A stretch of DNA of 64,000 bases from Thermococcus sp. 18S1 (GTDB lineage Archaea; Methanobacteriota_B; Thermococci; Thermococcales; Thermococcaceae). The notes beneath the pieces were generated by a model. The model was not told the DNA's origin, did not search any database, and was given only the letters and a program-made list of their open reading frames with translations. Positions 1 through 64,000 of this stretch are shown here, piece by piece (position 1 is the stretch's first letter; the number at the start of each line of letters is the position of its first letter). The translations under genes were made by a program, and so were the position numbers. The DNA is taken from assembly GCF_012027645.1 (NCBI RefSeq), contig NZ_SNUU01000001.1, positions 744,001 through 808,000 on the forward strand. The letters are read 5' to 3'.

Positions 1-507
1 AAGGGTTCCATCACCCAGGTGCCCATCCTGACGATGCCGGACGACGACATAACCCACCCGATTCCGGACCTGACCGGATACATCACCGAGGGCCAGATAG
101 TCCTCAGCAGGGACCTTCACAGGAAGGGTATCTACCCGCCCATTGACGTCCTTCCGTCGCTCAGCCGTCTGATGAAGGACGGTATCGGTAAGGGCATGAC
201 CCGTGACGACCACCCGCAGCTCAGCCAGCAGCTCTACGCGGCCTACGCAGAGGGACGCTCCCTGAGAGACCTCGTCGCCGTCGTTGGTGAAGAGGCTTTA
301 AGCGAGACCGACAGGAAGTACCTCAAGTTCGCCGAGCGCTTCGAGAAGGAGTTCGTCGCCCAGCGCTACGACGAGGACAGGAGCATCGAGGAGACCCTCG
401 ACCTCGGCTGGGAGCTCCTTGCCGAGCTTCCGGAGAGCGAGCTCAAGCGTGTCAGGAAGGAGTACATCCTCAAGTACCACCCCAAGTACAGGAAGAGGGA
501 GGGCTGA
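1..507 (+). CDS. atpB: A-type ATP synthase subunit B, 3' part
   Basis: This is the C-terminal portion of the regulatory (non-catalytic) B subunit of the archaeal A1Ao ATP synthase; the gene begins before the window and is open from base 1. The sequence around [17 protein letters not shown] and [15 protein letters not shown] is the strongly conserved nucleotide-binding-fold end and the start of the helical domain of this family. The final helical domain ends in [11 protein letters not shown]. The subunit alternates with subunit A in the A1 hexamer on the cytoplasmic face of the membrane. The next gene, 27 bases downstream, encodes subunit D, the usual order of the archaeal operon. Identification is very secure; only the 5' end is missing. 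Confidence 0.96.
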
Positions 508-534
508 CCTCCCCTCAATCTTTAGGTGGTCGAG

Positions 535-1188
535 ATGGCAGAGCTGCTCAACGTCAAGCCCACCCGTATGGAGCTCCTGAACCTCAAGAGGCGCATTAAG
601 CTGGCCAAGAAGGGCCACAAGCTCCTCAAGGACAAGCAGGACGCGCTCATCATGGAGTTCTTCACGATATACGATGAGGCGCTCCAGCTCAGGGAGGAGC
701 TTGGGAGGAAAATGGACGAGGCTTTCAGGGCCCTTCAGGCGGCGGAGATAGACGTGGGAATGCTCCGCCTCAAGGAGATAAGCCTCAGCGTCGAGCCCAA
801 TAGGGAGGTCGAGATAAAGAGGAGGAACGTCATGGGCGTCCCGGTTCCGCTCATCGAGGCGGAGTCCTTCAGAAGGGGCACGAACGAGCGCGGCTACGCC
901 TTCGTCTCCAGCTCCGCGAAGGTCGACCTTGCCGCCGGGAAGTTCGAGGAGGTTCTCGACCTTGCCGTTCGCCTCGCCGAGGTTGAGGAGACGCTCAAGA
1001 GGCTCGCGAGGGAGATAGAGGTCACCAAGAGGCGCGTCAATGCCCTCGAGTACATCATAATCCCGCGCATGGAAGCTACCGTCAAGTTCATCAAGCAGCG
1101 CCTCGACGAGATGGAGCGCGAGAACTTCTTCAGGCTCAAGAGGGTTAAGGCGTTAATCGAGGCCAGAAACCAGGCCGAGGGCTCCTGA
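535..1188 (+). CDS. atpD: A-type ATP synthase subunit D
   Basis: Central-stalk subunit D (217 residues) that turns inside the A/B hexamer and couples ion flow to ATP synthesis. The start [17 protein letters not shown] is the family signature and almost the whole chain is predicted as long N- and C-terminal helices, rich in Lys, Arg and Glu, that would form the coiled-coil axle. I chose ATG at 535 because AGGTGGT lies four bases before it; a GTG at 526 is in frame but overlaps that site. It is the last gene of the ATP synthase operon in this window, with the next gene 47 bases further on under its own signals. Confidence 0.95.
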
Positions 1189-1235
1189 GGCAACAACCTT
1201 TTATTTCCAGTTCCCCTTTTCTCTTCGGTGATGAC

Positions 1236-2462
1236 ATGACTGAGAAGCTGTTCTATGCCGACGCTTACCGCAGAGAGGCCGAGGCGATAATCAGAAACGT
1301 TGAAGAGAACGACGGAACCGTTAGGGTTCTTCTCGACAGGACGATATTCTACCCCGAGGGCGGCGGCCAGCCCTCCGATAGGGGAAGTATAATCGGCGAC
1401 GGTTTCAGGATAACCGTCGAGAGGGTCGAGGGAAAGGACGAGGTGTGGCACGAGGGAAGACTCGAGGGACGTCTCCCGGAGCCGGGTGAGAGGGTGAAAC
1501 TGCTCCTTGACTGGGGATGGAGATACGAAAACATGCGCCAGCACACCGGTCAGCACATACTCTCCGCGGTTCTCAAGGACCTCTACGACGCCAACACCAC
1601 CGGCTTCCAGATTTTTGAGACCCACAACAAGATAGAGATTGATTACCCCGGGGAGCTGACGTGGGAGATGGTTCTTGAGGCCGAGAAGCGGGCCAACGAA
1701 GTGGTGTGGAGGAACCTGCCGGTTGAGATCGAGGTCTATGACGAGCTTCCCGATAACCTGAGAAGGGAGCTGAGGAAGGAGCTTTCCGACAAGGTGAGAC
1801 CCCCGATTAGGATAGTCTCCATTCCCGGCGTCGATGTCATACCCTGCGGCGGGACGCACGTGCGGAACACCGGCGAGGTGGGCCTCATCAAGGTCGGCAG
1901 GTTCTACCGCAAGAGCCGGAAGCTATGGAGGGTGGAGTTCGTCTGCGGGAACCGGGCGCTCGAGTACCTCGACGACCTCCTGGGCGACTACTGGCTGAGC
2001 CTCGACGAGATGCCCAACAAGAACCGCCCCCTCGTCGAGCGGGTGAGGGAGCTTAAGGCTGAGATGGAAAGGCTCGAGGGGGAGAAGGACGGCCTCAGGC
2101 GGGAACTCTGGAGGTGGAAGGCCAGGGCGCTCCTGGAGGGGGCCAGGGAAATCGGCGGGGTCAGGGTTGTCGCGTACGTTGAGGAGGCCCCGATGAAGGA
2201 CGCCCAGTCCTTCGTGGTGTACCTGGTGGACAAGAACCCGAACACGGTGGCCCTCGTGGCCGGGGAGAACTACGTGGTCTTTGCCAAAAACGGGAACGTT
2301 GAGGGAATCTCGATGAAGGAACTGCTCAGGGAGGTTCTCTCCGAGACCGGTGGCGGTGGAGGTGGCAGTGAAGTGCTCGCCAGGGGCGGGGGCTTTTCCA
2401 GGCCGTCTGAGGAGGTTCTCGAACTGGCCCTCGAAAAGTTGAGGGGGAGGCTCTCCCCCTGA
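1236..2462 (+). CDS. alaX: Alanyl-tRNA editing protein, AlaX-L type
   Basis: A free-standing editing factor that hydrolyses mischarged Ser-tRNA(Ala), and possibly Gly-tRNA(Ala). It has the alanyl-tRNA synthetase second additional domain with zinc ligands HTGQH (His103, His107) and CGGTH (Cys204, His208), preceded by the N-terminal beta-barrel segment with EGGGQPSDRG. A coiled stretch (about 255-295) leads to a C-terminal DHHA1 domain with the glycine-rich GGGGGG and ARGGGF motifs. Length (408 residues) and the DHHA1 domain place it in the long AlaX group. The ATG at 1236 follows GGTGATGAC. It ends one base before the convergent permease gene. Confidence 0.92.
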   Translation: MTEKLFYADAYRREAEAIIRNVEENDGTVRVLLDRTIFYPEGGGQPSDRGSIIGDGFRITVERVEGKDEVWHEGRLEGRLPEPGERVKLLLDWGWRYENMRQHTGQHILSAVLKDLYDANTTGFQIFETHNKIEIDYPGELTWEMVLEAEKRANEVVWRNLPVEIEVYDELPDNLRRELRKELSDKVRPPIRIVSIPGVDVIPCGGTHVRNTGEVGLIKVGRFYRKSRKLWRVEFVCGNRALEYLDDLLGDYWLSLDEMPNKNRPLVERVRELKAEMERLEGEKDGLRRELWRWKARALLEGAREIGGVRVVAYVEEAPMKDAQSFVVYLVDKNPNTVALVAGENYVVFAKNGNVEGISMKELLREVLSETGGGGGGSEVLARGGGFSRPSEEVLELALEKLRGRLSP

Positions 2463-2463
2463 T

Positions 2464-3732
2464 TTATCCCCTCGACAGGAACCTCTCCTCCAGCTCGCGG
2501 TTAATCAGGACGAAGGCGAGGGCGAAGACCACAAGGGCGAGGCCGATGGGCACTATCATCCACCAGGCCATGCTGTATATCGCGTTCTGGCTGAGCACCA
2601 TTCCAAGCATCGTGCCCCAGTTGAACCCCGGCGCGACCCTGAAGAAGCCCAGTATCGATATCAGCGCGATGACCTTCGGAGCGAAGAGCGAGAGCTGGTA
2701 GATGGAGTACGGCCCGACTATCTTGAGCACGTGCCTCCGGAGTATCCACTTCCTGTCCGCTCCAAGGCTCTCGGCCGCGGCCACGTACTCCTTGTTCAGC
2801 TCGGTCCTGACAATCGCCCCCACGTTCCTGGCTATCTTCCCGAAGAGCAGGAAAGCCAGCGCGGGCACGAAGACCCACATCGGTATGTTTATCCTGGCGT
2901 TGAAGGACACGCTCCCGGTCAGGGGTATGAGGGCTATCATGAAGGGTATGACCGGGATTATCGTGGAGAGTTTGGATATGGAATCCACGGCCGCCCCTGC
3001 CTTCCCCCCGAGCGAGGCGGCCAAGCCTGTGAGGGTTCCCAGGGCCACCGCCACGACGGCAGTGAGGTAAACGAGCACCACCGTCTGCCGCGCGCCCCAC
3101 AGGAACGCCGCCCCGACGTCCCTTCCGTAGGTGTCGGTTCCCAGGACACCGTAGGTGGCCCCCACAATCTTGACCGTCGAGTTGGCCGCCCCCTCGACGG
3201 TTATGGTGTAAACCCCGTGCTCCGGAACCACCTCACCGCTCCTGTTCACGAAGAACAGCGGTCTCAGGCCCATTCTGAAGGCCGTGTCCTCCATTCTGAA
3301 CTCGACGCCCCTGTCGTTGGCTATCTCCATCAGCACCTGCCACTGGTAGGCGAGTGAGACCTCGTCCGCGGTGCCCCGGTAGAACTGGTAGCTCTCACCT
3401 GAGGGCGTTGTCACGGTCACTGTGACGGGCCTTCCTTCGGTTCTGTTGAACTTCACTATTATGTCCTGGGGCGGCTTGGAGTACCTGAAGTCGTACTCGA
3501 AGACCTGAAGATACGGCAGGCTCTCGACTGGGGACAGCTCCTCCGTTGGGGGGAGGCTCTTCCCGAAGAGGTTAACCCAGGCCGGGGGAACGAGCTTGGG
3601 GTTGTCCTTCCAGTAGAGGCCGTTGTACCAGTTCTCTATCTTCTCCTCGTTCACGAAGTACGGTGCCATGAACGCCGCGAGGGTGTAGATGAGCACTATG
3701 ACCAGACCGAGCTTGAGCTTGTTGATTCTCAT
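2464..3732 (-). CDS. Peptide-type ABC transporter permease, DppC-like (orphan pair 1)
   Basis: Inner-membrane subunit of an oligopeptide/dipeptide-type ABC importer, 422 residues. After the first membrane segment (about 9-27) comes an insertion of roughly 160 residues, beta-rich by eye, containing WYNGLYWKDNPKLVPPAW and ending just before GTDTYGRDVGAAFLWGAR, the usual start of the DppC transmembrane core. Five further membrane segments follow. The ATPase-contacting loop reads EYVAAAESLGADRKWILRRH. Its ATG overlaps the stop of the upstream permease (ATGA), so the two are translationally coupled. No binding protein or ATPase is encoded beside the pair; the complete operon at 12-19 kb could supply the ATPases (inference). 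Confidence 0.88.
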   Translation of the reverse strand: MRINKLKLGLVIVLIYTLAAFMAPYFVNEEKIENWYNGLYWKDNPKLVPPAWVNLFGKSLPPTEELSPVESLPYLQVFEYDFRYSKPPQDIIVKFNRTEGRPVTVTVTTPSGESYQFYRGTADEVSLAYQWQVLMEIANDRGVEFRMEDTAFRMGLRPLFFVNRSGEVVPEHGVYTITVEGAANSTVKIVGATYGVLGTDTYGRDVGAAFLWGARQTVVLVYLTAVVAVALGTLTGLAASLGGKAGAAVDSISKLSTIIPVIPFMIALIPLTGSVSFNARINIPMWVFVPALAFLLFGKIARNVGAIVRTELNKEYVAAAESLGADRKWILRRHVLKIVGPYSIYQLSLFAPKVIALISILGFFRVAPGFNWGTMLGMVLSQNAIYSMAWWMIVPIGLALVVFALAFVLINRELEERFLSRG

Positions 3733-4694
3733 TCTCCCCTCCTCCCTGAGCGCGGGTCGAGGTAGAGGTAGAGGCCCTCCATCACGACGGCGTTGAGGAA
3801 GTAGAAGAGCATCATAACCGCCGTCGCGAAGAACAGTATCTCGGGTGCGTAGGCGAATCCGTAGCCGTCCCCTATACGGGTCAGGCCGAAGGAAATCGCC
3901 ATGAGGTAGCCGAGGCCGTGTATGTTGAATATGACCTCTATGAGCATCATCCCCGTCAGTATCTCCAGGAAGTTGTATGTGGTGAAGGTCAGGAACGCAG
4001 GCAACGCTGTCCTGAGGAGCTTGCGCATTATCCTGCCCTCTGGCAGACCCCTCGCCACGTCGTAGAGCACGTGATCACTGCTGCGCTCGTTCACTATCAT
4101 GTTCCTGACGTTGAATGCGTACTCCCATAGGCTCGAGAATACCAGCGTTAGCACCGGCAGTGCGAGGGCCTTGAAGTAGGTTTCCGTCGAAAGGGTTCCG
4201 TGCACCTCGGCCCAGTTTATGGTTCCCTCGAAGTTTATGGGGAACAGGGACAGTTTCCAGTAGAAGATGAACAGGAACACCACGCCCACGAACCAGGAGG
4301 GCATGGCGGAGAAGGTCGGGGCCAGCACCGAGACGGCCTTATCGGCCCACCCTCGGTAGTACCCGGCCCTCAGTCCGAGGAAAAGCCCTATCAGGAGGAG
4401 AAAAACCTCCGTCAGCACGAGGAGGACGAGGCTCTTGACGGCAAAGGTCTCAAGACCCTCTCCCCTGACCTCAGGAGGATCGGTTAGGAACTTCCACGCG
4501 GCCGAGAAGTAGCTACTCACTGTGTCCACGACACTGCTCCCGTTGTTGGGATAAAACCTGTAAACCTTTCCAAGATCGTTCCGTTCAATCCTCAACTCTC
4601 CGCCGGCTATGACTGTTCCAATGACGAGGAGTGCAAGGATCAAAATGAGAATGTTCCTGATGATTACACGGGCAACACCCCTGACTTTAGTCAT
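3729..4694 (-). CDS. Peptide-type ABC transporter permease, DppB-like (orphan pair 1)
   Basis: Partner permease of the downstream DppC-like gene, 321 residues with about six membrane segments. The extracytoplasmic part after the first segment is short (about 30-75). The cytoplasmic coupling loop is diverged: it reads DVARGLPEGRIMRKLLRTAL where DppB proteins normally carry an EAA-G motif. A TATA-like TTTAAAAC at 4725-4732 and GGGTGGGACC just ahead of the ATG at 4694 mark the transcription and translation start. Substrate is unknown; peptide or oligosaccharide are both possible for this family in Thermococcales. Confidence 0.86.
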   Translation of the reverse strand: MTKVRGVARVIIRNILILILALLVIGTVIAGGELRIERNDLGKVYRFYPNNGSSVVDTVSSYFSAAWKFLTDPPEVRGEGLETFAVKSLVLLVLTEVFLLLIGLFLGLRAGYYRGWADKAVSVLAPTFSAMPSWFVGVVFLFIFYWKLSLFPINFEGTINWAEVHGTLSTETYFKALALPVLTLVFSSLWEYAFNVRNMIVNERSSDHVLYDVARGLPEGRIMRKLLRTALPAFLTFTTYNFLEILTGMMLIEVIFNIHGLGYLMAISFGLTRIGDGYGFAYAPEILFFATAVMMLFYFLNAVVMEGLYLYLDPRSGRRGE

Positions 4695-4723
4695 GGTCCC
4701 ACCCGGAATGACATCGGTGTACT

Positions 4724-4733
4724 CTTTAAAACA
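4724..4733 (-). promoter_or_regulatory. TATA box of orphan permease pair 1
   Basis: Read on the minus strand this is TGTTTTAAAG, about 30 bases before the DppB-like start at 4694, in the expected place for a short leader. The 112-base gap also holds an AT-rich stretch (4745-4800), which follows the stop of no plus-strand gene and looks like spacer. Confidence 0.5.
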
Positions 4734-4806
4734 TTTACGAGCTCAAGTAATTTTGATCTAGTATAAGAATAAAATATGGATCAACGGTTTCAAAAAGATT
4801 AAAATA

Positions 4807-5637
4807 TCACTCTTGGGCGGACGTATCCAGTCCCAGTTTCTGGTAGACAAATCTTTTCTGTTCCTCAGGCACCTCCGGCTTTGAGGTCTCCACCTCGGCC
4901 TTCTCCCGGTCCATGAGGCCATAGCGGACAAGGGCGGCTATTCTTCTGTGCTCGAAGCTGTGGCCGTGTTTCTCCCAGTAGCGCTCCAGGGCCGGGCCGA
5001 GGACGAGACAGTTGGTGGTGTAGCCCGGTAGCTCCGGAAACTCAAAGGGTAGCCTCTCCAGGATTTCGAGCCTCTCCCTCTCGGTCATCATGGAGAGAAG
5101 CCTTATCTGAGTCACGCCGCCGCTCATGCGTCTGTACGGGTGGTGGCCGAATGGGAGTTCGTGGCCGGTGATGATGTACTTATAGCCGTTTTTGAGCGCG
5201 TACTTTCTCAGCTTCTCCGTCGTTCTCTTGGAACAGCGTCTGCAGGGGGATTCGGCCTTCAGAAGTGCCTCGCGGAAGATATCGGAGTAGTCGTAGCGGA
5301 GCACTTTGAACGGAACGCCCAGTGCTCTGGCGGTTCTTTCCGCGTTCTCTATGGCCTCCCTCGCCATCAGTCCGTGGTCTATCATGACCGCCTCAAGCTC
5401 CGGGACCTTGTAGACCTCCTTTGCCAGGTAGAGGGCCACGGTACTGTCCTTTCCTCCGGAATAAGCGATGATGGCCCGGTCCACTTCTTTCATAATGTCC
5501 TCCAGTTCCCTTCGTATTTTCTCGGCGTCTATCCTGTGCTTCAGATATACCTGGCATTCCCTGCAGACGGGTTTTCCGTCGATGATGTCTATCTTCGCCG
5601 TCCTCTCATCGTGAATGCAGAGTGAGCACTTGAGCAT
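4807..5637 (-). CDS. PP-loop ATPase of the TtuA/Ncs6-like group
   Basis: An ATP pyrophosphatase-fold enzyme (276 residues), probably a tRNA sulfur-transfer or related adenylating enzyme. The P-loop SGGKDST is at residues 60-66. A zinc-ribbon-like module at the N terminus uses Cys4, Cys7, Cys25 and Cys28, and a further CRRC pair (Cys132, Cys135) sits where TtuA-type enzymes hold cysteines for the catalytic iron-sulfur centre. The conserved GHELPFGHHPYRRM follows. Unlike typical TtuA I do not see a clear C-terminal zinc finger; the end is short. I would call it a PP-loop family member of uncertain substrate. The gene is monocistronic by spacing. Confidence 0.75.
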   Translation of the reverse strand: MLKCSLCIHDERTAKIDIIDGKPVCRECQVYLKHRIDAEKIRRELEDIMKEVDRAIIAYSGGKDSTVALYLAKEVYKVPELEAVMIDHGLMAREAIENAERTARALGVPFKVLRYDYSDIFREALLKAESPCRRCSKRTTEKLRKYALKNGYKYIITGHELPFGHHPYRRMSGGVTQIRLLSMMTERERLEILERLPFEFPELPGYTTNCLVLGPALERYWEKHGHSFEHRRIAALVRYGLMDREKAEVETSKPEVPEEQKRFVYQKLGLDTSAQE

Positions 5638-5668
5638 GGTCTGGGAAAAGAGGGGATTCTTAAAAGCT

Positions 5669-6367
5669 TTATCCGGACCTCTTTGAAACCTTGGACTTCA
5701 GCTTGTCAGTGGTGTCCTTTGCTTTCTTCACCGTCTCGTCGGTCTTTCTCTTGCCCTTTTTCGTCGCGAAGAAGCCTACTGTAGCTATGGCGTTCTGGAG
5801 AAGAATCCCCCTGTTGTTCCTGGCTATGAACCAGCCGAAGAGCAGACCGAAGGCCAGTCCTGAGAGCCAGATTGATAGAATGAACGTGTTTGCGCTCATC
5901 CCGTTGGGGCTGAGAGTTACCGAGAAAGCCTTGTACGCCAGCGCAAAGGCGACGACGAAGATGGTTTCGAGCAGTATCGACAGCTTGGTCGCCATCCCGA
6001 CTATCCCCAGAACCGTGCTGTCCTCCGTGTATTCCTCTATGACCCTCTGGTCGTGGATGCCGTAGATAAGGGTCCTGGTTATGTTCGCCCCGCTCCTGAA
6101 GGCGAGGAAGCCGAAGAATGCCGCGCTCCAGCTGGCCCCCCAGAGTTTCCAGAACGCCCAGACGCCCACGGTTATCCAGATCAGCGTGTAGAGTCTCTCG
6201 ATGCCCTTCTTCTCGTTCTCTGGAACTTCAAGGCGGAGAACCTTCCTCCAGGCCATTCCCGTTAGACTTCCGAAGGCCCTCATCAGCATCAAGAATAGGT
6301 TGATGAAGAGAAACGCGGTCAGGAAGAGAAATGCGAAGAGCTCCCGAAGCACGGGGTATCCCCCCAT
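5669..6367 (-). CDS. Membrane protein of unknown function
   Basis: A 232-residue protein with about four or five hydrophobic segments (roughly 8-32, 60-90, 120-145, 160-180) and a very basic C-terminal tail rich in Lys and Thr (about 200-232). I do not recognise the family. The segment FGFLAFRSGANITRTLIYGIHD between the second and third hydrophobic stretches is the most conserved-looking part. It lies between the PP-loop ATPase (31 bases downstream) and orphan permease pair 2 on the same strand. No strong ribosome binding site precedes the ATG at 6367, so the exact start is uncertain. Confidence 0.7.
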   Translation of the reverse strand: MGGYPVLRELFAFLFLTAFLFINLFLMLMRAFGSLTGMAWRKVLRLEVPENEKKGIERLYTLIWITVGVWAFWKLWGASWSAAFFGFLAFRSGANITRTLIYGIHDQRVIEEYTEDSTVLGIVGMATKLSILLETIFVVAFALAYKAFSVTLSPNGMSANTFILSIWLSGLAFGLLFGWFIARNNRGILLQNAIATVGFFATKKGKRKTDETVKKAKDTTDKLKSKVSKRSG

Positions 6368-6412
6368 GTCCCTCTGGTTCTATTTTGTCGGGCACTTATT
6401 TAACGCTTCCCC

Positions 6413-7690
6413 TCAGCGCTTCAGGAACTCCTCCTCTATCCTCCTGCTCAGCGACACGAAGGAGAGCGCCAGAAGGCCTATTGAAACCCCGACAGGAACC
6501 ACCTGCCACCACGCCAGCCTGTAAGTTGCCCCTTCCCTTATGGTCTGGCTCATTATGGTTCCCCAGTTGAAGCCCGGCACGATGTTGAAGAAGCCCAGGA
6601 GGGTTATGAACGCTATTGTTCCGGGGACGGCGAGGGCAAACTGATAGACGGTGTAGGGCACCAGAACCTTTGAGACGTGCTTCCTGAGAATCCATAGGGA
6701 ACTCCCGCCGAGCGCCCTGGCTGATTCGACGTACTCCTTTCTCAGCTCCTCCTCCACCATCGAGCGGACGTTTCGGGAGACGTTCCCCATCATCAGGATC
6801 CCCACGATGAGGGCTATCGCGAGTGGACTGGCCTTGATAACGTAGTTCTCGTCTATCACGGCCACGAGAACCACCGCGGACACGGCCACCGGAAGAACAG
6901 GGGTTACCGTCACGAGCCGCGATACGAAATCCGCTATCTTGCCCACCCAGCTCGAGAGGACGCTCAGAGTTCCCAGAACCAGGGCCAGGCCAACCGTTGC
7001 GAGGGAGCCGAGGATGGCTATGACTATGGTTTCCCTCATCCCCCAGATGAAGCCGGTCCAGACGTCCCTCCCAACGGTGTCGGTTCCCAGGAGGCCGTAG
7101 CTCTTTCCAAGCACCCTTATCCTTGGCTCCTTCTCCGCGCCCTCAACCACTATCCTGTACTCCCCCTTCAGGAATTCCGGATGGTCCAGGCAGTCCTCGG
7201 TGGGCTTCGAGAATATTACGTTGAAGGCATCGTGGAACAGCAGGTTCCCGCCGTCTGGAGTCACGTTGCACTTCTCCCCCGCTATCCCGACGAACACGCT
7301 GGGGTTCTTGGAGAAGTGTATTTCGCCGAAAACGTAGCCGTCCCAGAGAACGTATTCCCGCCCATCCGGCCCGATGATCTTTATCCTCATCACTCCCGTC
7401 GAGTTTGGAATGAAGATGATATCTGAGGGTGAGGACGAGTAATGGAAGTCGTAGGTAAAGACGAACGCCCCCGCCTGATGCTCCCCCGGGAGCCACTCCG
7501 TCTTTGGAAGTCCCACCAGCTTGCCGTACCATTCCGGCGGAACCCCCTGCGGGTTAAAACGCCAGTAGCTGAGATTGTCCCAGTTCTCAACGTCCTCGCG
7601 GTTCAGGGTGTGGGGGCCGATGATGGAGACCAGGATAAACGATAGAATTATCACCACCGCCGCCCGGGTTGAGAGGTTTCTCTCAAACAT
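6413..7690 (-). CDS. Peptide-type ABC transporter permease, DppC-like (orphan pair 2)
   Basis: 425 residues, same architecture as the gene at 2464: one N-terminal membrane segment (about 10-27), an extracytoplasmic insertion of about 170 residues that contains PQGVPPEWYGKLV, then GTDTVGRDVWTGFIWGMR and five membrane segments. The insertion carries two cysteines (KCNVT and DCLDH) that could form an external disulfide. The coupling loop EYVESARALGGSSLWILRKH keeps the EAA-like pattern. It overlaps the upstream DppB-like gene by 8 bases. As with pair 1, no solute-binding protein or ATPase is adjacent. Confidence 0.88.
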   Translation of the reverse strand: MFERNLSTRAAVVIILSFILVSIIGPHTLNREDVENWDNLSYWRFNPQGVPPEWYGKLVGLPKTEWLPGEHQAGAFVFTYDFHYSSSPSDIIFIPNSTGVMRIKIIGPDGREYVLWDGYVFGEIHFSKNPSVFVGIAGEKCNVTPDGGNLLFHDAFNVIFSKPTEDCLDHPEFLKGEYRIVVEGAEKEPRIRVLGKSYGLLGTDTVGRDVWTGFIWGMRETIVIAILGSLATVGLALVLGTLSVLSSWVGKIADFVSRLVTVTPVLPVAVSAVVLVAVIDENYVIKASPLAIALIVGILMMGNVSRNVRSMVEEELRKEYVESARALGGSSLWILRKHVSKVLVPYTVYQFALAVPGTIAFITLLGFFNIVPGFNWGTIMSQTIREGATYRLAWWQVVPVGVSIGLLALSFVSLSRRIEEEFLKR

Positions 7691-8726
7691 TCCGCCTCAC
7701 CCTGGGGTCGAGCTTCAGGTACAGCGCCTCCATGACCGCCGAGTTCAGGAAGTAGAGCAGAACCATGACCGCGGCAACGAAGAAGAGGGCGTTTCCATGA
7801 AATACGAACGTTGATTCTATCTCCCCACTGGGCGATACGTAGTAGTCCTTTCCCGCGGAGTGTGCGAAGACGTAGCCTATCCCGTTCACGTTGAAGAGCT
7901 TTTCAACGGCCATCGCGTTTATCAGCAGACCGAGGAAGTTGTAGCTCGTGAAGGTCAGGAACGAGGGGAGAACCGTTCTGAGGAGCTTTTTCATTATCCG
8001 CCTGTCGGGAAGGCCCTTGAGCACGTCGGCGAAGAAGTGCTCCTCATGGGTTTCCTTCTTCACAAGGGTTCTCACGTTGAAGGCGTAGATGACGACGTTG
8101 GCGAAGGTCAGGGTGAGGACGGGAAGGAGGAGGGCGTTCAGGTAGGTTAAAACGCTTATCTCCCCCGTGGCCTTGGCGTGGGCGATGTAGCCCATGTAAT
8201 CTATGGTGGACAAGTCCAGCCGCCACCAGAGCATCCACAGCAGGAATATCGCCCAGAACCAGCCAGGAATGGCGGAGAATATCGGTGCCAGGGCGGAGAG
8301 AATTCTGTCCCACCAGCCTCCGCGATAGCCGGCCTTCAGCCCCCAGTAGAGGCCCAGCAGGAACACCAGGACCATCGTCAGCAGGAGAACCGTGAAGGTC
8401 GTCAGTATTGCCCTCTCCGGTGTCGTCCGAAAGGCCTTTTCAAAAACCTCACGGGGAGAGGGGTGGTATATTTTGGCCGTCATGTTTCCGTATCTTACCA
8501 CGACGACGCTTCCGTTCTTCCTGCTGAACAGGGCGAGGGAGAAATTGACGTACTCGTAGGTTTTTTCCAAGCTTTCCCTTATCCCCATCTCCCCTACGGG
8601 GAGGCCGGACTTCTTCAGCTCGATTGAGTCTATCTTGTGCTCGGCCTGGGCTATTAGAACGCCCGTGATGATGAGAACAATTATAAGCAGTGTTACGTTC
8701 TCCAGGATTTTGCCAATGAATCTCAT
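7683..8726 (-). CDS. Peptide-type ABC transporter permease, DppB-like (orphan pair 2)
   Basis: 347 residues, about six membrane segments, with a roughly 90-residue external part after the first. The coupling loop DVLKGLPDRRIMKKLLRTVL is nearly the same as in pair 1 (DVARGLPEGRIMRKLLRTAL) and unlike the EAA-G loop of the complete operon's DppB (AARAKGVPEHKIIYGHAL). The two orphan pairs are therefore closer to each other than to the operon at 14.6 kb, and probably arose by duplication. A TATA-like AGCTTTTTAA (minus strand, about 8760-8769) lies some 35 bases before the start. Confidence 0.86.
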   Translation of the reverse strand: MRFIGKILENVTLLIIVLIITGVLIAQAEHKIDSIELKKSGLPVGEMGIRESLEKTYEYVNFSLALFSRKNGSVVVVRYGNMTAKIYHPSPREVFEKAFRTTPERAILTTFTVLLLTMVLVFLLGLYWGLKAGYRGGWWDRILSALAPIFSAIPGWFWAIFLLWMLWWRLDLSTIDYMGYIAHAKATGEISVLTYLNALLLPVLTLTFANVVIYAFNVRTLVKKETHEEHFFADVLKGLPDRRIMKKLLRTVLPSFLTFTSYNFLGLLINAMAVEKLFNVNGIGYVFAHSAGKDYYVSPSGEIESTFVFHGNALFFVAAVMVLLYFLNSAVMEALYLKLDPRVRRNV

Positions 8727-8798
8727 TCCTGGAGCACCGTGGTAATGTACGCCCTCCGCTTAAAAAGCTTTCCATCATAACAGAAGGGGATTAAGAAT

Positions 8799-8813
8799 GG
8801 GGAAATATTCCCC
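8799..8813. repeat. Perfect inverted repeat between radical SAM gene and permease pair 2
   Basis: GGGGAA-ATA-TTCCCC, six-base arms around three bases. It lies downstream of the radical SAM gene and about 30 bases upstream of the TATA element of the permease pair, both on the minus strand. It could be an operator or a transcript hairpin. Confidence 0.4.
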
Positions 8814-8838
8814 GTTGTGTAGAAAAATGGTGCCAGAG

Positions 8839-9741
8839 TTACACCCTTTCCCTCTTCATCGCCGGTGCCACGTCCCTGGCGACGCGCCTCGCGCTGAAGA
8901 GTGTCAGCGGATCCATCGTCCGATACACCGCCAGCTGACAGCCGCTTATACGGACGTCTATGTGCTCCTTCGCTTCCATGGCCGCCTTCAGGTACTCCTT
9001 TACGCTCTCTGCCCTCTCGAAATCGAGACCGGCCTTCTTCAGCCTATCAACGTTCAGCTCGTGAATTGTGAGCGGCTGGAGCATCATCTCGTCTATTCCG
9101 AGGGAGGCGGCAAGCTCCGCTATCTTCGGTATGTCATCGTCGTTGATGCCGGGCATGAATATGGTTCTGACGATGGAGCGGACGCTCTCATCCCTGCCCA
9201 CTATTCTAAGGGCGTTGACGACGGCATCGAAGGTGTCCGCGTTGGTTATTTTGAGGTGCTTCTCCCTGCTCGCCGCGTCGAGGCTTATCATGACCAGGTC
9301 GAAGTCGAGTTTGCCCCATAGCTCCTCCGTCAGCAGTGAGCCGTTGGTCTGAAGGTCGAGCCTTGCCTCCGGAAACCTCTCGCGGAGCATCTTGTTTACC
9401 TCGACTATGCGAGGGCTTATCAGCGGCTCGCCGTACTGAGAAACGGTTATCGCGTACGGCCTGTCCCAGCCGTAGTAGCCGGGCTTTGGGGCCTTTCCGA
9501 GCTTAACCGCGACGTTCGAGTAGCAGAAGATGCAGTCGTGGTTGCAGGCGGGGGTAAGTTCGTAGCTCGGGTGATGAACGGGATTCGGGTTGCTCAAATC
9601 CAGTCCCTGGCAGCCCTGACAGTGGGTTGGGAACTTCAAATCCATGACGAACTTCTTCAGCAGTCTGGCCTCCCTGTTCTCAAGGATCTGGGGCTCCACA
9701 CCCATACTTCTCGCGAACTCCTCCCAGCTCATCTTCTTCAT
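8839..9741 (-). CDS. Radical SAM protein
   Basis: 300-residue radical S-adenosylmethionine enzyme. The iron-sulfur motif CNHDCIFC is at Cys66, Cys70 and Cys73, preceded by an additional pair CQGC at Cys41 and Cys44 that could hold a second metal site. The GE-like motif YGEPLISPR and the central barrel strands follow. The start at 9741 is chosen because GGTGAGAG lies just before the ATG; the frame is open further upstream but that stretch overlaps pyrK and is not protein-like. The C-terminal half ends in a basic tail. The substrate is not evident; it lies directly downstream of pyrC-pyrK on the same strand, with 47 bases between. Confidence 0.85.
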   Translation of the reverse strand: MKKMSWEEFARSMGVEPQILENREARLLKKFVMDLKFPTHCQGCQGLDLSNPNPVHHPSYELTPACNHDCIFCYSNVAVKLGKAPKPGYYGWDRPYAITVSQYGEPLISPRIVEVNKMLRERFPEARLDLQTNGSLLTEELWGKLDFDLVMISLDAASREKHLKITNADTFDAVVNALRIVGRDESVRSIVRTIFMPGINDDDIPKIAELAASLGIDEMMLQPLTIHELNVDRLKKAGLDFERAESVKEYLKAAMEAKEHIDVRISGCQLAVYRTMDPLTLFSARRVARDVAPAMKRERV

Positions 9742-9788
9742 TCTCTCACCGGCCGAAACGGAGAAAAGGGGTTTAAAAACCTGATTGG

Positions 9789-10490
9789 TCAGAGCAGTCC
9801 CCTCAGCTGGAAGCCGTCGAAGACCGGCCCGTCCCTGCAGACGAGGTACTTCCCGAGGTTGCAGGAACCGCATACGCCGATTCCACATTTCATGTATCTC
9901 TCCGCGGAAATCTGGATGTTCCTGTAGTCCATGACACCGAGAACTGCCCTCAGCATCGGCTCCGGGCCGCAGGCGTAGGCTTGGTCAAACTCCCCCTTTC
10001 TCTCGGCGAGAATCTCCGTCGGGAAGCCCTTTCTCCCTGCGGAGCCGTCGTCGGTCGTGATTATGGCATCGTCCACGTAGTTCTCGATGTCCATCAGCGC
10101 AAGCTCGTCCTTCGAGCGGGCACCGTAGATGAGAGTTATCCTCTCAAACTTGCTCCGGTGCTGCCTCGCGAAGGCGTAGAGCGGGGGAATCCCTATTCCA
10201 CCGCCGACGAGGACTACTCGTTTCCCTTTCGGCTCGAAGCCCCTGCCGTACGGCCCCCTAATCCAGATGTAATCCCCCTCAGCCAGCTCAAAGAGCCTTG
10301 ATGTGAAGGGACCGACCCTTTTGACGACTATCAAGTCCCTCCAGGCCAGGCTGAAGGGTTTCTCGCCAACCCCCGGAAGCCATGCCATTATGAACTGCCC
10401 CGCGTTGAATTCGAGCTTTTTGTCGAATCGGAACGCTTTAACGTCCTTGGCTACATTCCAAACTTCCCTAAGCGCTACCCTTTCCAGCAT
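9789..10490 (-). CDS. pyrK: Dihydroorotate dehydrogenase electron-transfer subunit
   Basis: Subunit that passes electrons from dihydroorotate dehydrogenase to NAD in pyrimidine synthesis. The 233-residue protein has an N-terminal FAD-binding barrel (to about 90), an NAD-binding region beginning at GGGIG (97-101), and a C-terminal [2Fe-2S] site with Cys202, Cys207, Cys210 and Cys218. The length is typical of the archaeal form. Its start overlaps the end of pyrC by 23 bases and GGTTAGGATAA precedes the ATG, so the two pyrimidine genes form a tight operon. pyrD is not in the window. Confidence 0.93.
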   Translation of the reverse strand: MLERVALREVWNVAKDVKAFRFDKKLEFNAGQFIMAWLPGVGEKPFSLAWRDLIVVKRVGPFTSRLFELAEGDYIWIRGPYGRGFEPKGKRVVLVGGGIGIPPLYAFARQHRSKFERITLIYGARSKDELALMDIENYVDDAIITTDDGSAGRKGFPTEILAERKGEFDQAYACGPEPMLRAVLGVMDYRNIQISAERYMKCGIGVCGSCNLGKYLVCRDGPVFDGFQLRGLL

Positions 10491-11700
10491 TTATCCTAAC
10501 CCCCTGGGGCTTTCCTAGGATTTCGTCCTCTTCCATAACGACGTTTCCCCTGAGAATCGTCATCACAACTTTCCCCCTCAGTTTTCTGCCCTCCCACGGG
10601 CTCCATTTTGCCTTCGTGTAGAATTCCTCCGGCTTAACTACCCACTCTTTCTTAAGGTTCACCACAGTAAAGTCGGCATCTTTGCCAACTTCGAGACCCT
10701 TGTTATTTATTCCAAATATTCTAATTGGATCTGTGTGCATCTTCTCAACGATGTCAGAAAGCTCGAGCATCCCCCTGTTCACCGCGTCTAGAAGGAGGGC
10801 CACCTCGGTTTCCAGTCCGGGTATCCCTGCCGCGCCGGATTCCTTGTCCTCCTGTGTGTGTGGTGCATGGTCGCTGGCTATGAGTGGAATGCGGGAAAAG
10901 TTCCTCCAGAGTGCCCTCCTGTGTTCCTCATCCCTCAGTGGGGGATAAACCTTGAGGAACGGGTTCCCCTCGTAGTCTCTCCTCGTCAGAAAGAGATGGT
11001 GTGGCGTGACTTCGAAGCTTACCCACGGAAGGTTTCTCCCCAGTATCGCCCCGATTCCATCGGCAGTCGATACGTGGCAGATGTTAAGTGGCTTCCTCAG
11101 CTTTTCCACCGCGTTTAATGCCCTGTTTATTGCCCTGATTTCGGCTTCCGGCGGCCTCTCGGGGTTTTTCAATATTACCTCGGCGTCCTCGGCATGAACG
11201 CTGACGATCTTTGGGGCGCAGGAGTAATCGCTTTCAAAGTCTTTGGAAAAAATTCCTCCCGTTGAGGCGCCCATGAATATTTTGTAGAAGTCCGCGCCGG
11301 CCTTTGAGGCCTCTCCGCAGTTGTTTCGTATCAGAAAACTCAGGGCGTAGTCGGCGTAGGCCTTTCCCTCAAACAGCGCTTTCCTCCGTTCAAACGTCTC
11401 AACATCCAAGACGGGCGGCTGGGTGTTGGGCATGTCGAAGACCGCCGTTATCCCCCCGTGAACCGCCGCCATCGTGCCGGTTTCAACGGTTTCCTTTTTT
11501 CTCTGGTCAAAATCCCTTAGGTGGACGTGTACGTCTATCAAGCCCGGGAGTATGACCTTTCCACGACCAATTTGAATGGTTTCTTCTCCCCTCAGCTCGC
11601 CCTTTGAGACACGCAGAATCTTGCCGTCAGAAACCCCTATGCTTCCTTCTATCAGTTTCCCACCCGTCAGGAGCTTCCCTTTTAGAACTAGGTCGTACAT
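10468..11700 (-). CDS. pyrC: Dihydroorotase
   Basis: Cyclises carbamoyl-aspartate to dihydroorotate, the third step of pyrimidine synthesis. The 410-residue amidohydrolase carries the metal site DVHVHLRDF (His58, His60), the region DFYKIFMGA whose lysine is expected to be the carbamylated ligand, CHVSTADG, and SDHAPHT with the catalytic aspartate. I start it at the ATG at 11700, which gives the usual MYDLVLKGKLL beginning; the open frame extends upstream without coding character. A TATA-like CTTAAAATGG on the minus strand at 11731-11740 is correctly placed for a short leader. Confidence 0.94.
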   Translation of the reverse strand: MYDLVLKGKLLTGGKLIEGSIGVSDGKILRVSKGELRGEETIQIGRGKVILPGLIDVHVHLRDFDQRKKETVETGTMAAVHGGITAVFDMPNTQPPVLDVETFERRKALFEGKAYADYALSFLIRNNCGEASKAGADFYKIFMGASTGGIFSKDFESDYSCAPKIVSVHAEDAEVILKNPERPPEAEIRAINRALNAVEKLRKPLNICHVSTADGIGAILGRNLPWVSFEVTPHHLFLTRRDYEGNPFLKVYPPLRDEEHRRALWRNFSRIPLIASDHAPHTQEDKESGAAGIPGLETEVALLLDAVNRGMLELSDIVEKMHTDPIRIFGINNKGLEVGKDADFTVVNLKKEWVVKPEEFYTKAKWSPWEGRKLRGKVVMTILRGNVVMEEDEILGKPQGVRINAGKGSA

Positions 11701-12058
11701 AGTGCCCGCTTGAGGATGGATACGTTGCCATTTTAAGTTTTTTGCCTTACCGGATGAGAGGGGGTCCATCAAAAAGGTCGCTAACGATTTTTTGGGCTTT
11801 CCCCACGTTTGTGTGCTCTTTTTTGAAAATTTTATCTGGTTTACTATTTTTTGATGGCAGTAGGTCGGCATACGGTGGCACAATTAGCCTGAGGCCATGT
11901 GATAGCTTTATTGAAGACGATTGGCCGCATGTCCTCTTGTTTTCACCGGCGTTACTTTTACAAGAACGTAACCCTTAAATAGGCTTTCAATGTATATTGT
12001 CATGCCATTATACACCACATATGGCAATATTGCCAAAAAGTGAAGGAGGCAGTGGAGT
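11701..12058. other. Divergent intergenic region between pyrC and the oligopeptide operon
   Basis: 358 bases without a gene. The pyrC end holds the TATA-like element at 11731-11740. The middle (11750-11900) is T-rich with no open frame or repeat that I can support. The right end holds the dppA promoter and a 14-base palindrome described separately. Confidence 0.6.
11974..12048 (+). promoter_or_regulatory. dppA promoter, palindrome and ribosome binding site
   Basis: CTTAAATA at 11974-11981 is a good TATA box, placing the transcript start near 12003. The perfect palindrome TGGCAATATTGCCA at 12022-12035 would lie about 20-33 bases into the transcript, where a bound repressor could block polymerase or an RNA hairpin could form. 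GGAGG at 12044-12048 is followed by the ATG at 12059. Confidence 0.55.
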
Positions 12059-14476
12059 ATGAAGAAGGCTTTGGGATTGTTTATTATGGGTTTGATGTTG
12101 TTTAGTTTGTTTGCCATCCACCCGGTTAGCGCGGCGGACTACACGCCGAAGGACATACCGCTGGACAGCCAGGATGCAAAGGACAGGTTCAAGGCCGACC
12201 TCCAGTGGTACCTTAAGTACGGCCACTTCGTGATCAGCAACGGTCCTTACATCCTCTCAATGTACTCACCCGAGAACCTCTACCTCAAGCTTGAGAAGTT
12301 TAATGGAAAGAGGACTGTTTTCAATGATGACCCCAAGCTTCCGAAGGACGGTTATGCCGACGTTATCGAGTACCAGGGTGTCCAGAACGAGGAGACCATA
12401 ATCCTCCAGGTCGCCAAGGGTGAGTTCGACATCGGTCTCTTCGCCTTCGGTGCCAACAAGTACCAGGGTCTTGGAAGCGACGTTCTCGCCAACCTCAACC
12501 TCTACAAGAGCGCCAGCTCCTCCGTTGAGCTGAGCATCAACCCGTACAAGGACCCTGACCAGGACGCTCCGATCGTCACCGTTGGTGACAACGTTTACTT
12601 CAACCCGTTCGCCATCAGGAAGGTTAGGTTCGCCATGAACTGGCTCATCAGCAGGAACTACATCATCCAGAACATCTACCAGGGTAGCGGTGCCGCCGCC
12701 CTCAGCGGTATAACCCCGAGCGACCCGGCTGCCAAGTACTTCACCCCGGTCTACGACGCTCTCCACCTCACCGCCGACGGTAACGAGGACCTCGCCCTCA
12801 AGATGATAAGCGACGCTATGCAGGAGGCCGCCCAGCAGGTCGCCGCTGCTGGCCACACCCTCGAGAAGAAGGATGACGGTTACTGGTACTTCGACGGCCA
12901 GCCGGTTGAGGTTAAGTTCGTCATCCGTACCGAGGACGAGAGGAAGGACATAGGCCTTTACATCTCCGACCTCCTCGAGAAGAAGGTCGGATTTAAGGTT
13001 GATAGGATGCTTCTTGACAGGCAGAAGGCGAGCGAGATCGTCTTCAGGAAGCCGATCAGCACTTACGAGTGGAACCTTTACACTGGCGGTTGGGGTGCTG
13101 GTGGTCTTGGAAGCATGTACCCTGACTGGCAGATTTACTACTGGTACTCACCGCTCGGATACTACCCGAACTTCATCGACCCCAGGCACCAGCCCGACGT
13201 CACCGTTGAGGACGCCCTCAAGTTCATAGGCGACGGCAGCGTTACCGCTGGTCTCCAGAAGCTCGAGACCAAGTACTACACCAGCGAGGAGAGCCTTGGC
13301 CCGATACTCAAGTGGACCACCAAGGAGATCGGTTACCTCCTGCTCATGACCCAGTACACTGACCCGGCTACCAACACCACCATCGTCCTCAACAACGCCG
13401 ACCAGTACTGGGACCTCCAGAAGATCGGTATCACCATCGGTCTCATGGACAGCGTTAGGATCTTCCTCGTTGAGAACTGGGAGTTCTACCCGGTTAACAA
13501 GCAGAGGGTTACCGACATCGTCAGCGACCCGAGCGTTGGTATTGCCAGCAGGTGGAGCCTCATGAGCGCCAAGACCCCGGACAAGCACCTCAAGGTCGCC
13601 CAGTTCGCCTCGACCGGTGCCCTCTTCATGAGCGCTATCAACCCGGTTGGAGGTATCACTGACGTTTACAGCACCAGGCTCTGGAACCTCATCCACGACA
13701 CCGGTGGAACCATCAACTTCGACGGTATATACGTCCCGTACAGGTGCAAGTGGACCCTTGAGAGGGGCGAGTTCAAGGTTCCGGACGATGCGGTCATCTA
13801 CAACCAGACCCAGGGCTGGATTGCTGCCCACGCTGGCGAGACCGCCAAGGCTAAGGTTACCGTCACCTGTGACATGGGTGAGTGGCAGAACGGCGTGAAG
13901 ATGACCGTTGACGACATCAAGTACTACATTGCCTTCTACTACACCTGGGCTTACAAGGACACTCCGGACGACCCGTACTACGACAGCGCCCTGAGTGACA
14001 CCGCCGCTACCTTCCAGACCTTCCTTGGCTTCCAGTTCACCGACAACGGTTACGTGGTTTACGGTAACTACGTCCACCCGTTCGCGGACGACGTTACTGC
14101 GGGCAACTACATCCTCTACCCGAGCATGCCGTGGGAGATGTACTGGGCCATGGGTGAGCTCGTCGCCAACGGCGACGCCTACGACGCCAGCAGCAAGTAC
14201 TCCTTCAGCAGCAGCGGTGAGGGACTCCTCCAGCTCGACCTCCTCACCAAGCAGCACGTCGATGACCTCGCCAAGGTCATCCTCAAGATCTCCGGCCTCA
14301 CCTGGGACGAGATAACCAGCACCACGACCACCACCGAGACCGGTCCGACCACCACCGCTCCGACCACCTCCAGCGAGACCCCGAGCGGCGGAACCAGCAC
14401 CACCACCTACGTCGTCGTCGGCCTGGTGATAATCATCATCGCCGCGGCCGCCTGGTACTTCACCAAGAAGAAGTGA
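12059..14476 (+). CDS. Oligopeptide-type ABC transporter substrate-binding protein, membrane-anchored
   Basis: Captures the substrate outside the cell and delivers it to the permeases encoded next. The 805-residue protein has a signal peptide (residues 1-26, ending PVSAAD) without a lipobox cysteine. The body is a long family-5 binding fold, larger than the usual 500-600 residues. The C terminus (about 755-805) is a Thr/Ser/Pro-rich stalk, a single membrane helix and a KKK tail, so the protein is held by its C terminus. Codon use is strongly biased to C-ending codons, as expected of a highly expressed gene. Peptide is the likely ligand from family membership; some Thermococcales members bind oligosaccharides. 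Confidence 0.88.
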   Translation: MKKALGLFIMGLMLFSLFAIHPVSAADYTPKDIPLDSQDAKDRFKADLQWYLKYGHFVISNGPYILSMYSPENLYLKLEKFNGKRTVFNDDPKLPKDGYADVIEYQGVQNEETIILQVAKGEFDIGLFAFGANKYQGLGSDVLANLNLYKSASSSVELSINPYKDPDQDAPIVTVGDNVYFNPFAIRKVRFAMNWLISRNYIIQNIYQGSGAAALSGITPSDPAAKYFTPVYDALHLTADGNEDLALKMISDAMQEAAQQVAAAGHTLEKKDDGYWYFDGQPVEVKFVIRTEDERKDIGLYISDLLEKKVGFKVDRMLLDRQKASEIVFRKPISTYEWNLYTGGWGAGGLGSMYPDWQIYYWYSPLGYYPNFIDPRHQPDVTVEDALKFIGDGSVTAGLQKLETKYYTSEESLGPILKWTTKEIGYLLLMTQYTDPATNTTIVLNNADQYWDLQKIGITIGLMDSVRIFLVENWEFYPVNKQRVTDIVSDPSVGIASRWSLMSAKTPDKHLKVAQFASTGALFMSAINPVGGITDVYSTRLWNLIHDTGGTINFDGIYVPYRCKWTLERGEFKVPDDAVIYNQTQGWIAAHAGETAKAKVTVTCDMGEWQNGVKMTVDDIKYYIAFYYTWAYKDTPDDPYYDSALSDTAATFQTFLGFQFTDNGYVVYGNYVHPFADDVTAGNYILYPSMPWEMYWAMGELVANGDAYDASSKYSFSSSGEGLLQLDLLTKQHVDDLAKVILKISGLTWDEITSTTTTTETGPTTTAPTTSSETPSGGTSTTTYVVVGLVIIIIAAAAWYFTKKK

Positions 14477-14480
14477 AGTA

Positions 14481-14516
14481 GTTTCGTTCTTTCCCCTCTT
14501 TTTTGAACTTTTACCG
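14481..14516 (+). terminator. Probable T-rich transcription terminator after dppA
   Basis: A pyrimidine-rich tract with CTCTTTTTTGAACTTTT follows the binding-protein stop. Oligo-T tracts without a hairpin are the normal archaeal terminator. The downstream promoter at 14584 makes sense if part of the transcripts end here, giving more binding protein than permease. Confidence 0.5.
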
Positions 14517-14546
14517 CACTTCTGACGGTTCTTTCCAAGCCCCATA

Positions 14547-14594
14547 GTGCACTTCTATGAAAATGTGCACATCTATGCAGTAAGATATATAAAG
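14547..14594 (+). promoter_or_regulatory. Internal promoter before dppB with tandem 13-base repeats
   Basis: GTGCACTTCTATG (14547-14559) and GTGCACATCTATG (14565-14577) match at 12 of 13 bases with an 18-base period. GATATATAAAG at 14584-14594, seven bases further on, is a strong TATA box. A transcript would begin near 14615 and use GGGGGTGA before the ATG at 14656. The repeats sit where an archaeal activator or competitor of the basal factors would bind. Confidence 0.55.
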
Positions 14595-14655
14595 TCAGTT
14601 TTACAATGTTGAAAAAGATACATTAAACACGAGCAACCTACGTGGGGGTGAAAAA

Positions 14656-15711
14656 ATGGGGTATCTAAAGTACCTTGTGTTTAGAATTCTGAACGCTATC
14701 CTCGTTCTACTGATTGTGACCTTTATTATCTCGGCACTCTTTGTTAAGGTTGCAGAACAGAGCAACCTAGCAAAGATGAACGATGAGATGATGCAATGGG
14801 ATAGGACCACAGGTCAGAATATTCTGAGAACACAGGGTCAAGACGCTTACGAAAAAGCGAAGGCTGAGTATGAGCAGTTCCTCAGGGAAAAGTACGAGCT
14901 CAACCTCCCGTACTGGCAGAAGGTTTACAATAAAGCCATACGTACACTGAAGCTTGATTTCGGAACCACCACCACGCCCATCTTCGGAACCAACAACGTC
15001 TCCGACATCATCAAGGTTGCCGTTCCGAGGAGCATTCTGCTCTTCACGACCGCGACGATAATAGTTATCATCCTGGGTATCTTCCTTGGAGTCAGGGCCG
15101 CCAGGCACGCCGGCAGTGTCTTCGACAGGGGTCTGTCTATCTTCGCACTGCTCACCTACAGTCTGCCCATGTGGTGGACCGGAATGATGTTCCTCCTGAT
15201 ATTCGCCTACAAGCTCGGCTGGTTCCCGCTCAGCTCAATGTTTGACCCGCAGCTCACCGGCTGGGAGCACGTTAAGGACGTCATCTACAAGCTCACCCTG
15301 CCGGTCTTCACCTACGTCTTCGTCGTCTTCGGTGGCTGGGCCTGGACGACCAGGAACATCATGATAGGCACCCTCCAGGAGGATTTCATCATGGCGGCCA
15401 GGGCCAAGGGTGTCCCCGAGCACAAGATCATCTACGGCCACGCCCTCCGTGCCGCCGCTCCGCCGATAGTTACCATGATCATCTTCGCCCTCCTCGGTTC
15501 GCTCGGCGGTGCCATCATCAGTGAGCTCGTCTTCAACTACCCGGGAATGGGCAGGCTCTACTGGGTCGCCCTCCAGCAGAACGAGACCAACCTCCTCATA
15601 GGACTGACGTACTTCTTCACAGTGCTCTACCTTGCGGGAGTCGTCCTAGCGGACATGGTCTACGGATTCCTCGACCCGCGTGTCAAGGTCGGTGCTTCCG
15701 CCAAGATGTGA
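14656..15711 (+). CDS. Oligopeptide-type ABC transporter permease, DppB-like
   Basis: First permease of the complete operon, 351 residues, about six membrane segments. After the first segment (11-33) there is a helical external region of about 90 residues with many charged residues. The coupling loop DFIMAARAKGVPEHKIIYGH keeps the family EAA-G pattern. It ends FLDPRVKVG, as DppB proteins often do. Eleven bases separate it from dppC. AT-richer codons at the 5' end change to C-rich codons after about residue 100. Confidence 0.9.
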   Translation: MGYLKYLVFRILNAILVLLIVTFIISALFVKVAEQSNLAKMNDEMMQWDRTTGQNILRTQGQDAYEKAKAEYEQFLREKYELNLPYWQKVYNKAIRTLKLDFGTTTTPIFGTNNVSDIIKVAVPRSILLFTTATIIVIILGIFLGVRAARHAGSVFDRGLSIFALLTYSLPMWWTGMMFLLIFAYKLGWFPLSSMFDPQLTGWEHVKDVIYKLTLPVFTYVFVVFGGWAWTTRNIMIGTLQEDFIMAARAKGVPEHKIIYGHALRAAAPPIVTMIIFALLGSLGGAIISELVFNYPGMGRLYWVALQQNETNLLIGLTYFFTVLYLAGVVLADMVYGFLDPRVKVGASAKM

Positions 15712-15722
15712 GGTGATTCACG

Positions 15723-17192
15723 ATGAGATGGGTCGACGTCAAAGAAGGATTTAAGGAATTCCTTGAAGAGTTTAAGAGGGAGAAGACCGGTATAGCCGGT
15801 GTCCTTCTCCTCATCCTCCTCGTCCTCGTTGCGCTTACAGCCCCATACACAACAATACCTGACCTCCCAGATAAGTGGAGGAGCTCTGCCTACTGGGAGG
15901 ATAACCCCAAGAACGTTCCGCCGACCTGGTACAACATGTTCACCTCTCAGAAACTCGTTCCCCAGGTGGCCTACTACAGCGATGAACTTTCCATCACCCA
16001 CCCGAGCAACACCGAGATCCTGATTGAGGCTCCCTACAGCTTTTCAGAGGGCTACTACCTGGGTCCGCAGGGAATCATCATAAGGAATATAAACGTGACC
16101 CTGACCCTGCCGTCCAAGGCCCCGACGTACAGCCTGTACCTTGAGAGGCCCGATGGAAAGACCGTCCCCCTTGTGGACAACAAGCCTCTCACGAGTTCCA
16201 CCACCATAGCCGTCGGTAGGGATGCCGCGATTTCAGCCAACATCTACGTGTGGCTCGTCAACGTTACTGAGGGCAGGGAACTCGACCCGCTCCAGGCGCA
16301 GATGGACCCGATAGTCATCATGAACATCAACACCCTCGTGTCCACAGCCTTCGCCAAGGTTGAGCCCGGAATGAATGCTCAGGATATCATAAACAACCCC
16401 GAGCCGCTCTGGGGTGACTATAAGCTCGTCCTCAAGATCGACAACCCCGCCCCCGACTATAACAAGGTCATTATTGATGACATAAAGGTCACCTTCCTCG
16501 GAAGGAGCTACGGAACCATGGGTACCGACTACCTTGGAAGGGACCTCTGGGCAGGCATCATCTGGGGTAGCAGGGTCTCGCTCGTCATAGGTATACTCGT
16601 CTCCGTCCTCAGCACCGTCATAGGTCTCGTCTACGGAGTTACGAGTGCGTACCTCGGTGGAAACGCCGACGAGTTCATGATGCGTATCAACGAGATATTC
16701 GCCTCAATACCGAGCCTGCCGATACTCATCCTCATCGGTGCCACGGTGGGACACGTGACCCTAATGTTCATAGTCCTGCTGTTGGTCATCTTCGGATGGA
16801 TGGGAATAGCGAGGATCGCGAGAAGTATGGCCCTCCAGATCAAGGAGCAGACCTACATCGAGGCCGCCAGAGCCCTCGGTGCCGGCAACGGAAGGATAAT
16901 CTTCAAGCACATACTGCCGCAGCTCCTGCCCTACGCGTTCGCCGTCATAGCCCTCAGCGTTCCGGGTGCGGTTATCGCCGAGGCTTCCCTGAGCTTCCTC
17001 GGTATTGGAGACCCGACGGCTGTTACGTGGGGACAGATACTCAACGCGGCTCAGGCGCAGGCGGCGACGACCAAGGGTTACTGGTGGTGGGTCCTCCCGC
17101 CCGGGCTCGGTATAGCTGTCGTCGGCCTGACCTTCGTCCTCATAGGTACGGCCCTCGATAAGATACTCAACCCGAGGCTCAGGAAGCTGTGA
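15723..17192 (+). CDS. Oligopeptide-type ABC transporter permease, DppC-like with large external domain
   Basis: 489 residues against about 300 in bacterial DppC. After the first membrane segment (about 22-40) an extracytoplasmic insertion of about 220 residues precedes GTDYLGRDLWAGIIWGSR, where the transmembrane core begins. The insertion starts with WEDNPKNVPPTWYNMF, matching the corresponding part of both orphan permeases, and is rich in beta-type sequence. Coupling loop: TYIEAARALGAGNGRIIFKH. The insert may contact the anchored binding protein. RBS GAGGTGATTC precedes the ATG. Confidence 0.9.
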   Translation: MRWVDVKEGFKEFLEEFKREKTGIAGVLLLILLVLVALTAPYTTIPDLPDKWRSSAYWEDNPKNVPPTWYNMFTSQKLVPQVAYYSDELSITHPSNTEILIEAPYSFSEGYYLGPQGIIIRNINVTLTLPSKAPTYSLYLERPDGKTVPLVDNKPLTSSTTIAVGRDAAISANIYVWLVNVTEGRELDPLQAQMDPIVIMNINTLVSTAFAKVEPGMNAQDIINNPEPLWGDYKLVLKIDNPAPDYNKVIIDDIKVTFLGRSYGTMGTDYLGRDLWAGIIWGSRVSLVIGILVSVLSTVIGLVYGVTSAYLGGNADEFMMRINEIFASIPSLPILILIGATVGHVTLMFIVLLLVIFGWMGIARIARSMALQIKEQTYIEAARALGAGNGRIIFKHILPQLLPYAFAVIALSVPGAVIAEASLSFLGIGDPTAVTWGQILNAAQAQAATTKGYWWWVLPPGLGIAVVGLTFVLIGTALDKILNPRLRKL

Positions 17193-17202
17193 GGTGGTAT
17201 AA

Positions 17203-18162
17203 ATGGCCAAGAACGTACTCGAAGTTAAGAACCTCAAGATGTATTACTTCACCAACAAGGGTGTCGTCAAGGCCGTCGATGACCTCACCTTTAACCTCAA
17301 GAAGGGCGAGGTGCTGGGACTTGCCGGTGAGAGCGGATGCGGCAAGTCCTCCCTCGGTTTTACCCTTATGGGAATGCCCACCGCACCGGGTAAGATAGTC
17401 GGAGGCAGCATCAAGATCGATGGCAGGGAGATAGTCGGTCTCCCCGAGGACGTCCTCAGGAAGGAGGTTCGCTGGCAGAAGATAGCCATGATATTCCAGG
17501 GTGCCATGAACGCTCTCAACCCGGTTTACACCGTCGGTCACCAGATGATCGAGCCGCTCCTCCTCCACAAGGGCATGAGCAAGGACGATGCACTTGACAG
17601 GGCCCAGAAGTACCTCGAGCTCGTGGGTCTCGACCCCGAGATCGTCTACCGCTACCCCCACGAGCTCTCCGGAGGTATGAAGCAGCGTGTCATCATAGCC
17701 TCGGCCCTCCTGCTTGAGCCCGAGGTGGTCATAGCCGATGAGCCGACAACGGCCCTCGATGTCGTTGTTCAGGCCCAGATCATCAACCTCCTGAAGAAGC
17801 TCAAGAAGGAGCTCGGTCTCTCCATGATATTCATCACCCACGACCTCAGCATCCTCGCCGAGATCAGCGACCGCGTTGCCATCATGTACGCGGGTAAGAT
17901 CGTCGAGATTGGAGACAGCGAGAAGATCTACTACGAGCCGGCCCACCCGTACACCCAGAAGCTCCTCTCAGCCATACCGAGGCTCCACGAGGACATTGAG
18001 AGGCTTGAGTTCATCCCGGGACAGCCGCCCAACCTCATCAACCCGCCGAAGGGATGCCGCTTCAACCCGAGGTGCCCCTACGTTATGCAGGTCTGCAAGG
18101 AGCAGGAGCCCGAGCTGAAGGAAGTTGATAAGGACCACTACGCCGCATGCTGGCTGCTGTGA
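17203..18162 (+). CDS. Oligopeptide-type ABC transporter ATPase, DppD-like
   Basis: One of the two ATPases that drive import, 319 residues, cytoplasmic. Walker A GESGCGKSS (about 44-52), signature LSGGMKQRV, Walker B VVIADEP, and the switch histidine in ITHDLS are all present. The C-terminal extension has the oligopeptide-type motif CRFNPRCPYVMQVC, whose cysteines can bind an iron-sulfur cluster in this subfamily. Gaps to both neighbours are ten bases, with GAGGTGGT before the ATG. Confidence 0.93.
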   Translation: MAKNVLEVKNLKMYYFTNKGVVKAVDDLTFNLKKGEVLGLAGESGCGKSSLGFTLMGMPTAPGKIVGGSIKIDGREIVGLPEDVLRKEVRWQKIAMIFQGAMNALNPVYTVGHQMIEPLLLHKGMSKDDALDRAQKYLELVGLDPEIVYRYPHELSGGMKQRVIIASALLLEPEVVIADEPTTALDVVVQAQIINLLKKLKKELGLSMIFITHDLSILAEISDRVAIMYAGKIVEIGDSEKIYYEPAHPYTQKLLSAIPRLHEDIERLEFIPGQPPNLINPPKGCRFNPRCPYVMQVCKEQEPELKEVDKDHYAACWLL

Positions 18163-18172
18163 GGTGTGAGAA

Positions 18173-19180
18173 ATGGCCGAGCCGGTACTTAAAGTTGAAA
18201 ACCTCAAGAAGTACTTCCCCATCAAGAGAGGCTTCGTGGACACCATCAAGGGTGCCCCGCAGAAGAAGGTTCACGCCGTTGACGGCATAAGCTTCGAGAT
18301 ATACAAGCAGCAGGTCTTCGCCCTGGTTGGTGAGAGCGGCTGTGGTAAATCAACCACCGGAAAGCTCATCGTCAAGCTCCTCGAACCGACGGACGGAAGG
18401 ATATACCTCGAGGGCAACGACGTCACCCACGTCAAGACCAAGGAGGAGATACTCAACTACCGCAGGCACGTGCAGATGATATTCCAGGACCCGTTCAGTT
18501 CGATGAACCCGAGGTTCAGGATATTCGACATCCTCGAGGAGCCGCTCCTCATACACGGCATCGGTGAGACCAAGGCCGAGCGCGAGGAGCTAATCTACAA
18601 GGCCCTCGAGATGGTCAAGATAACCCCGCCGGAGGACTACGTCGGCAGGTTCCCGCACATGCTCTCCGGTGGTCAGAGGCAGCGTGTGGCTATAGCGAGG
18701 GCCCTCATCCTCAACCCGACCTTCGTCGTCGCCGACGAGCCGGTCTCGATGCTTGACGTGTCCATCCGTGCAGAGGTCCTCGAGCTGATGAAGGAGCTCA
18801 AGGAGAAGATGGGCGTCACCTACCTCTACATCACCCACGACATGTCCACCGCCAGGTACTTCGCCGACTGGATGGCGGTCATGTACCTGGGCAGGATAGT
18901 CGAGATGGGACCGGTCGAGAAGGTCATCGACAACCCGCTCCACCCGTACACAAGGGCACTGCTCTCCGCCGTTCCGGAGCCCAAACCGGAGCGCAGGAAC
19001 ATCATCAAGGAACTGCCCATCAAGGGTGAGGTTCCCAACGCCGTTGACATACCGCCCGGATGCCGCTTCCACCCGAGGTGTATCTACGCCCAGAAGGGAC
19101 TCTGCGACGCCAAACACCCGCAGCTCGTCGAGTACGAGCACAACCACTTCGCCGAGTGCCACCTCGTCGGCAAGTACTGA
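18173..19180 (+). CDS. Oligopeptide-type ABC transporter ATPase, DppF-like
   Basis: Second ATPase of the operon, 335 residues. Walker A GESGCGKST, signature LSGGQRQRV, Walker B FVVADEP and ITHDMS are intact. It too ends with a cysteine-bearing extension, CRFHPRCIYAQKGLC. It is 10 bases after dppD and is the last gene of the operon; a T-rich tract, CCCCCTTCTTTTCTTTACT, follows the stop. With dppD it is the only peptide-type ATPase pair in the window and so the candidate motor for the two orphan permease pairs as well. Confidence 0.93.
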   Translation: MAEPVLKVENLKKYFPIKRGFVDTIKGAPQKKVHAVDGISFEIYKQQVFALVGESGCGKSTTGKLIVKLLEPTDGRIYLEGNDVTHVKTKEEILNYRRHVQMIFQDPFSSMNPRFRIFDILEEPLLIHGIGETKAEREELIYKALEMVKITPPEDYVGRFPHMLSGGQRQRVAIARALILNPTFVVADEPVSMLDVSIRAEVLELMKELKEKMGVTYLYITHDMSTARYFADWMAVMYLGRIVEMGPVEKVIDNPLHPYTRALLSAVPEPKPERRNIIKELPIKGEVPNAVDIPPGCRFHPRCIYAQKGLCDAKHPQLVEYEHNHFAECHLVGKY

Positions 19181-19212
19181 CCCCCTTCTTTTCTTTACTC
19201 TGGGTGATGCCT

Positions 19213-19689
19213 ATGGGAACGTTCAGGGATGCCATGGAGTACCCTCTTCTCAAGGTCGGCCTGATAATGCTCGTCCTCGCCCTCGTTATATCCGCCGCTG
19301 GTTTTTACCGCGTTGGCAAGACTTACTCTGCCAGCGGGACCCTGGGGGAGGGAATGCACTACCTGGGCGATGATAAGTTCGAGACCGAGTACCTGTACCA
19401 CAACAGAACTCTGATCCTCTCCTCTTCGGACGCCAACCTCTCCCTGATCCAGGGAGTTGAGATGACCAACTACACGCTTGTGAACCGCGAGATAACGCTC
19501 CACCCGAGCGAGAGGCCGGTGATATATGTTTTTAACGGGAGCGTGAACTATACTTACAGCGCGACGGCCGTTGACTACCCCTACGCCATCTACTCTGTGG
19601 TGGCCTTCGTGCTGATGCTTGTGGGAGTCGTTATGGCTTTCATGGGGTACTCCCAGCTGCTGAGGGACGTGAAGGAGGGTAGGAGATGA
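19213..19689 (+). CDS. Membrane protein with external domain, unknown function
   Basis: 158 residues: a short N-terminal arm, a membrane helix (about 15-35), an extracytoplasmic region of about 90 residues with several NxT/S sites, and a second membrane helix (about 122-145) with a basic tail. I do not recognise the family. The ATG at 19213 is chosen because GGGTGATG precedes it by three bases; another ATG lies six bases upstream. Its stop overlaps the nadE start by four bases, so it is co-translated with nadE, a link that gives no functional clue. Confidence 0.7.
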
Positions 19690-20447
19690 GGGAGCTTGAT
19701 TACAGCGCCGTCATTGAGAGGATAACCGGGTTCATAAGGGAAAGTGTCGATGGAGCCGGCGCCGATGGTGTCGTCGTTGGTATAAGCGGCGGCATAGACA
19801 GCGCCACCGTTGCATACCTCGCCGCGAAGGCCCTCGGAAAGGAGAAGGTTCTCGGCCTGATTATGCCCTACTACGAGAACCGCGACCTCGACGACGCCAG
19901 GCTCGTCTGCGAGAGCCTCGGGATTGACTACAAGGTGGTCAACATAAAGCCCATCGTGGACGAGTTCGAGAGGGCCGTTGGAGGACTCGACACAAAGAGC
20001 AGGGGAAACGTCATGGCCAGGACGAGGATGGTTCTGCTGTACGCCCATGCCAACGCCATGAACCGTCTCGTCCTCGGAACCAGCAACAGGAGCGAGGTTC
20101 TCACTGGGTACTTCACCAAATGGGGCGACGGTGCCAGCGACTACGCCCCGCTCATAAACCTCTACAAGACCGAGGTCTGGGAAATAGCAAAGCTCCTCGG
20201 AGTTCCGGAGAGGATAATCGAGAAGAAGCCGTCTGCCGGCCTGTGGGAGGGGCAGACCGACGAGGACGAGCTCGGGATAAGCTACCGCCTCCTCGACGAG
20301 ATACTCTGGCGCATGGTTGACCTTGGAATGGAGAAGGCTGAAATAGCGAGGGAGCTTGGAATAAGCATCGAGCGGGTCGAATACGTCGAGAGACTCGTGA
20401 GGGGCAGCGAGCACAAGAGGCGCCTTCCCGTTGGCCCCACCCTCTGA
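19686..20447 (+). CDS. nadE: NH3-dependent NAD+ synthetase
   Basis: Amidates nicotinate adenine dinucleotide to NAD+. The 253-residue protein has the adenylation loop SGGIDSA (34-40), the conserved GTSNRSE segment and [12 protein letters not shown], and ends in the family C-terminal helix. No glutaminase domain is present, so it should use ammonia. The length is normal for the archaeal form. It starts within the ATGA overlap with the preceding membrane protein and is nine bases before the EamA transporter. Confidence 0.95.
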
Positions 20448-20456
20448 GGTGAGCCC

Positions 20457-21314
20457 ATGAGGAGGGGATACCTCTTAGTTTTTCTTGCCGCGTCGAGCTG
20501 GGGTACCCTTGGTATATTCGCCAAGTACCTTGACGGCTTTGGCCTCAGCCCCTTCACGATGGTCTTTTACCGCGTTCTCTTCGCGCTGATGCTCCTCGGT
20601 GCGTACCTTAAGCTCAGGGGAATTGGACTGTCCCTGGAAAGGGAGAGGCTGAAGTTCTACGCCCTCTACGGATTCTTCAGCATCTTCCTGTTCTACACCC
20701 TCTACTTCTACACAGTGACCATCTCATCGGTCTCCTTCGCGGTTCTACTCCTCTACACCGCCCCGGTGTACTCGATAGTCCTGGGCAGGCTGATCTTCAA
20801 AGAGCCCCTGAGGAGGGAGAAGCTCATCGCCCTCGTCATGGTCATGGCGGGAGTGGTTCTCGTCAACGGTTCGGGGGCGGAATTCTCGACCAGGGCGCTC
20901 CTCTTCGGCCTCCTGACCGGACTGACCTACGCTCTCTACGGGGTTCTGGCCAAGCTCGCGGTGAGGAAGGAGGAGCCCGAGAAGGCCCTCTTCTACACCC
21001 TCCTGTTTGGACTCCTGTTCCTCCTCCCCTTCACTGACTTCAGCGTTCCCGCTGGGGCTGTTCCGTATCTCTTCGCGCTGGCGCTCTTCCCGACGTTCCT
21101 CGGCTACATCCTCTACAACCACGCGCTAAAGGAGGTTGAGGTCAGCAGGGCCAGCATAGTTGCCACGATAGAACCGGTGGTCGCCATAGTCCTGGCGTTC
21201 GTTCTCTTCGGCGAGAGGCTGAGTGCGGCCCAGCTCGCCGGCGCCGCCCTGATCATAGGCGGCTCGATGATAGTGCACATGGGGGAGAAAGGAGAGCCGG
21301 AGGAAGTCCGCTAG
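20457..21314 (+). CDS. EamA/DMT family transporter
   Basis: 285 residues with ten membrane helices in two five-helix repeats, each with the EamA pattern (first repeat ends near EPLRREKLIALVMVMAGVVL, second near FGERLSAAQLAGAALIIGGS). Such carriers export amino acids or other metabolites; the substrate cannot be read from sequence. GAGGTGAGCCC precedes the ATG. Its stop codon overlaps the end of the convergent glutamine synthetase gene by four bases. Confidence 0.85.
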   Translation: MRRGYLLVFLAASSWGTLGIFAKYLDGFGLSPFTMVFYRVLFALMLLGAYLKLRGIGLSLERERLKFYALYGFFSIFLFYTLYFYTVTISSVSFAVLLLYTAPVYSIVLGRLIFKEPLRREKLIALVMVMAGVVLVNGSGAEFSTRALLFGLLTGLTYALYGVLAKLAVRKEEPEKALFYTLLFGLLFLLPFTDFSVPAGAVPYLFALALFPTFLGYILYNHALKEVEVSRASIVATIEPVVAIVLAFVLFGERLSAAQLAGAALIIGGSMIVHMGEKGEPEEVR

Positions 21315-22636
21315 ACGTGGAAATACCTCTCGAGCTCCCACTCCGTCACCTTCTTTGTTTCCGTGGGAATGTCCCGTGAGGCCAGGTACTCGAGGTAGTC
21401 CTCCCACTCGCGTTCTTTGTGCTCCACGAAGTTCCGGTAGGCACCACCCAGGGCCTCCTTAACGACCCGGTCCCTCTTCAGCTCCTCGAGGGCCTCCCCG
21501 AGGCTTCCGGGCAGGGTACCTATCCCGAGTCTGGCCCTCTCGGAGTCATCCATCTCGTAGACGTTTGCCTCGGTGTACGCCTCGGGCTCCAGCCTTCTTT
21601 TTATCCCGTCGAGTCCGGCCATTAGAACCGCCGCGAACGCCAGGTAGGGGTTTGCGCTTGGGTCAGGGCACCTGTACTCTATCCTGGCCCCGTTGCCCCA
21701 GAACGCGGGGACCCTTATCAGCGTACTCCTGTTGCGGTAGCCCCAGCTGATGTAAACGGGGGCCTCATAGCCGGGAACGAGGCGCTTGTAGCTGTTCACC
21801 GTCGGGTTCGTGACCGCTGAGAGGGCCCTCGCGTGCTTCAGCAGGCCGCCGAGGAAGTGCAGTGCGGTCTCACTGAGGCCGTTCTCCCCGATGAACGCGT
21901 TCTCCCCGTCCCTCCAGAGGCTTATGTGGATGTGCATCCCGTTCCCGGGAAATCCGTGGATGGGCTTGGGCATGAAGGTCGCGTATAAACCGCGCATTTC
22001 AGCCACTGCCTTGACGATGTATTTGAAGCTGACTACGTTGTCCGCCGTTTTGAGGGCCTCATCGTAGCGGAAGTCTATCTCGTGCTGGGACCTCCCGACC
22101 TCGTGATGGAGGACCTCCGGGACGAGGCCAAAGGCCCGCATGTAGAGCGCTATCTCCCTCCGCAGGATGCGGGCTCTGTCGAGGGTGACGAGGTCAAAAT
22201 AGCCCCCGCTGTCGGGTATCTTAAGCTCCCACGTTCCGTTCTTTTTGAACAGGTAGAACTCCGGCTCCGGGCCGATGTATGCCCTGAAGCCCTCCTTTTC
22301 GAGTCTCCCGATCGCCGCCCTGAGCACCCCCCGCGGATCGGCTCCGTAGGGGCTTCCGTCTTTGTAGATGTACCCGTAGACCCTCGCTATTCCCTCCCAT
22401 GGAACCTCGGCGTAGGTGGCCGGATCGGGCTTCAGAACGAGGTCGCTGTCCTCTATCCTCTGGAAACCTGATATGGACGAGCCGTCGAAGGCTATTCCCT
22501 CAGCCAGTGCGTCTTCGTATCTGTCCGCGGGTATCTCCATGCCCTTTGGAACCCCGTTGATGTCGACGAAGACCAGCTGGACGAACCCCGGCGACCTCGT
22601 CCCGTGACCAATTCCAACCGTGGAAATTTCGTTCAT
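21311..22636 (-). CDS. glnA: Glutamine synthetase, type I
   Basis: Makes glutamine from glutamate, ammonia and ATP; forms a cytoplasmic dodecamer. 441 residues with the N-terminal beta-grasp domain (DGSSISGF), the catalytic barrel with EPEFYLF, HHEVGRSQHEID, GNGMHIH and NRSTLIRVP, and the C-terminal helices. ATG at 22636 is preferred because GGTGAT lies four bases upstream; an upstream GTG at 22645 is part of that site. No adenylylation tyrosine region typical of proteobacterial enzymes is evident. The promoter carries a perfect inverted repeat described separately. Confidence 0.94.
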   Translation of the reverse strand: MNEISTVGIGHGTRSPGFVQLVFVDINGVPKGMEIPADRYEDALAEGIAFDGSSISGFQRIEDSDLVLKPDPATYAEVPWEGIARVYGYIYKDGSPYGADPRGVLRAAIGRLEKEGFRAYIGPEPEFYLFKKNGTWELKIPDSGGYFDLVTLDRARILRREIALYMRAFGLVPEVLHHEVGRSQHEIDFRYDEALKTADNVVSFKYIVKAVAEMRGLYATFMPKPIHGFPGNGMHIHISLWRDGENAFIGENGLSETALHFLGGLLKHARALSAVTNPTVNSYKRLVPGYEAPVYISWGYRNRSTLIRVPAFWGNGARIEYRCPDPSANPYLAFAAVLMAGLDGIKRRLEPEAYTEANVYEMDDSERARLGIGTLPGSLGEALEELKRDRVVKEALGGAYRNFVEHKEREWEDYLEYLASRDIPTETKKVTEWELERYFHV

Positions 22637-22660
22637 TTTTATCACCGTTAACTGTTCTAA

Positions 22661-22710
22661 CGTTCAGTTTTTATGCCAGATTACTGAACGATTAATCTGA
22701 TAAAAGCCTT
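22661..22710 (-). promoter_or_regulatory. glnA promoter with perfect 8-base inverted repeat
   Basis: On the minus strand the TATA-like GGCTTTTATCAG (22697-22708) is followed by CGTTCAGT (22690-22683) and ACTGAACG (22668-22661), arms separated by 14 bases. The expected transcript start, near 22675, lies inside the repeat, so a bound dimer would block initiation. Confidence 0.6.
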
Positions 22711-22856
22711 TTCACTGGATTTTTGTCACTATGACGACAGAGTACGAGGAACTCCCTTCCATTGACAGCAAAATGTTCATCCCATCGTCGAAATCGTCTT
22801 AGATTTGCATTTTAATGTTAAACAAAGCTTTTTGTGCCTCGGCCGTAGCCATAAAC

Positions 22857-23264
22857 ATGACAAAGGCGGAGGACATACTGAACAGGGAGATCGCGAGGGT
22901 GAACCTTCACCTTCCCGCTCTTCGTCCCACCCTTTCCCAGCTCCTGGCGGAGGAGGAACCGAGCGTTAAACTCCGCGACGGGAGCTATCACCACTTCCGG
23001 CGCTCCGAGCTTGAGTACCTGCGAGACCTGGTGGACGATGACGAGTGCGAGCGCCTCAAGGTGCCCATAGTTCTGGAGATAAGCACCCTCCACCGGGGCT
23101 ACTTCAGGGTCAGGGGGCGCGTGGAGGTCAAGGTCATAGAAAAGGTTCTTGGCACCTACAGCATCCTGGAGGAGAAGGACGAGGAGCTCTATCCCCGCTA
23201 CCTGCTCCCGAGGATCAGACGCGTTCTCCCGACCACCACAACCTACGCGTTCATAGCGGAGTGA
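22857..23264 (+). CDS. UPF0216 family protein
   Basis: 135 residues. The segment NREIARVNLHLPALRPTLSQ near the N terminus and YTFIAE-like end (TTTYAFIAE) fit the archaeal UPF0216 family, whose function is unknown. Charged, soluble, no membrane segment. I use the ATG at 22857; there is no ribosome binding site before it, and a TATA-like TTTTAATG at 22810-22817 suggests a very short leader. The open frame begins 42 bases earlier but would precede the transcript. The next gene starts immediately after the stop. Confidence 0.8.
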   Translation: MTKAEDILNREIARVNLHLPALRPTLSQLLAEEEPSVKLRDGSYHHFRRSELEYLRDLVDDDECERLKVPIVLEISTLHRGYFRVRGRVEVKVIEKVLGTYSILEEKDEELYPRYLLPRIRRVLPTTTTYAFIAE

Positions 23265-23269
23265 TGACC

Positions 23270-23545
23270 ATGGACGAGGACACCAAGGTTCTCAAGGACT
23301 ACCTGACCTTCACGGTGCCCCACGTCACCGTGCTGGCGGGGGCCATTCTGGGCGTCATGATGATCCTGGGGGTTCCGATTAACGTTGCCCTCGGGCTTTT
23401 TGCCGTGGCTTACGGAATCATGCTCACGATACTGGGCCTCATTATACGCCCGCACGTCTCGGGCAGCGCCCTCTACCGGCTTATGATGGCCTTTTTCGTG
23501 GGTTTGATTGGGATAGGCATCATCATACTGTTCTACGGGGGGTAG
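23270..23545 (+). CDS. Small membrane protein, unknown function
   Basis: 91 residues with three hydrophobic helices (about 16-38, 40-60, 68-90) and a charged N terminus (MDEDTKVLKDYL). I do not recognise it. Two ATGs (23264 and 23270) are possible; the second has AGTGATG three bases before it, like many starts here. It lies between the UPF0216 gene and the surface protein, all on one strand with gaps under 45 bases. Confidence 0.65.
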   Translation: MDEDTKVLKDYLTFTVPHVTVLAGAILGVMMILGVPINVALGLFAVAYGIMLTILGLIIRPHVSGSALYRLMMAFFVGLIGIGIIILFYGG

Positions 23546-23586
23546 GGTTTATATTGAAAAAAGTACAATTACTGGTGGTGAAAAGG

Positions 23587-25215
23587 ATGCGGAACATGGT
23601 GATAGCGTTTATCGTGCTCCTGATGCTTGTCTCAGTAATTCCCGGGGCTTCCGCACAGTTTGATCAGCTCGAAACAAGCGATGAAATAACAGTTCTCAGG
23701 GGGGACTACGGTTCCGGAACGGTCTGGCTCACGAACGCAGGGGGGTTCACTTACAAGGTCGTCAGCTACCAGCGTTTCTGGGTCGAGGATTCCTCTGGGA
23801 ATAAGATCGATGGTTTCACGTTCAACATCTCCCCCCACGTCTTCAGCGACTGGACCCCCAAGGGCAGGTATTCCTTCTCGTATAACATCACCTGCCCCTC
23901 CAATGTCTCGGGCGGCACCTACACGCTCTTCATGAGGTTCCTGGCCTTCACGTCCGATGGCTCTATGTACATACTCTACGCCAGGATACCCCTTCACGTG
24001 ATCTCCGAGCCCCTCAACTTCGGCGTTGCCGAGGCCTACGTTCAGAACCGGCCGGGCTCCTCCTACGTTCTGAACGGGGAGACCATAGTTGTTTTCTCCC
24101 ACGTCACCAACATCGGTCACGGGAACGTCTCCGCGGTGGGGCAGGTCTCCCTGATCAAGGATGGAAAGACCTACTTCTTCGAGAACAGGACGCTGACCTT
24201 CGTGCCGGGGGACAACCTCGTCCGGTTTGAGGTTCCCGTTGGATACGACCTTCCCTCCGGAACGTACCGGCTCAACTATCTCCTCCAGTACGATGGGGGC
24301 ACCTACAGGTACTCCAAGGACTTCCCCGTAAAGTTCGGGGTCACGCTGGTCGGGGTCTCCCTAAAATCCGACGAGGTGAATGTGAACGAGGACAACAGGG
24401 CGTACGTGACGGTTCTCTCCGAGAGGTCCATCGGCATGAACCTTACGGTCGAGGCCTACCGTGACGGGGAGCTTATATCGAAGGCCGTGGAGCGGACGGA
24501 GATTGGAGAAGGTACAACGGTTCTTGAAGTTCCCCTCCCAACGAACGTGTCGGGCTCCATCACGGCCGTCATAAAGCTGACCTTCGGCGAACGCCTGATC
24601 GGGGAAGGCAACGTTACCTACACCGTTTCGGCTCCCCCTGTGCTCGCAAACGTCTCCTACGAGAGGACTGCCAACGATGAGGTGCTCTTCAAGCTCGCCG
24701 TCGAAAACCCCGGTGACGGGAGTGTGGACGGCGTTCTCACATACAGGATATCCTCGGACGATGGGGTGCTGTACAAGGACTCCATGGAGGTAGCTATACC
24801 CCCCGGAACCAGCGAGATAACGGTGAAGTTTGAGGTTCCGGTGGGGAAGACCGTCTATTACGAGTTCGCCCTCACCGCGGCGGGGGAGACGAGCACCGCG
24901 AAGGGAGAGCTCTACCTGGAGCCCCCTGCGCCGACGACCACGACTTCGTCACCCACGCCCACGACCTCGTCCACCGCACCATCGAACACCACTACCATCG
25001 GCGGTGGCGGTGGCTCCAGGGGACTCTGGGTCGGCCTCGTGGCGGTGGCTTTCATCCTCCTGGCGGCGGGTGCCTTCTACTACCTGAACCGCTCGGAGGG
25101 GACCAGGAAGAAGCGCGTCAGGCCAAAGCCCAAGAGGCGCTCCCCTCTGGGCAGGTTCAAGAGGCCCAAGAAGCCGGAGTTTAAGGAGAACAAGGAGCTT
25201 CCCAGGAAGAAGTGA
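23587..25215 (+). CDS. Secreted, C-terminally anchored surface protein with Ig-like repeats
   Basis: 542 residues. A signal peptide (1-24, ending PGASA) is followed by several beta-sandwich-like modules of about 90-110 residues, with the pattern of archaeal NEW3/CARDB-type domains (for example VSLIKDGKTYFFENRTLTF and EVPVGYDLPSGTYRLNYLLQ). Many NxS/T sites suggest glycosylation. A Thr/Ser/Pro linker (about 455-475), one membrane helix (about 485-505) and a 40-residue very basic cytoplasmic tail follow. I start at ATG 23587 because GGTGGTG precedes it; a TTG at 23554 is in frame. Function unknown; cell-envelope adhesion or S-layer association is plausible. Confidence 0.75.
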   Translation: MRNMVIAFIVLLMLVSVIPGASAQFDQLETSDEITVLRGDYGSGTVWLTNAGGFTYKVVSYQRFWVEDSSGNKIDGFTFNISPHVFSDWTPKGRYSFSYNITCPSNVSGGTYTLFMRFLAFTSDGSMYILYARIPLHVISEPLNFGVAEAYVQNRPGSSYVLNGETIVVFSHVTNIGHGNVSAVGQVSLIKDGKTYFFENRTLTFVPGDNLVRFEVPVGYDLPSGTYRLNYLLQYDGGTYRYSKDFPVKFGVTLVGVSLKSDEVNVNEDNRAYVTVLSERSIGMNLTVEAYRDGELISKAVERTEIGEGTTVLEVPLPTNVSGSITAVIKLTFGERLIGEGNVTYTVSAPPVLANVSYERTANDEVLFKLAVENPGDGSVDGVLTYRISSDDGVLYKDSMEVAIPPGTSEITVKFEVPVGKTVYYEFALTAAGETSTAKGELYLEPPAPTTTTSSPTPTTSSTAPSNTTTIGGGGGSRGLWVGLVAVAFILLAAGAFYYLNRSEGTRKKRVRPKPKRRSPLGRFKRPKKPEFKENKELPRKK

Positions 25216-25257
25216 GCCTTCTTCCTTTTTTTGTTCCGTTCAATTGTCCGGATGCCA

Positions 25258-25268
25258 ACCTTTTTATT
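25258..25268 (+). promoter_or_regulatory. TATA box of the RNase P RNA gene
   Basis: CCTTTTTATTC centred about 26 bases before the first paired base of the RNA at 25290, exactly the archaeal TATA-to-start distance. A T-rich tract at 25223-25233 after the upstream stop codon would end the preceding transcript. Confidence 0.6.
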
Positions 25269-25289
25269 CCGGTTGTTCAAACTCCCCAC

Positions 25290-25613
25290 GGCGAGGGGGT
25301 CGGGGACTCTCGGGGCGCTCCCGAGGAAGTTCCGCCCACCTCACCGGGGCCGCGGTGCCGCGAGGCACCTCCCGAGAGGGAGGGCAACGGCGCAGAAACG
25401 ACACGTCCCGGCGGATATGGGAATGAAAGCGGCGAAGGGCCCGGCGACGGGCTCCGAGCTAACCCGCAGACGACCCGCCGGGGACCGGTGAAACGGCCGT
25501 CCCGCGGGGTGCAAGGCCGAGGGAGGGGCGATGAAGTCCCGGTGCGAGCCCCGTGGTAGGCCGCTCAGTCGAATGTCCCCTTGAGACAGAAGGCGGGCTA
25601 CGACCCCCTCGCC
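25290..25613 (+). ncRNA. rnpB: RNase P RNA
   Basis: Catalytic RNA of RNase P, which trims the 5' ends of tRNA precursors. The terminal helix P1 is perfect: GGCGAGGGGGTCG (25290-25302) pairs with CGACCCCCTCGCC (25601-25613). The universally conserved core is present: GAGGAAGTTCCGCCC near 25323-25337 and ACAGAAGGCGGGCTA at 25586-25600, which pair to form P4. The stretch between is extremely GC-rich, as in hyperthermophile structural RNAs. About 324 bases is the usual size for type A archaeal RNA. Its last 16 bases overlap the end of the convergent transporter gene. The Pop5 protein partner is encoded at 59061. Confidence 0.95.
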
Positions 25614-26446
25614 TTAATATCCAGCAGGGATGCGAGGAGTATCAGGGCCCCTCCGAGTGCTGTTCTAACCCCTGGAACCTCTCCGAATACCAGAAACGCG
25701 TACACCACCGCGCTCATCGGGTCCAGATAGCTCAGCAGGGCCGCCTCGTTGACCTCCACCTCTTTGAGCCCGTCCATGTAGAGGAACAGCGCCAGAACGG
25801 TGTGAACCCCGACGAGGACGAGAACCGCCCACCAGACGGGTCCCCCAACGCCTGAAACCGCCATAAACGGGGCGAGCACGAGCGATGCTATCGCGAGCTG
25901 GAGGAACGTCAGCGTTTTGCCGTCGATTCCGCGCAGGAACCTCCCGAGGTTCGGTATCAGGGCGTAGAAGAAGGCCGCCGTCAGGGCGAGTAGGATTCCG
26001 ACGAAGTCCCTGTTGCCCAAATCTATGTTCTGGCCGCTCATAATCAGGATAAGCCCCGCGAATGCGGTGCCTATGAGGAGCCAGCTCTTCAGGCTCAGTT
26101 TCTCACCGAGGAAGCGCCACGAGATAACCGTCGCTATTATCGGCGCTATGTAATAGACGAGAACCGCGTTTGCTATGGTGGTGTAGTTGAACGCCGTGAA
26201 CAGGAAAACCCAGTTCAGGGCGAGGGAAACGCCCAGTGCCAGGAGGGGCTTCCATCTGCTCCTCAGGAGGGACGGAAGCGATGAGGCCCATCCCTTACTG
26301 CCCGCCAGGACGGCGAGGAGCAGGAGGGCGCCGAGGGACACCCTGAAGAAGGCGACCCCTAGGCCGGACAGGTTTGAGAAGCGTGCGAATATCCCCACGC
26401 TGCCCCATATCAGCATCGCCGTGGCGATTTTTATCCTTCCGTTCAC
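25598..26446 (-). CDS. EamA/DMT family transporter
   Basis: 282 residues with ten predicted helices in two EamA repeats (MLIWGSVGIFARFS at the start; FGEVPGVRTALGGALILLAS at the end). It is only distantly like the EamA gene at 20457. I use a GTG at 26446 that overlaps the stop of the primase small subunit gene (GTGA) and follows GGGGATG; an ATG at 26473 inside priS is also in frame. The last codons, DIKARGS, lie within the 3' end of the RNase P RNA gene on the opposite strand, so this C terminus is constrained by P1 pairing. Confidence 0.83.
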   Translation of the reverse strand: MNGRIKIATAMLIWGSVGIFARFSNLSGLGVAFFRVSLGALLLLAVLAGSKGWASSLPSLLRSRWKPLLALGVSLALNWVFLFTAFNYTTIANAVLVYYIAPIIATVISWRFLGEKLSLKSWLLIGTAFAGLILIMSGQNIDLGNRDFVGILLALTAAFFYALIPNLGRFLRGIDGKTLTFLQLAIASLVLAPFMAVSGVGGPVWWAVLVLVGVHTVLALFLYMDGLKEVEVNEAALLSYLDPMSAVVYAFLVFGEVPGVRTALGGALILLASLLDIKARGS

Positions 26447-27483
26447 AGTGCATCCCCGTGCTCTTCCAGCCATTCCTCGTAGGCTTCCCTGACCTCATCC
26501 TTCCTGAACCCAGGAACGGCATCCTCAAAGGGGTTGAACTTTTCGAGCTTTCTTTCATCCGGGCCGATGTAGGTCGTCACGAGTCCAACCTTTGAGTGCA
26601 GGCTCGACGGAAGGCGGAGAATTCGTTTAACATCGACAGTGACGCGACCGTCAAAGTAGGCCTTTGAGAACGTACTCGAAAGGGAGAACAGCCTTGTCAG
26701 GGTTTTGTACCCTATCCCCCGAGGAAACGCGGTTAGTAGTCCCTTCCGCACGAAGCCCTCGTATATCTCCTCCCTTCCCTCAAGGAGCTTCTCAACCTGG
26801 CCCTTTTTCAGGCCTATGTTGAACAGGTGGTTCTCGTTGGCCCTCCTTATGAAGTACCCGAATCTGAGCCGGAAGACCCTGTAATAGCCCGAGGAAAGCA
26901 TTATCCTCCTGCTCTGGATATCATCGAAGGTTATTTCCTCCGCGGCACTGATGTAGGCCAGAACCTTTTCCCTGGCCTTGCCGTCGAGCTTCAGCGCCCA
27001 GTCGTCCAGAACGCGGATGTGGTAGCCCCTGCCCGAGTAGACCACGTGAACATCCTCGAAGCCGAAGTCCTCCTTGAGAACCACGAGGGTGTCCCTTGCC
27101 AGCTCCTTCGCGTCCTCGAGGCATATCGGGCACACCCGGCCGTGCTCGTGGATGTGGGAGCACCTCCTCAGGGGCAGGTCCTTTGCGTCTATGTCGAAAA
27201 CCAGCTCGGCCCCGAGCCAGCCTTCCATCTCCTTGGGCTCCTCATAGAGGGCGACGCTGGAATAGACAGCGTAGGGGGCGGTTGCCTTCACGTAGTCCTC
27301 CAGGTCGCGGACGTCGAGGAAAACGTTCTTCCTGTCGCTCGGCCCTTCACCGGTGTGGTCGAATCCGAACTCCCTGTTCTCGAGGGTTCTGACGATGAAA
27401 TCAGGCAGCCTCTTCGCGCTCCATTCCCTTTTGTAGTAGAGCGCCCTCTCCTCCTTCGTCATCTCCCTGAGGAGCTCAGCCAT
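26443..27483 (-). CDS. priS: DNA primase small (catalytic) subunit
   Basis: Catalytic half of the archaeal-eukaryotic primase, which makes RNA/DNA primers for replication. 346 residues; the catalytic carboxylates lie in AELVFDIDAKD, the zinc knuckle in RRCSHIHEHGRVCPIC, and the conserved YSGRGYHIRV segment follows. The ATG at 27483 overlaps the end of priL by eight bases and uses GGTGAGG within priL as its ribosome binding site, so both subunits are made in step. The downstream transporter is joined by a four-base overlap. Confidence 0.95.
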   Translation of the reverse strand: MAELLREMTKEERALYYKREWSAKRLPDFIVRTLENREFGFDHTGEGPSDRKNVFLDVRDLEDYVKATAPYAVYSSVALYEEPKEMEGWLGAELVFDIDAKDLPLRRCSHIHEHGRVCPICLEDAKELARDTLVVLKEDFGFEDVHVVYSGRGYHIRVLDDWALKLDGKAREKVLAYISAAEEITFDDIQSRRIMLSSGYYRVFRLRFGYFIRRANENHLFNIGLKKGQVEKLLEGREEIYEGFVRKGLLTAFPRGIGYKTLTRLFSLSSTFSKAYFDGRVTVDVKRILRLPSSLHSKVGLVTTYIGPDERKLEKFNPFEDAVPGFRKDEVREAYEEWLEEHGDAL

Positions 27484-28696
27484 TTTCCTCACCGCCGTCC
27501 GTTTCTCCGCCCTCGCCTTCTTCCTTCCGCCGGTTTTCGAGGTAGAGCTTCCTGAGGTAGTACGTCAGGGGATTCTTGATGTTCCTGCAGTTCCTGTCCG
27601 GCTTGCAGAGGTCCGGCGCGTTAGCCTTTATCTTGGAGCAGTTGGGCGGGAAGTACCAGGTCGAGTTCCCGCTGTCCTCGAGGGTTGGCTTGTCTGTGAG
27701 CCCGAAGCCGAGGTGGTACCAGATGTTCTTTACCTCGTGGGGCTGGTCCTCGAAGAGGGGCGGCGAACAGCGGTTGCCGGCCTCGATGATCACGGGCAGT
27801 ATTTCCTTCTCCACAACGCCCAGGTCACTCACGCAGTCCCTTATCCTCACGTCCCTCCTGGGGGGATTGGGGCAGAGCCTGGCGTAGCTCAGGAAGCTCG
27901 TCAGGAGAACGGTTATAGCGTAGTTCCTGAGGCCCGAGGGAACGCCGCCCAGGGCAATCTTGACGCACGGCGGGAACAGGTCGAAGCGCAGTGGCTGTGC
28001 CCTGGCGGAGCCCATCCGCTCCAGCCTCTCCTTGTAGTGCTCCCGCGCTATCTCGCCGAGCTTCTCGTAGAGCCTGAGGTAGTAGTCGGGCAGCTCGTCC
28101 CTTATCTCGTAGAGCAGGTTCACGGCCCTGTCGAAGTTCCTCTCGAAGGAGCGCTTCCACAGCTCAATGGCCCCTTCCTCCGTGAGATACGCGTAGCCTT
28201 CCTTCACGTAGACCTCTTTGAGGGAGCCCTCCCACAGCTCCAGAAACTTTGACAGGTGTATCCTGTATCCCAGCCGTAGCTTCCTCCTCTCGTCCGGGGA
28301 CAGCTCCGTGTGGTGGGTTCTCTCGAGTATGGTTCTATCCCTCTCGGGTATTTGGCCGCCGGAAACCGCCTCAAGGGGTGTGGAAACCCCCACGAGCGTT
28401 CCTTTCTGCAGTATCCTCCTGTGATATATCCTCAGGTTGGCCTCCCTGACGACCTCCCTCTCGAGGCCGTACGGTGAGAAGGCCAGCGCCCCCAGGAGTG
28501 CGTAGAAGGTGAGCAGATCCCGTATTCCTTCAAGCTCAAGGATGTCCTCTGGTATTTCACCGGACTTTATCCAGCTAACCCTCTCGAGGGCGGCGTCAAC
28601 CCCAACGTACGAGGGTATTATCATGAGCAGCTCGGTTATTCCACCGAACTCGTCTTTAACGAGCCGCCTGGCCTCGGGCCCGAATGGATCCAGCAT
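27476..28696 (-). CDS. priL: DNA primase large subunit
   Basis: Regulatory subunit that binds PriS and contributes to initiation and product length. 406 residues, helical N-terminal part, and a C-terminal iron-sulfur domain with cysteines in LFPPCVKIA, LCPNPPR, RCSPPLF and NCSKIK. The end is a charged tail rich in Glu and Gly. The order PriL then PriS with overlapping ends is typical of Thermococcales. GAGGTGAAGCC precedes the ATG; a TATA-like CTGTTTTATGC on the minus strand at about 28733-28743 gives a short leader. Confidence 0.93.
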   Translation of the reverse strand: MLDPFGPEARRLVKDEFGGITELLMIIPSYVGVDAALERVSWIKSGEIPEDILELEGIRDLLTFYALLGALAFSPYGLEREVVREANLRIYHRRILQKGTLVGVSTPLEAVSGGQIPERDRTILERTHHTELSPDERRKLRLGYRIHLSKFLELWEGSLKEVYVKEGYAYLTEEGAIELWKRSFERNFDRAVNLLYEIRDELPDYYLRLYEKLGEIAREHYKERLERMGSARAQPLRFDLFPPCVKIALGGVPSGLRNYAITVLLTSFLSYARLCPNPPRRDVRIRDCVSDLGVVEKEILPVIIEAGNRCSPPLFEDQPHEVKNIWYHLGFGLTDKPTLEDSGNSTWYFPPNCSKIKANAPDLCKPDRNCRNIKNPLTYYLRKLYLENRRKEEGEGGETDGGEENG

Positions 28697-28797
28697 GGCT
28701 TCACCTCTCAGACATAGATGTTGGTTTGAGCATAAAACAGTTTTCCCCTTGGAGAGACTCCGAGGTGCATCGGGAAATTTGGTCTTATTTGGAACTC

Positions 28798-28869
28798 TTC
28801 CGGTGCTACCGTCAGGATACCTTCCGATTCCGGTGCGAAAGCACGGAATTTCCCCAAAAGTTTTATATC
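28798..28869 (+). promoter_or_regulatory. Promoter of KaiC-like gene with repeated TTCCGGTGC element
   Basis: TTCCGGTGC occurs at 28798-28806 and again at 28828-28836, 30 bases apart, and an inverted near-copy GCACGGAA lies at 28841-28848. GTTTTATATC at 28860-28869 is a good TATA box. A transcript start near 28890 leaves a leader of about 47 bases with GGGTGG before the ATG at 28937. Confidence 0.55.
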
Positions 28870-28936
28870 TTCTTGGTGCTACATGTTATACCAGGGAGAA
28901 CGGCGGGTTCGTAAAGAACTCCAGAGGGTGGTCTGT

Positions 28937-29686
28937 ATGGTCACGAAATACACAGTTGAAAGATTGAAAAGTGGCATTCCTGGCTTTGATGATTTAATCC
29001 AGGGCGGTTTTCCCAGCGGAACCACGGTTCTGGTTACCGGCCCTACCGGAAGCGGCAAGACTACTTTTGGTGTCCAGTTCGTCTATAAAGGTGCCGAGCT
29101 CTACAACGAGCCTGGAGTTATCGTCACCCTTGAGGAGAGGGCCCAGGACCTCAGGAAGGAGATGCTCGCCTTTGGATGGGACTTTGAGAAGTACGAGAGG
29201 GAGAGAAAGATAGCCATCGTGGACGGTGTGAGTGCTGTTGTAGGCCTCCCCTCCGAGGAGCAGTACGTTCTTGAGGGCAACCTCAACGCAGAGGACTTCC
29301 TCCGCTACATATACCGCGTTGTCAAGGCCATCGATGCCAAGAGGCTCGTGATAGACTCTATCCCCTCCATCGCGTTCAGGCTCAGGAAGGAGAATGAAAT
29401 CAGGGAGGTTCTTCTCCAGCTCAACACGATTCTCCTTGAGATGGGGGTCACCTCGATCCTCACCACCGAGGCCCCAGAACCGGGCAGGGGCAAGATAAGC
29501 CGCTACGGCATAGAGGAGTACATAGCCAGGGGTGTCATCCTTCTCGACTTCGTTGAGAAGGAGGTCGAGCTGAAGCGCTACCTCTTGATAAGGAAGATGC
29601 GCGAGACCAAGCACTCGATGAAGAAGTATCCCTTCGAGATAAACGAGAAAGGCATCGTGGTCTATCCGAGCGGTGAAGTTTACTGA
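28937..29686 (+). CDS. KaiC-like RecA-superfamily ATPase
   Basis: 249 residues, a single KaiC domain. The N-terminal RLKSGIPGFDDLIQGGFPSG is the family signature, the Walker A motif GPTGSGKTT is at 35-43, and the Walker B strand is RLVIDSIPS. A catalytic glutamate pair is visible in VTLEERAQDL. Single-domain KaiC-like ATPases are abundant in Thermococcales and are thought to act in signalling; no partner is evident beside this one. ATG at 28937 chosen for the ribosome binding site; the frame is open upstream. A T-rich tract after the stop (29687-29702) is a likely terminator. Confidence 0.85.
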   Translation: MVTKYTVERLKSGIPGFDDLIQGGFPSGTTVLVTGPTGSGKTTFGVQFVYKGAELYNEPGVIVTLEERAQDLRKEMLAFGWDFEKYERERKIAIVDGVSAVVGLPSEEQYVLEGNLNAEDFLRYIYRVVKAIDAKRLVIDSIPSIAFRLRKENEIREVLLQLNTILLEMGVTSILTTEAPEPGRGKISRYGIEEYIARGVILLDFVEKEVELKRYLLIRKMRETKHSMKKYPFEINEKGIVVYPSGEVY

Positions 29687-29752
29687 TCCCCTCTTTCTCT
29701 TTACACCACTGGAGGGGGTAAAGTTTTTAAGGCTTGATGATTACTTTTAATC

Positions 29753-30919
29753 ATGGTCATAAATAAAAGAATCGCAGTTGTGTTGATGGTCGGCTCAATA
29801 GTTGTGTTGACTGCGCTGGCCGCCATGGGTGAGAGCCGGGTCGAGTCCAGCGCGTTCGTTGGCCTCTGCGTGTATTCCGAGGACGGCTTCTCCATCCTGA
29901 CCAACGGAACTGAGAGCATCAGGGTCTACGCCTCGCTCGACGTTGGAACGGTTTACAGGGTTGTTGGAGTCCCTCGCAACTCCACCTCCGGCCCCAGGAT
30001 GAAACCCGAGAGGGTGGAGCCCGCGGAACCGACGTTCCCCCTTGACTCGGTGACCGGGGCGTACTGGCCCTCGCGCGGATATTACCTTTTCACACCCTCG
30101 AAGATACGGCTTGCGCTCCAGATAGACGCGGCCAAGGGAGAGATCGTCAGCGTCGAGGGCCTCTGGCACGGTGGAAAGTTCTACCCCCTCCGCTATCGGC
30201 GGCTCGGCCTCCCCGACGGCCCCGCCGATGGGATGCCCTGGGAGGTGGAGGGAACCGTTCTCTACTCCGGCAGGCAGACGCTCATCTGGAACGGCAGCGA
30301 GGAGATAGCGGTCTATCCCCCCTACGGCGTCGAACTTGAGCCCGGCCTGAGGGTCCGGGTTCTTGGAATAGTCAGGCTCTACTCCAGGGTCTCCATTTTC
30401 ATTGATTCCCGGGACGACATCCAGGTGCTTGGGGCCGCGGAGAGGAGACCCCTCCGGGACGCGGGGATAGGGGATATAGCCGTCGGCAACTGCACCGTCA
30501 TTGGAACCGGCCGCTCCCTGAAACTCGACTGCACCGACCTGAGGCTCTATGGATTCTCCGCCAGGGCTGGAGATTTGCTCCGCGTCGAGGCCTTGAGGAG
30601 GCCCTCATCTCTCCTTTGCCTCAACTGTACGGTGATGAGGCCAAGGGAACTGCTTCCGAACTCCATCTGTAACTTCTCCGACGGGAGCTTCGCCAGAATA
30701 AGTGGAAACGTCTCCTGGGTTAAGGTTTACAGAAACGGCTTCGGCCTGGCCAACGTGACTGCCGGGGACTGCTGGGTGCTCCTCAAGCTGAGGAAGTCTC
30801 TGGGAGTAAGGCTGGATGAAAACGAAACCGTCACCGCCTACGGCTTCTTCACGACCTATCGAGGTATGCCGGCCTTCGAGGTTGCCTCTGGTGATGACGT
30901 GTGCTCCGTGAACTGCTGA
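29753..30919 (+). CDS. Secreted protein with repeated OB-fold-like modules, unknown function
   Basis: 388 residues. A signal peptide or N-terminal anchor spans about 5-26. The rest seems to be three or four beta-barrel modules of about 80 residues with an OB-fold pattern, for example EGTVLYSGRQTLIWNGSEE...LRVRVLGIVRLY. Eight or so cysteines lie in the last 130 residues (NCTVIG, DCTDLRLY, CLNCTV, SICNF, GDCWVL), suggesting external disulfides. A TATA-like AGTTTTTAAGGC at about 29719-29730 puts the transcript start at or just before the ATG, so it is probably leaderless. Its end overlaps the transporter gene by 19 bases, which argues for a shared role. Confidence 0.7.
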   Translation: MVINKRIAVVLMVGSIVVLTALAAMGESRVESSAFVGLCVYSEDGFSILTNGTESIRVYASLDVGTVYRVVGVPRNSTSGPRMKPERVEPAEPTFPLDSVTGAYWPSRGYYLFTPSKIRLALQIDAAKGEIVSVEGLWHGGKFYPLRYRRLGLPDGPADGMPWEVEGTVLYSGRQTLIWNGSEEIAVYPPYGVELEPGLRVRVLGIVRLYSRVSIFIDSRDDIQVLGAAERRPLRDAGIGDIAVGNCTVIGTGRSLKLDCTDLRLYGFSARAGDLLRVEALRRPSSLLCLNCTVMRPRELLPNSICNFSDGSFARISGNVSWVKVYRNGFGLANVTAGDCWVLLKLRKSLGVRLDENETVTAYGFFTTYRGMPAFEVASGDDVCSVNC

Positions 30920-32031
30920 TGGGCATCGCGGGCGGAACCTTGAGCGGCATCGCGCCGGGAATACACGTCAACACCCTGGGAGCCTTTCTATCTGGCATAG
31001 GAGTCCGCAGCAACCTCCTCCTGTTCGCTATGGGACTGACCCACACTTTCCTGGACGTCATCCCCTCCGCCTTCCTGGGTGTTCCCGACGAGGGCACGGC
31101 GCTCGGTGTCCTTCCGGCTCACAGGCTCGTTCTCAGGGGGCGGGCGATGGAGGTCGTCAGAATCGCCCTGTGGGCGAGCTTTCTGGCGGTTCTTTTGTTC
31201 ATCCCCCTCGTGCCGTTCTACATGGTTATTGCCCCGCTCTACCGCCCCGAGCTTGGTCGCCTTGCGGTTCTTTTTCTGGCGCTTCTCCTCGTCCTCTCTG
31301 AGAGGGGCCTTCAGAGGCTTTACGCCCTCGCAATATTCCTGCTCTCGGGCATCCTCGGAATCCTAACCTTCCGCCTCGGCCTCTCCCAGCCGTTCTACCA
31401 CCTGTTCACGGGCCTCTTTGGGCTCCCCGTCGTTCTGCTGGCCCTGAGAAGCGGGGCAGCTCGCATAGGCGGCGGGGAAGACGGTAGAATCCTCCTGGGC
31501 AGGCGCCGCTTCGTCGGTCTCTCCCTCCTCGGGACGCTCCTTGGAATGGTCGCCTCCCTTGTTCCGGCCTTCACGGCGTCCCAGGCAGCCCTCATAGGTT
31601 CCTTCCTTTCGAAGGACGAGCGCTCCTTCCTGACCGTCGTGTTCTCCGTGAACACCGCCAACTTCATGTTCTCCTTCGCCAACTTCCTCTCAACCGGAAG
31701 GAGGAGAAACGGTATCGTTGCCCTGATGGCGCCCGTTCCGGGGAGTGATATCAGCTTCTACCTCCTGGCGGCCGTTTTCGTTTCGATGGCGGTTCTCCTC
31801 TATGCCGAGCCGCTCGCGGCCCTCATACTCCGCCTGCTCGGACGGGTTCCGTACCGGGCGCTAAACTTTGCGGTCGCGGGGGTTCTCGTGGCACTCTCGT
31901 ACCTCTTCGATGGTGTTACCGGTTTGGTCGTTCTCCTGGGAGGCACGATGATCGGACTGCTGGCGGCGGTACTCGGGGTCAAGAGAACGAACTGCATGGG
32001 GGTGCTGATGCTCCCAATAATAATCGGATAA
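30901..32031 (+). CDS. TctA/DUF112 family membrane permease
   Basis: 376 residues with about ten membrane helices. The start LMGIAGGTLSGIAPGIHVNT and the mirror segment LGTLLGMVASLVPAFTASQA are the two repeated, proline-containing half-helix motifs of the TctA family of tripartite carboxylate transporters; here the family member is shorter than the bacterial 500 residues and no TctB or TctC is present. It starts at a GTG with GGTGATGAC ahead of it, inside the end of the secreted protein gene, so the two are translationally coupled. Substrate unknown. Confidence 0.8.
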   Translation: MLRELLMGIAGGTLSGIAPGIHVNTLGAFLSGIGVRSNLLLFAMGLTHTFLDVIPSAFLGVPDEGTALGVLPAHRLVLRGRAMEVVRIALWASFLAVLLFIPLVPFYMVIAPLYRPELGRLAVLFLALLLVLSERGLQRLYALAIFLLSGILGILTFRLGLSQPFYHLFTGLFGLPVVLLALRSGAARIGGGEDGRILLGRRRFVGLSLLGTLLGMVASLVPAFTASQAALIGSFLSKDERSFLTVVFSVNTANFMFSFANFLSTGRRRNGIVALMAPVPGSDISFYLLAAVFVSMAVLLYAEPLAALILRLLGRVPYRALNFAVAGVLVALSYLFDGVTGLVVLLGGTMIGLLAAVLGVKRTNCMGVLMLPIIIG

Positions 32032-32046
32032 GAAGGGGAAGGAGGT

Positions 32047-32355
32047 TCAGACGGATTTCTCCTTCAGAATCTTCTGGAGCTCAACGTAGTCGGTTACGAT
32101 TTTCTTGCCGTCGAGGGTGGTGAAGTAGGCCTTTTTGACCTTCACCTTTTTCATGTCGGTGTATTTCATCTCGGGCGGATCGTAAGAACCCGGTTCGACG
32201 ACCTCGTCCTCGATGACGTACGTTTCGAGGTCCGGCTGGCCGACGTATTTCCAGACCTCGTAGAAGACCTCCGGCTCGAGGTGGATTTCGCCGTCAATCT
32301 CTATCCAATCCGCCCCGGTTTCCTCAAGAAACTCTTTCACTACCTCGAAGTGCAT
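32047..32355 (-). CDS. Conserved small acidic protein, unknown function
   Basis: 102 residues, soluble, acidic, no cysteine. Sequence alternates helix (1-15, 85-100) and beta-rich segments, with many aromatic residues (WIEIDGEIHLEPEVFYEVWKY). I recognise no family. The ATG at 32355 follows GGTGATTCT. It lies between a convergent transporter gene and a divergent methyltransferase gene; TATA-like sequence on both strands sits in the 70-base divergent gap. Confidence 0.65.
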   Translation of the reverse strand: MHFEVVKEFLEETGADWIEIDGEIHLEPEVFYEVWKYVGQPDLETYVIEDEVVEPGSYDPPEMKYTDMKKVKVKKAYFTTLDGKKIVTDYVELQKILKEKSV

Positions 32356-32425
32356 AGAATCACCAGCATAGTATAGGACGCTAAGGGTTATATACCTATC
32401 GCCGAACTTCCACCGGTGGTGAGAG

Positions 32426-33616
<1,191 letters not shown>

Positions 33617-33629
33617 TGTTTCTCCGAAA

Positions 33630-33638
33630 TTTTTATCA
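33630..33638 (+). promoter_or_regulatory. TATA box for a leaderless transcript
   Basis: TTTTTATCA centred 28 bases before the ATG at 33662. The mRNA would start at or within a few bases of the start codon and there is no ribosome binding site, so the following gene is probably read from a leaderless message. Confidence 0.5.
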
Positions 33639-33661
33639 ATTTTGACTCCTAAAATTCAGTG

Positions 33662-35287
33662 ATGGGCGTGGGTGGTTATCTGCTCAGGTTCTTCACAGTC
33701 CTGTTCCTTGTGTTTCTGGTAGTGGGTAATCTCACTGCCCCAACTGAATTGACTAGTGATGATGTTCATGTTGATGGTGTCATGGGGGCTTTTTACAAGG
33801 TTGGGAAGTTTTTTGTGGTGCCTTTTGAGAATTTGAAGTACAGGCTTGGTGGGGGAGATAATGCTGGAGAGTTTGAGTTTGATGATTCTAACCTTGAGCC
33901 TGTCCAGACTGTCCAGTCTGGAGTGCCCCCAGGGTATGTTGAGAAGTACTTTAAATTCCAGGGTGAGAAGTACAAGTTTTACAAGCCTTTGAACCCCAAG
34001 AAGTCCCAAGTGAGGGAGGAGTTTGAGTTCAGCAAGGGTTATGATGGGATGTTGGGTTGGAAGGATTTCACTGCTGGTGACCTTGTTGAGGACTTGTACA
34101 GTGAGCCTGTGAATGAGGTGTTTAAACTTTCCCTTGATGCCCTTTATGAGAAGTATGATAAGGAAGACAAGAAGATATTCATTAAGTATCTGAAAATTCA
34201 GGGGGAGTGTCCTAATGGGTGGTGTGAGAGGGTTAATCCAGTTAGTGTTTATGCTCCCTTGTTTCCAATTGTTAGTGTTGCTCAACCCACCCCTGAAGTA
34301 TTAAGGCATGCCCTTGTTGATAATGCAGAGTACTTCATGGAAATTGGTTGGGATACTGACCCAGCACTTCCCTCCAAAGTTATTAAGGCAGAGGCAAGTG
34401 TTGACTGTGATGGTATTGTGCTTTATGATTATGCCTTCCTGTACAGGTTGAATAAACTCATGGGGGTCAAAGCAGAGTATTACAAAGTTGGCTTTCATGG
34501 ATACCTGCCAAATGGGGAGATGAACCCAGTTGGTCATGCTGAACTGTTTGTTTACTACCCAGAGACTGGCAAGTGGGAGGTTTACAGTACAATGGCAGTG
34601 ACAGAGTATTTTTACAAATACACCAGCAGGGACATTGACCTAGAAGCATACAGGGAGTACTCATACACTAGGCAGATAGTTGCAAGGTATATTGAAAAAG
34701 GGTACCCAGTTAGCCTTACACTCTCAGTGATTGTTGTTAAAGATAATGGCAAGATTAAACCCCCAGAACTGTATGTACCAGTTGGCAAACTCCAATTCAA
34801 CAGCTTTGAGGAAGCATTGTACTGGTACTTGTACAGTAATATAATACACAATCATGCCAGTTTGTACACTTTCATCACTGGCAGGAGTGGAGGTTCAACC
34901 CCAGAAGAAAACCTGAAAAAGTTTGAGAATTACAGGGTCATGATATTCCTTCAGAAGCTCCCCACCCCAGAAGACCCCAAAGTGTACAAGGTAATGAACT
35001 GGTATGGAAAAGAAGCCACACTCAACAGGCTCAAAAAAGACTTGGTTAAAAAAGGCCAGTACAGGGAGATAAAGTTTGTTATTAACAAGGGAGAACCTCC
35101 AGAATTCCTCAAGAAGCCAAAACCCTGGCTCAATGAAGACAATGCTCCACCCTGGAGCAAAGAGGATATTATCAGATACAAAAAGTACAAGGAAAAAGCA
35201 AAAAATGAAGACAGTGGAGAAAGCATCATAGACCTCCTAATCAAAGGCTTCAAGAACCTCTTTAAGGGAACTAGATTAGGGGGCTGA
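33662..35287 (+). CDS. CpG-free gene: membrane-anchored transglutaminase-like protein
   Basis: 541 residues. An N-terminal membrane helix or signal (about 6-24) is followed by an external domain. The core VDCDGIVLYDYAFLYRLNK (Cys249), then GHAELFVYYPETGKWEVY (His292), follows the Cys-then-His layout of transglutaminase-like cysteine proteases; the third residue, normally Asp after the Trp, is Ser309 here, so activity is uncertain. A CPNGWC pair (Cys183, Cys188) may form a disulfide. The C terminus is Lys-rich with a short amphipathic end. Codon use differs sharply from neighbours: no CpG occurs in or between codons, T-ending codons dominate the first half and A-ending codons the second. The family is not one I can name; acquisition from elsewhere is inferred. 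Confidence 0.7.
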   Translation: MGVGGYLLRFFTVLFLVFLVVGNLTAPTELTSDDVHVDGVMGAFYKVGKFFVVPFENLKYRLGGGDNAGEFEFDDSNLEPVQTVQSGVPPGYVEKYFKFQGEKYKFYKPLNPKKSQVREEFEFSKGYDGMLGWKDFTAGDLVEDLYSEPVNEVFKLSLDALYEKYDKEDKKIFIKYLKIQGECPNGWCERVNPVSVYAPLFPIVSVAQPTPEVLRHALVDNAEYFMEIGWDTDPALPSKVIKAEASVDCDGIVLYDYAFLYRLNKLMGVKAEYYKVGFHGYLPNGEMNPVGHAELFVYYPETGKWEVYSTMAVTEYFYKYTSRDIDLEAYREYSYTRQIVARYIEKGYPVSLTLSVIVVKDNGKIKPPELYVPVGKLQFNSFEEALYWYLYSNIIHNHASLYTFITGRSGGSTPEENLKKFENYRVMIFLQKLPTPEDPKVYKVMNWYGKEATLNRLKKDLVKKGQYREIKFVINKGEPPEFLKKPKPWLNEDNAPPWSKEDIIRYKKYKEKAKNEDSGESIIDLLIKGFKNLFKGTRLGG

Positions 35288-35470
35288 ACTCCACCCCCTA
35301 ACCATTCTCACAATGGTCAAGTTATTCCTCAAATTGTAACTAACCACTATTACTGAGTACAAGGCTGGGAAGGAGTAAGTGACTATCCTGGTCAGCAAGT
35401 CCTCACTGGTTGGTGTCAAACCCAGGGGGATTATTGCCAGGCTCAGGCTCAGGGTCAGGAGAATGTTTGC
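33669..35470. other. CpG-free island
   Basis: I read every line of this stretch and found no CG dinucleotide in 1,802 bases, on either strand. The last CpG before it is at 33667 and the first after it at 35471, where CCGCGG begins. C and G are both common inside, and TG and CA are frequent. The island covers the transglutaminase-like gene and 183 bases of what follows, so the cause acts on DNA, not on codons of one gene. Confidence 0.9.
35276..35470 (-). pseudogene. 5'-truncated membrane-protein reading frame at the island edge
   Basis: Read on the minus strand from 35470, a stop-free frame gives NILLTLSLSLAIIPLGL, then TPTSEDLLTRIVTYSFPAL, YSVIVVSYNLRNN and ends MVRGWSSAP at a TAA at 35276-35278. 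Two hydrophobic segments are visible. It overlaps the end of the plus-strand gene by 12 bases, the usual convergent arrangement here. There is no start codon: the protein-like part begins exactly where CpG reappears, and the frame continues as arginine- and proline-rich low-likelihood sequence to a stop near 35507. This looks like the 3' end of a gene cut by the island boundary. Confidence 0.4.
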
Positions 35471-35530
35471 CGCGGTGTTTTGGACGCCCCGCCGCGGGAC
35501 ACGTTTTTATATGTCTGTTCTCAACATTCT

Positions 35531-35607
35531 CCGGACGATGACGAGAATGCACCTCCACTGAACCCGGCAGCTGAATGATGAGAAAAAGGGTCCGAGTCCC
35601 AGTCCGG
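35531..35607 (+). ncRNA. Possible box C/D-like small RNA (weak)
   Basis: A strong TATA-like TTTTTATAT at 35503-35511 would start a transcript near 35531. From there CCGGAC (35531-35536) could pair with GTCCGG (35602-35607). Inside are ATGACGA (35538-35544, one mismatch to box C), CTGA (35558-35561) and ATGATGA (35575-35581, a perfect box C'). No good terminal box D is seen (only CCGA at 35592), and the 3' side overlaps an operator of the next gene. It may be just leader sequence, and the same TATA could serve the minus strand. Confidence 0.22.
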
Positions 35608-35657
35608 TCGCTCCACCGACCGAAACCCTTTTCTATTTGGTCGTTCAAACGACCAAA
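35606..35657 (+). promoter_or_regulatory. Tandem palindromic operator and promoter of the AAA+ ATPase gene
   Basis: Two copies of GGTCG-N6-CGACC occur at 35606-35621 and 35639-35654, exactly 33 bases apart (about three helical turns). The second is extended to perfect ten-base arms, TTTGGTCGTT and AACGACCAAA, around CA (35636-35657). A weak TATA-like CTTTTCTATT lies between them at 35628-35637, and GGTGGGTGT then leads into the ATG at 35670. Confidence 0.65.
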
Positions 35658-35669
35658 GTGGGTGGGTGT

Positions 35670-36962
35670 ATGGTCGAGCTAACGGACTATCTTTTAAAGC
35701 TCTCCGCCGAACTGCCATCGAGGTTCGACTACGCGAGAAGACTTAGGAAACGCTTCCTTTTTGAGAGGCTTGCCGGTCTGGTTGATGACTACCTCGGCGG
35801 TGAAAGCCCCAAGACCGTCCTCCTTCCGGGCCTGAGGGGGACTGGAAAAACGACGCTTCTCGGTCAGCTTTACTTCCACGCGCTCTCCAAGACCGCCGAC
35901 GTGATCTACATATCCGCCGATGAAGCTCGCCTCCTCGGCTTCTCCCTTCACGAGGTTATAGAGAGGTATTTCGATGTCTTCAGGCCCAAGAGACCCGTTC
36001 TCCTCCTCGACGAGGTTCAGTACGACCCGGACTGGGATTTAACTCTGAAAGTCCTCCACGACAGGAGGAAGGCCCTCGTGATCGCCACGGGCTCTTCCGC
36101 TTTAAAGCTGAAGGAAAGCCCCGACCTCGCGAGGAGGGCGGTTCACGTTGAGGTAAAGCCGCTCAGCTTCATTGAATACCTCCACCTCACCGGGGAGGAC
36201 GTCGGGCCGGTGGGCCTCGATACGCTGTTCGAATTCGACGTTGATAGACTGGAGAGAGCGCTCTCAACGGGCTCCCGCTTTGCTAAAACCGCTGAGGACT
36301 ACCTGACGCTTGGCTCCCTGCCGCTGACCCTTGAGCTGGAGGAGAGAACCGCCTATGAATCCCTGTTTTCCCTCGTTGAAAGGATAGTCTATCGGGACCT
36401 TCCCGAGTTCAGGAACTTTGACTCATCAACGCTGGATTCCGCCCTGAGACTTCTGACCATAATCGCCAGCCCCAAGGGGGAGCGTTTCAGCTACGAGCGG
36501 CTCTCGAAGACGCTGGGGATATCAAAAAGCACCGTCATGGAACTCGTGAGGGCCTTCGTCGCCAGTGGACTTCTCATAGAGATATCCCCCGTTGGAGGTC
36601 TCTCAAAGAAGATCCGCAGAAGCTCGAAGCTCAAGTTTTCAGCGCCTTCGCTCCGGGCGTCGCTCCTTTCCAAGTTCGAGGTTGTTGAACTCGCCCCCCT
36701 GCTCGAGGACGCCGTGGCCCTCTACCTCTCGGGAGAGGGCATTCTGGAGTACGAACCTGGAAAGGGCGGTGCGGACTTCGTTCTTACGAGGAGGGGAAAA
36801 CGATACGTCGTTGAGGTTGGCCTTGGAAAGGCTAGCTACACCCAGGTTAGGAGGAGCATGGAGAGAACCGGGGCCGACTTCGGAATAGTCATAGGGAGAG
36901 AATTCGACGTCAGGGAAAACCTCTTGATGATTCCCTGGTGGGCATTCCTAAGCCTTGTGTAA
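35670..36962 (+). CDS. Archaeal AAA+ ATPase with C-terminal DUF4143/nuclease-like domain
   Basis: 430 residues. The N-terminal P-loop domain has Walker A GLRGTGKTT (about 54-62), Walker B VLLLDEVQ and the sensor strand ALVIATGSSAL. A winged-helix-like segment (SKTLGISKSTVMELVRAF) follows, then a C-terminal domain with ADFVLTRRGKRYVVEVGLGK, the layout of a PD-(D/E)xK fold in which the usual lysine is missing. Such ATPases occur in many copies in Thermococcales and their role is unclear; defence, mobile-element and regulatory functions have been suggested. The helix-turn-helix and the tandem palindromes upstream make self-regulation plausible. It ends 15 bases inside the convergent methyltransferase gene. 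Confidence 0.85.
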   Translation: MVELTDYLLKLSAELPSRFDYARRLRKRFLFERLAGLVDDYLGGESPKTVLLPGLRGTGKTTLLGQLYFHALSKTADVIYISADEARLLGFSLHEVIERYFDVFRPKRPVLLLDEVQYDPDWDLTLKVLHDRRKALVIATGSSALKLKESPDLARRAVHVEVKPLSFIEYLHLTGEDVGPVGLDTLFEFDVDRLERALSTGSRFAKTAEDYLTLGSLPLTLELEERTAYESLFSLVERIVYRDLPEFRNFDSSTLDSALRLLTIIASPKGERFSYERLSKTLGISKSTVMELVRAFVASGLLIEISPVGGLSKKIRRSSKLKFSAPSLRASLLSKFEVVELAPLLEDAVALYLSGEGILEYEPGKGGADFVLTRRGKRYVVEVGLGKASYTQVRRSMERTGADFGIVIGREFDVRENLLMIPWWAFLSLV

Positions 36963-37694
36963 TATCAAACTGTGCCTCCACCTCGTCCCGGCCTTGAACT
37001 TTACGTCCCTCACGGAGTAGCCCAGCGCCTTTCCTTTCTCTTCTATTGCCCCTATCAGCGGCTTCTTGTCAGGAAGGAATAGGGCTGCCTTGCCGCCGGG
37101 CTTCAAATAGTCCATCGCCTCCTCGATGAGCCTCACCGAGAAGGCCTCCCCGTGCTCGCCCCCTCCAACGCCTTCCCTCTCCGTTAGAACTCCCCTCGTC
37201 GGCCTCTCGTAGTAGGGCGGGGCGGAGAAGATCACGTCAAAGCGCTCGCCTTCAGGGATTACCTCCCTGATTATCCCACCGTCGCTCCTGATGAGCTCAA
37301 CTCCGGCGCCGTTCCTCTCGATGTTTCTCCTCGCGTACTCAAAGAACTCCCCGTCGAGCTCCGTCGCTGTAACGTCGCACTTGAAGAGCTTCTCAGCCAT
37401 GAGGGCCATCATCGCGGTATGGCCGGTTCCAATCTCAAGAACCCTCTCTCCCCCGCGCAGGAAGGTCTTGAGGAATAGGTAGCGCGAGACGGGAGTCGTC
37501 ACGAGCCCGCGCGGGTGGTACTCTATCTCCAGCCCGAAGAGGGCCTTCGCTATCGCCCTGTTGTAGAGTATCCTCGCTTCCCTGTTCGAGAAATCGAGCC
37601 TTCCGCGCTCGTCGAGGTAGTCCTTCAGCTCCGGAAACAGCTTCACGGCTTCCTTTACAGGCAGTCCGAGCTTTCCGTCCTTCCAGGCTGGCAT
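36948..37694 (-). CDS. RNA methyltransferase of the RlmF/METTL16-like or TrmN6-like group
   Basis: 248 residues. An N-terminal helical region rich in basic and aromatic residues (DGKLGLPVKEAVKLFPELKD) precedes a Rossmann fold with VLEIGTGHTAMMALMAEKLF and the acidic ATELDGEFFEYA. Motif IV reads FSAPPYYERP; in N6-adenine methyltransferases the residue before PP is Asn, Asp or Ser, so the alanine here is odd and specificity is open. The end, FKAGTRWRHSLIL, is typical of the group. No operon partner. Confidence 0.75.
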   Translation of the reverse strand: MPAWKDGKLGLPVKEAVKLFPELKDYLDERGRLDFSNREARILYNRAIAKALFGLEIEYHPRGLVTTPVSRYLFLKTFLRGGERVLEIGTGHTAMMALMAEKLFKCDVTATELDGEFFEYARRNIERNGAGVELIRSDGGIIREVIPEGERFDVIFSAPPYYERPTRGVLTEREGVGGGEHGEAFSVRLIEEAMDYLKPGGKAALFLPDKKPLIGAIEEKGKALGYSVRDVKFKAGTRWRHSLILHKA

Positions 37695-37724
37695 GAAAAG
37701 AGTTGGAGGAGGGGCTTAAAAAGC

Positions 37725-39002
37725 TCAACCCCTCGGGTCCATCAGCCTGCCCATGAAGAGTACCGCCCCCGTTTCCCTGTCCACTATGAGGAACAGGAAC
37801 GGGTGGTCTGCTTTGAAAACCTTGTACTCCGGCTCTTCCCCCGGTGCGGAGGCGGCCTCAATTATAACGGCCGTCGCCGCGGCCGCCTCGGTGCCGTTCT
37901 CTGCGACGCTTATGAAGGTCTTATGTATCACGTCGCTTATGAAGAGTCTCTCCGCATCGGTGATTCCCGAGAAGTTCGCCCCGTCGCTGAAGGCGTCCCC
38001 CATACCCATGTCGATGAGCGGCTTCTTCAGCGAGTAGCTTGCCTCGAACCTGAACTTGGGAATCGTCACGTCGACGAGCACAGGCTTCATGCCCTCCCTG
38101 AGCTCCCGGATGAACTCAGGCGTGAGCTTCCCCTCGATGCCTGTGGGGGAGTTATCCCTGGGCAGTATTATCAGCATGCTCAGCCGGCCGCCCTCGTAGG
38201 GCATCTCGAGGGCCTGGAGTTCGTCGTTCTCGGTGTAGTTGAAGGTTCCCCTCTGGTGCATCATGGGAACCGTTATCTTTTCGCCCGAGACGAGGGTGAA
38301 GCTCTCGTTGGCCGTGTCCCCCGGATCGAACCTGCTCGACCAGTTGGCCCTGAAGTATATCGCGTTAGTTATCACGAGCCTCGTGTATCCGTTCAGCGCC
38401 CCCCTCGGGATGAGGTCCTTTATTCTGCCCCTCGTCCGTTCCTCGGCCCAGCTGTTTATCTCCTCCGCCGCCCCGTCAGGGTCTCTAACGAAGTCCACGT
38501 TCCTCACGTCGCCCAGGTAGAACTCCCGGATTATCCAGAGGTACCGCTCGTTCACGGGGTAGTCCTTCTGCACCCAGAGCGCGTTGGCGGTGCTGAGGAC
38601 GTAGGGCCCATTCGATGGATTAAGGGAGAGTATCAGGTATCTGAAGCCTGTCCACCTGGCATCGTCGTCCCCGGGCAGGTGCAGGACTCTTTCCATCTCC
38701 TCCCTCGTGCTCCCGTTCGCCCCCTCGTAGGCCATCGCCAGGGCGACCTCCACGCTGTACGGCGAGAAGAACACGTTCCCCCCATCCGCGCTCAGCTCGC
38801 GGTACAGGTCGAATGTGAAAGCATTTAGGCCCTCAACAACCGGCTTTTCCTGCCCCTCCTTCAGAACGTCGTACTTGGTCATCGGGGGAGTGAACGTTTT
38901 GCTCGACGAATCCGGAGAAACCGTTGACGTTCCTTCGTTATTGGCTATGCAGCCGGACGCAACGACCATGAAGATGACCAGAACCGCCAGTACGTACCTC
39001 AT
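37725..39002 (-). CDS. Serpin family protease inhibitor, lipoprotein-type
   Basis: 425 residues. The signal peptide ends in the lipobox VASGC (Cys about 18), so the inhibitor is probably tethered outside the cell by lipid. A Ser/Thr-rich spacer leads to a complete serpin fold: AFTFDLYRELSADGGNVFFS, TNAIYFRANWSSRF and the C-terminal HPFLFLIVDRETGAVLFMG. The hinge of the reactive loop, GTEAAAATAVI, has the small residues needed for insertion, so it should be inhibitory. Thermococcus kodakarensis has a studied secreted serpin; this looks like its counterpart. ATG at 39002 follows GGTGAACCGC. A TATA-like CATTTATATC lies at about 39033-39042 on the minus strand. Confidence 0.92.
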   Translation of the reverse strand: MRYVLAVLVIFMVVASGCIANNEGTSTVSPDSSSKTFTPPMTKYDVLKEGQEKPVVEGLNAFTFDLYRELSADGGNVFFSPYSVEVALAMAYEGANGSTREEMERVLHLPGDDDARWTGFRYLILSLNPSNGPYVLSTANALWVQKDYPVNERYLWIIREFYLGDVRNVDFVRDPDGAAEEINSWAEERTRGRIKDLIPRGALNGYTRLVITNAIYFRANWSSRFDPGDTANESFTLVSGEKITVPMMHQRGTFNYTENDELQALEMPYEGGRLSMLIILPRDNSPTGIEGKLTPEFIRELREGMKPVLVDVTIPKFRFEASYSLKKPLIDMGMGDAFSDGANFSGITDAERLFISDVIHKTFISVAENGTEAAAATAVIIEAASAPGEEPEYKVFKADHPFLFLIVDRETGAVLFMGRLMDPRG

Positions 39003-39089
39003 GCGGTTCACCTAGTGTTATGTTGGGCGGGATGATATAAATGGCTGGCGATGGTTTCAATCGCGTTTGAAACAAAATGGGAAGAAGGG

Positions 39090-40358
39090 TCAGAGAAGAG
39101 CCAGAGCTGCCATGACCTTGGCGTCTTCCACCAGGTTCTTTATCCAGGCGTACTCGTTGGGCTGGTGGGCCATCTCGTCGAGCGTCGCCCAGACGACGGC
39201 CGGAATTCCGAGCTTCCTGAAGTAGGCCGCGAAGGTTCCGCCGCCTATTCCTCCGACCTTGGCTTCCTTTCCGCGGAGCTTCCTGAGCGCCTCCTGGAGG
39301 AGCCTCACTATCTCGCTGTTCGGATCGGTCGGGGCCGGGGCGTCCATGCGCTGGAGAACCTCGAACTCTATCTCGGGCAGAACCTCGCCGTCGAACTCCT
39401 TTCTGTACTTCTCTTTAATCTCCTCGGCAAGGGCCTTGGCGTCGGCGAGGATGTCGTCTATGCTGTACCTCGGCAGAATCCTGCAGTCGAAAACCACCTC
39501 GTGCTCGCCGGGCGCTATGTTCGGGCTGTCGGCCGGGCCGTGAACCATCGTTGGCTCGAAGGTGCTCTCCGCTGGCTCGAAGAGCTCGTCCCTCTCGCCG
39601 TACTTCTCGTGGAGGAGTTTGTCGAGATGGTAGGCGAAGTCGAGGGCCACGCGGTGGGCGTTGAGTCCCTTGTCGGGCATGCTGGCGTGGACCTGCTTGC
39701 CCCTGACCTTCACCCTGAGCCAGAGGATGCTCTTCTCGGCGACCTCGATGAAGGTTCCGTCCTCGTTTCCGCCGTCCGGGACGAGAACCAGGTCGTCCTT
39801 CCTGAACAGCTCCGGGTGCTCCCTCATGAGCCACTCGACGCCGTACTTGCTGCCGGTCTCCTCGTCGCTGACGAAGGCCAGGATTACCGTCCTCTTCGGC
39901 CTTATCCCGAGGTTCATCATGGCCCTTACGGCGTAAAGCGAAGCGACCAAACTCTGTCCGTTGTCCTCGCTTCCCCTGCCGTAAACCTTGCCGTCCTTGA
40001 CGACCGGCTTGAATGGCTCGGTGACCGTCCACTTGCTCATGTCCCCGGGCGGAACCACGTCAATGTGGGTGAGAATCCATATCCTCGGGCTGTCCTCACC
40101 ATTTTCACCGTAGTAGTAGGCCAGAATGCTCGGCCTCACGCCGTTCTTGGCCCTCTCATCCGGCGCGTTGTAGACCTCAACCTTGTCGAAGGGCCAGTCC
40201 TTTATCATCTCAAGCAGCTTCTGAGCCTTGTCATATTCGCCCTCGTAGCCGTAGTCCGGGCTTATGGCGGGTATCTTGATCAGTTCGACAAGGGTTTCCA
40301 CCATCTCGTCCTGGAGCTTCTCAATCTCCTGCGAGACCTTCTCAAGGGCTTCGCTCAT
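39090..40358 (-). CDS. M20 family metallopeptidase
   Basis: 422 residues. Zinc-binding motifs ILTHIDVVPPGD (first His and the Asp two residues on), VYGRGSEDNGQ, and FVSDEETGSKYG with the catalytic Glu are present, and a dimerisation lid domain is inserted in the middle (about 190-310). Archaeal members cleave N-acyl amino acids or short peptides; annotation as succinyl-diaminopimelate desuccinylase would be unsafe. GGTGGTGATAACC precedes the ATG at 40358. It is 13 bases after the PqqD-like gene and near an OPT oligopeptide transporter, which suggests peptide use. Confidence 0.88.
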   Translation of the reverse strand: MSEALEKVSQEIEKLQDEMVETLVELIKIPAISPDYGYEGEYDKAQKLLEMIKDWPFDKVEVYNAPDERAKNGVRPSILAYYYGENGEDSPRIWILTHIDVVPPGDMSKWTVTEPFKPVVKDGKVYGRGSEDNGQSLVASLYAVRAMMNLGIRPKRTVILAFVSDEETGSKYGVEWLMREHPELFRKDDLVLVPDGGNEDGTFIEVAEKSILWLRVKVRGKQVHASMPDKGLNAHRVALDFAYHLDKLLHEKYGERDELFEPAESTFEPTMVHGPADSPNIAPGEHEVVFDCRILPRYSIDDILADAKALAEEIKEKYRKEFDGEVLPEIEFEVLQRMDAPAPTDPNSEIVRLLQEALRKLRGKEAKVGGIGGGTFAAYFRKLGIPAVVWATLDEMAHQPNEYAWIKNLVEDAKVMAALALL

Positions 40359-40371
40359 GGTTATCACCACC

Positions 40372-40707
40372 TTATCCTAATTCATCCGTTCTTTTAAACT
40401 CAATCAAATACCTCTTCGCCAGCTCGAAAAGAAAAGTCACCAGGCGCTCGTAGAGGGGCTCTGCGTCCTCCCCAAAGCGGGCCTTCAGGGCTTTCCCTAT
40501 CTCCTTCACCGTTCTCCTGCCGTCGCACAGCTCCCACGCGTAGGCCCCTATCTCGTCCAGCTCTATCCTCCTGTAGTCCCCGTGGAGCCTCCTGGCCAGA
40601 AAGTCCAGCTTCGAGTCCATGGGAATCAGGAGGTAGTACCTTCCCTCGATCTTCTTCAGTTCAACCTTCTCGTTGCGCACTGGCACGAGGTTCATGTACT
40701 CTTCCAT
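40372..40707 (-). CDS. PqqD-like small protein
   Basis: 111 residues with the PqqD/RRE-type pattern: beta strands from KVELKKIEGRYYLLIPMD, then LDEIGAYAWELCDGRRTVKEIGKAL, a winged-helix fold that in RiPP systems grips a precursor peptide. No radical SAM or precursor gene is adjacent; the neighbours are the M20 peptidase and the OPT transporter. I use ATG 40707, which has GGAGG seven bases before it. Function in this setting is unknown. Confidence 0.7.
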   Translation of the reverse strand: MEEYMNLVPVRNEKVELKKIEGRYYLLIPMDSKLDFLARRLHGDYRRIELDEIGAYAWELCDGRRTVKEIGKALKARFGEDAEPLYERLVTFLFELAKRYLIEFKRTDELG

Positions 40708-40760
40708 GCCCATTCCTCCGGCGTTCAAAATTTAAAGGTTGGGAAAGAAAAGGGGGAAAA

Positions 40761-42635
40761 TCACTTCCTCTTGCCCGTCATGTAGAGCCAGAGCGCTATT
40801 CCTGCGAGCAGGAGGACTCCGAGGATGTTGCTGCTGAAGCCCGAGCTCGGGGCGACGCCTGCGACGATGAGGGCGGCGAAGAATATGCCCATGAGGGCCT
40901 CGCCCGCGATGAGTCCCGCGGCGCCGAGAACTCCCGGGTCGGTCGGGTTCTCTTCTTCCTCGTTCCGGGACTTGGTGACGAAGTGCTTGACGAGACCGCC
41001 GATGAATATCGGAACGCCGAGGCTGAGCGGCAGATAGATACCGACCGCGACCGGCATGACCGGGGTTCTGAACTTGGAGCCCTTCATGGCGAGTATCTCG
41101 TCGAGGATTATGAGGGCTATGGCTATTCCGGCGCCGATGTAGATCATGTTCCACTCGAGGTTGCCGGTGAAGACACCCTCGGTGACCTTGGCCATGAGGA
41201 AGGCCTGGGGTGCCGCGAGGGCGTTCTCCTTCGCCGTCGGGGTTCCGGCTATACCGTAGGCCTGTATGAGGAGGTTGAGCACCGGGGCCATGACGAGGGC
41301 GGCGAAGAAGGTTCCGACCATCTCGAAGACCTGCTGCCTCTTTGGTGTAGCTCCGACCATGTAACCAGTGGCGAGGTCCTGCATGGTGTCACCGGCTATG
41401 GCGGCCGCGGTACAGATGACCGCCGCGACGAGTATTGTTGCGGCCATGCCCTCCATTCCGCTGAGGCCGAGGGCCTTGAGGGCGAAGGCGGTGAAGAGCA
41501 GGCTCATGATGGTGATTCCCGAGACCGGGTTGTTGGATGAACCGACGACACCCGCGAGGTAGCCGGCTATCGAGCTTCCGAGGAATCCGACGATGAGAAG
41601 TATCACCGCCATTATTGCCGCGATTCCCACCGAGCCGATGATGTGGAAGTACAGCAGGAACAGCGGGACGACGAACGCTCCTATAAGTATGAGGACGTAG
41701 TTGAGCGGGAGGTCCTCCTCGGTCCTGAGGATAACCTCACCGGACTGCTTCCTCTTGGCGACTTCAAGGCCGGCCCTGATGCCCCTCTTGATCGGGTTCC
41801 TGAGCTTGATGAGGCTCCAGAGACCACCGACGACCATCGCGCCGACACCCATGTAGCGGATCTTGGTGCTCCAGATGGTCCAGGCGAGGTCAATCGGGCT
41901 GAGGTCGGTGTGGCCCATCTGGCCGGCATAGAGCGGGATGGCTATGAACCAGGCTATGACGCCTCCGAGGAAGACGAGGAAGGCTATGTTGAGGCCGACG
42001 ATGTAGCCAACGGCTATGAGCGCCGCGGAGAGGTCGCTTCCGAAGTAGTAGACGCGGGAGCCGACCATCTTGGCGGCCTCGACGGTTCCCGACCAGAGGC
42101 CCGAGCTTCCGAAGAGCTTGAAGAGACCTCCGAAGATTCCACCGTAGAGTATCGGCTTGGCGTGGCTTCCTCCCCTCTCGCCGGCTATGAGGACCTCGGC
42201 GCAGGCCATACCCTCGGGGTACGGGAGCTTCTCCTCGACTATGAAGGCCCTCCTCAGCACGATGGTGAAGAGGGCACCGAGGGAACCGCCGAGGGCGGCG
42301 ATTATGGTGACTATGTAGTACGGGAAGGTCGTGTAGTAGCCGAGAACGACGAGGGCCGGGAAGGTGAATATGACTCCAGCCGCCAGCGACTCACCCGCTG
42401 AAGCCGCGGTCTGCACCATGTTGTTCTCGAGGATGTTCCTGTCCTTGAATGCGAAGAGTATTGCCATCGATATGACCGCCGCGGGAATACTGGCACTCAC
42501 GGTCATACCGGCGTACATTCCGAGGTATGCGTTTGCCGCGCCCATTATTATCGAAAGGACGATACCCAAAACAAAAGCCTTGACTGTGTACTCCGGCAGT
42601 GATTTTTCCGGTGGTATGTACGGTTTCAGCTCCAT
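40761..42635 (-). CDS. OPT family oligopeptide transporter
   Basis: 624 residues and about fifteen membrane helices. N-terminal KPYIPPEKSLPEYTVKA and the following VLGIVLSIIMGAANAYLGMY, then YPEGMACAEVLIAGERGG, are hallmarks of the prokaryotic OPT branch, which moves small peptides or metal-siderophore complexes with protons. GGAGGTGCGAAT precedes ATG 42635. A TATA-like ACATTTTTAA lies at 42681-42690 on the minus strand. It ends 54 bases before the PqqD-like gene. Confidence 0.92.
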   Translation of the reverse strand: MELKPYIPPEKSLPEYTVKAFVLGIVLSIIMGAANAYLGMYAGMTVSASIPAAVISMAILFAFKDRNILENNMVQTAASAGESLAAGVIFTFPALVVLGYYTTFPYYIVTIIAALGGSLGALFTIVLRRAFIVEEKLPYPEGMACAEVLIAGERGGSHAKPILYGGIFGGLFKLFGSSGLWSGTVEAAKMVGSRVYYFGSDLSAALIAVGYIVGLNIAFLVFLGGVIAWFIAIPLYAGQMGHTDLSPIDLAWTIWSTKIRYMGVGAMVVGGLWSLIKLRNPIKRGIRAGLEVAKRKQSGEVILRTEEDLPLNYVLILIGAFVVPLFLLYFHIIGSVGIAAIMAVILLIVGFLGSSIAGYLAGVVGSSNNPVSGITIMSLLFTAFALKALGLSGMEGMAATILVAAVICTAAAIAGDTMQDLATGYMVGATPKRQQVFEMVGTFFAALVMAPVLNLLIQAYGIAGTPTAKENALAAPQAFLMAKVTEGVFTGNLEWNMIYIGAGIAIALIILDEILAMKGSKFRTPVMPVAVGIYLPLSLGVPIFIGGLVKHFVTKSRNEEEENPTDPGVLGAAGLIAGEALMGIFFAALIVAGVAPSSGFSSNILGVLLLAGIALWLYMTGKRK

Positions 42636-42932
42636 ATTCGCACCTCCAAACGGTGACGTAGTAGCTGGACACATGAATCGTTAAAAATGTTTTGTTAAGC
42701 TTCCAATTTTACAATTATCTGGAAAATTTTTGACTCTAATATGTTCCAATTTGTCATGTATTGGTGCGTGCTTGGATGTATTCATTTGACATTATGTTAT
42801 GTGCGATTCATATGAACTCCAAGTTATCTATTTGAGTGTTCACATGTTTCCATCTGTACGGGGAAAGGGCAATGTCTTATATACTCCCTCGGTGATACCC
42901 CTATGTCTGCAGAAGAACACGGGGGTGGAGAT
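42636..42932. other. Divergent AT-rich intergenic region
   Basis: 297 bases between the OPT and beta-lactamase-fold genes. The left end holds the OPT promoter (42681-42690), the right end a TATA box CTTATATAC at 42876-42884. Between them (42695-42870) I see no gene, no inverted repeat of note and no RNA signature, only an AT-rich spacer. Confidence 0.55.
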
Positions 42933-43748
42933 TTGATAGAGATAACCTTCCTCGGTAGCGGCGGCGGCAGGTTCATCACCATAACCCAGTTCCGCTCCAC
43001 CGGCGGCTTCCACATACGCGCCAGCAGAAACATCTACGTTGACCCCGGGCCCGGCGCCCTCGTGCGCTCCTGGCGCTACAAGCTCGATCCCAGGAAGCTC
43101 GACGTCATCTTCGTCTCCCACAGGCACGTGGATCACTGCAACGATACCGAAGTCATGATAGAGGCCATGACTGGCGGAGCACTCAAGAAGCGGGGCGTTC
43201 TCATAGCATCCAAGAGCGTTATCCACGGCGATGAGACCCACACCCCTGCCGTCAGCAAGTACCACCTGGACGTGCTTGAGAGCATACACATCCCGGAGCC
43301 GGGGAGCAGGATAGCGATAGGTGATGAGGAGCTGGTGATAACCCCGACCCAGCACTCGGACCCGACCACCATTGGCTTCCGCATGAAGAGCCCCCTGGGG
43401 GACATCTCGTACATCCCCGACACGGCTTACTTCGACGGCCTGCTCGACTGGCACGACGGTTCAAGACTGCTTATCGCGGCGGTCACCAGGCCGAGGGATA
43501 TGGGCATTCCGTACCACCTGAGCACCGACGATATCGTCATGATGCTCAAGAGAATGAGTGAGAAGCCCGAGGCCCTCGTGGTGAGCCACATAGGCATGAA
43601 GATGCACTTCGCGAACCCCTACAAGGAGGCCAAGTACATCGAAACCGTCACGGGCGTCAAGACCTACGTGGCCAAGGAGGGCTTCAAGGTCATGGTGGGG
43701 AGGGACGGCATAGCCGTGAGAACCCTGAGGCCGGCGAGGTTCGTCTGA
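42933..43748 (+). CDS. Metallo-beta-lactamase-fold hydrolase
   Basis: 271 residues. The metal motif SHRHVDHCND, a second ligand histidine in TPTQHSDPTT, PDTAY and the late SHIGMK give the complete two-metal site of this fold. The family acts on phosphodiesters, lactones or nucleic acids, and the exact substrate is unclear. I start at TTG 42933 because GGGTGGAGA precedes it and the TATA box at 42876-42884 puts the transcript start near 42905; an ATG at 42903 is in frame but would lie at or ahead of that start. A following 115-base gap holds no gene that I can support. Confidence 0.8.
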   Translation: MIEITFLGSGGGRFITITQFRSTGGFHIRASRNIYVDPGPGALVRSWRYKLDPRKLDVIFVSHRHVDHCNDTEVMIEAMTGGALKKRGVLIASKSVIHGDETHTPAVSKYHLDVLESIHIPEPGSRIAIGDEELVITPTQHSDPTTIGFRMKSPLGDISYIPDTAYFDGLLDWHDGSRLLIAAVTRPRDMGIPYHLSTDDIVMMLKRMSEKPEALVVSHIGMKMHFANPYKEAKYIETVTGVKTYVAKEGFKVMVGRDGIAVRTLRPARFV

Positions 43749-43864
43749 GGGGGTTGTGATGGCAGAGAAGCTCTCGCTTTGGTTTCAATTTTCTCATTTC
43801 TGCTGATATTTTCTCTGGAAATCCGGTCATAGGGGCCGCGCTTTAAATATGGAAAAATGGTAGC

Positions 43865-45229
43865 TCAGTCCTTCCCCATGGCTTCCTCTGCGGCCCTCCT
43901 GACGGTGCCGTAGGCCAGCTCAAAGAGCTCGTCACGCCTCTTCTCGCTCGGCGCCTCAACCACAACGCGAATCTTCGGCTCCGTTCCGCTCGGCCTCACG
44001 AGGATCCATGAACCGTCCTTCAGCTGGAAGCGGTAGCCTGAAATCGTGAGAACCTCCTTCACCTCTTCCCCCAGCCCCTCTTCGAGGACCTTGTATGCCC
44101 TCTCAAGGGTGGCCTTCTTGAACTCGTCCGGGCACTTCACGTTCTTCTTGGTGAGGTAGTAGGTCGGTATCTCCTCCTGGATTATCTGGGACAGCGGCTT
44201 TCCGCGCTCGTCTATGAGCTTTATGAGGAGCCCCATGGTCACGAAGCTGTCTATCCACGGGCCGAACTTCGGATGAACCAGCTTCCAGGGCTCGGCCGCG
44301 AATATGGCCCCGTACTTCTTTATTCCATCGTGGGGCTGGCCGAGGGGGATTCTTACAACCCTGCCGCCGGCGTTCTCAACGACGTGGTCTATCCTTGAGC
44401 CGGTGTCGATGGAAACGACGACCGTTCCCCCTCCGTGCTCCTCCACGTAGAGCTTTGCAAAGAGGGCTATGACGGTGTCCTCGTTCACGTACTGGCCCTT
44501 CTCATCGAAAACTGCTATCCTGTCGGCGTCGCCGTCCTGGGCGACGACCAGATCAACGCCTAGCTCCCTCGCCAGCTCGCCGAGGTAGGCTATGTTCTCG
44601 TACCTCGGCTCCGGCTTCCTTCCGGGGAAGTGGCCGTCAACGTGGGCGTTTACGCTTATCACCTTTGCCCCCATCTCGCGGAGCAGATAGGGGGCCAAAA
44701 CGCTCCCGGCACCGTTGGCGCCGTCGTAGAGAACCTTTAAGTTGGTCTCGTGATTAACGAAGTCGAGAACGGCCCCTATGTAGTCATTGATGATATCGGT
44801 GGCTTTTACGGTCTTTATCTCACTCCAGGCCGCCTTTCTGAAGTTTCCGGAGAAAACGAGCTCCTCCAGTTCCCTCTCCTGCTCAACGTAGAACTCCGTT
44901 CCATCGCCGTTGAAGACCTTTATTCCGTTGTCGGTCGGTGGATTGTGGCTCGCCGTTATCATAACTCCCCCATCGCCGTGTTCCCGCGTTCCCCACGCCA
45001 AAGTGGGCGTTGGTATCAAACCGAAATCAAGAACCTCGGTTCCCGTTGAGAGGAGTCCCGAGATGAGGGCGCTCTGGAGCATTACGCTCGATGTTCTGCC
45101 GTCCCTCGCAACGGCTACCGTTTCTCCATCGATGTACGTTCCTACGGCCTTCCCGAGGTTCATCGCGAGTTCCGGCGTGACCTTCTCCCACAGGGTGCCC
45201 CTAATTCCAGCTGTGCCGAAGAGCTTCAT
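43865..45229 (-). CDS. glmM: Phosphoglucosamine/phosphomannose mutase
   Basis: 454-residue alpha-D-phosphohexomutase. Phosphoserine loop TASHNPP (Ser94), metal-binding DGDADRIAVFD, sugar-binding region and the C-terminal phosphate loop RPSGTEPKIRV are all present. Archaeal members convert glucosamine-6-phosphate to the 1-phosphate, or mannose- or glucose-phosphates; the symbol is therefore provisional. GGTGATATG lies before the ATG. It is followed on the same strand by nothing close, and preceded by the UPF0146 gene after 29 bases. Confidence 0.87.
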   Translation of the reverse strand: MKLFGTAGIRGTLWEKVTPELAMNLGKAVGTYIDGETVAVARDGRTSSVMLQSALISGLLSTGTEVLDFGLIPTPTLAWGTREHGDGGVMITASHNPPTDNGIKVFNGDGTEFYVEQERELEELVFSGNFRKAAWSEIKTVKATDIINDYIGAVLDFVNHETNLKVLYDGANGAGSVLAPYLLREMGAKVISVNAHVDGHFPGRKPEPRYENIAYLGELARELGVDLVVAQDGDADRIAVFDEKGQYVNEDTVIALFAKLYVEEHGGGTVVVSIDTGSRIDHVVENAGGRVVRIPLGQPHDGIKKYGAIFAAEPWKLVHPKFGPWIDSFVTMGLLIKLIDERGKPLSQIIQEEIPTYYLTKKNVKCPDEFKKATLERAYKVLEEGLGEEVKEVLTISGYRFQLKDGSWILVRPSGTEPKIRVVVEAPSEKRRDELFELAYGTVRRAAEEAMGKD

Positions 45230-45258
45230 ATCACCACCATGACTACTTGGGAGGCGGT

Positions 45259-45663
45259 TTAAATACCTTTAGTGGAGTATATCGCCAGTCCCCTGAAGTT
45301 GGTGAGCCTCATAGTCCTCGGCATGGTGTCCCCAGTGAGCGGGAGGATGTAAACTGGAACGTGGAGTTTTTGCCCGAGCCTCAGGATCGGTCGCACTATC
45401 TCCGGGGTCGGCCTTACGGAGTAAAGCGCCGCGACCCCCTCGTAGAGCTCCACCTTTGGGCTGAAGAGGTCGTCCCTGACGGCGTTCAGGCCGAGCTCCA
45501 CCGCCCTCTCGACGGACGCCGGGTTCCAGTCGACGACCAGAACATCGTAGCCCAGCTCCTTGAGTCTGAGTGCCACTTTGAACTGGAAACCTATCCCAAG
45601 CTCGGCTATCCTGCCCTTCGGTACCTGCATGGCCAGAAAATCGGCGAAGTTCTCTATACCCAT
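45259..45663 (-). CDS. UPF0146 family protein, Rossmann-fold
   Basis: 134 residues. GRIAELGIGFQFKVALRLKE followed by VLVVDWNP is a SAM-type nucleotide-binding start, and the conserved LYSVRPTPEIVRPILRL is diagnostic of this archaeal family, sometimes called small methyltransferase-like. No catalytic motif for methyl transfer is seen. Function unknown. It sits 32 bases after malK and 29 before glmM on the same strand, so read-through is likely. Confidence 0.78.
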   Translation of the reverse strand: MGIENFADFLAMQVPKGRIAELGIGFQFKVALRLKELGYDVLVVDWNPASVERAVELGLNAVRDDLFSPKVELYEGVAALYSVRPTPEIVRPILRLGQKLHVPVYILPLTGDTMPRTMRLTNFRGLAIYSTKGI

Positions 45664-45695
45664 GGAAGAAAATGGGGGAGGGGATTTAAAAAACT

Positions 45696-46814
45696 TCAGA
45701 ATACGGCCTTTCCGCTTCCCTTCTCGAAGACGTGGACCTTGCGCATGTCGAAGACCACGTCGACCTCCTGGCCCTCCACGACCTTGGACTCCGAGCGGAA
45801 GGCGCCGAGGAAGTTTATGTCGCCGACCCTCAGGTGGACTATCTTCTCGTTTCCTAGGTTCTCTATGATCTCCACCATGGCCCGCGCCATGTTCTCGCCC
45901 GGTATCTTCACCTGGGCGAACATGGCGTCGTAGAGGTCCTCTGGACGGATTCCAAAGATAACCTCCTTTCCGAGGAGCCCCCTGTCCCTCAGAACCTCCA
46001 CCTGGTCCGGGAGGAGCTTCAGCCTGAACTCGCCGAAGTCAGCGAAACCGTCCTCAGTTACGGTGGCATCGATGAAGTTCATCGGAGGGGCCCCGATGAA
46101 GCCCGCGACGAAGGTGTTGGCGGGCCTGTTGTAGACCTCGTCTGGGGTTCCGACCTGCTGGAGCACGCCCTGGTTGATGACCGCTATCCTGTCGCCCATC
46201 GTCATTGCCTCCACCTGGTCGTGGGTGACGTAGATGGTGGTGACCCCGAGCTGCTTCTGGAGCCTCTTCAGCTCGGCGCGCATCTTGACACGGAGCTTGG
46301 CGTCGAGGTTGCTCAGCGGCTCGTCCATCAGGAAGACGTGCGGTTTTCTCACTATGGCCCTTCCGAGAGCAACACGCTGCCTCTGACCTCCCGAGAGCTC
46401 CCTGGGCTTCCTCCTCAGGAGCTCGGTGAGGCCCAGCATCTCGGCGACTTCCCTGACCCTTTCGTCGATCTCGGCCTTCGGGACCTTTCTGAGCTTGAGG
46501 GGAAACGCTATGTTGTCGTAGACCGTCATGTGCGGGTAGAGGGCGTAGCTCTGGAAGACCATGGCGATGTCCCTGTCCTTGGGCGGGACGAAGACACCCT
46601 TCTCGGGGTCAGCTACGAGGGTATCCCCTATGTACACCTGTCCCCTGCTCGGCTCCTCCAGTCCCGCTATCATCCTCAGCGTCGTCGTCTTTCCGCAGCC
46701 GCTCGGGCCCAGGAGTATCATGAACTCTCCATCCTTGACCTCGAGGTTCATGTCTTTGACGGCGGTGAACTCCCCAAACTGCTTCCAGACGTTGATGAGC
46801 TTGACTTCGGCCAT
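45696..46814 (-). CDS. malK: Maltodextrin ABC transporter ATPase, MalK-type
   Basis: ATPase of a CUT1 sugar importer, 372 residues. Walker A GPSGCGKTT, signature LSGGQRQRV, Walker B VFLMDEPLSNLD and switch VTHDQVEAM are intact; the C-terminal part is the OB-fold regulatory domain (about 240-372). It is the last gene of the malE-malF-malG-amylopullulanase-malK operon, 29 bases after the amylopullulanase gene, with GAGGTGATAG before the ATG. Confidence 0.92.
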   Translation of the reverse strand: MAEVKLINVWKQFGEFTAVKDMNLEVKDGEFMILLGPSGCGKTTTLRMIAGLEEPSRGQVYIGDTLVADPEKGVFVPPKDRDIAMVFQSYALYPHMTVYDNIAFPLKLRKVPKAEIDERVREVAEMLGLTELLRRKPRELSGGQRQRVALGRAIVRKPHVFLMDEPLSNLDAKLRVKMRAELKRLQKQLGVTTIYVTHDQVEAMTMGDRIAVINQGVLQQVGTPDEVYNRPANTFVAGFIGAPPMNFIDATVTEDGFADFGEFRLKLLPDQVEVLRDRGLLGKEVIFGIRPEDLYDAMFAQVKIPGENMARAMVEIIENLGNEKIVHLRVGDINFLGAFRSESKVVEGQEVDVVFDMRKVHVFEKGSGKAVF

Positions 46815-46843
46815 TCTATCACCTCAAAAATTTGAAATGAAGG

Positions 46844-49800
46844 TCAGCGCCGCCTCCTGATGAGGAGCGGCAGCAGGGCGAGTCCCACCAGGACGGCGGG
46901 GCCACAGATTCCGCCTCCCCCGCCGGTGGTGGTTGTGGTTGGGCTTGATGTGGTCGTGGGGCTCGTGCTCGGGCCGGTGGTAGTTGTTGGGGTCGTTGTG
47001 GTCTGGCTCGGTGAGCTCGTCGTGGAGGTGGTGCTCGAACTGCTCGTCTCGCTGGTAGTGGTGGTCTCGGTCGGGGTCGGCTCCTCCCCGCCGCTGCCCT
47101 CCACGAGAGGTATCATGAGGACGGTGGCGAGTTTCATGTCGTTTGCATCGTAGCTGCTCAGCTGCTCCTCCTGGGTCGGACTGAAGTCCGCCGGGACGAG
47201 TTCGTCCACGACACGCGGGGTTACACCGTTGATAACCGCGTCTGCCTCCGCCCCTCCGAGCTTCCACTGCTCCGCCTCAACGGCCACTGGCCTCCACTTG
47301 TCAGGGCCGTAGCCGTCCTGAGAGCCGGTGATGACTGCCGCATAGAGCCCGTAATCTCCAACGTTCGGCAGGTACTTCTTCGGAACCTTGACTATTATGG
47401 CGTTCTTGACTGGGTCGGCTGAGATCTGCATCTCGCCCTGGTAGACAGTTCCGTTCGGAAGGATGATGAGGTTTCCGTAGTCCCATCCCGCGATTCTGAG
47501 GGCCACGTCCCACGGGTGGCGCGGGTCGAGCTGGACGTTGCTTCCCGGCCCGTCAGGGAACATCTTTATCGCCGTGACGTTTCCACCGTCTTTGAAGTCG
47601 AAGTACGCTTCGATTATCTGGAGACTGAAGCCGTTTGGACCGTTCCACGGGTTGCCTCCGAGGTCCTTGAAGTAGAATTCGAGAGTCCAGTCATCGCTGC
47701 CCTCCGTCATCTTGAACTTGAGGAGATCGAAGACTCCCGGCTTGAAGACCGCGTCCGTTGGGTAGACGTAGCTTCCGGGTCCGTGGTCGTCACCCTCGGG
47801 GTCGGTCACAACGATGCCCTGCTTGAGGAGCGGAATGGCCCTGACGGTGGCGAGTTTCATGTCGTTTGCATCGTAGCTGCTCAGCTGCTCCTCCTGGGTC
47901 GGTTCAAAGCCCTGTGGAACCAGTTCATCAACAACGCGCGGGGTCACGCCGTTTATGACCGCCTGCGGGTCTGCGCCGCCGAGCTTCCACTGCTCTGCAT
48001 CCACTGCCACCGGTCTCCACTTGTCAGGGCCGTAGCCGTCCTGGCTTCCCGTGAGGACGACTCCCCAGAGGCCGTAGTCCTCGTTTATGGCGATGTACTT
48101 CTTCGGGACTTTCACTATCACCGCGTTCTTGACTGGGTCGGCGCTTATCTGCATCTCACCCTGGTAAACGGTTCCGTTCGGGAGGATGATGAGGTTTCCG
48201 TAGTCCCATCCGGCAATCCTGAAGGCGACGTCCCAGGGATGGTTCGGGTCGAGCTGGACGTTGCTTCCCGGCCCGTCAGGGAACATCTTTATGGCGGTGC
48301 TGTTGCCACCGTCCTTGAAGTCCAGATAGACCTCGATTATCTGAAGGCTGAAGCCGTTCGGTCCGTTCCAGGGGTTGCCCCCGAGGTCCTTGAAGTAGAA
48401 CTCCATCACGTAGCTGTCCGTCTGCTCGAGCATCCTGAAGCGGAGAAGGTCAAAGGCGCCCTCGACGAAGACCCCATCCGTTGGGTAGACGTAGCTTCCG
48501 GGGCCGTGGTCGTCTCCCTCCGGGTCGGCGATGTCCGCTATCGTGACTCCCTTAACCTCGGTGGGGAGCTTGAGCTCGATGGGGGTGGTTATTGTTTCGA
48601 GCCGTCCGTCTTTGACGGTCGAGACCGCGAAGTAGAAGTCGCTCGGGTTCTTGAGGTAATCGAAGGGCACGATGACTTCCACTCCGTCGCTTGTCTGCTC
48701 AACGGTCGCGTCTCCAAGCTTCTCGCTCTTCTCGTAGTCTGTGGCACCGTATATCTCAGCCTTTCCGTTCTCGTACACGACGTGCTTGGTTATGAGGAGA
48801 CCAACGCTGTCCGCTGAGAACGGGAACATCGAGTACCTGAGCTCGGTCGGCCTTTCCTGGAGGAGTGTGAACGTGTTGCCAACGCGCTCATCCTTCTCCC
48901 AGATGCTCACCTCGAACCTGTCCAGGTTCCCCCTCACTACGAAGTGGAGCCCATCGCCGTCGAAATAGACGCTGACGCCGTTTGCCAGCGGGGACATGCT
49001 GGAGTAGTTCTTCATCTCGCCCTCCTTGAGGCCGTCGAGGGCCCTGGTGACGTAGGGCTCGCCGTCCGGGAAGTAGTTTCCGAAGAGGTAGCTCGGCGGC
49101 TCGACTCCGGCCAGCTTGTACATCTCGTAGAGGTACGTCTTCAGGTAGCGGTCAAAGGTGTAGTCCTGGCCGCTGTTCTGGTCGCTTCCGTACCACCAGA
49201 ACCAGTCGCTCGCCTCGGCGCGGAGCAGGTACTCGTGGGCCTTCTCCCAGTCCGCCTGACTCATCTCGTCCTTGTGCTCCATAAGGGCCTTCCTGGCCGT
49301 GTAGAGCCAGTACCAGCCGTAGTTCTCCTGGGGCTCGCCTATCCATGTGGAGAGGGTTCCGTCTATCCAGCTGCTCTCCGGCCACTGCATCTCCTCCTTA
49401 ACGCCCACGGTGTCGTAGAGGTCGCCGAGACTCTGCGCCTTGAGGAGGGCGTTAACGTTGTCCCCGGTGAGGTCGAGGCGCTCCATCATCTTGGGGGTGA
49501 GCCTGTTGGCCTGGTCGCCGTAGAGCTGGATGTACTCGCTCGGTGTGAGGGTTCTTATGAGCCCCTGCTCCTGAAGCTCGGTGAGCCTCTTGTACAGCTC
49601 GGTGAGGAAGAGCTTGCCGTCGTAGGGGTAGTGCTCCCACGGGTTCTCGCCGTCGAGCGTGACCACGTAAACCAGCGAACCGTCGTAGTTCTCCTTCTGG
49701 AGCTTGAGGAGCTCGTTCACGAAGTCATCAACGGCCTGGTACTGGTTCATTCCAGCGTAGTTGAATCCCACACGGTCGCTGAGGGCGTGGTCGCGCGGGA

Positions 49801-50914
49801 AGAGGTATATCTTCTTTCCGTTGAACTCGGCCACCCAGGGCTTGTAATAGTTCTCAACCGTCTTCTCGACGCCGAGCCTGTCGAGAACGAGCTGGTCGGT
49901 CATGACCCAGGTCCAGCCGTTCTCGGCGAGGGTTTCCAGAGTTTTGTCGTTGAGGGCACTCTCGGCGGCCCAGCCTCCGACCGGGACGGCGGTTCCGTTT
50001 CCAAGGTACTGCTTGTACAGCTCGTCCGCCCTCTTCACCTGGTCGTCGAAGTCGCCCTCCCAGCCGAAGTCGTTGAGTATCGGGCCTATCGGGTGGGCGT
50101 AGGGAACGACCGTGACCTCGACGTTGCCGTTGCCGAGGAGGAGGTTTATCTTCTCGTGCTCCTCGAAGGTGTGGTTGAGGAGCCAGAGCTGGGCGTCGAG
50201 AACGGTTTTAACGTCCTCCCTGGTGTAGCCGCCCTCATCAACCTTCTTGTAGAGGTCCCTGAGGGCGGGGGTGTCCATTATGTACTTGTAGTCGATCCAG
50301 GCGAGGTTAAAGAGAACCGCGAGGTCGATGTAGTCCTGCTCGGTGAACTCGTTCGTCACAGCGGCCTTCTGCTCCTCGAGCGGCAGGTTGGCGTACTTGG
50401 CCTTCGCGGCCTGCATCTTGTCCTTCAGTTCCGTGTAGCGGTCCCAGAAGTCCCTTATCGGGTTGCCGTTGGGGTCGGTTATCGGCTCTCCGTTCCAGGG
50501 AATCGTGTGGTCGAAGAACCCTCCCGGTGCCTGGAGCATGAACCACTTCTCATCGACCGTCAAGGGCTCTCCGTTGGCTATCTTCTCGGTGATTATCTGG
50601 TAGGTGTCCTTCTTCCCGTTCATGTAGTCTGCCAGCTGGGCTATGAGCGAGCCCGACAGGTCAATCGTGGCGTGCACTTCCGGATACTGGCTCAGGTAGT
50701 AGGCCATCTTCCAGTAGTTGTTCGCCGCGTGGAGCCTGACCCAGGGCCTGGTGTAGATGTCCTGGACCGGGTCGTAGTAGTAGGGCTGGTGCTGGTGCCA
50801 GACTATTATGACGTTGAGCGGCTTCGGCTCGGCCGCTCCGACCGTTTTCACGTTCGCTCCAATCAGACTTCCAACCATCAAAAAGGCAAGGAAAAGGGCA
50901 GCAACCCTCCTCAT
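46844..50914 (-). CDS. apu: GH57 amylopullulanase, secreted
   Basis: Cleaves alpha-1,4 and alpha-1,6 bonds of starch and pullulan outside the cell. 1,356 residues. Signal peptide 1-27; GH57 catalytic domain from about 33 with WHQHQPYY, the nucleophile Glu318 in GWAAES and the acid/base Asp421 in TLDGENPWEH (mature numbers 291 and 394, as in studied homologues). Two nearly identical 241-residue DOMON-like modules follow (about 785-1265). The C terminus is a Thr/Ser-rich stretch and GGGICGPAVLVGLALLP with RRRR, a CGP-type sorting anchor. The gene lies inside the transporter operon between malG and malK, so digestion and uptake are expressed together. Confidence 0.95.
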   Translation of the reverse strand: MRRVAALFLAFLMVGSLIGANVKTVGAAEPKPLNVIIVWHQHQPYYYDPVQDIYTRPWVRLHAANNYWKMAYYLSQYPEVHATIDLSGSLIAQLADYMNGKKDTYQIITEKIANGEPLTVDEKWFMLQAPGGFFDHTIPWNGEPITDPNGNPIRDFWDRYTELKDKMQAAKAKYANLPLEEQKAAVTNEFTEQDYIDLAVLFNLAWIDYKYIMDTPALRDLYKKVDEGGYTREDVKTVLDAQLWLLNHTFEEHEKINLLLGNGNVEVTVVPYAHPIGPILNDFGWEGDFDDQVKRADELYKQYLGNGTAVPVGGWAAESALNDKTLETLAENGWTWVMTDQLVLDRLGVEKTVENYYKPWVAEFNGKKIYLFPRDHALSDRVGFNYAGMNQYQAVDDFVNELLKLQKENYDGSLVYVVTLDGENPWEHYPYDGKLFLTELYKRLTELQEQGLIRTLTPSEYIQLYGDQANRLTPKMMERLDLTGDNVNALLKAQSLGDLYDTVGVKEEMQWPESSWIDGTLSTWIGEPQENYGWYWLYTARKALMEHKDEMSQADWEKAHEYLLRAEASDWFWWYGSDQNSGQDYTFDRYLKTYLYEMYKLAGVEPPSYLFGNYFPDGEPYVTRALDGLKEGEMKNYSSMSPLANGVSVYFDGDGLHFVVRGNLDRFEVSIWEKDERVGNTFTLLQERPTELRYSMFPFSADSVGLLITKHVVYENGKAEIYGATDYEKSEKLGDATVEQTSDGVEVIVPFDYLKNPSDFYFAVSTVKDGRLETITTPIELKLPTEVKGVTIADIADPEGDDHGPGSYVYPTDGVFVEGAFDLLRFRMLEQTDSYVMEFYFKDLGGNPWNGPNGFSLQIIEVYLDFKDGGNSTAIKMFPDGPGSNVQLDPNHPWDVAFRIAGWDYGNLIILPNGTVYQGEMQISADPVKNAVIVKVPKKYIAINEDYGLWGVVLTGSQDGYGPDKWRPVAVDAEQWKLGGADPQAVINGVTPRVVDELVPQGFEPTQEEQLSSYDANDMKLATVRAIPLLKQGIVVTDPEGDDHGPGSYVYPTDAVFKPGVFDLLKFKMTEGSDDWTLEFYFKDLGGNPWNGPNGFSLQIIEAYFDFKDGGNVTAIKMFPDGPGSNVQLDPRHPWDVALRIAGWDYGNLIILPNGTVYQGEMQISADPVKNAIIVKVPKKYLPNVGDYGLYAAVITGSQDGYGPDKWRPVAVEAEQWKLGGAEADAVINGVTPRVVDELVPADFSPTQEEQLSSYDANDMKLATVLMIPLVEGSGGEEPTPTETTTTSETSSSSTTSTTSSPSQTTTTPTTTTGPSTSPTTTSSPTTTTTGGGGGICGPAVLVGLALLPLLIRRRR
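47121..48566. repeat. Tandem 723-bp direct repeat inside the amylopullulanase gene
   Basis: The stretch beginning ACGGTGGCGAGTTTCATGTC occurs at 47121 and again at 47844, a period of 723 bases (241 codons). Each unit encodes one DOMON-like module containing WNGPNGFSLQ and DGYGPDKWRPVAV. DNA identity is high along most of the unit. Confidence 0.85.
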
Positions 50915-50923
50915 ATTATCACC

Positions 50924-52174
50924 TCACTCCTTGAGACCTCCAACTGTAAGACCGCTCCTTATGTAGTTCTGGGCGAGCATGAACATCACGAACACCGGCA
51001 GGGCGAACAGCAGCGCGGCAGCCGCGAAGTAGCTCCAGTCTATTCCCCTGCCTATGCCGCCCAGGAGAAGGTATATCCACACCGACAGTGGCTGGTGCGA
51101 CTCAGTTAGCAGCAGGCTTGCCAGGATGAACTCCGTCCAGCCGCCTATGAAGGCGAATATCGACACGGTCGCTATTCCTGGCAGCGCCATCGGGAGGAGC
51201 ACGTGCCTGATTATCTGAAGGTAGCTCGCGCCGTCAACGAGTGCCGCCTCGTCGAAGTCAGGGCTTATGGAGTCTATGTATCCCTTGAGCAGCCATGTGT
51301 TGAAGGGAACGCTTCCCGCGGCGTAGATGAAGGACAGCACAGGTAGCTTGTCGTAGAGGCCCAGCTTGACTATCATACCGTAGAGGGCTATAAGGCCCGC
51401 TATTCCGAGACCTCCGGCGACCTGCGTGAACATCAGGTAGAAGTAGAGCACGTGCTCCCTGCCGAAGAACTTCATGCGCGAGAATGCGTAGGCGGCCGGG
51501 ACGACGAACACTAGAGTCAGCAGCACCGTTATTGTGGCTATGATGAGGCTGTTCTTGAGGTAGCCGAAGAACTTCGAGTTGACGAACTTCCCTATCCTCG
51601 TGAACCTGACGGTTCCGCTGTTCCTGGCAACCACGTACTTCTCCATCGGGCCCGAGACGTGGGTGCCCTCAATGGTTCCGCCCTTCAGCTCGACGTTCCT
51701 CATTATCGCGAAGCCCACAGTGCCGTCGTCGTTCATCCTCGTGAGGATGAAGAGTCCTTTGACATCGCCCTTCAGCTGTCCCTGGGCGTTGACGTCCGTT
51801 GAAACGTCGAAGACCAGGTTTTTCACAGGAATTTCGAACACCAACCCCGTGAAGGGCCCGTATTTGACCTCGCCCTTTATCGTTCCGTCCAGCAGATACA
51901 GCTTGCCGTCCTGGACGTGGGCGCTTCCCTCGATGGTTCCCGTGAAGTTCTCCGATAGTTTGCTTCCCGAGAATCCAAAGAGCACCTCCCTGTACGAGTC
52001 AAGACTGACGTTCCTTGGTATGATGTGGAACTCCGTGGTTGCGAGCGTTGAGCCCGGGCTTATTGAGACGACGAAGATGTAGTAGACCGGGAAGAGTATG
52101 ATGAACATGACGAAGATAGCCAGCAGGGTCAGGATAAAACTCCTGACGACCTCCCCTTTGCGCCTTCCCATCAT
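50924..52174 (-). CDS. malG: Maltodextrin ABC transporter permease, MalG-type, with external insertion
   Basis: 416 residues, about 130 more than usual. After the first membrane segment an insertion (about 62-190), with repeated beta-type motifs such as NFTGTIEGSAHVQDGKLYLL and GTIKGEVKYGPFTG, lies outside the membrane. Then come the five remaining helices and the coupling loop EAALVDGASYLQIIRHVLLP. Overlaps malF by four bases and ends nine bases before the amylopullulanase gene. The insert is AsmA/bactofilin-like in its repeating pattern only by eye; its role is unknown. Confidence 0.9.
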   Translation of the reverse strand: MMGRRKGEVVRSFILTLLAIFVMFIILFPVYYIFVVSISPGSTLATTEFHIIPRNVSLDSYREVLFGFSGSKLSENFTGTIEGSAHVQDGKLYLLDGTIKGEVKYGPFTGLVFEIPVKNLVFDVSTDVNAQGQLKGDVKGLFILTRMNDDGTVGFAIMRNVELKGGTIEGTHVSGPMEKYVVARNSGTVRFTRIGKFVNSKFFGYLKNSLIIATITVLLTLVFVVPAAYAFSRMKFFGREHVLYFYLMFTQVAGGLGIAGLIALYGMIVKLGLYDKLPVLSFIYAAGSVPFNTWLLKGYIDSISPDFDEAALVDGASYLQIIRHVLLPMALPGIATVSIFAFIGGWTEFILASLLLTESHQPLSVWIYLLLGGIGRGIDWSYFAAAALLFALPVFVMFMLAQNYIRSGLTVGGLKE

Positions 52175-53070
52175 CCCTTGGCACCCTCCTGAAGTCTGGT
52201 TATCCTGACGTTAACGTACATGTACACGGCAAGCACGAGCGTGGCGATTATCATTATCGCCGCGGCCTTTCCGTAGTGGGGGCTGGCTCCGAAGGCCTTC
52301 CTGAACCCGTAGAGCAGTATGAACTTGTCCTCGAACAGGCCCGCGTTGTAGATGTAGGGCACCATGAAGTACTGGAAGCTCGCCGCGCTGGTGAGTATGG
52401 TGGCGAATGCTATCGGCTTGCCGACTATAGGAAGGACAACGTGCCTTATCCTCTGCCAGTAGTTGGCCCCGTCTATTATCGCCGCCTCAACGAGCGTGTC
52501 AGGCACGGACTGGAGCGCCGCCGTGATGACGGTTATCATGAACGGGTACGCGAGCCACACCTCGATTATGTTGAGCGCGAGAAAGGCCCACAGCGGGTCG
52601 TTAATCCAGTTGGGGAGGGTTTGAACCCCCAGGGATTTAAGCATCTGGTTTATCGGCCCGAATATCGGGTCGAACATGAACTTCCAGACTGTAACGGAGA
52701 AGAGCAGCGGCAGCGCCCAGGGGATTATGAGGAGGGAGCGGTAGACCATTTTTCCCTTGACGTATCTGCTGTTGTAGAGCAGGCTGAGGAGGATTCCCGC
52801 GAGAACCTTCAGGGTGACACTGGTCACAACGAATATCCACGTCCACAGGAAGGCGCTCCTGAACGTTTCGTCGCTGAGTATCCAGCGGAAGTTCTCCAGA
52901 CCAACGAACTGAAGCTGCGGGGCGTCCGGGGCCTGAACCGGGAAGTTGCCGAGCTGGGCGTTGGTGAATGCGAGGTATATCGAGTATATTATCGGCCACA
53001 GGTTGAAAAACAGGAACGCTGCCATCCCAGGCAGGATTAGGAACAGAGCAATGGTCGTGGTCTTTTTCAT
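52171..53070 (-). CDS. malF: Maltodextrin ABC transporter permease, MalF-type
   Basis: 299 residues with six membrane helices and the coupling loop EAAIIDGANYWQRIRHVVLP. There is no large periplasmic P2 domain as in Escherichia coli MalF, which is normal for archaeal CUT1 permeases. ATG 53070 is preceded by GGAGGGATT. It starts 39 bases after malE. Confidence 0.91.
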   Translation of the reverse strand: MKKTTTIALFLILPGMAAFLFFNLWPIIYSIYLAFTNAQLGNFPVQAPDAPQLQFVGLENFRWILSDETFRSAFLWTWIFVVTSVTLKVLAGILLSLLYNSRYVKGKMVYRSLLIIPWALPLLFSVTVWKFMFDPIFGPINQMLKSLGVQTLPNWINDPLWAFLALNIIEVWLAYPFMITVITAALQSVPDTLVEAAIIDGANYWQRIRHVVLPIVGKPIAFATILTSAASFQYFMVPYIYNAGLFEDKFILLYGFRKAFGASPHYGKAAAIMIIATLVLAVYMYVNVRITRLQEGAKG

Positions 53071-53109
53071 TCCAATCCCTCCAAAAAGGTATGAAAAAGG
53101 AGAAAGGCT

Positions 53110-54552
<1,443 letters not shown>

Positions 54553-54654
54553 TTAGTCCCCCATGAAAAGAGTGCACCACAGGGGACGGGTAAGGGGCCG
54601 GCTGTCTGCCCTTGCGGTGCCGTCGGCCCTTCCATTCGTCCCATGGAGAAGACG

Positions 54655-56559
54655 TCACGATGCCGTCACATGGAAGGCGCAGTCCCCGGGTTCCATCGAG
54701 TACCTGATCTCCACCCTTACCCTTTCGTCCCCGAGAACCCTCTCGTATATCATCGTGCGTCCCTGGAACCTTACCGGCACGAACTCGCCGAGCTGGAGTG
54801 CTCTGCTTTTTCTCCTAAGTCGTATAAGCCGTTTTGTGGTTTCGAAAATCTCCGTGTCCCACTTCTCCCGCTCCCATACCATGGACGCCCTCCCCGCACT
54901 CAAACCGCCGCCCAGCCGGCCTCTGAGTCCGATTTCATCACCGTAGAATATCGAGGGAATCCCCTTGTAGGTCATCAGGAAGGCCAGGGCGCAGAGGTAT
55001 CTCCTCCCGTCCCCCACGAGGTCGAGGAAGCGTTCGGTGTCGTGGTTGTCGAGGAAGTTGTACATCGCGTACTCCGCGGGGCCTAAATGAGCGCTCAGCA
55101 GCTCCAGTCCGTTGAGGAACTCCCTGGCGTCGATTTCACCCGTCACAAAGAACCTGAGGATGAGCTCGTAGAGGGGGTAGTTCATGGTACCGTGGAACGC
55201 ATCGGGAACCCATGGCCGGGGGTCGTCCATGACCTCCCCCACGAGGTACGCCTCCTCCGGCATGGCCTTCCTCATCTCCCTCCAGAGCTCCGGCGGAACG
55301 CCGTGGGCGACGTCCAGCCGCCAGCCGTCCGCTCCCCTCTCGAGCCAGTACTCCATTACCTCCCGGATGAGCTTCCTTACCTCCGGGCTGTCGTGGTTGA
55401 GCCTCGGCATCAGCCACACCGAGTAGAAACTCTCGTAGCTCCAGTCCAGGGATTTTATAATGTGGTACCTCTCGATCCACGGCCCTTCCGAATGTAGAAC
55501 CCTCAGGAACTGCTCTGGAACGACGGGAGAGCCGGTTATGCGATAGAACCCCCGGTACTCACTTCTTTCTCCGTTCCTAACCACGTCCTGGAAGTACGGG
55601 TGGAAGAAGCTCGTGTGGTGGAAAACCCCGTCGAGAATCAGCCTGATGTCCCTCTCTTTGAGGGCCTCCACAAGCTTCCTGAAGACCCCCCATCCCCCGA
55701 GCTTTCTGTCGATACTGAAGTAGTCGGTGACGTCGTAGCGGTGGTACGTCATGGACTCGAATATCGGGGTGAGGTAGAGCGCGTTTACGCCGAGTTCTTC
55801 GAGGTGTTCCAGCCGCTTTATTATTCCGGCCAAATCGCCGCCGTGGAACTCCTCGCCCTGAAATGCCCTTCCCCTGGGCGTCCCAGGCAGGCCCCTCTCG
55901 AACCTGTCGGGCATTATCTGGTAGAAAACCCTCCCGTAAACCCATTTGGGAGTTTCCGGGCGGTATGGAACGGCCCTGAATGGTCCCATTCTCCTTACCA
56001 GGCCTTTCCGCGTCCGAACCTCGAAGGAGTACTCCAGTTCACTGTCCCCGGGCAGGACTGCCTCGAAGTACTCGAACAGTTCATCCCGCGCTTTTTTCCT
56101 CATCCCAGCCATGCCCTCGCTTTCTGGGAGGACGAGGGCCGCCTTGGCAACTGTTCCCACTTTCGCCCTCAGGAGAACGTGGGTTCTTCCGGCAACGGTG
56201 TAGAGATAGGTCAAGCTTGGCGCGTGAAAGGGCCCGTCCCCGCCGTCGATAACCGCAACGCTCGTTTCTCTTTCGAATTTGTACGAGAGCCTCCTGTATG
56301 TCTCCCGTTGGGGGTTTTCGGGGTCGGGGGTAAACTCGCTGTCGATGGAGAACGCGTAGTGCCAGACTCCCTCAGGCAGCTTCACAACCGTCCTCCAGCG
56401 GCCCTTTTCCCGTCTCATCCGGAAGGAGCCTTCGTTGAACGCGTTGAAGCTCCCCAGCAGGTACGCGTACCTGTTTCCCGGTTCCGCTGGAATCGAGAAC
56501 TCGACGACCGCGACCCTTCCAAATCTCCTGTCAGGTTCGAACCCGAAAATTTTATACAC
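54655..56559 (-). CDS. Cyclomaltodextrinase / neopullulanase, GH13
   Basis: 634 residues, no signal peptide, so it acts inside the cell on imported dextrins. An N-terminal carbohydrate-binding domain (about 15-100) precedes linker and GH13 barrel with the four motifs: LDGVFHHTS, GWRLDVAHG (nucleophile Asp), LVGEVMDD (acid Glu) and NFLDNHDTER. I chose GTG at 56559 because GGGTGAGG precedes it and it gives MYKIFGFEP, as in homologues; the earlier GTG at 56580 is also in frame. It lies upstream of malE on the same strand with a 200-base gap that contains the malE promoter, and divergent from the regulator. Confidence 0.92.
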   Translation of the reverse strand: MYKIFGFEPDRRFGRVAVVEFSIPAEPGNRYAYLLGSFNAFNEGSFRMRREKGRWRTVVKLPEGVWHYAFSIDSEFTPDPENPQRETYRRLSYKFERETSVAVIDGGDGPFHAPSLTYLYTVAGRTHVLLRAKVGTVAKAALVLPESEGMAGMRKKARDELFEYFEAVLPGDSELEYSFEVRTRKGLVRRMGPFRAVPYRPETPKWVYGRVFYQIMPDRFERGLPGTPRGRAFQGEEFHGGDLAGIIKRLEHLEELGVNALYLTPIFESMTYHRYDVTDYFSIDRKLGGWGVFRKLVEALKERDIRLILDGVFHHTSFFHPYFQDVVRNGERSEYRGFYRITGSPVVPEQFLRVLHSEGPWIERYHIIKSLDWSYESFYSVWLMPRLNHDSPEVRKLIREVMEYWLERGADGWRLDVAHGVPPELWREMRKAMPEEAYLVGEVMDDPRPWVPDAFHGTMNYPLYELILRFFVTGEIDAREFLNGLELLSAHLGPAEYAMYNFLDNHDTERFLDLVGDGRRYLCALAFLMTYKGIPSIFYGDEIGLRGRLGGGLSAGRASMVWEREKWDTEIFETTKRLIRLRRKSRALQLGEFVPVRFQGRTMIYERVLGDERVRVEIRYSMEPGDCAFHVTAS

Positions 56560-56574
56560 TTTCCTCACCCAAGA

Positions 56575-56626
56575 TATCACCAGTGATGAATAAACTATCG
56601 CGAGTGAAACTTAAAAGATTGGAGGT
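56575..56626. promoter_or_regulatory. Divergent promoter region of the cyclomaltodextrinase and regulator genes
   Basis: TATCAC-CA-GTGATG at 56575-56588 and a weaker copy TATCGC-GA-GTGAAA at 56596-56609 are 21 bases apart. They use the half-sites of the glycolytic motif with two bases between instead of five. AATAAACT (56589-56596) may be the TATA box for the regulator, and CTTTTAAG on the minus strand (56610-56617) that of the hydrolase. GGAGGT at 56621-56626 serves the regulator. Confidence 0.45.
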
Positions 56627-56632
56627 CTCGGT

Positions 56633-57655
56633 ATGAACGAAGAGGAAATAGTTGAAAAGCTTCAGAAGCTCGGTCTCACGAAGTACGAGAGCCTCGCGTA
56701 CATAACGCTCCTCAAACTCGGCCCGAGCAAGGCTACGGACATAACGAAGGAGAGCGGTATTCCCCACACGAGGGTTTACGACGTCCTCAGTTCCCTCCAC
56801 AGGAAGGGTTTTGTTGACGTCATGCAGGGCTCCCCTCGCCTGTACAAGCCAGTCAACCCCGAGGTTGTTCTGGAGAAAATAAAGGAGGACTTCATAGAGG
56901 ACGTTGAGAACCTCAAGGTTGCGTTTCTCGAGCTCTACCGCGAGGTTCACGGCGAGGATCTGCCCGAGATATGGACCATCCAGGGCTTTGAGAACACCGT
57001 TGAGCGCGCGGAGTACGTGATAAGGACCGCCAAGCACGAGGTCCTGATAAACACCCCCTTTGAGTTTCTCAAGCTGCTCAAAAGCGAGATACGCGCGAGG
57101 AAGGACATAGTCTTCGTCATAATCAGCAACTTCGATGAGATACCCGACTGGCTCAAAGGAAACAACATAATCCTCGCGAGGAGCGGGGGCGCCCCCTGGC
57201 TCATGGCCAGCTGGATAATCGGCGACATCGACTACGCCCTGTTCTTCGGTGCCCTCCCGAAGGACAAGCGCCGCGAGAAGTTCTACTCCTTCTGGGCCAA
57301 GAGCCCCAAGATAATCCAGAACTACATGCACTGGTTCTACACCATCTATCTCGACAACAGCGAGATAATCAAACCCCTCAACTACGCCGCGGCACCGAAG
57401 CCCCTCTCCCTCGTCAACATCAGGACGCTCATAACCGTCCTCAAGTACGTCGAGCTGCCGAGGAAGATCGAGGTCATCGGAAGGCTCGTTGACACGAAGG
57501 AGCCGGTGACCCTGGACGGGGAGATAACCGAATACGAGTACACCCCGCTCACCGCCAACATAACCGTGAATGCCGGCGGAAAGGAGTGGAAGATCGGCGG
57601 CATCGGCAGCTACTTCGAGGACGTCGAGGGCGAGAAGTTCATCCTCCTCGATTGA
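56633..57655 (+). CDS. trmBL1: TrmB-family sugar-responsive transcriptional regulator, TrmBL1/Tgr type
   Basis: 340 residues. The N-terminal winged helix-turn-helix contains LGLTKYESLAYITLLKLG, DITKESGIPHTRVYDVLSSL and RKGFVDV (residues about 12-65). A coiled linker precedes the C-terminal sugar-binding domain. In Thermococcus and Pyrococcus this regulator binds the glycolytic motif, represses dextrin uptake and glycolytic genes and activates gluconeogenic genes, and is released by maltose-type sugars. Its place next to the amylolytic cluster with a matching motif at malE supports the same role here. Confidence 0.93.
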   Translation: MNEEEIVEKLQKLGLTKYESLAYITLLKLGPSKATDITKESGIPHTRVYDVLSSLHRKGFVDVMQGSPRLYKPVNPEVVLEKIKEDFIEDVENLKVAFLELYREVHGEDLPEIWTIQGFENTVERAEYVIRTAKHEVLINTPFEFLKLLKSEIRARKDIVFVIISNFDEIPDWLKGNNIILARSGGAPWLMASWIIGDIDYALFFGALPKDKRREKFYSFWAKSPKIIQNYMHWFYTIYLDNSEIIKPLNYAAAPKPLSLVNIRTLITVLKYVELPRKIEVIGRLVDTKEPVTLDGEITEYEYTPLTANITVNAGGKEWKIGGIGSYFEDVEGEKFILLD

Positions 57656-57711
57656 GCGGCTCTTTTTCCTTTTCATTTCCAATCCACTGGTTCATCCGGT
57701 AGGTGGTGTCA

Positions 57712-59064
57712 ATGAGAATTCTTATCCTTGGGTTTGAGTACCTGCCCGTCAAGGTGGGCGGCCTTGCCGAGGCGATAACCAGCATAGCGGAGGGACTTGC
57801 CAAACTGGAGAACGAGGTCGTCGTTTTCACCCCCGACCATGGAAAGAACCTCGGCGAGGTCTCAAGCTCATTTAATGTCTCGGCGTTCGGAGAACAGGTC
57901 CATATAACCGTCAGGAAGAGGGAGCAGAACGGTGTTACTGTTTACTCCCTCGGAGGGGGACTTCTCAGTGAGAAGGATGTTTACGGCCCGGGCTGGGAGG
58001 GTCTGCTCAGGAAGGCGGTTCTCTTTGGGAAGGCGAGCGTCGGGCTGATGAACGGGCTTATTGAGACCTTCAAGCCGGACGTAATCCACGCCCACGACTG
58101 GCACACCGTCTTCGCCCTCGGCCTCCTTAAGAAGTACTTCGGTATAAGGAGCGTCTTCACGGTTCACAGGCTCAACAAGGCGAAAATTTCGGCCCAATAC
58201 TTCGGCGAAGCCAACCTTGCTGAACTCGCACCCTACCCCGAGATAGACCCCGAGCACACCGCCTGCTACATCGCAGACATGGTCACGACAGTGAGCTGGA
58301 GCTATCTGTGGGAGGAGTGGGATTTCTTCAAGCACTTCGAGGGTAAGGTTACTCACGTCTTCAACGGCATAGACTGCTCCTTCTGGAACGAGGAGCTCAT
58401 GGAGACAAAAGACCTCCCCAGGGAGGAGAGAAGGAGGCGCGTCTTAGAGCGCTTCGGTCTGAGCGATGGGAAGGCATTCATGTTCATAGGGCGCTTTGAC
58501 AGGGCCCAGAAGGGGGTCGACACCCTTCTAAGGGCTATAGAGGTTCTATCCAGTGACCCCGCCTTTAAGGGCATGCGCTTCATAATCATCGGCAAAGGCG
58601 ACCCCGGACTTGAGGCCTGGGCCAAGGCGGTGCAAAACCGCTTCCCCGAGAACGTCAGGGTAGTTACCGAGCTCCTCAGCAGGGAGACCGTCAGAGAGCT
58701 CTACGGCTCAGTGGACTTTGTGATAATCCCGTCGTACTTCGAGCCCTTTGGACTGGTGCAGCTTGAGGCCATGTGTCTCGGCGCAATACCCATAGGCAGC
58801 TCCGTCGGGGGAATAAAGGACACGGTAATAGACCTCAACCCCGACCCGGAGAACGCCACGGGACTGCTCGTCCCCTCGAGGGACGCCTTTGCCCTCGCCA
58901 GGGCGATGGTGTTTGCCAAGGAGCTGGACGAAGGCACGTTGAGGAAGCTCAGGGAGAACGGTAAGAAGAGGGCGAGGAAGGACTTCACGTGGGAGAACGC
59001 CTGCAGGAGATACATGAGGGTTTACGAGGGAGCCGTTGACAGGGCCGTTCCGTTCCTCCACTAG
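57712..59064 (+). CDS. glgA: Glycogen synthase, GT5
   Basis: 450 residues. The first GT-B domain has [17 protein letters not shown], whose Lys and Gly bind the ADP/UDP-sugar, and HAHDWHT; the second has [13 protein letters not shown] and [20 protein letters not shown]. It elongates alpha-1,4-glucan in the cytoplasm for storage. ATG 57712 follows GGTGGTGTC. It is 56 bases after the regulator gene and its stop overlaps the Pop5 gene end by four bases in convergent orientation. Confidence 0.93.
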
Positions 59065-59423
59065 CGCCAGCCGTACTCGGCCAAAAATTTCTTTTTCAGC
59101 CTTTTTATCGTTCCAGAGACGCCGAGGGTTCTGAAAATGGCCCTTGAGCCGTTTATGTGGGTGACCAGCGTCAGGGCGAAGCGAAGCTCCTCCACGTGCT
59201 TCCTGTCGACTCTGACGATTCCGGTCTGGCTCTTCTCGTCGAACTTGATGAACCAGGGTTTGGCTTTGGCTGAGCCGAGGGTTCCCAGCGTTGAGAGGCT
59301 CGCGTCCCATATGGCCCTCTTTATCTCGTCCTTCTTAAACGGTCTCTCCCCGATGACCTGAAAGGCTATGTAGCGGTGCTTGTCCCTCAGGGTGGGCGGC
59401 AGGTACTTCGGCTTCTCCCTCAT
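59061..59423 (-). CDS. rnp2: RNase P protein component 2 (Pop5)
   Basis: 120 residues matching the archaeal Pop5 length. The start [20 protein letters not shown], the middle [20 protein letters not shown] and the end [20 protein letters not shown] are characteristic. It binds the catalytic domain of RNase P RNA, encoded at 25290, together with Rpp30. I use ATG 59423; another ATG at 59429 is six bases upstream. The frame is open far upstream but that part overlaps the divergent gene. Confidence 0.92.
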
Positions 59424-59495
59424 AGGCATCTGCACAACTTTGCCCGCCAACCTTTTTAAGCTCTCCCCCGCGTTTAGGGTTAGCGAGGTGAGTCG

Positions 59496-60581
59496 ATGGT
59501 CTGGGAGACGCCTTACTTTTCGTACGCTGTGAGAGAGCTCCCCAAGGGCTGCCAGCTCTGCGTTAGGGGTGAGAAGCTCGTCCTCTTCACGACGGGGGCC
59601 TGCCCGAGGGACTGCTTCTACTGCCCGCTGAGCGAGACGCGAAGGGGAGACGTCGTCTACGCCAACGAGAGACCCGTAAAAAGCCTTGATGACGTCAGTG
59701 AGGAAGCCCTTCTGATGGAAGCCAGAGGAGCCGGCGTTACCGGCGGAGACCCGCTGGCGAGGCTTGACAGGACCGTTGAGTATATCCGCTCCCTGAAGGA
59801 GACATTCGGCGAGGACTTCCATGTTCACCTGTATACGACGGGCGCCTTGGCCACCAAGAAGAACCTCGAAAAGCTATACGATGCCGGTCTGGACGAGATA
59901 CGATTCCACCCGGACATATTCAACCCTAGCTCGAAGCTCTTCAAAGTTGAAATCGAGAACATAAGGAACGCCTTCGACTTCGACTGGGACGTCGGCGGCG
60001 AGATTCCCTCGATTCCGGGGCAGTTCGAGAGGATGAGGTGGTACGCTGAGTTCCTCGATAATCTCGGAGCGAAGTTCCTCAACGTGAACGAGCTTGAGTT
60101 CAGTGAGACGAACCTGAGGGCGATTCTCAACAGGGGCTACAGGCCGATAAGCGACGAGAGTGCCGCCATAAAGGGCTCCCTTGAGCTGGGTCTGAAGCTC
60201 CTCGAATGGGGTGAGGAGAACACCTCGCTGAGCTACCACCTGTGCACGGCCAGGCTGAAGGATGCAGTCCAGCTCAAGAACAGGCTGAGGAGGATGGCCA
60301 AAAACGTGGCCAGGCCCTACATGGAGATAACCGAGGACGGGACGCTCCGGTTTGGTATTGCTGAATACGACGACCTTGACGAGCTGTATGAACTCCTCGT
60401 GGAGGAGGCGGAGGTTCCGGCGGAGTGGCTGTACATCAACAGAGCGAAGGGCCGGATAGAGATGCCGGAAGAGGTCGCTGTCGAGCTGGCTGAGGCAGTA
60501 GAGGGCGACGTGAGGTTCTTCATCGTCGAGGAGTACCCGACCTTCGACAGGCTTGAGGTCGAGAGGGTTCCGTTGCCTTAA
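59496..60581 (+). CDS. Radical SAM protein, activating-enzyme-like
   Basis: 361 residues. The cluster motif is CPRDCFYC (Cys36, Cys40, Cys43), preceded by CQLC (Cys19, Cys22), which may bind another metal. A partial TIM barrel follows with [17 protein letters not shown] as GE-like motif. The C-terminal 100 residues (about 260-361) form an extra acidic domain. Substrate unknown. A TATA-like CCTTTTTAAGC at 59448-59458 and GAGGTGAG before ATG 59496 define the start. Confidence 0.85.
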
Positions 60582-60624
60582 GTCCCGCTCTTATTTTACT
60601 CTCCTTAGTTGCTGGTTCTGGGGG

Positions 60625-60697
60625 CGTAAGTAACTTACGGGAGCACAAGTTGTAAGGGCTTCGAAAAGGTTATTTACCCCTGGGAATATTAACGGCC
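60625..60697 (+). promoter_or_regulatory. Palindrome and promoter before the membrane protein gene
   Basis: CGTAAGT-A-ACTTACG at 60625-60639 is a perfect 15-base palindrome. A TATA-like GGTTATTTAC lies at 60668-60677 and the ATG at 60698 is about 25 bases from its centre, so the message is probably leaderless and the palindrome sits upstream of the TATA box. Confidence 0.4.
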
Positions 60698-61474
60698 ATG
60701 CGGGTCTTTGTTAAGGACTACCTCCTCCCATGGGCGTTCATCGTCGTCTTTTGGGTTGCCTCCTGGCTTATCATTCCCCCGATGAGGGAACACCTAAACG
60801 CCTTGAACATCTTCACGATTTTCCTCCTTCTCATTCCGTTCCTCCTCGTGGCGCTTCACTTCGTTAGTAAGACTCTTGAACGCTACGGCTATTCCCGCGA
60901 GGACGTAAGGCGCCTTCCTGAGATAATCGAGAAAACCCATGGGAGACTTTACCTTCCGAAAGAGGTGTTCGACATCATCGGCGACGCCATTATCTTCTGG
61001 GGACTCTTTGCGTGGGTTCTTCTGGCGACTGGGGACCCGATAATGGGACTTTTAAACGGAGTCGCGATGTTTGCTGAAATCTTCGCCTTCTCCGTTTTTC
61101 TCATCTCGATGTTTATCTGGGTTATTATCTTCCCCCACTCCCTTTACAGGCTCTTTACCGGGAGGGAACCCAGCAGGGACTTCCTGATTGAGCTTATGAA
61201 AGAAAATCTCGTCCTCACGGCAGTCCTTATCGCGGTCAGGCTCATAGCGCTCCATTCAAATTATCCGGCGAGTGATGATTTAATCGGGAAGATGATGGCC
61301 TTTGGGCGGAAAACGGAATTGGTAAGCTTGCTCCTTGAGCTTTCTGGGCTGAACTTCCTGTTCGGTATAACCGGCCTCTACGGGCCGAGGAAGAGCAGAA
61401 AGCTGACGGCGCTGGCGCTGACAATCATCGTGGTCCTTCAGCTGTGGGTCGCGTGGAGGATTGTCTTTGGGTGA
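60698..61474 (+). CDS. Membrane protein of unknown function
   Basis: 258 residues with about seven hydrophobic segments. Between the second and third a soluble stretch (about 62-90) contains SREDVRRLPEIIEKTHGRLY. I recognise no family. GC content and codon use are a little lower than in the metabolic genes. It stands alone after the radical SAM gene with a T-rich tract between them (60588-60603). Confidence 0.65.
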   Translation: MRVFVKDYLLPWAFIVVFWVASWLIIPPMREHLNALNIFTIFLLLIPFLLVALHFVSKTLERYGYSREDVRRLPEIIEKTHGRLYLPKEVFDIIGDAIIFWGLFAWVLLATGDPIMGLLNGVAMFAEIFAFSVFLISMFIWVIIFPHSLYRLFTGREPSRDFLIELMKENLVLTAVLIAVRLIALHSNYPASDDLIGKMMAFGRKTELVSLLLELSGLNFLFGITGLYGPRKSRKLTALALTIIVVLQLWVAWRIVFG

Positions 61475-61510
61475 CGGGAAAGGTTAAGTAATTGAGCTCT
61501 ACTTTTGAAC

Positions 61511-61642
61511 ATGGCAAACGGAGAGCGTGCTTTGAGGCGGGAGAAGAAAGGTAACGTTGATGTTCTGATGATTGCGTTTGGGAGTATGAGCGAGGAAGAA
61601 GTTGAGAAACTCAGAAAAACGCTGAAAGAAGTTGAAGAATAG
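61511..61642 (+). CDS. Small hypothetical protein, possibly the start of a decayed gene
   Basis: 43 codons from ATG 61511: [20 protein letters not shown] and so on, ending KTLKEVEE at a TAG. A TATA-like TTAAGTAAT at about 61484-61492 would give a leaderless message. The same frame continues without interruption past the TAG with MNEWVPCSDWETSIELFV to a TGA at 61709-61711 and then AIQRVRAESEGFGE. Both stops would be tryptophan with a single base change, so this may be a broken gene of about 80-100 codons. No family recognised. Confidence 0.4.
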
Positions 61643-61907
61643 ATGAATGAGTGGGTTCCGTGCTCCGATTGGGAGACTTCTATAGAACTTTTTGTCTGCA
61701 ACGGCGATTGAGCGATTCAAAGAGTACGGGCCGAAAGTGAGGGTTTTGGAGAGATGAATTTTAGCCCCTGCTTGCACACCTATGCTTGTTTCGTTGAGGT
61801 TTTACGGTTGAAAACTGAAAAATACCACAAAAAAGCGTCGTTTAATACAACTTTAAACAGAAATGCTTATAGTAGTTAAGTCCTCATCATAGATTGGGGG
61901 GCAGGCG
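61643..61907. other. AT-rich region with decayed-looking coding sequence
   Basis: The first 110 bases continue the frame of the small gene at 61511 through two stop codons. The rest (61770-61890) is AT-rich spacer with a TATA-like CTTATAGTAG at 61865-61874 that would serve the membrane protein pair starting at 61908. Confidence 0.4.
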
Positions 61908-62411
61908 GTGGGAACGCCTTACGTGCTCCTTTCAGTCATTTTCCTCGCTATTGGGGTGGCGATACTTAACATTCTCGTTCCTTTTGGAGAAATGGGCTAT
62001 CTGACGCTGGTAATCCTCATTTCGCTCCTCTTCCTTCGTGCAGTGCTTCCAAAGCGGTTTGAAAACAGAGTTGTGACTCTCCTGTGGAATTTTGCAACAA
62101 TATTCTTGATAGGCTCCCTAATTTACCCGTACAATGAGCACCTCGCGTATTCCTACTTTGCCGGCGCGGGCGTGGCTGCAACATTCTACGCTTTTACTGA
62201 CAAACTGCTTTATTATGGGCCCCAGATAACGTACTTCTGGATCGGCCTTGCGGTAGGCTTTATCCTTTCCCTTTCGGTCTTCAGGGACGAGGTTAGGGGC
62301 AATACTGGCTTATTTCTCCTCCTTACGTTCGGATTTGGCTTTACAACACTCCTCATCGGAAAGCTCGTTAACTATAAGCCATTTTCTAAAAGATTTGGGG
62401 GAGTGAGATGA
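61908..62411 (+). CDS. Membrane protein of unknown function
   Basis: 167 residues with five or six hydrophobic helices and very few charges between them. It starts at a GTG with GGGGGGCAGG just before it. It overlaps the next gene by four bases. Codon use is more AT-rich than in the rest of the window, which may reflect recent acquisition or low expression. Family not recognised. Confidence 0.65.
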   Translation: MGTPYVLLSVIFLAIGVAILNILVPFGEMGYLTLVILISLLFLRAVLPKRFENRVVTLLWNFATIFLIGSLIYPYNEHLAYSYFAGAGVAATFYAFTDKLLYYGPQITYFWIGLAVGFILSLSVFRDEVRGNTGLFLLLTFGFGFTTLLIGKLVNYKPFSKRFGGVR

Positions 62412-63427
62412 ACATGGATAGGAGGGAGAGACATTCCCTTCTCCTGAACTTTCTCGTTGGGACAGTTTTTTTAGGCGCTGTACTCCACTACGGCCTTTCG
62501 CTTTCATTATGGAGAAGCCTCTTATTTGCGGGCCTCCTGTCGCTTCTCTACACCTTAGCACATATCCTCCGGAAAAGGTCCGATAAAGGACAGAGATGGT
62601 CTCAATCTTTAAAATCCTCCTGCACGAAGTTTGTACTTGTTGTTCCGATTTCGTTTGGGTTTGCGGTGCTTTTATTCGGACTTATTTATGTAGCATTTGC
62701 AAAACCGGGCACGTCTTTCGTCCCTCTTGCCAAAATGCTCGGCGTTTTGTTCATAATCGGCGCGTCTGCGCTGTTCCTCGTGGCGAATCTGCAGGAGAGG
62801 GGCGAGAAAACGCCTGAAAAAGTCGTCTATTCCCGGCGGAACTTCCTTAAAGAACTTTCAACGTCCCTCCTTGTGTTTACTATTGCATACGCCTCAGGAG
62901 TGAGTTTTGAAAAGAGCGTCTCGATGGCGCTCTACGTCTTTGTCCTGGCAAGCTGGTACTACTCCATGATGGCCCACAGGTATGTAATATCCGACCTGGA
63001 GCTTAAAATCATGGCCGTTGTAAGTTTTGTAGCGGTCGCATCTGGGTTGTACTTGTTTGTGCTCGGCAATATAACCCTCAGTGTACTGATCGGGGCGCTT
63101 TTTGCGGTCGTGTCTGAAAAAGACTACAAGATGACGAGGAAGCTCGTGGAAGAGGGACTGCTGGAGAGAAAATACGCCGAAAGCGGGGCCTGGGGCTTGT
63201 TTTACGGCGTTCTTTATGGGCTTGGGGCGATGATGGGCTTAATGCTAATCTCGGGGAGTTATAGTGCGTCGTTTATCAAAGAATCTTTGTTGACGATGTT
63301 TAGGCTCCTGTACATATTTACGGTAATCTTTGCCCCCCTCGGAACACTCGGTGGTTGGGCAAGATTGAAGTTTCATGGAATAAAATTCGATGGCCAAGAC
63401 AAAGGTGATTACGGGTTAGAAAAGTGA
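62408..63427 (+). CDS. Membrane protein of unknown function
   Basis: 339 residues with about ten hydrophobic segments. A charged loop in the middle (QERGEKTPEKVVYSRRNFLK) and another near 245 (SEKDYKMTRKLVEEGLLER) probably face the cytoplasm. Its ATG overlaps the stop of the preceding membrane protein (ATGA), after GGGGGAGTGAG. The two probably form one complex. No family recognised. Confidence 0.65.
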   Translation: MNMDRRERHSLLLNFLVGTVFLGAVLHYGLSLSLWRSLLFAGLLSLLYTLAHILRKRSDKGQRWSQSLKSSCTKFVLVVPISFGFAVLLFGLIYVAFAKPGTSFVPLAKMLGVLFIIGASALFLVANLQERGEKTPEKVVYSRRNFLKELSTSLLVFTIAYASGVSFEKSVSMALYVFVLASWYYSMMAHRYVISDLELKIMAVVSFVAVASGLYLFVLGNITLSVLIGALFAVVSEKDYKMTRKLVEEGLLERKYAESGAWGLFYGVLYGLGAMMGLMLISGSYSASFIKESLLTMFRLLYIFTVIFAPLGTLGGWARLKFHGIKFDGQDKGDYGLEK

Positions 63428-63476
63428 CCTACACCAAATGGGAAAATGAAAAATCAGAAAGGCGAGTGAGGTCTAA

Positions 63477-64000
63477 TCACCCTTCCACCTTCTCAATCCC
63501 TATCTTCGCCTGAACCTCGGGCCACTCGACGACGTAGCCTTTCACCTCGCCGAAGATTACCTCGGTTGCCCTCGTCTCCTTCTCCACGTAGTCGAGGTTC
63601 TCCTTGAGGAGCTCGCGGTTCTCGTCGGTGGTCTCTATGGTGACGACTATCCTGTCGTTGACGTCCAAATCAAGGCGCTTCCTCATCTCCTGTATCCTCC
63701 TGACGAACTCCCTGGCGAGGCCCTCGGCGAGGAGCTCTCTGGTGAGGGTCTTATCCACGAAGACCCTTCCGCCCTCGAACTCCTCACTGACAAAGAAGTC
63801 CGGCAGTTTCTCCTCGATTGTCAAATGCTCCCTCGTGAGGTGGAAGGTCTTGCCCTCTATTTCCACGTCCATCTCTCCCCTCTCGTAGAGCTCCTTTCCA
63901 TTCTCGTTTATCCAGGCTATCACGAGCTTGGCGTCGCCCTTGAACTCCGGCCCAACCTTGGCGAAGTTCGGCTTGATGACGAGCTCGCGCTCGACCTTGC
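63477..64000 (-). CDS. ileS: Isoleucyl-tRNA synthetase, 3' part
   Basis: C-terminal piece of a class I synthetase that charges isoleucine; the gene continues beyond the right edge. LARELVIKPNFAKVGPEF-type sequence, then LLAEGLAREFVRRIQEMRKR and LDLDVNDRIVVTIET, is the tail seen in archaeal and eukaryotic IleRS. The catalytic and editing domains lie outside the window. The chain ends EKVEG. A 49-base gap separates it from the convergent membrane protein gene. Confidence 0.9.
   Translation of the reverse strand, partial: KVERELVIKPNFAKVGPEFKGDAKLVIAWINENGKELYERGEMDVEIEGKTFHLTREHLTIEEKLPDFFVSEEFEGGRVFVDKTLTRELLAEGLAREFVRRIQEMRKRLDLDVNDRIVVTIETTDENRELLKENLDYVEKETRATEVIFGEVKGYVVEWPEVQAKIGIEKVEG

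What the first reader, a model, noticed from the sequence alone, without database searches (positions are those of the whole stretch)
33669..35470. A 1.8-kb island with zero CpG in CpG-rich chromosome
Seen directly: no CG dinucleotide in 1,802 consecutive bases, on both coding and non-coding parts, with CpG back at 35471. In lines I sampled C is about 20% and G about 25%, so chance alone would give roughly 80-90. TG and CA are frequent, as expected if methylated CpG had decayed to TpG/CpA. Third positions also shift from T in the first half to A in the second. Inference: the segment came from a replicon with a CpG methyltransferase or strong CpG restriction; at high temperature 5-methylcytosine deaminates quickly, so a methylated element would lose CpG fast. 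I know of no named element described this way.
Basis: partly seen in the sequence, partly recalled or inferred. Interest (0 to 1): 0.9.

Follow-up and report, generated by a model that had tools for sequence, protein, structure and literature searches.

The report
CpG-free mobile DNA in Thermococcus
A 1.8-kb stretch of a heat-loving archaeon's chromosome contains not one CG letter pair because it is an inserted piece of mobile DNA whose relatives, found at other places in other Thermococcus genomes, are also completely CG-free, so something unknown removes or forbids that letter pair in this DNA.

Summary
In detail: no CpG in window 33669-35470, against about 84 expected by composition and about 110 if the protein were recoded with host codons. 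The next longest CpG gap in the window is 156 bp. Across 1.2 Mb sampled from four genomes no other gap exceeds 400 bp, and none of 543 genes has CpG o/e below 0.46. The island is an insertion: the related genome G014 has 18 bp there. It carries one intact gene (541 aa, transglutaminase/vasohibin-like, catalytic C249-H292-S309) plus the truncated end of a membrane-protein gene (B), cut where CpG returns. Homologues in three other Thermococcus genomes, two of them at unrelated sites, lie in CpG-free islands of 1790, 1817 and 2320 bp; a fifth, decayed copy has CpG o/e 0.16. Between the window and HyVt-34 copies, 0 of 159 TpG/CpA sites changed towards CpG, against about 10% of other sites. The islands are therefore fragments of a diverse CpG-free mobile pool (probably an unseen plasmid or virus) in which CpG is actively excluded. 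Whether by restriction-like selection (GATC and GGNCC are also depleted) or by methylation and deamination is unresolved. I found no published precedent.

The parts
33669..35470 (.). CpG-free island (0 CpG in 1802 bp, GC 43.6%)
33621..35532 (.). Inserted segment: absent from the orthologous site of G014 (18 bp there) and of G040, G023 and G037 (similarly short)
33624..33637 (+). BRE/TATA-like promoter CCGAAATTTTTATC, shortly ahead of the ATG at 33662; shared with the HyVt-34 copy
   Evidence: sequence, alignment; promoter role inferred
33662..35284 (+). Main gene (A), 541 aa, ORF end before the stop included at 35284-35287 region as listed by the tools: N-terminal hydrophobic helix, transglutaminase/vasohibin-like core with C249, H292, S309; dN/dS about 0.16-0.24 against G026
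35297..35470 (-). C-terminal part (matching residues 63-124 of the 132-aa G029 protein) of convergent gene B, a hydrophobic membrane-type protein; cut exactly where CpG returns
35471..35532 (.). CpG-rich junction segment, shared with the HyVt-34 copy, absent from empty sites
35533..35597 (+). sR43-like C/D box sRNA; its 5' end marks the right edge of the insertion
   Evidence: (E 1.5e-7, just under the gathering score)
32426..33616 (+). Left flank: RlmI-like SAM methyltransferase gene with normal CpG, syntenic in relatives

Best explanation
The island is a fragment of a mobile DNA family that circulates among Thermococcus species and carries at least a transglutaminase/vasohibin-like secreted or membrane-anchored protein gene (A), a convergent membrane-protein gene (B) and further small ORFs. 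The family is itself CpG-free: islands at three unrelated chromosomal sites in four genomes have zero CpG and end abruptly, in the window and HyVt-34 in the middle of gene B. The parent is most likely an extrachromosomal replicon (plasmid or virus) not in the collections searched; its fragments land in chromosomes, twice next to C/D box sRNA genes, and recombine with each other. While it replicates or spreads, CpG is actively excluded. I think the likeliest cause is counter-selection by a CpG-directed nuclease or sensor met during transfer (about 0.45 given a mobile pool). Next is full CpG methylation followed by fast 5-methylcytosine deamination at about 85 C (about 0.35). The insertion, the shared CpG-free state, the truncation of gene B and the exclusion during divergence are shown here; the replicon and the agent of exclusion are inferred.
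For: Four CpG-free islands with homologous genes: 1802 bp (window), 1790 (HyVt-34/G036), 2320 (G026), 1817 (G015). Insertion sites differ; empty or diverged sites were found for the window and G026. Gene B (132 aa, intact in G029) is found only on these islands and is cut at 35470 in the window and at the same place in HyVt-34. In window versus HyVt-34, TpG/CpA sites changed at 0 of 84 and 0 of 75, other Y/R sites at 44/419 and 50/529; the neighbouring host gene changed at such sites 17/120 and 7/134. Host genomes have normal CpG and no other such run in 1.2 Mb. Mosaic of near-identical and divergent blocks, all CpG-free. dN/dS about 0.2. GATC 1 against 12.6 and GGNCC 2 against 15.3 expected in three islands.
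Against: No intact replicon was found: no match in phage, plasmid or IMG/VR collections. No integrase, replication gene or terminal repeats in the fragments. Window and HyVt-34 share the same junctions, so part of their divergence may have happened in the chromosome, where a mobile pool would not explain the missing CpG. Host genomes also avoid GATC and GGWCC (o/e about 0.4-0.57), so the excess avoidance in the islands is modest.
Confidence: 0.65

Rival explanations
1. Methylation and decay: the parent replicon was fully CpG-methylated (by its own or a donor host's C5 methylase). At 80-90 C 5-methylcytosine deaminates so fast (from general rates, roughly 500 times faster than at 37 C) that every CpG became TpG or CpA and any new CpG was lost at once.
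For: TG and CA o/e 1.16-1.36 in all islands; NCG codons appear as NCA and NNC before G as NNT; transitions dominate the window/HyVt-34 differences (118:32 against 58:49 in a host gene); codon likelihood slightly favours decay (+24 lnL summed with G000 reference genes; +3 to +33 depending on the GC of the reference genes). G000 carries a C5 methylase next to an HhH-GPD glycosylase gene, as expected where 5mC is mutagenic.
Against: With GC-matched reference genes decay and avoidance tie. GATC is depleted without excess GATT/AATC. C5 methylases are absent from 59 of 61 genomes, including the carriers G015, G026, G029 and the incomplete G036. No methylase gene lies in the fragments.
Confidence: 0.3
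2. In-place exclusion: the locus is old and chromosomal, and a host process or selection (DNA, RNA or chromatin level) removes CpG specifically from this gene family.
For: Window and HyVt-34 share both junctions, and alignable parts of the island differ about as much (11.7%) as the neighbouring gene (9.3%), yet with no CpG gained at 159 sites.
Against: Three unrelated sites; non-coding parts are CpG-free too; the transition-rich spectrum differs from the host gene next door; hypervariable blocks suggest import from outside; the decayed copy in G029 does contain CpG (13 in 2560 bp).
Confidence: 0.12
3. Chance or an AT-rich origin: an ordinary low-GC horizontally acquired gene that happens to lack CpG.
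For: GC is 43.6% against 57% in the window.
Against: Low-GC codon usage of the same genome still gives 57 CpG, never fewer than 33; 39 kb of low-GC DNA from the same genome has CpG o/e 0.72; four assemblies show zero.
Confidence: 0.01

Closest known systems
Restriction-site avoidance in phages and plasmids
   Same: Mobile DNA that lacks short motifs cut by host systems; the islands also lack GATC and GGNCC/GGWCC beyond host levels.
   Different: A whole dinucleotide is missing in coding and non-coding DNA; I know of no restriction enzyme with a plain 2-bp CG target.
Decay of methylated CpG (vertebrate genomes; genomes with CpG methylases), from general knowledge
   Same: CpG lost with excess TpG/CpA; high temperature would strengthen it.
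   Different: Known cases leave about 20% of CpG; here none is left, and no CpG methylase is linked to the islands.
Transglutaminase-like cysteine proteases, vasohibins in particular
   Same: C249-H292-S309 with H-S spacing 17, like the Cys-His-Ser triad of vasohibins as I recall it; best structural matches are vasohibins, Z about 7.
   Different: About 10% identity; archaeal, N-terminal hydrophobic helix, extra regions; chromosomal paralogues keep the usual Asp.
pTBMP1 (Thermococcus barophilus plasmid)
   Same: Low-GC extrachromosomal DNA of Thermococcus with reduced CpG (o/e 0.57).
   Different: Not CpG-free (longest gap 441 bp); the plasmid collection that holds it gave no match to the island or its main protein.

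Membership tests
Transglutaminase-like / vasohibin-like cysteine protease | Cys and His catalytic residues in the right order | tested here: met
   C249 and H292 invariant across the CpG-free or low-CpG copies and the paralogues aligned
Transglutaminase-like / vasohibin-like cysteine protease | Overall fold | tested here: inconclusive
   AlphaFold2 pTM 0.72; vasohibin Z 7.2, rmsd 4.9 over 171 residues; Foldseek E 0.09; no Pfam, NCBIfam or PHROGs hit
Transglutaminase-like / vasohibin-like cysteine protease | Protease activity | not testable with these tools
   needs enzyme assay
Insertion sequence / transposon | Transposase gene and terminal inverted repeats | tested here: not met
   no transposase ORF and no inverted repeat at the two ends; the right edge of the CpG-free part is inside gene B
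Integrated plasmid or virus | Integrase, replication or virion genes | tested here: not met
   none in the fragments; no match of the main protein in PHROGs, phage, plasmid or IMG/VR collections. A fragment could lack them.
Restriction-avoiding mobile DNA | Depletion of restriction motifs beyond host level | tested here: met
   CpG 0; GATC o/e 0.08, GGNCC 0.13, GGWCC 0 against host about 0.5, 0.67, 0.45; excess over host is modest except for CpG
Methylated-CpG decay product | Excess of TpG and CpA | tested here: met
   o/e 1.16-1.36
Methylated-CpG decay product | CpG methylation of the donor DNA | not testable with these tools
   needs native reads or bisulfite data

The most novel reading that the evidence does not exclude
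Thermococcus cells or their mobile elements possess a CpG-directed agent (a nuclease, sensor or methylation system acting on the bare dinucleotide) strong enough to force a whole element family to zero CpG: a CpG-based self/non-self or genome-defence system in Archaea.
Probability: 0.4. Interest if true: 0.92.

Novelty: new variant of a known kind. Interest (0 to 1): 0.78.

Why it matters
Total loss of a dinucleotide from coding and non-coding DNA, repeated in several genomes and maintained during divergence, implies a strong force nobody has named in Archaea as far as I know. If it is restriction, there is an unknown CpG-directed defence; if it is methylation decay, it is a natural demonstration that 5-methylcytosine cannot be kept in hyperthermophile DNA, which bears on why these organisms rarely use it. 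It also marks an unseen mobile element of Thermococcus and gives a simple composition signature (zero CpG) with which to find the rest of it.

Tried and rejected
Guessed accessions for Thermococcales viruses failed, and one turned out to be a Spiroplasma virus. Plasmid searches with the island and with low-GC regions gave nothing. IMG/VR searches with the protein, the profile, gene B and a degenerate DNA pattern gave nothing. Structure search against viral proteins had no significant match. A short plus-strand ORF downstream (35379-35561), first taken for a second gene, was rejected: the conserved and longer frame is gene B on the minus strand. McrBC (5mC-dependent restriction) does not track the islands: 28 of 61 genomes have it; absent from G000, G026 and the incomplete G036, present in G015 and G029. 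Codon modelling could not separate decay from avoidance. No RNA family at the G015 edge, and no convincing one at the G029 edge. Literature searches found no description.

Full report
Observation. The CpG-free run is exact: no CG between 33669 and 35470, about 84 expected from composition, with TG and CA raised. Everything else in the window has CpG at o/e about 0.94, and the next longest CpG gap is 156 bp. Recoding the protein with the host's own codon usage gives 110 +/- 7 CpG; with the codon usage of low-GC genes of this genome it still gives 57, never below 33. In 400 kb sampled from this genome the longest gap is 229 bp; in 796 kb from three related genomes 399 bp, and the lowest CpG o/e among 543 genes is 0.46. 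Chance and AT-rich origin are excluded.

Anatomy. The run holds one intact gene (33662-35284, 541 aa) and 186 bp after it. The protein has a hydrophobic N-terminal helix and a core whose invariant residues include C249, H292 and S309. The AlphaFold2 model (pTM 0.72) matches vasohibins best (Z about 7; Foldseek weak), then other transglutaminase-fold proteins. That is consistent with a transglutaminase-like cysteine protease but does not prove it. The Ser in third place is the vasohibin arrangement (own knowledge); chromosomal paralogues of about 450 aa, with normal CpG, have Asp. Window versus G026 dN/dS is about 0.16-0.24, so the protein has been under purifying selection.

Insertion. Relatives of the host have the left neighbour (an RlmI-like methyltransferase gene) joined almost directly to a C/D box sRNA: G014 has 18 bp where the window has 33621-35532. 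The sRNA is sR43-like. The insertion is shared with Thermococcus sp. HyVt-34 (G036/L022).

Relatives. A protein search of 94 Thermococcaceae genomes found four true homologues besides the window. Three lie in equally sharp CpG-free islands: HyVt-34 1790 bp, G026 2320 bp, G015 1817 bp. G026's island sits at another site, beside an sR23 C/D sRNA (whose 5' end is at the junction) and what I read as alaS. G015's sits at a third site and its gene is frameshifted. G029 has a truncated copy in a 2.5-kb stretch with CpG o/e 0.16.

A larger parent. Downstream, on the opposite strand, lies a second gene (B). It is intact in G029 (132 aa, hydrophobic) and only its C-terminal part is left in the window, HyVt-34 and G026. 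In the window and HyVt-34 the homology to B stops at about 35470, exactly where CpG returns. G029 adds a third small ORF, and G026 has about 330 bp of CpG-free sequence upstream with a frameshifted small ORF; neither has a significant Pfam match. The islands are therefore pieces of something larger that is CpG-free throughout the part seen. No matches were found in phage, plasmid or IMG/VR collections.

Exclusion is active. In the alignable 1282 bp of window versus HyVt-34, pyrimidine sites followed by G changed in 0 of 84 cases against 44 of 419 elsewhere, and purine sites preceded by C in 0 of 75 against 50 of 529. In the neighbouring host gene, where CpG is allowed, the same classes changed 17 of 120 and 7 of 134 times. 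Window-G026, HyVt-34-G026, G026-G015 and G026-G029 comparisons also show zero at these sites. A once-and-for-all loss followed by normal evolution is ruled out. Mosaic blocks (some over 90% identical, some under 50%) suggest recombination among different CpG-free alleles.

Mechanism. Two causes remain. (a) Selection against CpG, as in restriction avoidance: GATC (1 against 12.6) and GGNCC (2 against 15.3) are also depleted in three independent islands, more than in hosts, and GATC loss left no excess of deamination products. (b) Methylation and deamination: TG/CA excess and a transition-rich spectrum (118:32 against 58:49). Rough rate arithmetic from general knowledge suggests that methylated CpG at 85 C would decay to essentially zero. 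Codon likelihoods favour decay when reference genes are GC-rich, but the two tie with GC-matched references. C5 methylases occur in only 2 of 61 Thermococcus genomes, one of them the window's own, next to an HhH-GPD glycosylase gene. McrC occurs in 28 of 61 and does not track the islands. In T. kodakarensis, 5mC is below detection and two McrBC systems limit transformation (PMC13385129). Methylated CpG DNA would thus be a liability there, which could join (a) and (b), but this is inference.

Verdict. Confirmed anomaly; foreign, mobile, CpG-free source supported; agent of exclusion unknown.

Noticed in passing
window 35533; L023:9223-9278: Two of three distinct insertion sites lie, within about 2 bp, at the 5' end of a C/D box sRNA gene (sR43-like, sR23). 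This may be a targeting preference or chance in short intergenic regions.
   Followed up: partly
L116:1156-3391 (G000:C1:1107189-1108316 and downstream): The window's genome has a C5-cytosine methylase followed by an HhH-GPD glycosylase gene, resembling the methylase/thymine-glycosylase pair I recall from Methanothermobacter; only 2 of 61 Thermococcus genomes have a C5 methylase.
   Followed up: partly
window, codons of residues H292-S309 of the ORF at 33662-35284: The mobile family replaces the catalytic Asp of its chromosomal paralogues by an invariant Ser, giving a vasohibin-like Cys-His-Ser set.
   Followed up: partly
window 33700-35466 against L022: Allele mosaicism: blocks over 90% identical alternate with blocks under 50%, unlike the flanking genes.
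   Followed up: partly
whole-genome samples (L084-L103, L154-L193): Thermococcus chromosomes themselves avoid GATC (o/e 0.42-0.57), GGWCC (0.40-0.51) and GANTC (0.60-0.66).
   Followed up: no
window 33662-35284: Third positions are rich in T in the first half and in A in the second half, beyond the CpG effect; unexplained.
   Followed up: no

Follow-up and report, generated by a model that had tools for sequence, protein, structure and literature searches.

We analysed an ATPase gene that is preceded by two palindromes and a promoter core, within a 64-kb stretch of Thermococcus sp. 18S1 DNA (the window). The features of the locus are listed in Table 1. The next gene after the ATPase encodes a methyltransferase (36948-37694) and lies on the opposite strand. 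The ATPase operon contained no second small gene of the kind that marks a toxin-antitoxin module, and the + strand had no ORF of at least 60 aa from the operators to the ATPase. A tRNA or attachment-site origin was also considered and set aside, as there is no tRNA within the 64-kb window.

Table 1. Features of the ATPase locus, in window coordinates.
Feature	Position	Strand	Sequence	Remarks
C/D-box sRNA, Rfam sR43-like	35533..35597	+		40.4 bits (gathering 45); at some orthologous loci only
Putative operator copy 1	35606..35621		GGTCGCTCCACCGACC	immediately 5' of BRE/TATA-like element; group-A conservation
BRE/TATA-like promoter core	35621..35638	+	CGAAACCCTTTTCTATTT	aligns with TTATATAT of orthologues
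TATA-like element	35629-35638		TTTTCTATTT	between the two palindromes
Putative operator copy 2, full	35636..35657		TTTGGTCGTTCAAACGACCAAA	10-bp arms; conserved in orthologous rows
Putative operator copy 2, core	35639..35654		GGTCGTTCAAACGACC	exact motif match
ATPase gene, P0001, 430 aa	35670..36962	+		AAA_14 + winged helix + DUF4143; PADLOC PDC-S01
Third copy, degenerate	35672..35687		GGTCGAGCTAACGGAC	2 mismatches; inside first codons; doubtful
ATPase helix-turn-helix, residues 272-299	36483..36566	+		HTH_23 below cut-off; structure model; subfamily comparison
Predicted recognition helix, residues 286-299	36525-36566	+

The palindromes, the promoter and the ATPase

The sequence-only reading had described a pair of GGTCG-N6-CGACC palindromes, with identical half-sites and 33 bp apart, before the ATPase gene. 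Both were found as exact matches, and no further exact copy was present within the 64-kb window. Shuffled versions of the window contained a mean of 0.24 copies, and at least two copies occurred in 3 of 100 shuffles. The 10-base arms read earlier for the second palindrome (TTTGGTCGTT/AACGACCAAA) were also confirmed, as was its place between the TATA-like element and the ATG at 35670, where it overlaps the last three bases of that element. From the usual archaeal spacing, we take transcription to start near 35659. The rarity of the motif was dropped as evidence, since five copies were found genome-wide against about 3.9 expected per 1.99 Mb from base composition; the other three lie inside an MsrA/B-like ORF, inside an ArsA-like ORF, and at a place with no listed ORF over it. 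Because the bare motif occurs about as often as chance predicts, the signal is carried by pairing, position, and conservation. A degenerate third copy lies 33 bp beyond copy 2 and keeps the 33-bp phase across the start codon. It was rejected as an operator: its palindrome is weak and unsupported, and conserved codons may be its sole cause.

The region upstream differs between genomes. The second guide region of the sR43-like sRNA is unlike that of the orthologous loci L011, L013, L016, and L017, and we do not judge this sRNA to be part of the ATPase system. Between it and the RlmI-like methyltransferase gene lies a 542-aa ORF (33659-35287) with no Pfam or NCBIfam match, and in several other genomes the end of the methyltransferase adjoins the sRNA directly. 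An imperfect inverted repeat of 14 nt pairs the end of the sRNA with the TATA region (35581-35594 with 35621-35634). It is absent in L015 and is probably due to chance.

The ATPase had been labelled DUF234/DUF4143 from the letters alone. The DUF4143 part of this label was retained (31.8 bits, cut-off 28.1) and the DUF234 part was not, as Pfam listed AAA_14 (7.5e-26) and DUF4143 with no DUF234. The helix-turn-helix-like segment claimed earlier fell below threshold as a sequence profile, with weak matches between residues 252 and 316 and HTH_23 at 21.7 bits under a cut-off of 24.6, and was borne out by the structure model as a STAND-like winged-helix domain. In the AlphaFold2 model of P0001 (37 sequences, pLDDT 91.5, pTM 0.90), helices 275-282 and 286-299 are followed by two strands, forming a winged helix. 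The nearest folds were CED-4 (Z 16.0, 293 residues aligned), PAB2304 (2qen, Z 15.8), and SSO1545 (2fna, Z 15.3), and the alignments with these STAND ATPases, over 265-293 residues, covered the NTPase, helical, and winged-helix parts. P0001 has both this NTPase-helical-winged-helix arrangement and the Walker A and B motifs (GLRGTGKTT and LLLDEV) of STAND NTPases. No solved structure related to the ATPase by sequence was found at E <= 0.1. In eukaryotic STAND members, the winged helix serves as a conformational lock. Since it is known as a structural lock, the automatic assumption that it binds DNA is weakened.

P0001 matched the PADLOC model PDC-S01 at an E-value of 1.1e-34, and so did 9 of 9 other scanned members of groups A-H, all judged by E-value, with no curated cut-off printed. 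In the C-terminal part, D369, E382, and K387 are invariant or nearly so, and the E-VGLG-K spacing is unusual for PD-(D/E)XK. No relatives were found among phage. Membership in PDC-S01 suggests a defence role for the ATPase.

Conservation and divergence of the palindromes

Homologues of the ATPase were present in 82 of 94 Thermococcales genomes. In the group test, all 18 Thermococcales orthologues kept the order palindrome, TATA, palindrome, ATG, and the arrangement was unchanged in orthologues of 58-100% identity. As the sequence-only reading had anticipated, the motif recurs upstream of orthologues: pairing reached 94.7% in copy 2 and 74.4% in copy 1, and there were pairs that had altered at both positions. 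In an alignment of group A anchored on the start codon (20 rows, 19 distinct), standard pairs filled 85.9% of the pair cells of both copies. Both-side changes involved six pairs and 22 cells, against a shuffled mean of 12.5, and 1 of 500 shuffles was as high; these counts are inflated by shared ancestry. When partners were shifted by 1-3 columns, only 0-5 cells were changed on both sides. The commonest such change was at the inner pair of both copies, where some lineages have A-T and others G-C. The putative operators were kept in differing upstream contexts, with or without the sR43-like sRNA, which indicates that they travel with the gene.

Stronger support came from a result that the sequence-only reading had not foreseen: the paralogous subfamilies carry different palindromes at the same promoter position, and the helix-turn-helix changes with the operator. 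The best conserved upstream palindrome of each subfamily (8-bp arms, spacer 0-8) was compared with column permutations, and a conserved palindrome was found near the promoter in 10 of 10 subfamilies, with mean pairing of 0.75-1.00. The values were 0.91 for A (TTTGGTCATTTAAATGACCAAA), 0.77 for B, 0.92 for C (TTAGTTAA...TTAACTAA), 0.88 for D1 (ATTCTGTTTGAACAGACT), 0.75 for D2, 0.81 for E, 0.91 for F1 (GTTCAGTATACTGAAC), 0.88 for F2, 0.79 for G, and 1.00 for H (n=2). The permutation p was 0.005 in nine subfamilies and 0.015 for H. Three genes served as control promoters (27 of 30, 17 of 20, and 18 of 20 loci used). The SAM methyltransferase (0.51, p=0.34, 27 sequences) and the M20 peptidase (0.46, p=0.37, 17 sequences) were negative, and the RlmI-like methyltransferase was nominally positive (0.62, p=0.02, 18 sequences). 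The permutation is blind to local AT-richness and the best palindromes of D2 and G include TATA-like or AT-rich sequence, so these two were treated as weak. Start codons were chosen by a script from ribosome-site score and homology. Excluded from the group tests were L027 and L028 (near-duplicate, start uncertain), L088, L089, and L098 (start or group unclear), L068 (tblastn matched the adjoining group-A gene), and L118 and L119 (broken genes).

Single promoters were also scored. At least 8 of 9 pairs were reached in A (16/18), B (6/16), C (3/3), D1 (5/5), D2 (1/11), E (9/10), F1 (8/8), F2 (3/3), G (0/3), and H (2/2), compared with 2 of 24 window controls, which were greedy ORF calls with gaps of at least 60 nt. 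In the window's own genome, where 10 of 16 PF01637 places and three DUF4143 genes were scored, 7 of 13 reached this level. Only one copy is clear in B, and the D2 and G palindromes are weak. The centre-to-centre spacing was 33 bp in A and G, 34 in C, D1, and H, 35 in F2, and 32 in E. A steady spacing of 32-35 bp in seven subfamilies, combined with changing sequence, is the expected trace of one protein family changing its specificity. B, C, D1, F2, and G resemble copy 2 of the window in having the palindrome between TATA and start. In E and F1, it lies upstream of the main TATA, so that a block of initiation would not be uniform across subfamilies. A and C ATPases occur close together in the same orientation at L020/L068 (G055:C58), G050:C41, and G084:C3, and the second ATPase of the pair in G055 has a C-type operator.

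We then compared the proteins with their operators. D1 and D2 have different operators and proteins of 75% overall identity; the lowest 13-residue window in 460 residues was the HTH (297-309, 37%), and the wing was 95% identical. A and B reach 48% identity over their full length and 64% in residues 272-299, and GGTCATT/AATGACC-like sites are common to both; the highest identity along the entire protein (92%) was in window 268-280, beside the HTH segment. C and D2 have 87% of the wing in common and, in the recognition segment, 16%. The helices of B and D2 resemble each other (59%), and by eye a half-site-like GTTCATT is all that their operators share. Operator changes appear to track the recognition helix, as the D1/D2 and A/B contrasts fit and B/D2 fits only partly.

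The full-length form TTGGTCN8GACCAA was found at 24 sites in 94 genomes, 14 of which precede a group-A ATPase or its nearest paralogue, group B. Searching by tblastn with P0001 and with two of its paralogues located an ATPase at 13 of the 23 sites with their own locus, and the single site without one precedes a group-B ATPase (L062), bringing the total to 14. Three further sites are at a group-A locus from which the ATPase is gone (G019, G024, and G080), and two (G044 and G062) are next to the gene that lies ahead of group-B ATPases, without an ATPase at either. ATPase loci, filled or emptied, hold 19 of the 24 sites; with the other five unrelated, the motif is not scattered over unrelated genes, in agreement with the earlier reading.

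At the empty loci L113, L114, and L115, in G019, G024, and G080, both palindromes remain and the coding sequence is gone. The ends of the reading frame are retained at L114 and L115, so these group-A loci look like internal deletions. The empty group-B loci have a second, weaker copy about 33 bp away, by hand count on the sequence. Copies of the ATPase broken by in-frame stops were seen at G007:C1:336412-337262, G005:C1:1931182-1932180, and G008:C1:1017723-1018944, which suggests that members of this family are often lost. Plasmid relatives numbered six records, one of them a D2-type relative in Thermococcus barophilus (NC_015471.1:5247-6332).

More distant members were taken from Methanobrevibacter, Methanosphaera, Patescibacteria-type bacteria, Melainabacteria, Bacteroidota, and others, with 42 usable loci of at least 77. 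Perfect 8-bp arms occurred between -80 and +3 at 13 of the 42 loci, against 2.8 expected from dinucleotide shuffles. In the sister family, two PF01637-kind ATPases of the window's genome have tandem palindromes that extend as far as the start codon and are conserved in relatives. One palindrome is AATTTACATGGGGTGTAAATT (13 sequences, 0.93, p=0.005, with L286 excluded). The other is AGGTAATGGGGGCGTTACCT (10 sequences, 0.83, p=0.010), with GTATCGG or CTTACGG variants in relatives; one row of the 10, L316, was out of register because of a contig end, which merely dilutes the result. The recognition helix of this family is clade-specific, and the HTH falls within the low-identity windows without being the lowest of them. 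At L326, a tandem GTATCGGGGGCGATAC palindrome, with four copies in the stretch viewed, lies directly 5' of the start of a PF01637-type ATPase.

Proposed autoregulation and alternatives

We consider it quite probable, and the simplest account, that the winged helix of the ATPase binds this private pair of operators and represses its own gene. The cooperative self-repression put forward in the sequence-only reading is supported, with self-binding, cooperativity, and repression as its inferred parts. The protein would be a STAND-type ATPase in which an AAA+ core is followed by a winged helix and by a nuclease-like DUF4143 part at the C-terminus, and two winged helices would bind each palindrome symmetrically. 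One such pair may sit upstream of the BRE/TATA and the other between TATA and the transcription start; with the sites three helical turns apart on the same face, both are probably held by one oligomer. Repression is proposed because copy 2 sits between TATA and the expected start, where an occupied operator would block TBP, TFB, and RNA polymerase and keep the gene low by negative feedback. A trigger such as infection may lift the repression. Recognition helix and operator would have changed together in each subfamily, allowing many paralogues in one cell without cross-regulation. Judged from sequence comparison, these candidate antiviral ATPases most likely keep their own genes off until needed.

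A different possibility is that the palindromes are operators of a separate transcription factor encoded elsewhere, with the ATPase merely as the target. This would suit the often structural role of STAND winged-helix domains and the perfect sites that persist in genomes and loci without the ATPase. However, such a factor would need to co-diverge with every ATPase subfamily; the operators differ between paralogues within one genome, 19 of 24 sites are at ATPase loci, and the HTH of the ATPase alters when the operator alters. We regard a separate factor as unlikely.

The ATPase may instead bind the operators and activate its own gene, or toggle between activation and repression. Archaeal activators usually bind upstream of the TATA box, which is where the E and F1 palindromes lie. 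However, copy 2 of the window and the palindromes of B, C, D1, F2, and G are in the position of a steric repressor, and activation seems rather less likely still. It is very improbable that the palindromes, instead of being operators, serve as targets for the nuclease-like domain or as sites where a selfish gene recombines. Patchy presence, empty loci, and the D2-type relative on the Thermococcus barophilus plasmid could be read in that way, but the sites flank the promoter and not the gene, their phase with TATA is constant, and the empty L114 and L115 keep the gene ends, as internal deletions would. RNA hairpins, either a terminator of the sR43-like sRNA that ends just upstream or a leader structure, are the least probable explanation, as the palindromes are present in L018-L026, where no sRNA was seen upstream, and copy 2 is at or before the expected transcription start.

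Autorepression by the ATPase can be extended to a fuller scheme, which we hold only tentatively. The winged helix that locks the resting STAND protein would also sit on the operator, so that a viral cue would release the effector and derepress the gene together, and paralogues would stay independent by coupled swaps of helix and operator in a fixed geometry. If true, a very common family of one-protein immune ATPases, present in archaea and bacteria, would bring along the switch for its own gene. For every PDC-S01 member, the proposed operators supply a predicted binding site and a reporter promoter, and also a way to seek the inducing signal. The paralogous helix/operator pairs within one order form a natural series for DNA-specificity switching and possible orthogonal heat-stable repressors.

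Comparison with known systems

PADLOC lists PDC-S01, which P0001 matches, as a candidate single-gene phage defence in which an ATPase is joined to a PD-(D/E)XK-type domain, and its antiviral activity has candidate status. In published work, PDC-S01 ranks fourth among the commonest defences of prokaryotes and is enriched in archaea, and validation is described as pending for most such defence candidates (PMC12988326). No description of operators or self-regulation in this family was found in the literature searched, which covered few subscription journals and preprints. P0001 has the NTPase, helical, and winged-helix parts in common with the STAND ATPases CED-4, plant NLRs, P. abyssi PAB2304 (2qen), and S. 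solfataricus SSO1545 (2fna), whereas its winged helix would, as proposed, also read DNA.

Self-repressing regulators of immune or toxin genes include the C proteins of R-M systems, antitoxins, and regulators of the BrxR/CapW type. In these, and reportedly with CapK/CapS, control at the promoter keeps a defence gene low, as is proposed for P0001. In all of these systems, the regulator is a separate protein, whereas P0001 would combine regulator and effector in one polypeptide. The mycobacterial AAA+ ATPase regulator IniR has been likened to SSO1545 and binds a promoter; in the part of the IniR account available, it activates another operon and a self-operator does not appear (PMC5760070). IniR and P0001 are both SSO1545-like ATPases, and the promoter binding that was shown for IniR is predicted for P0001.
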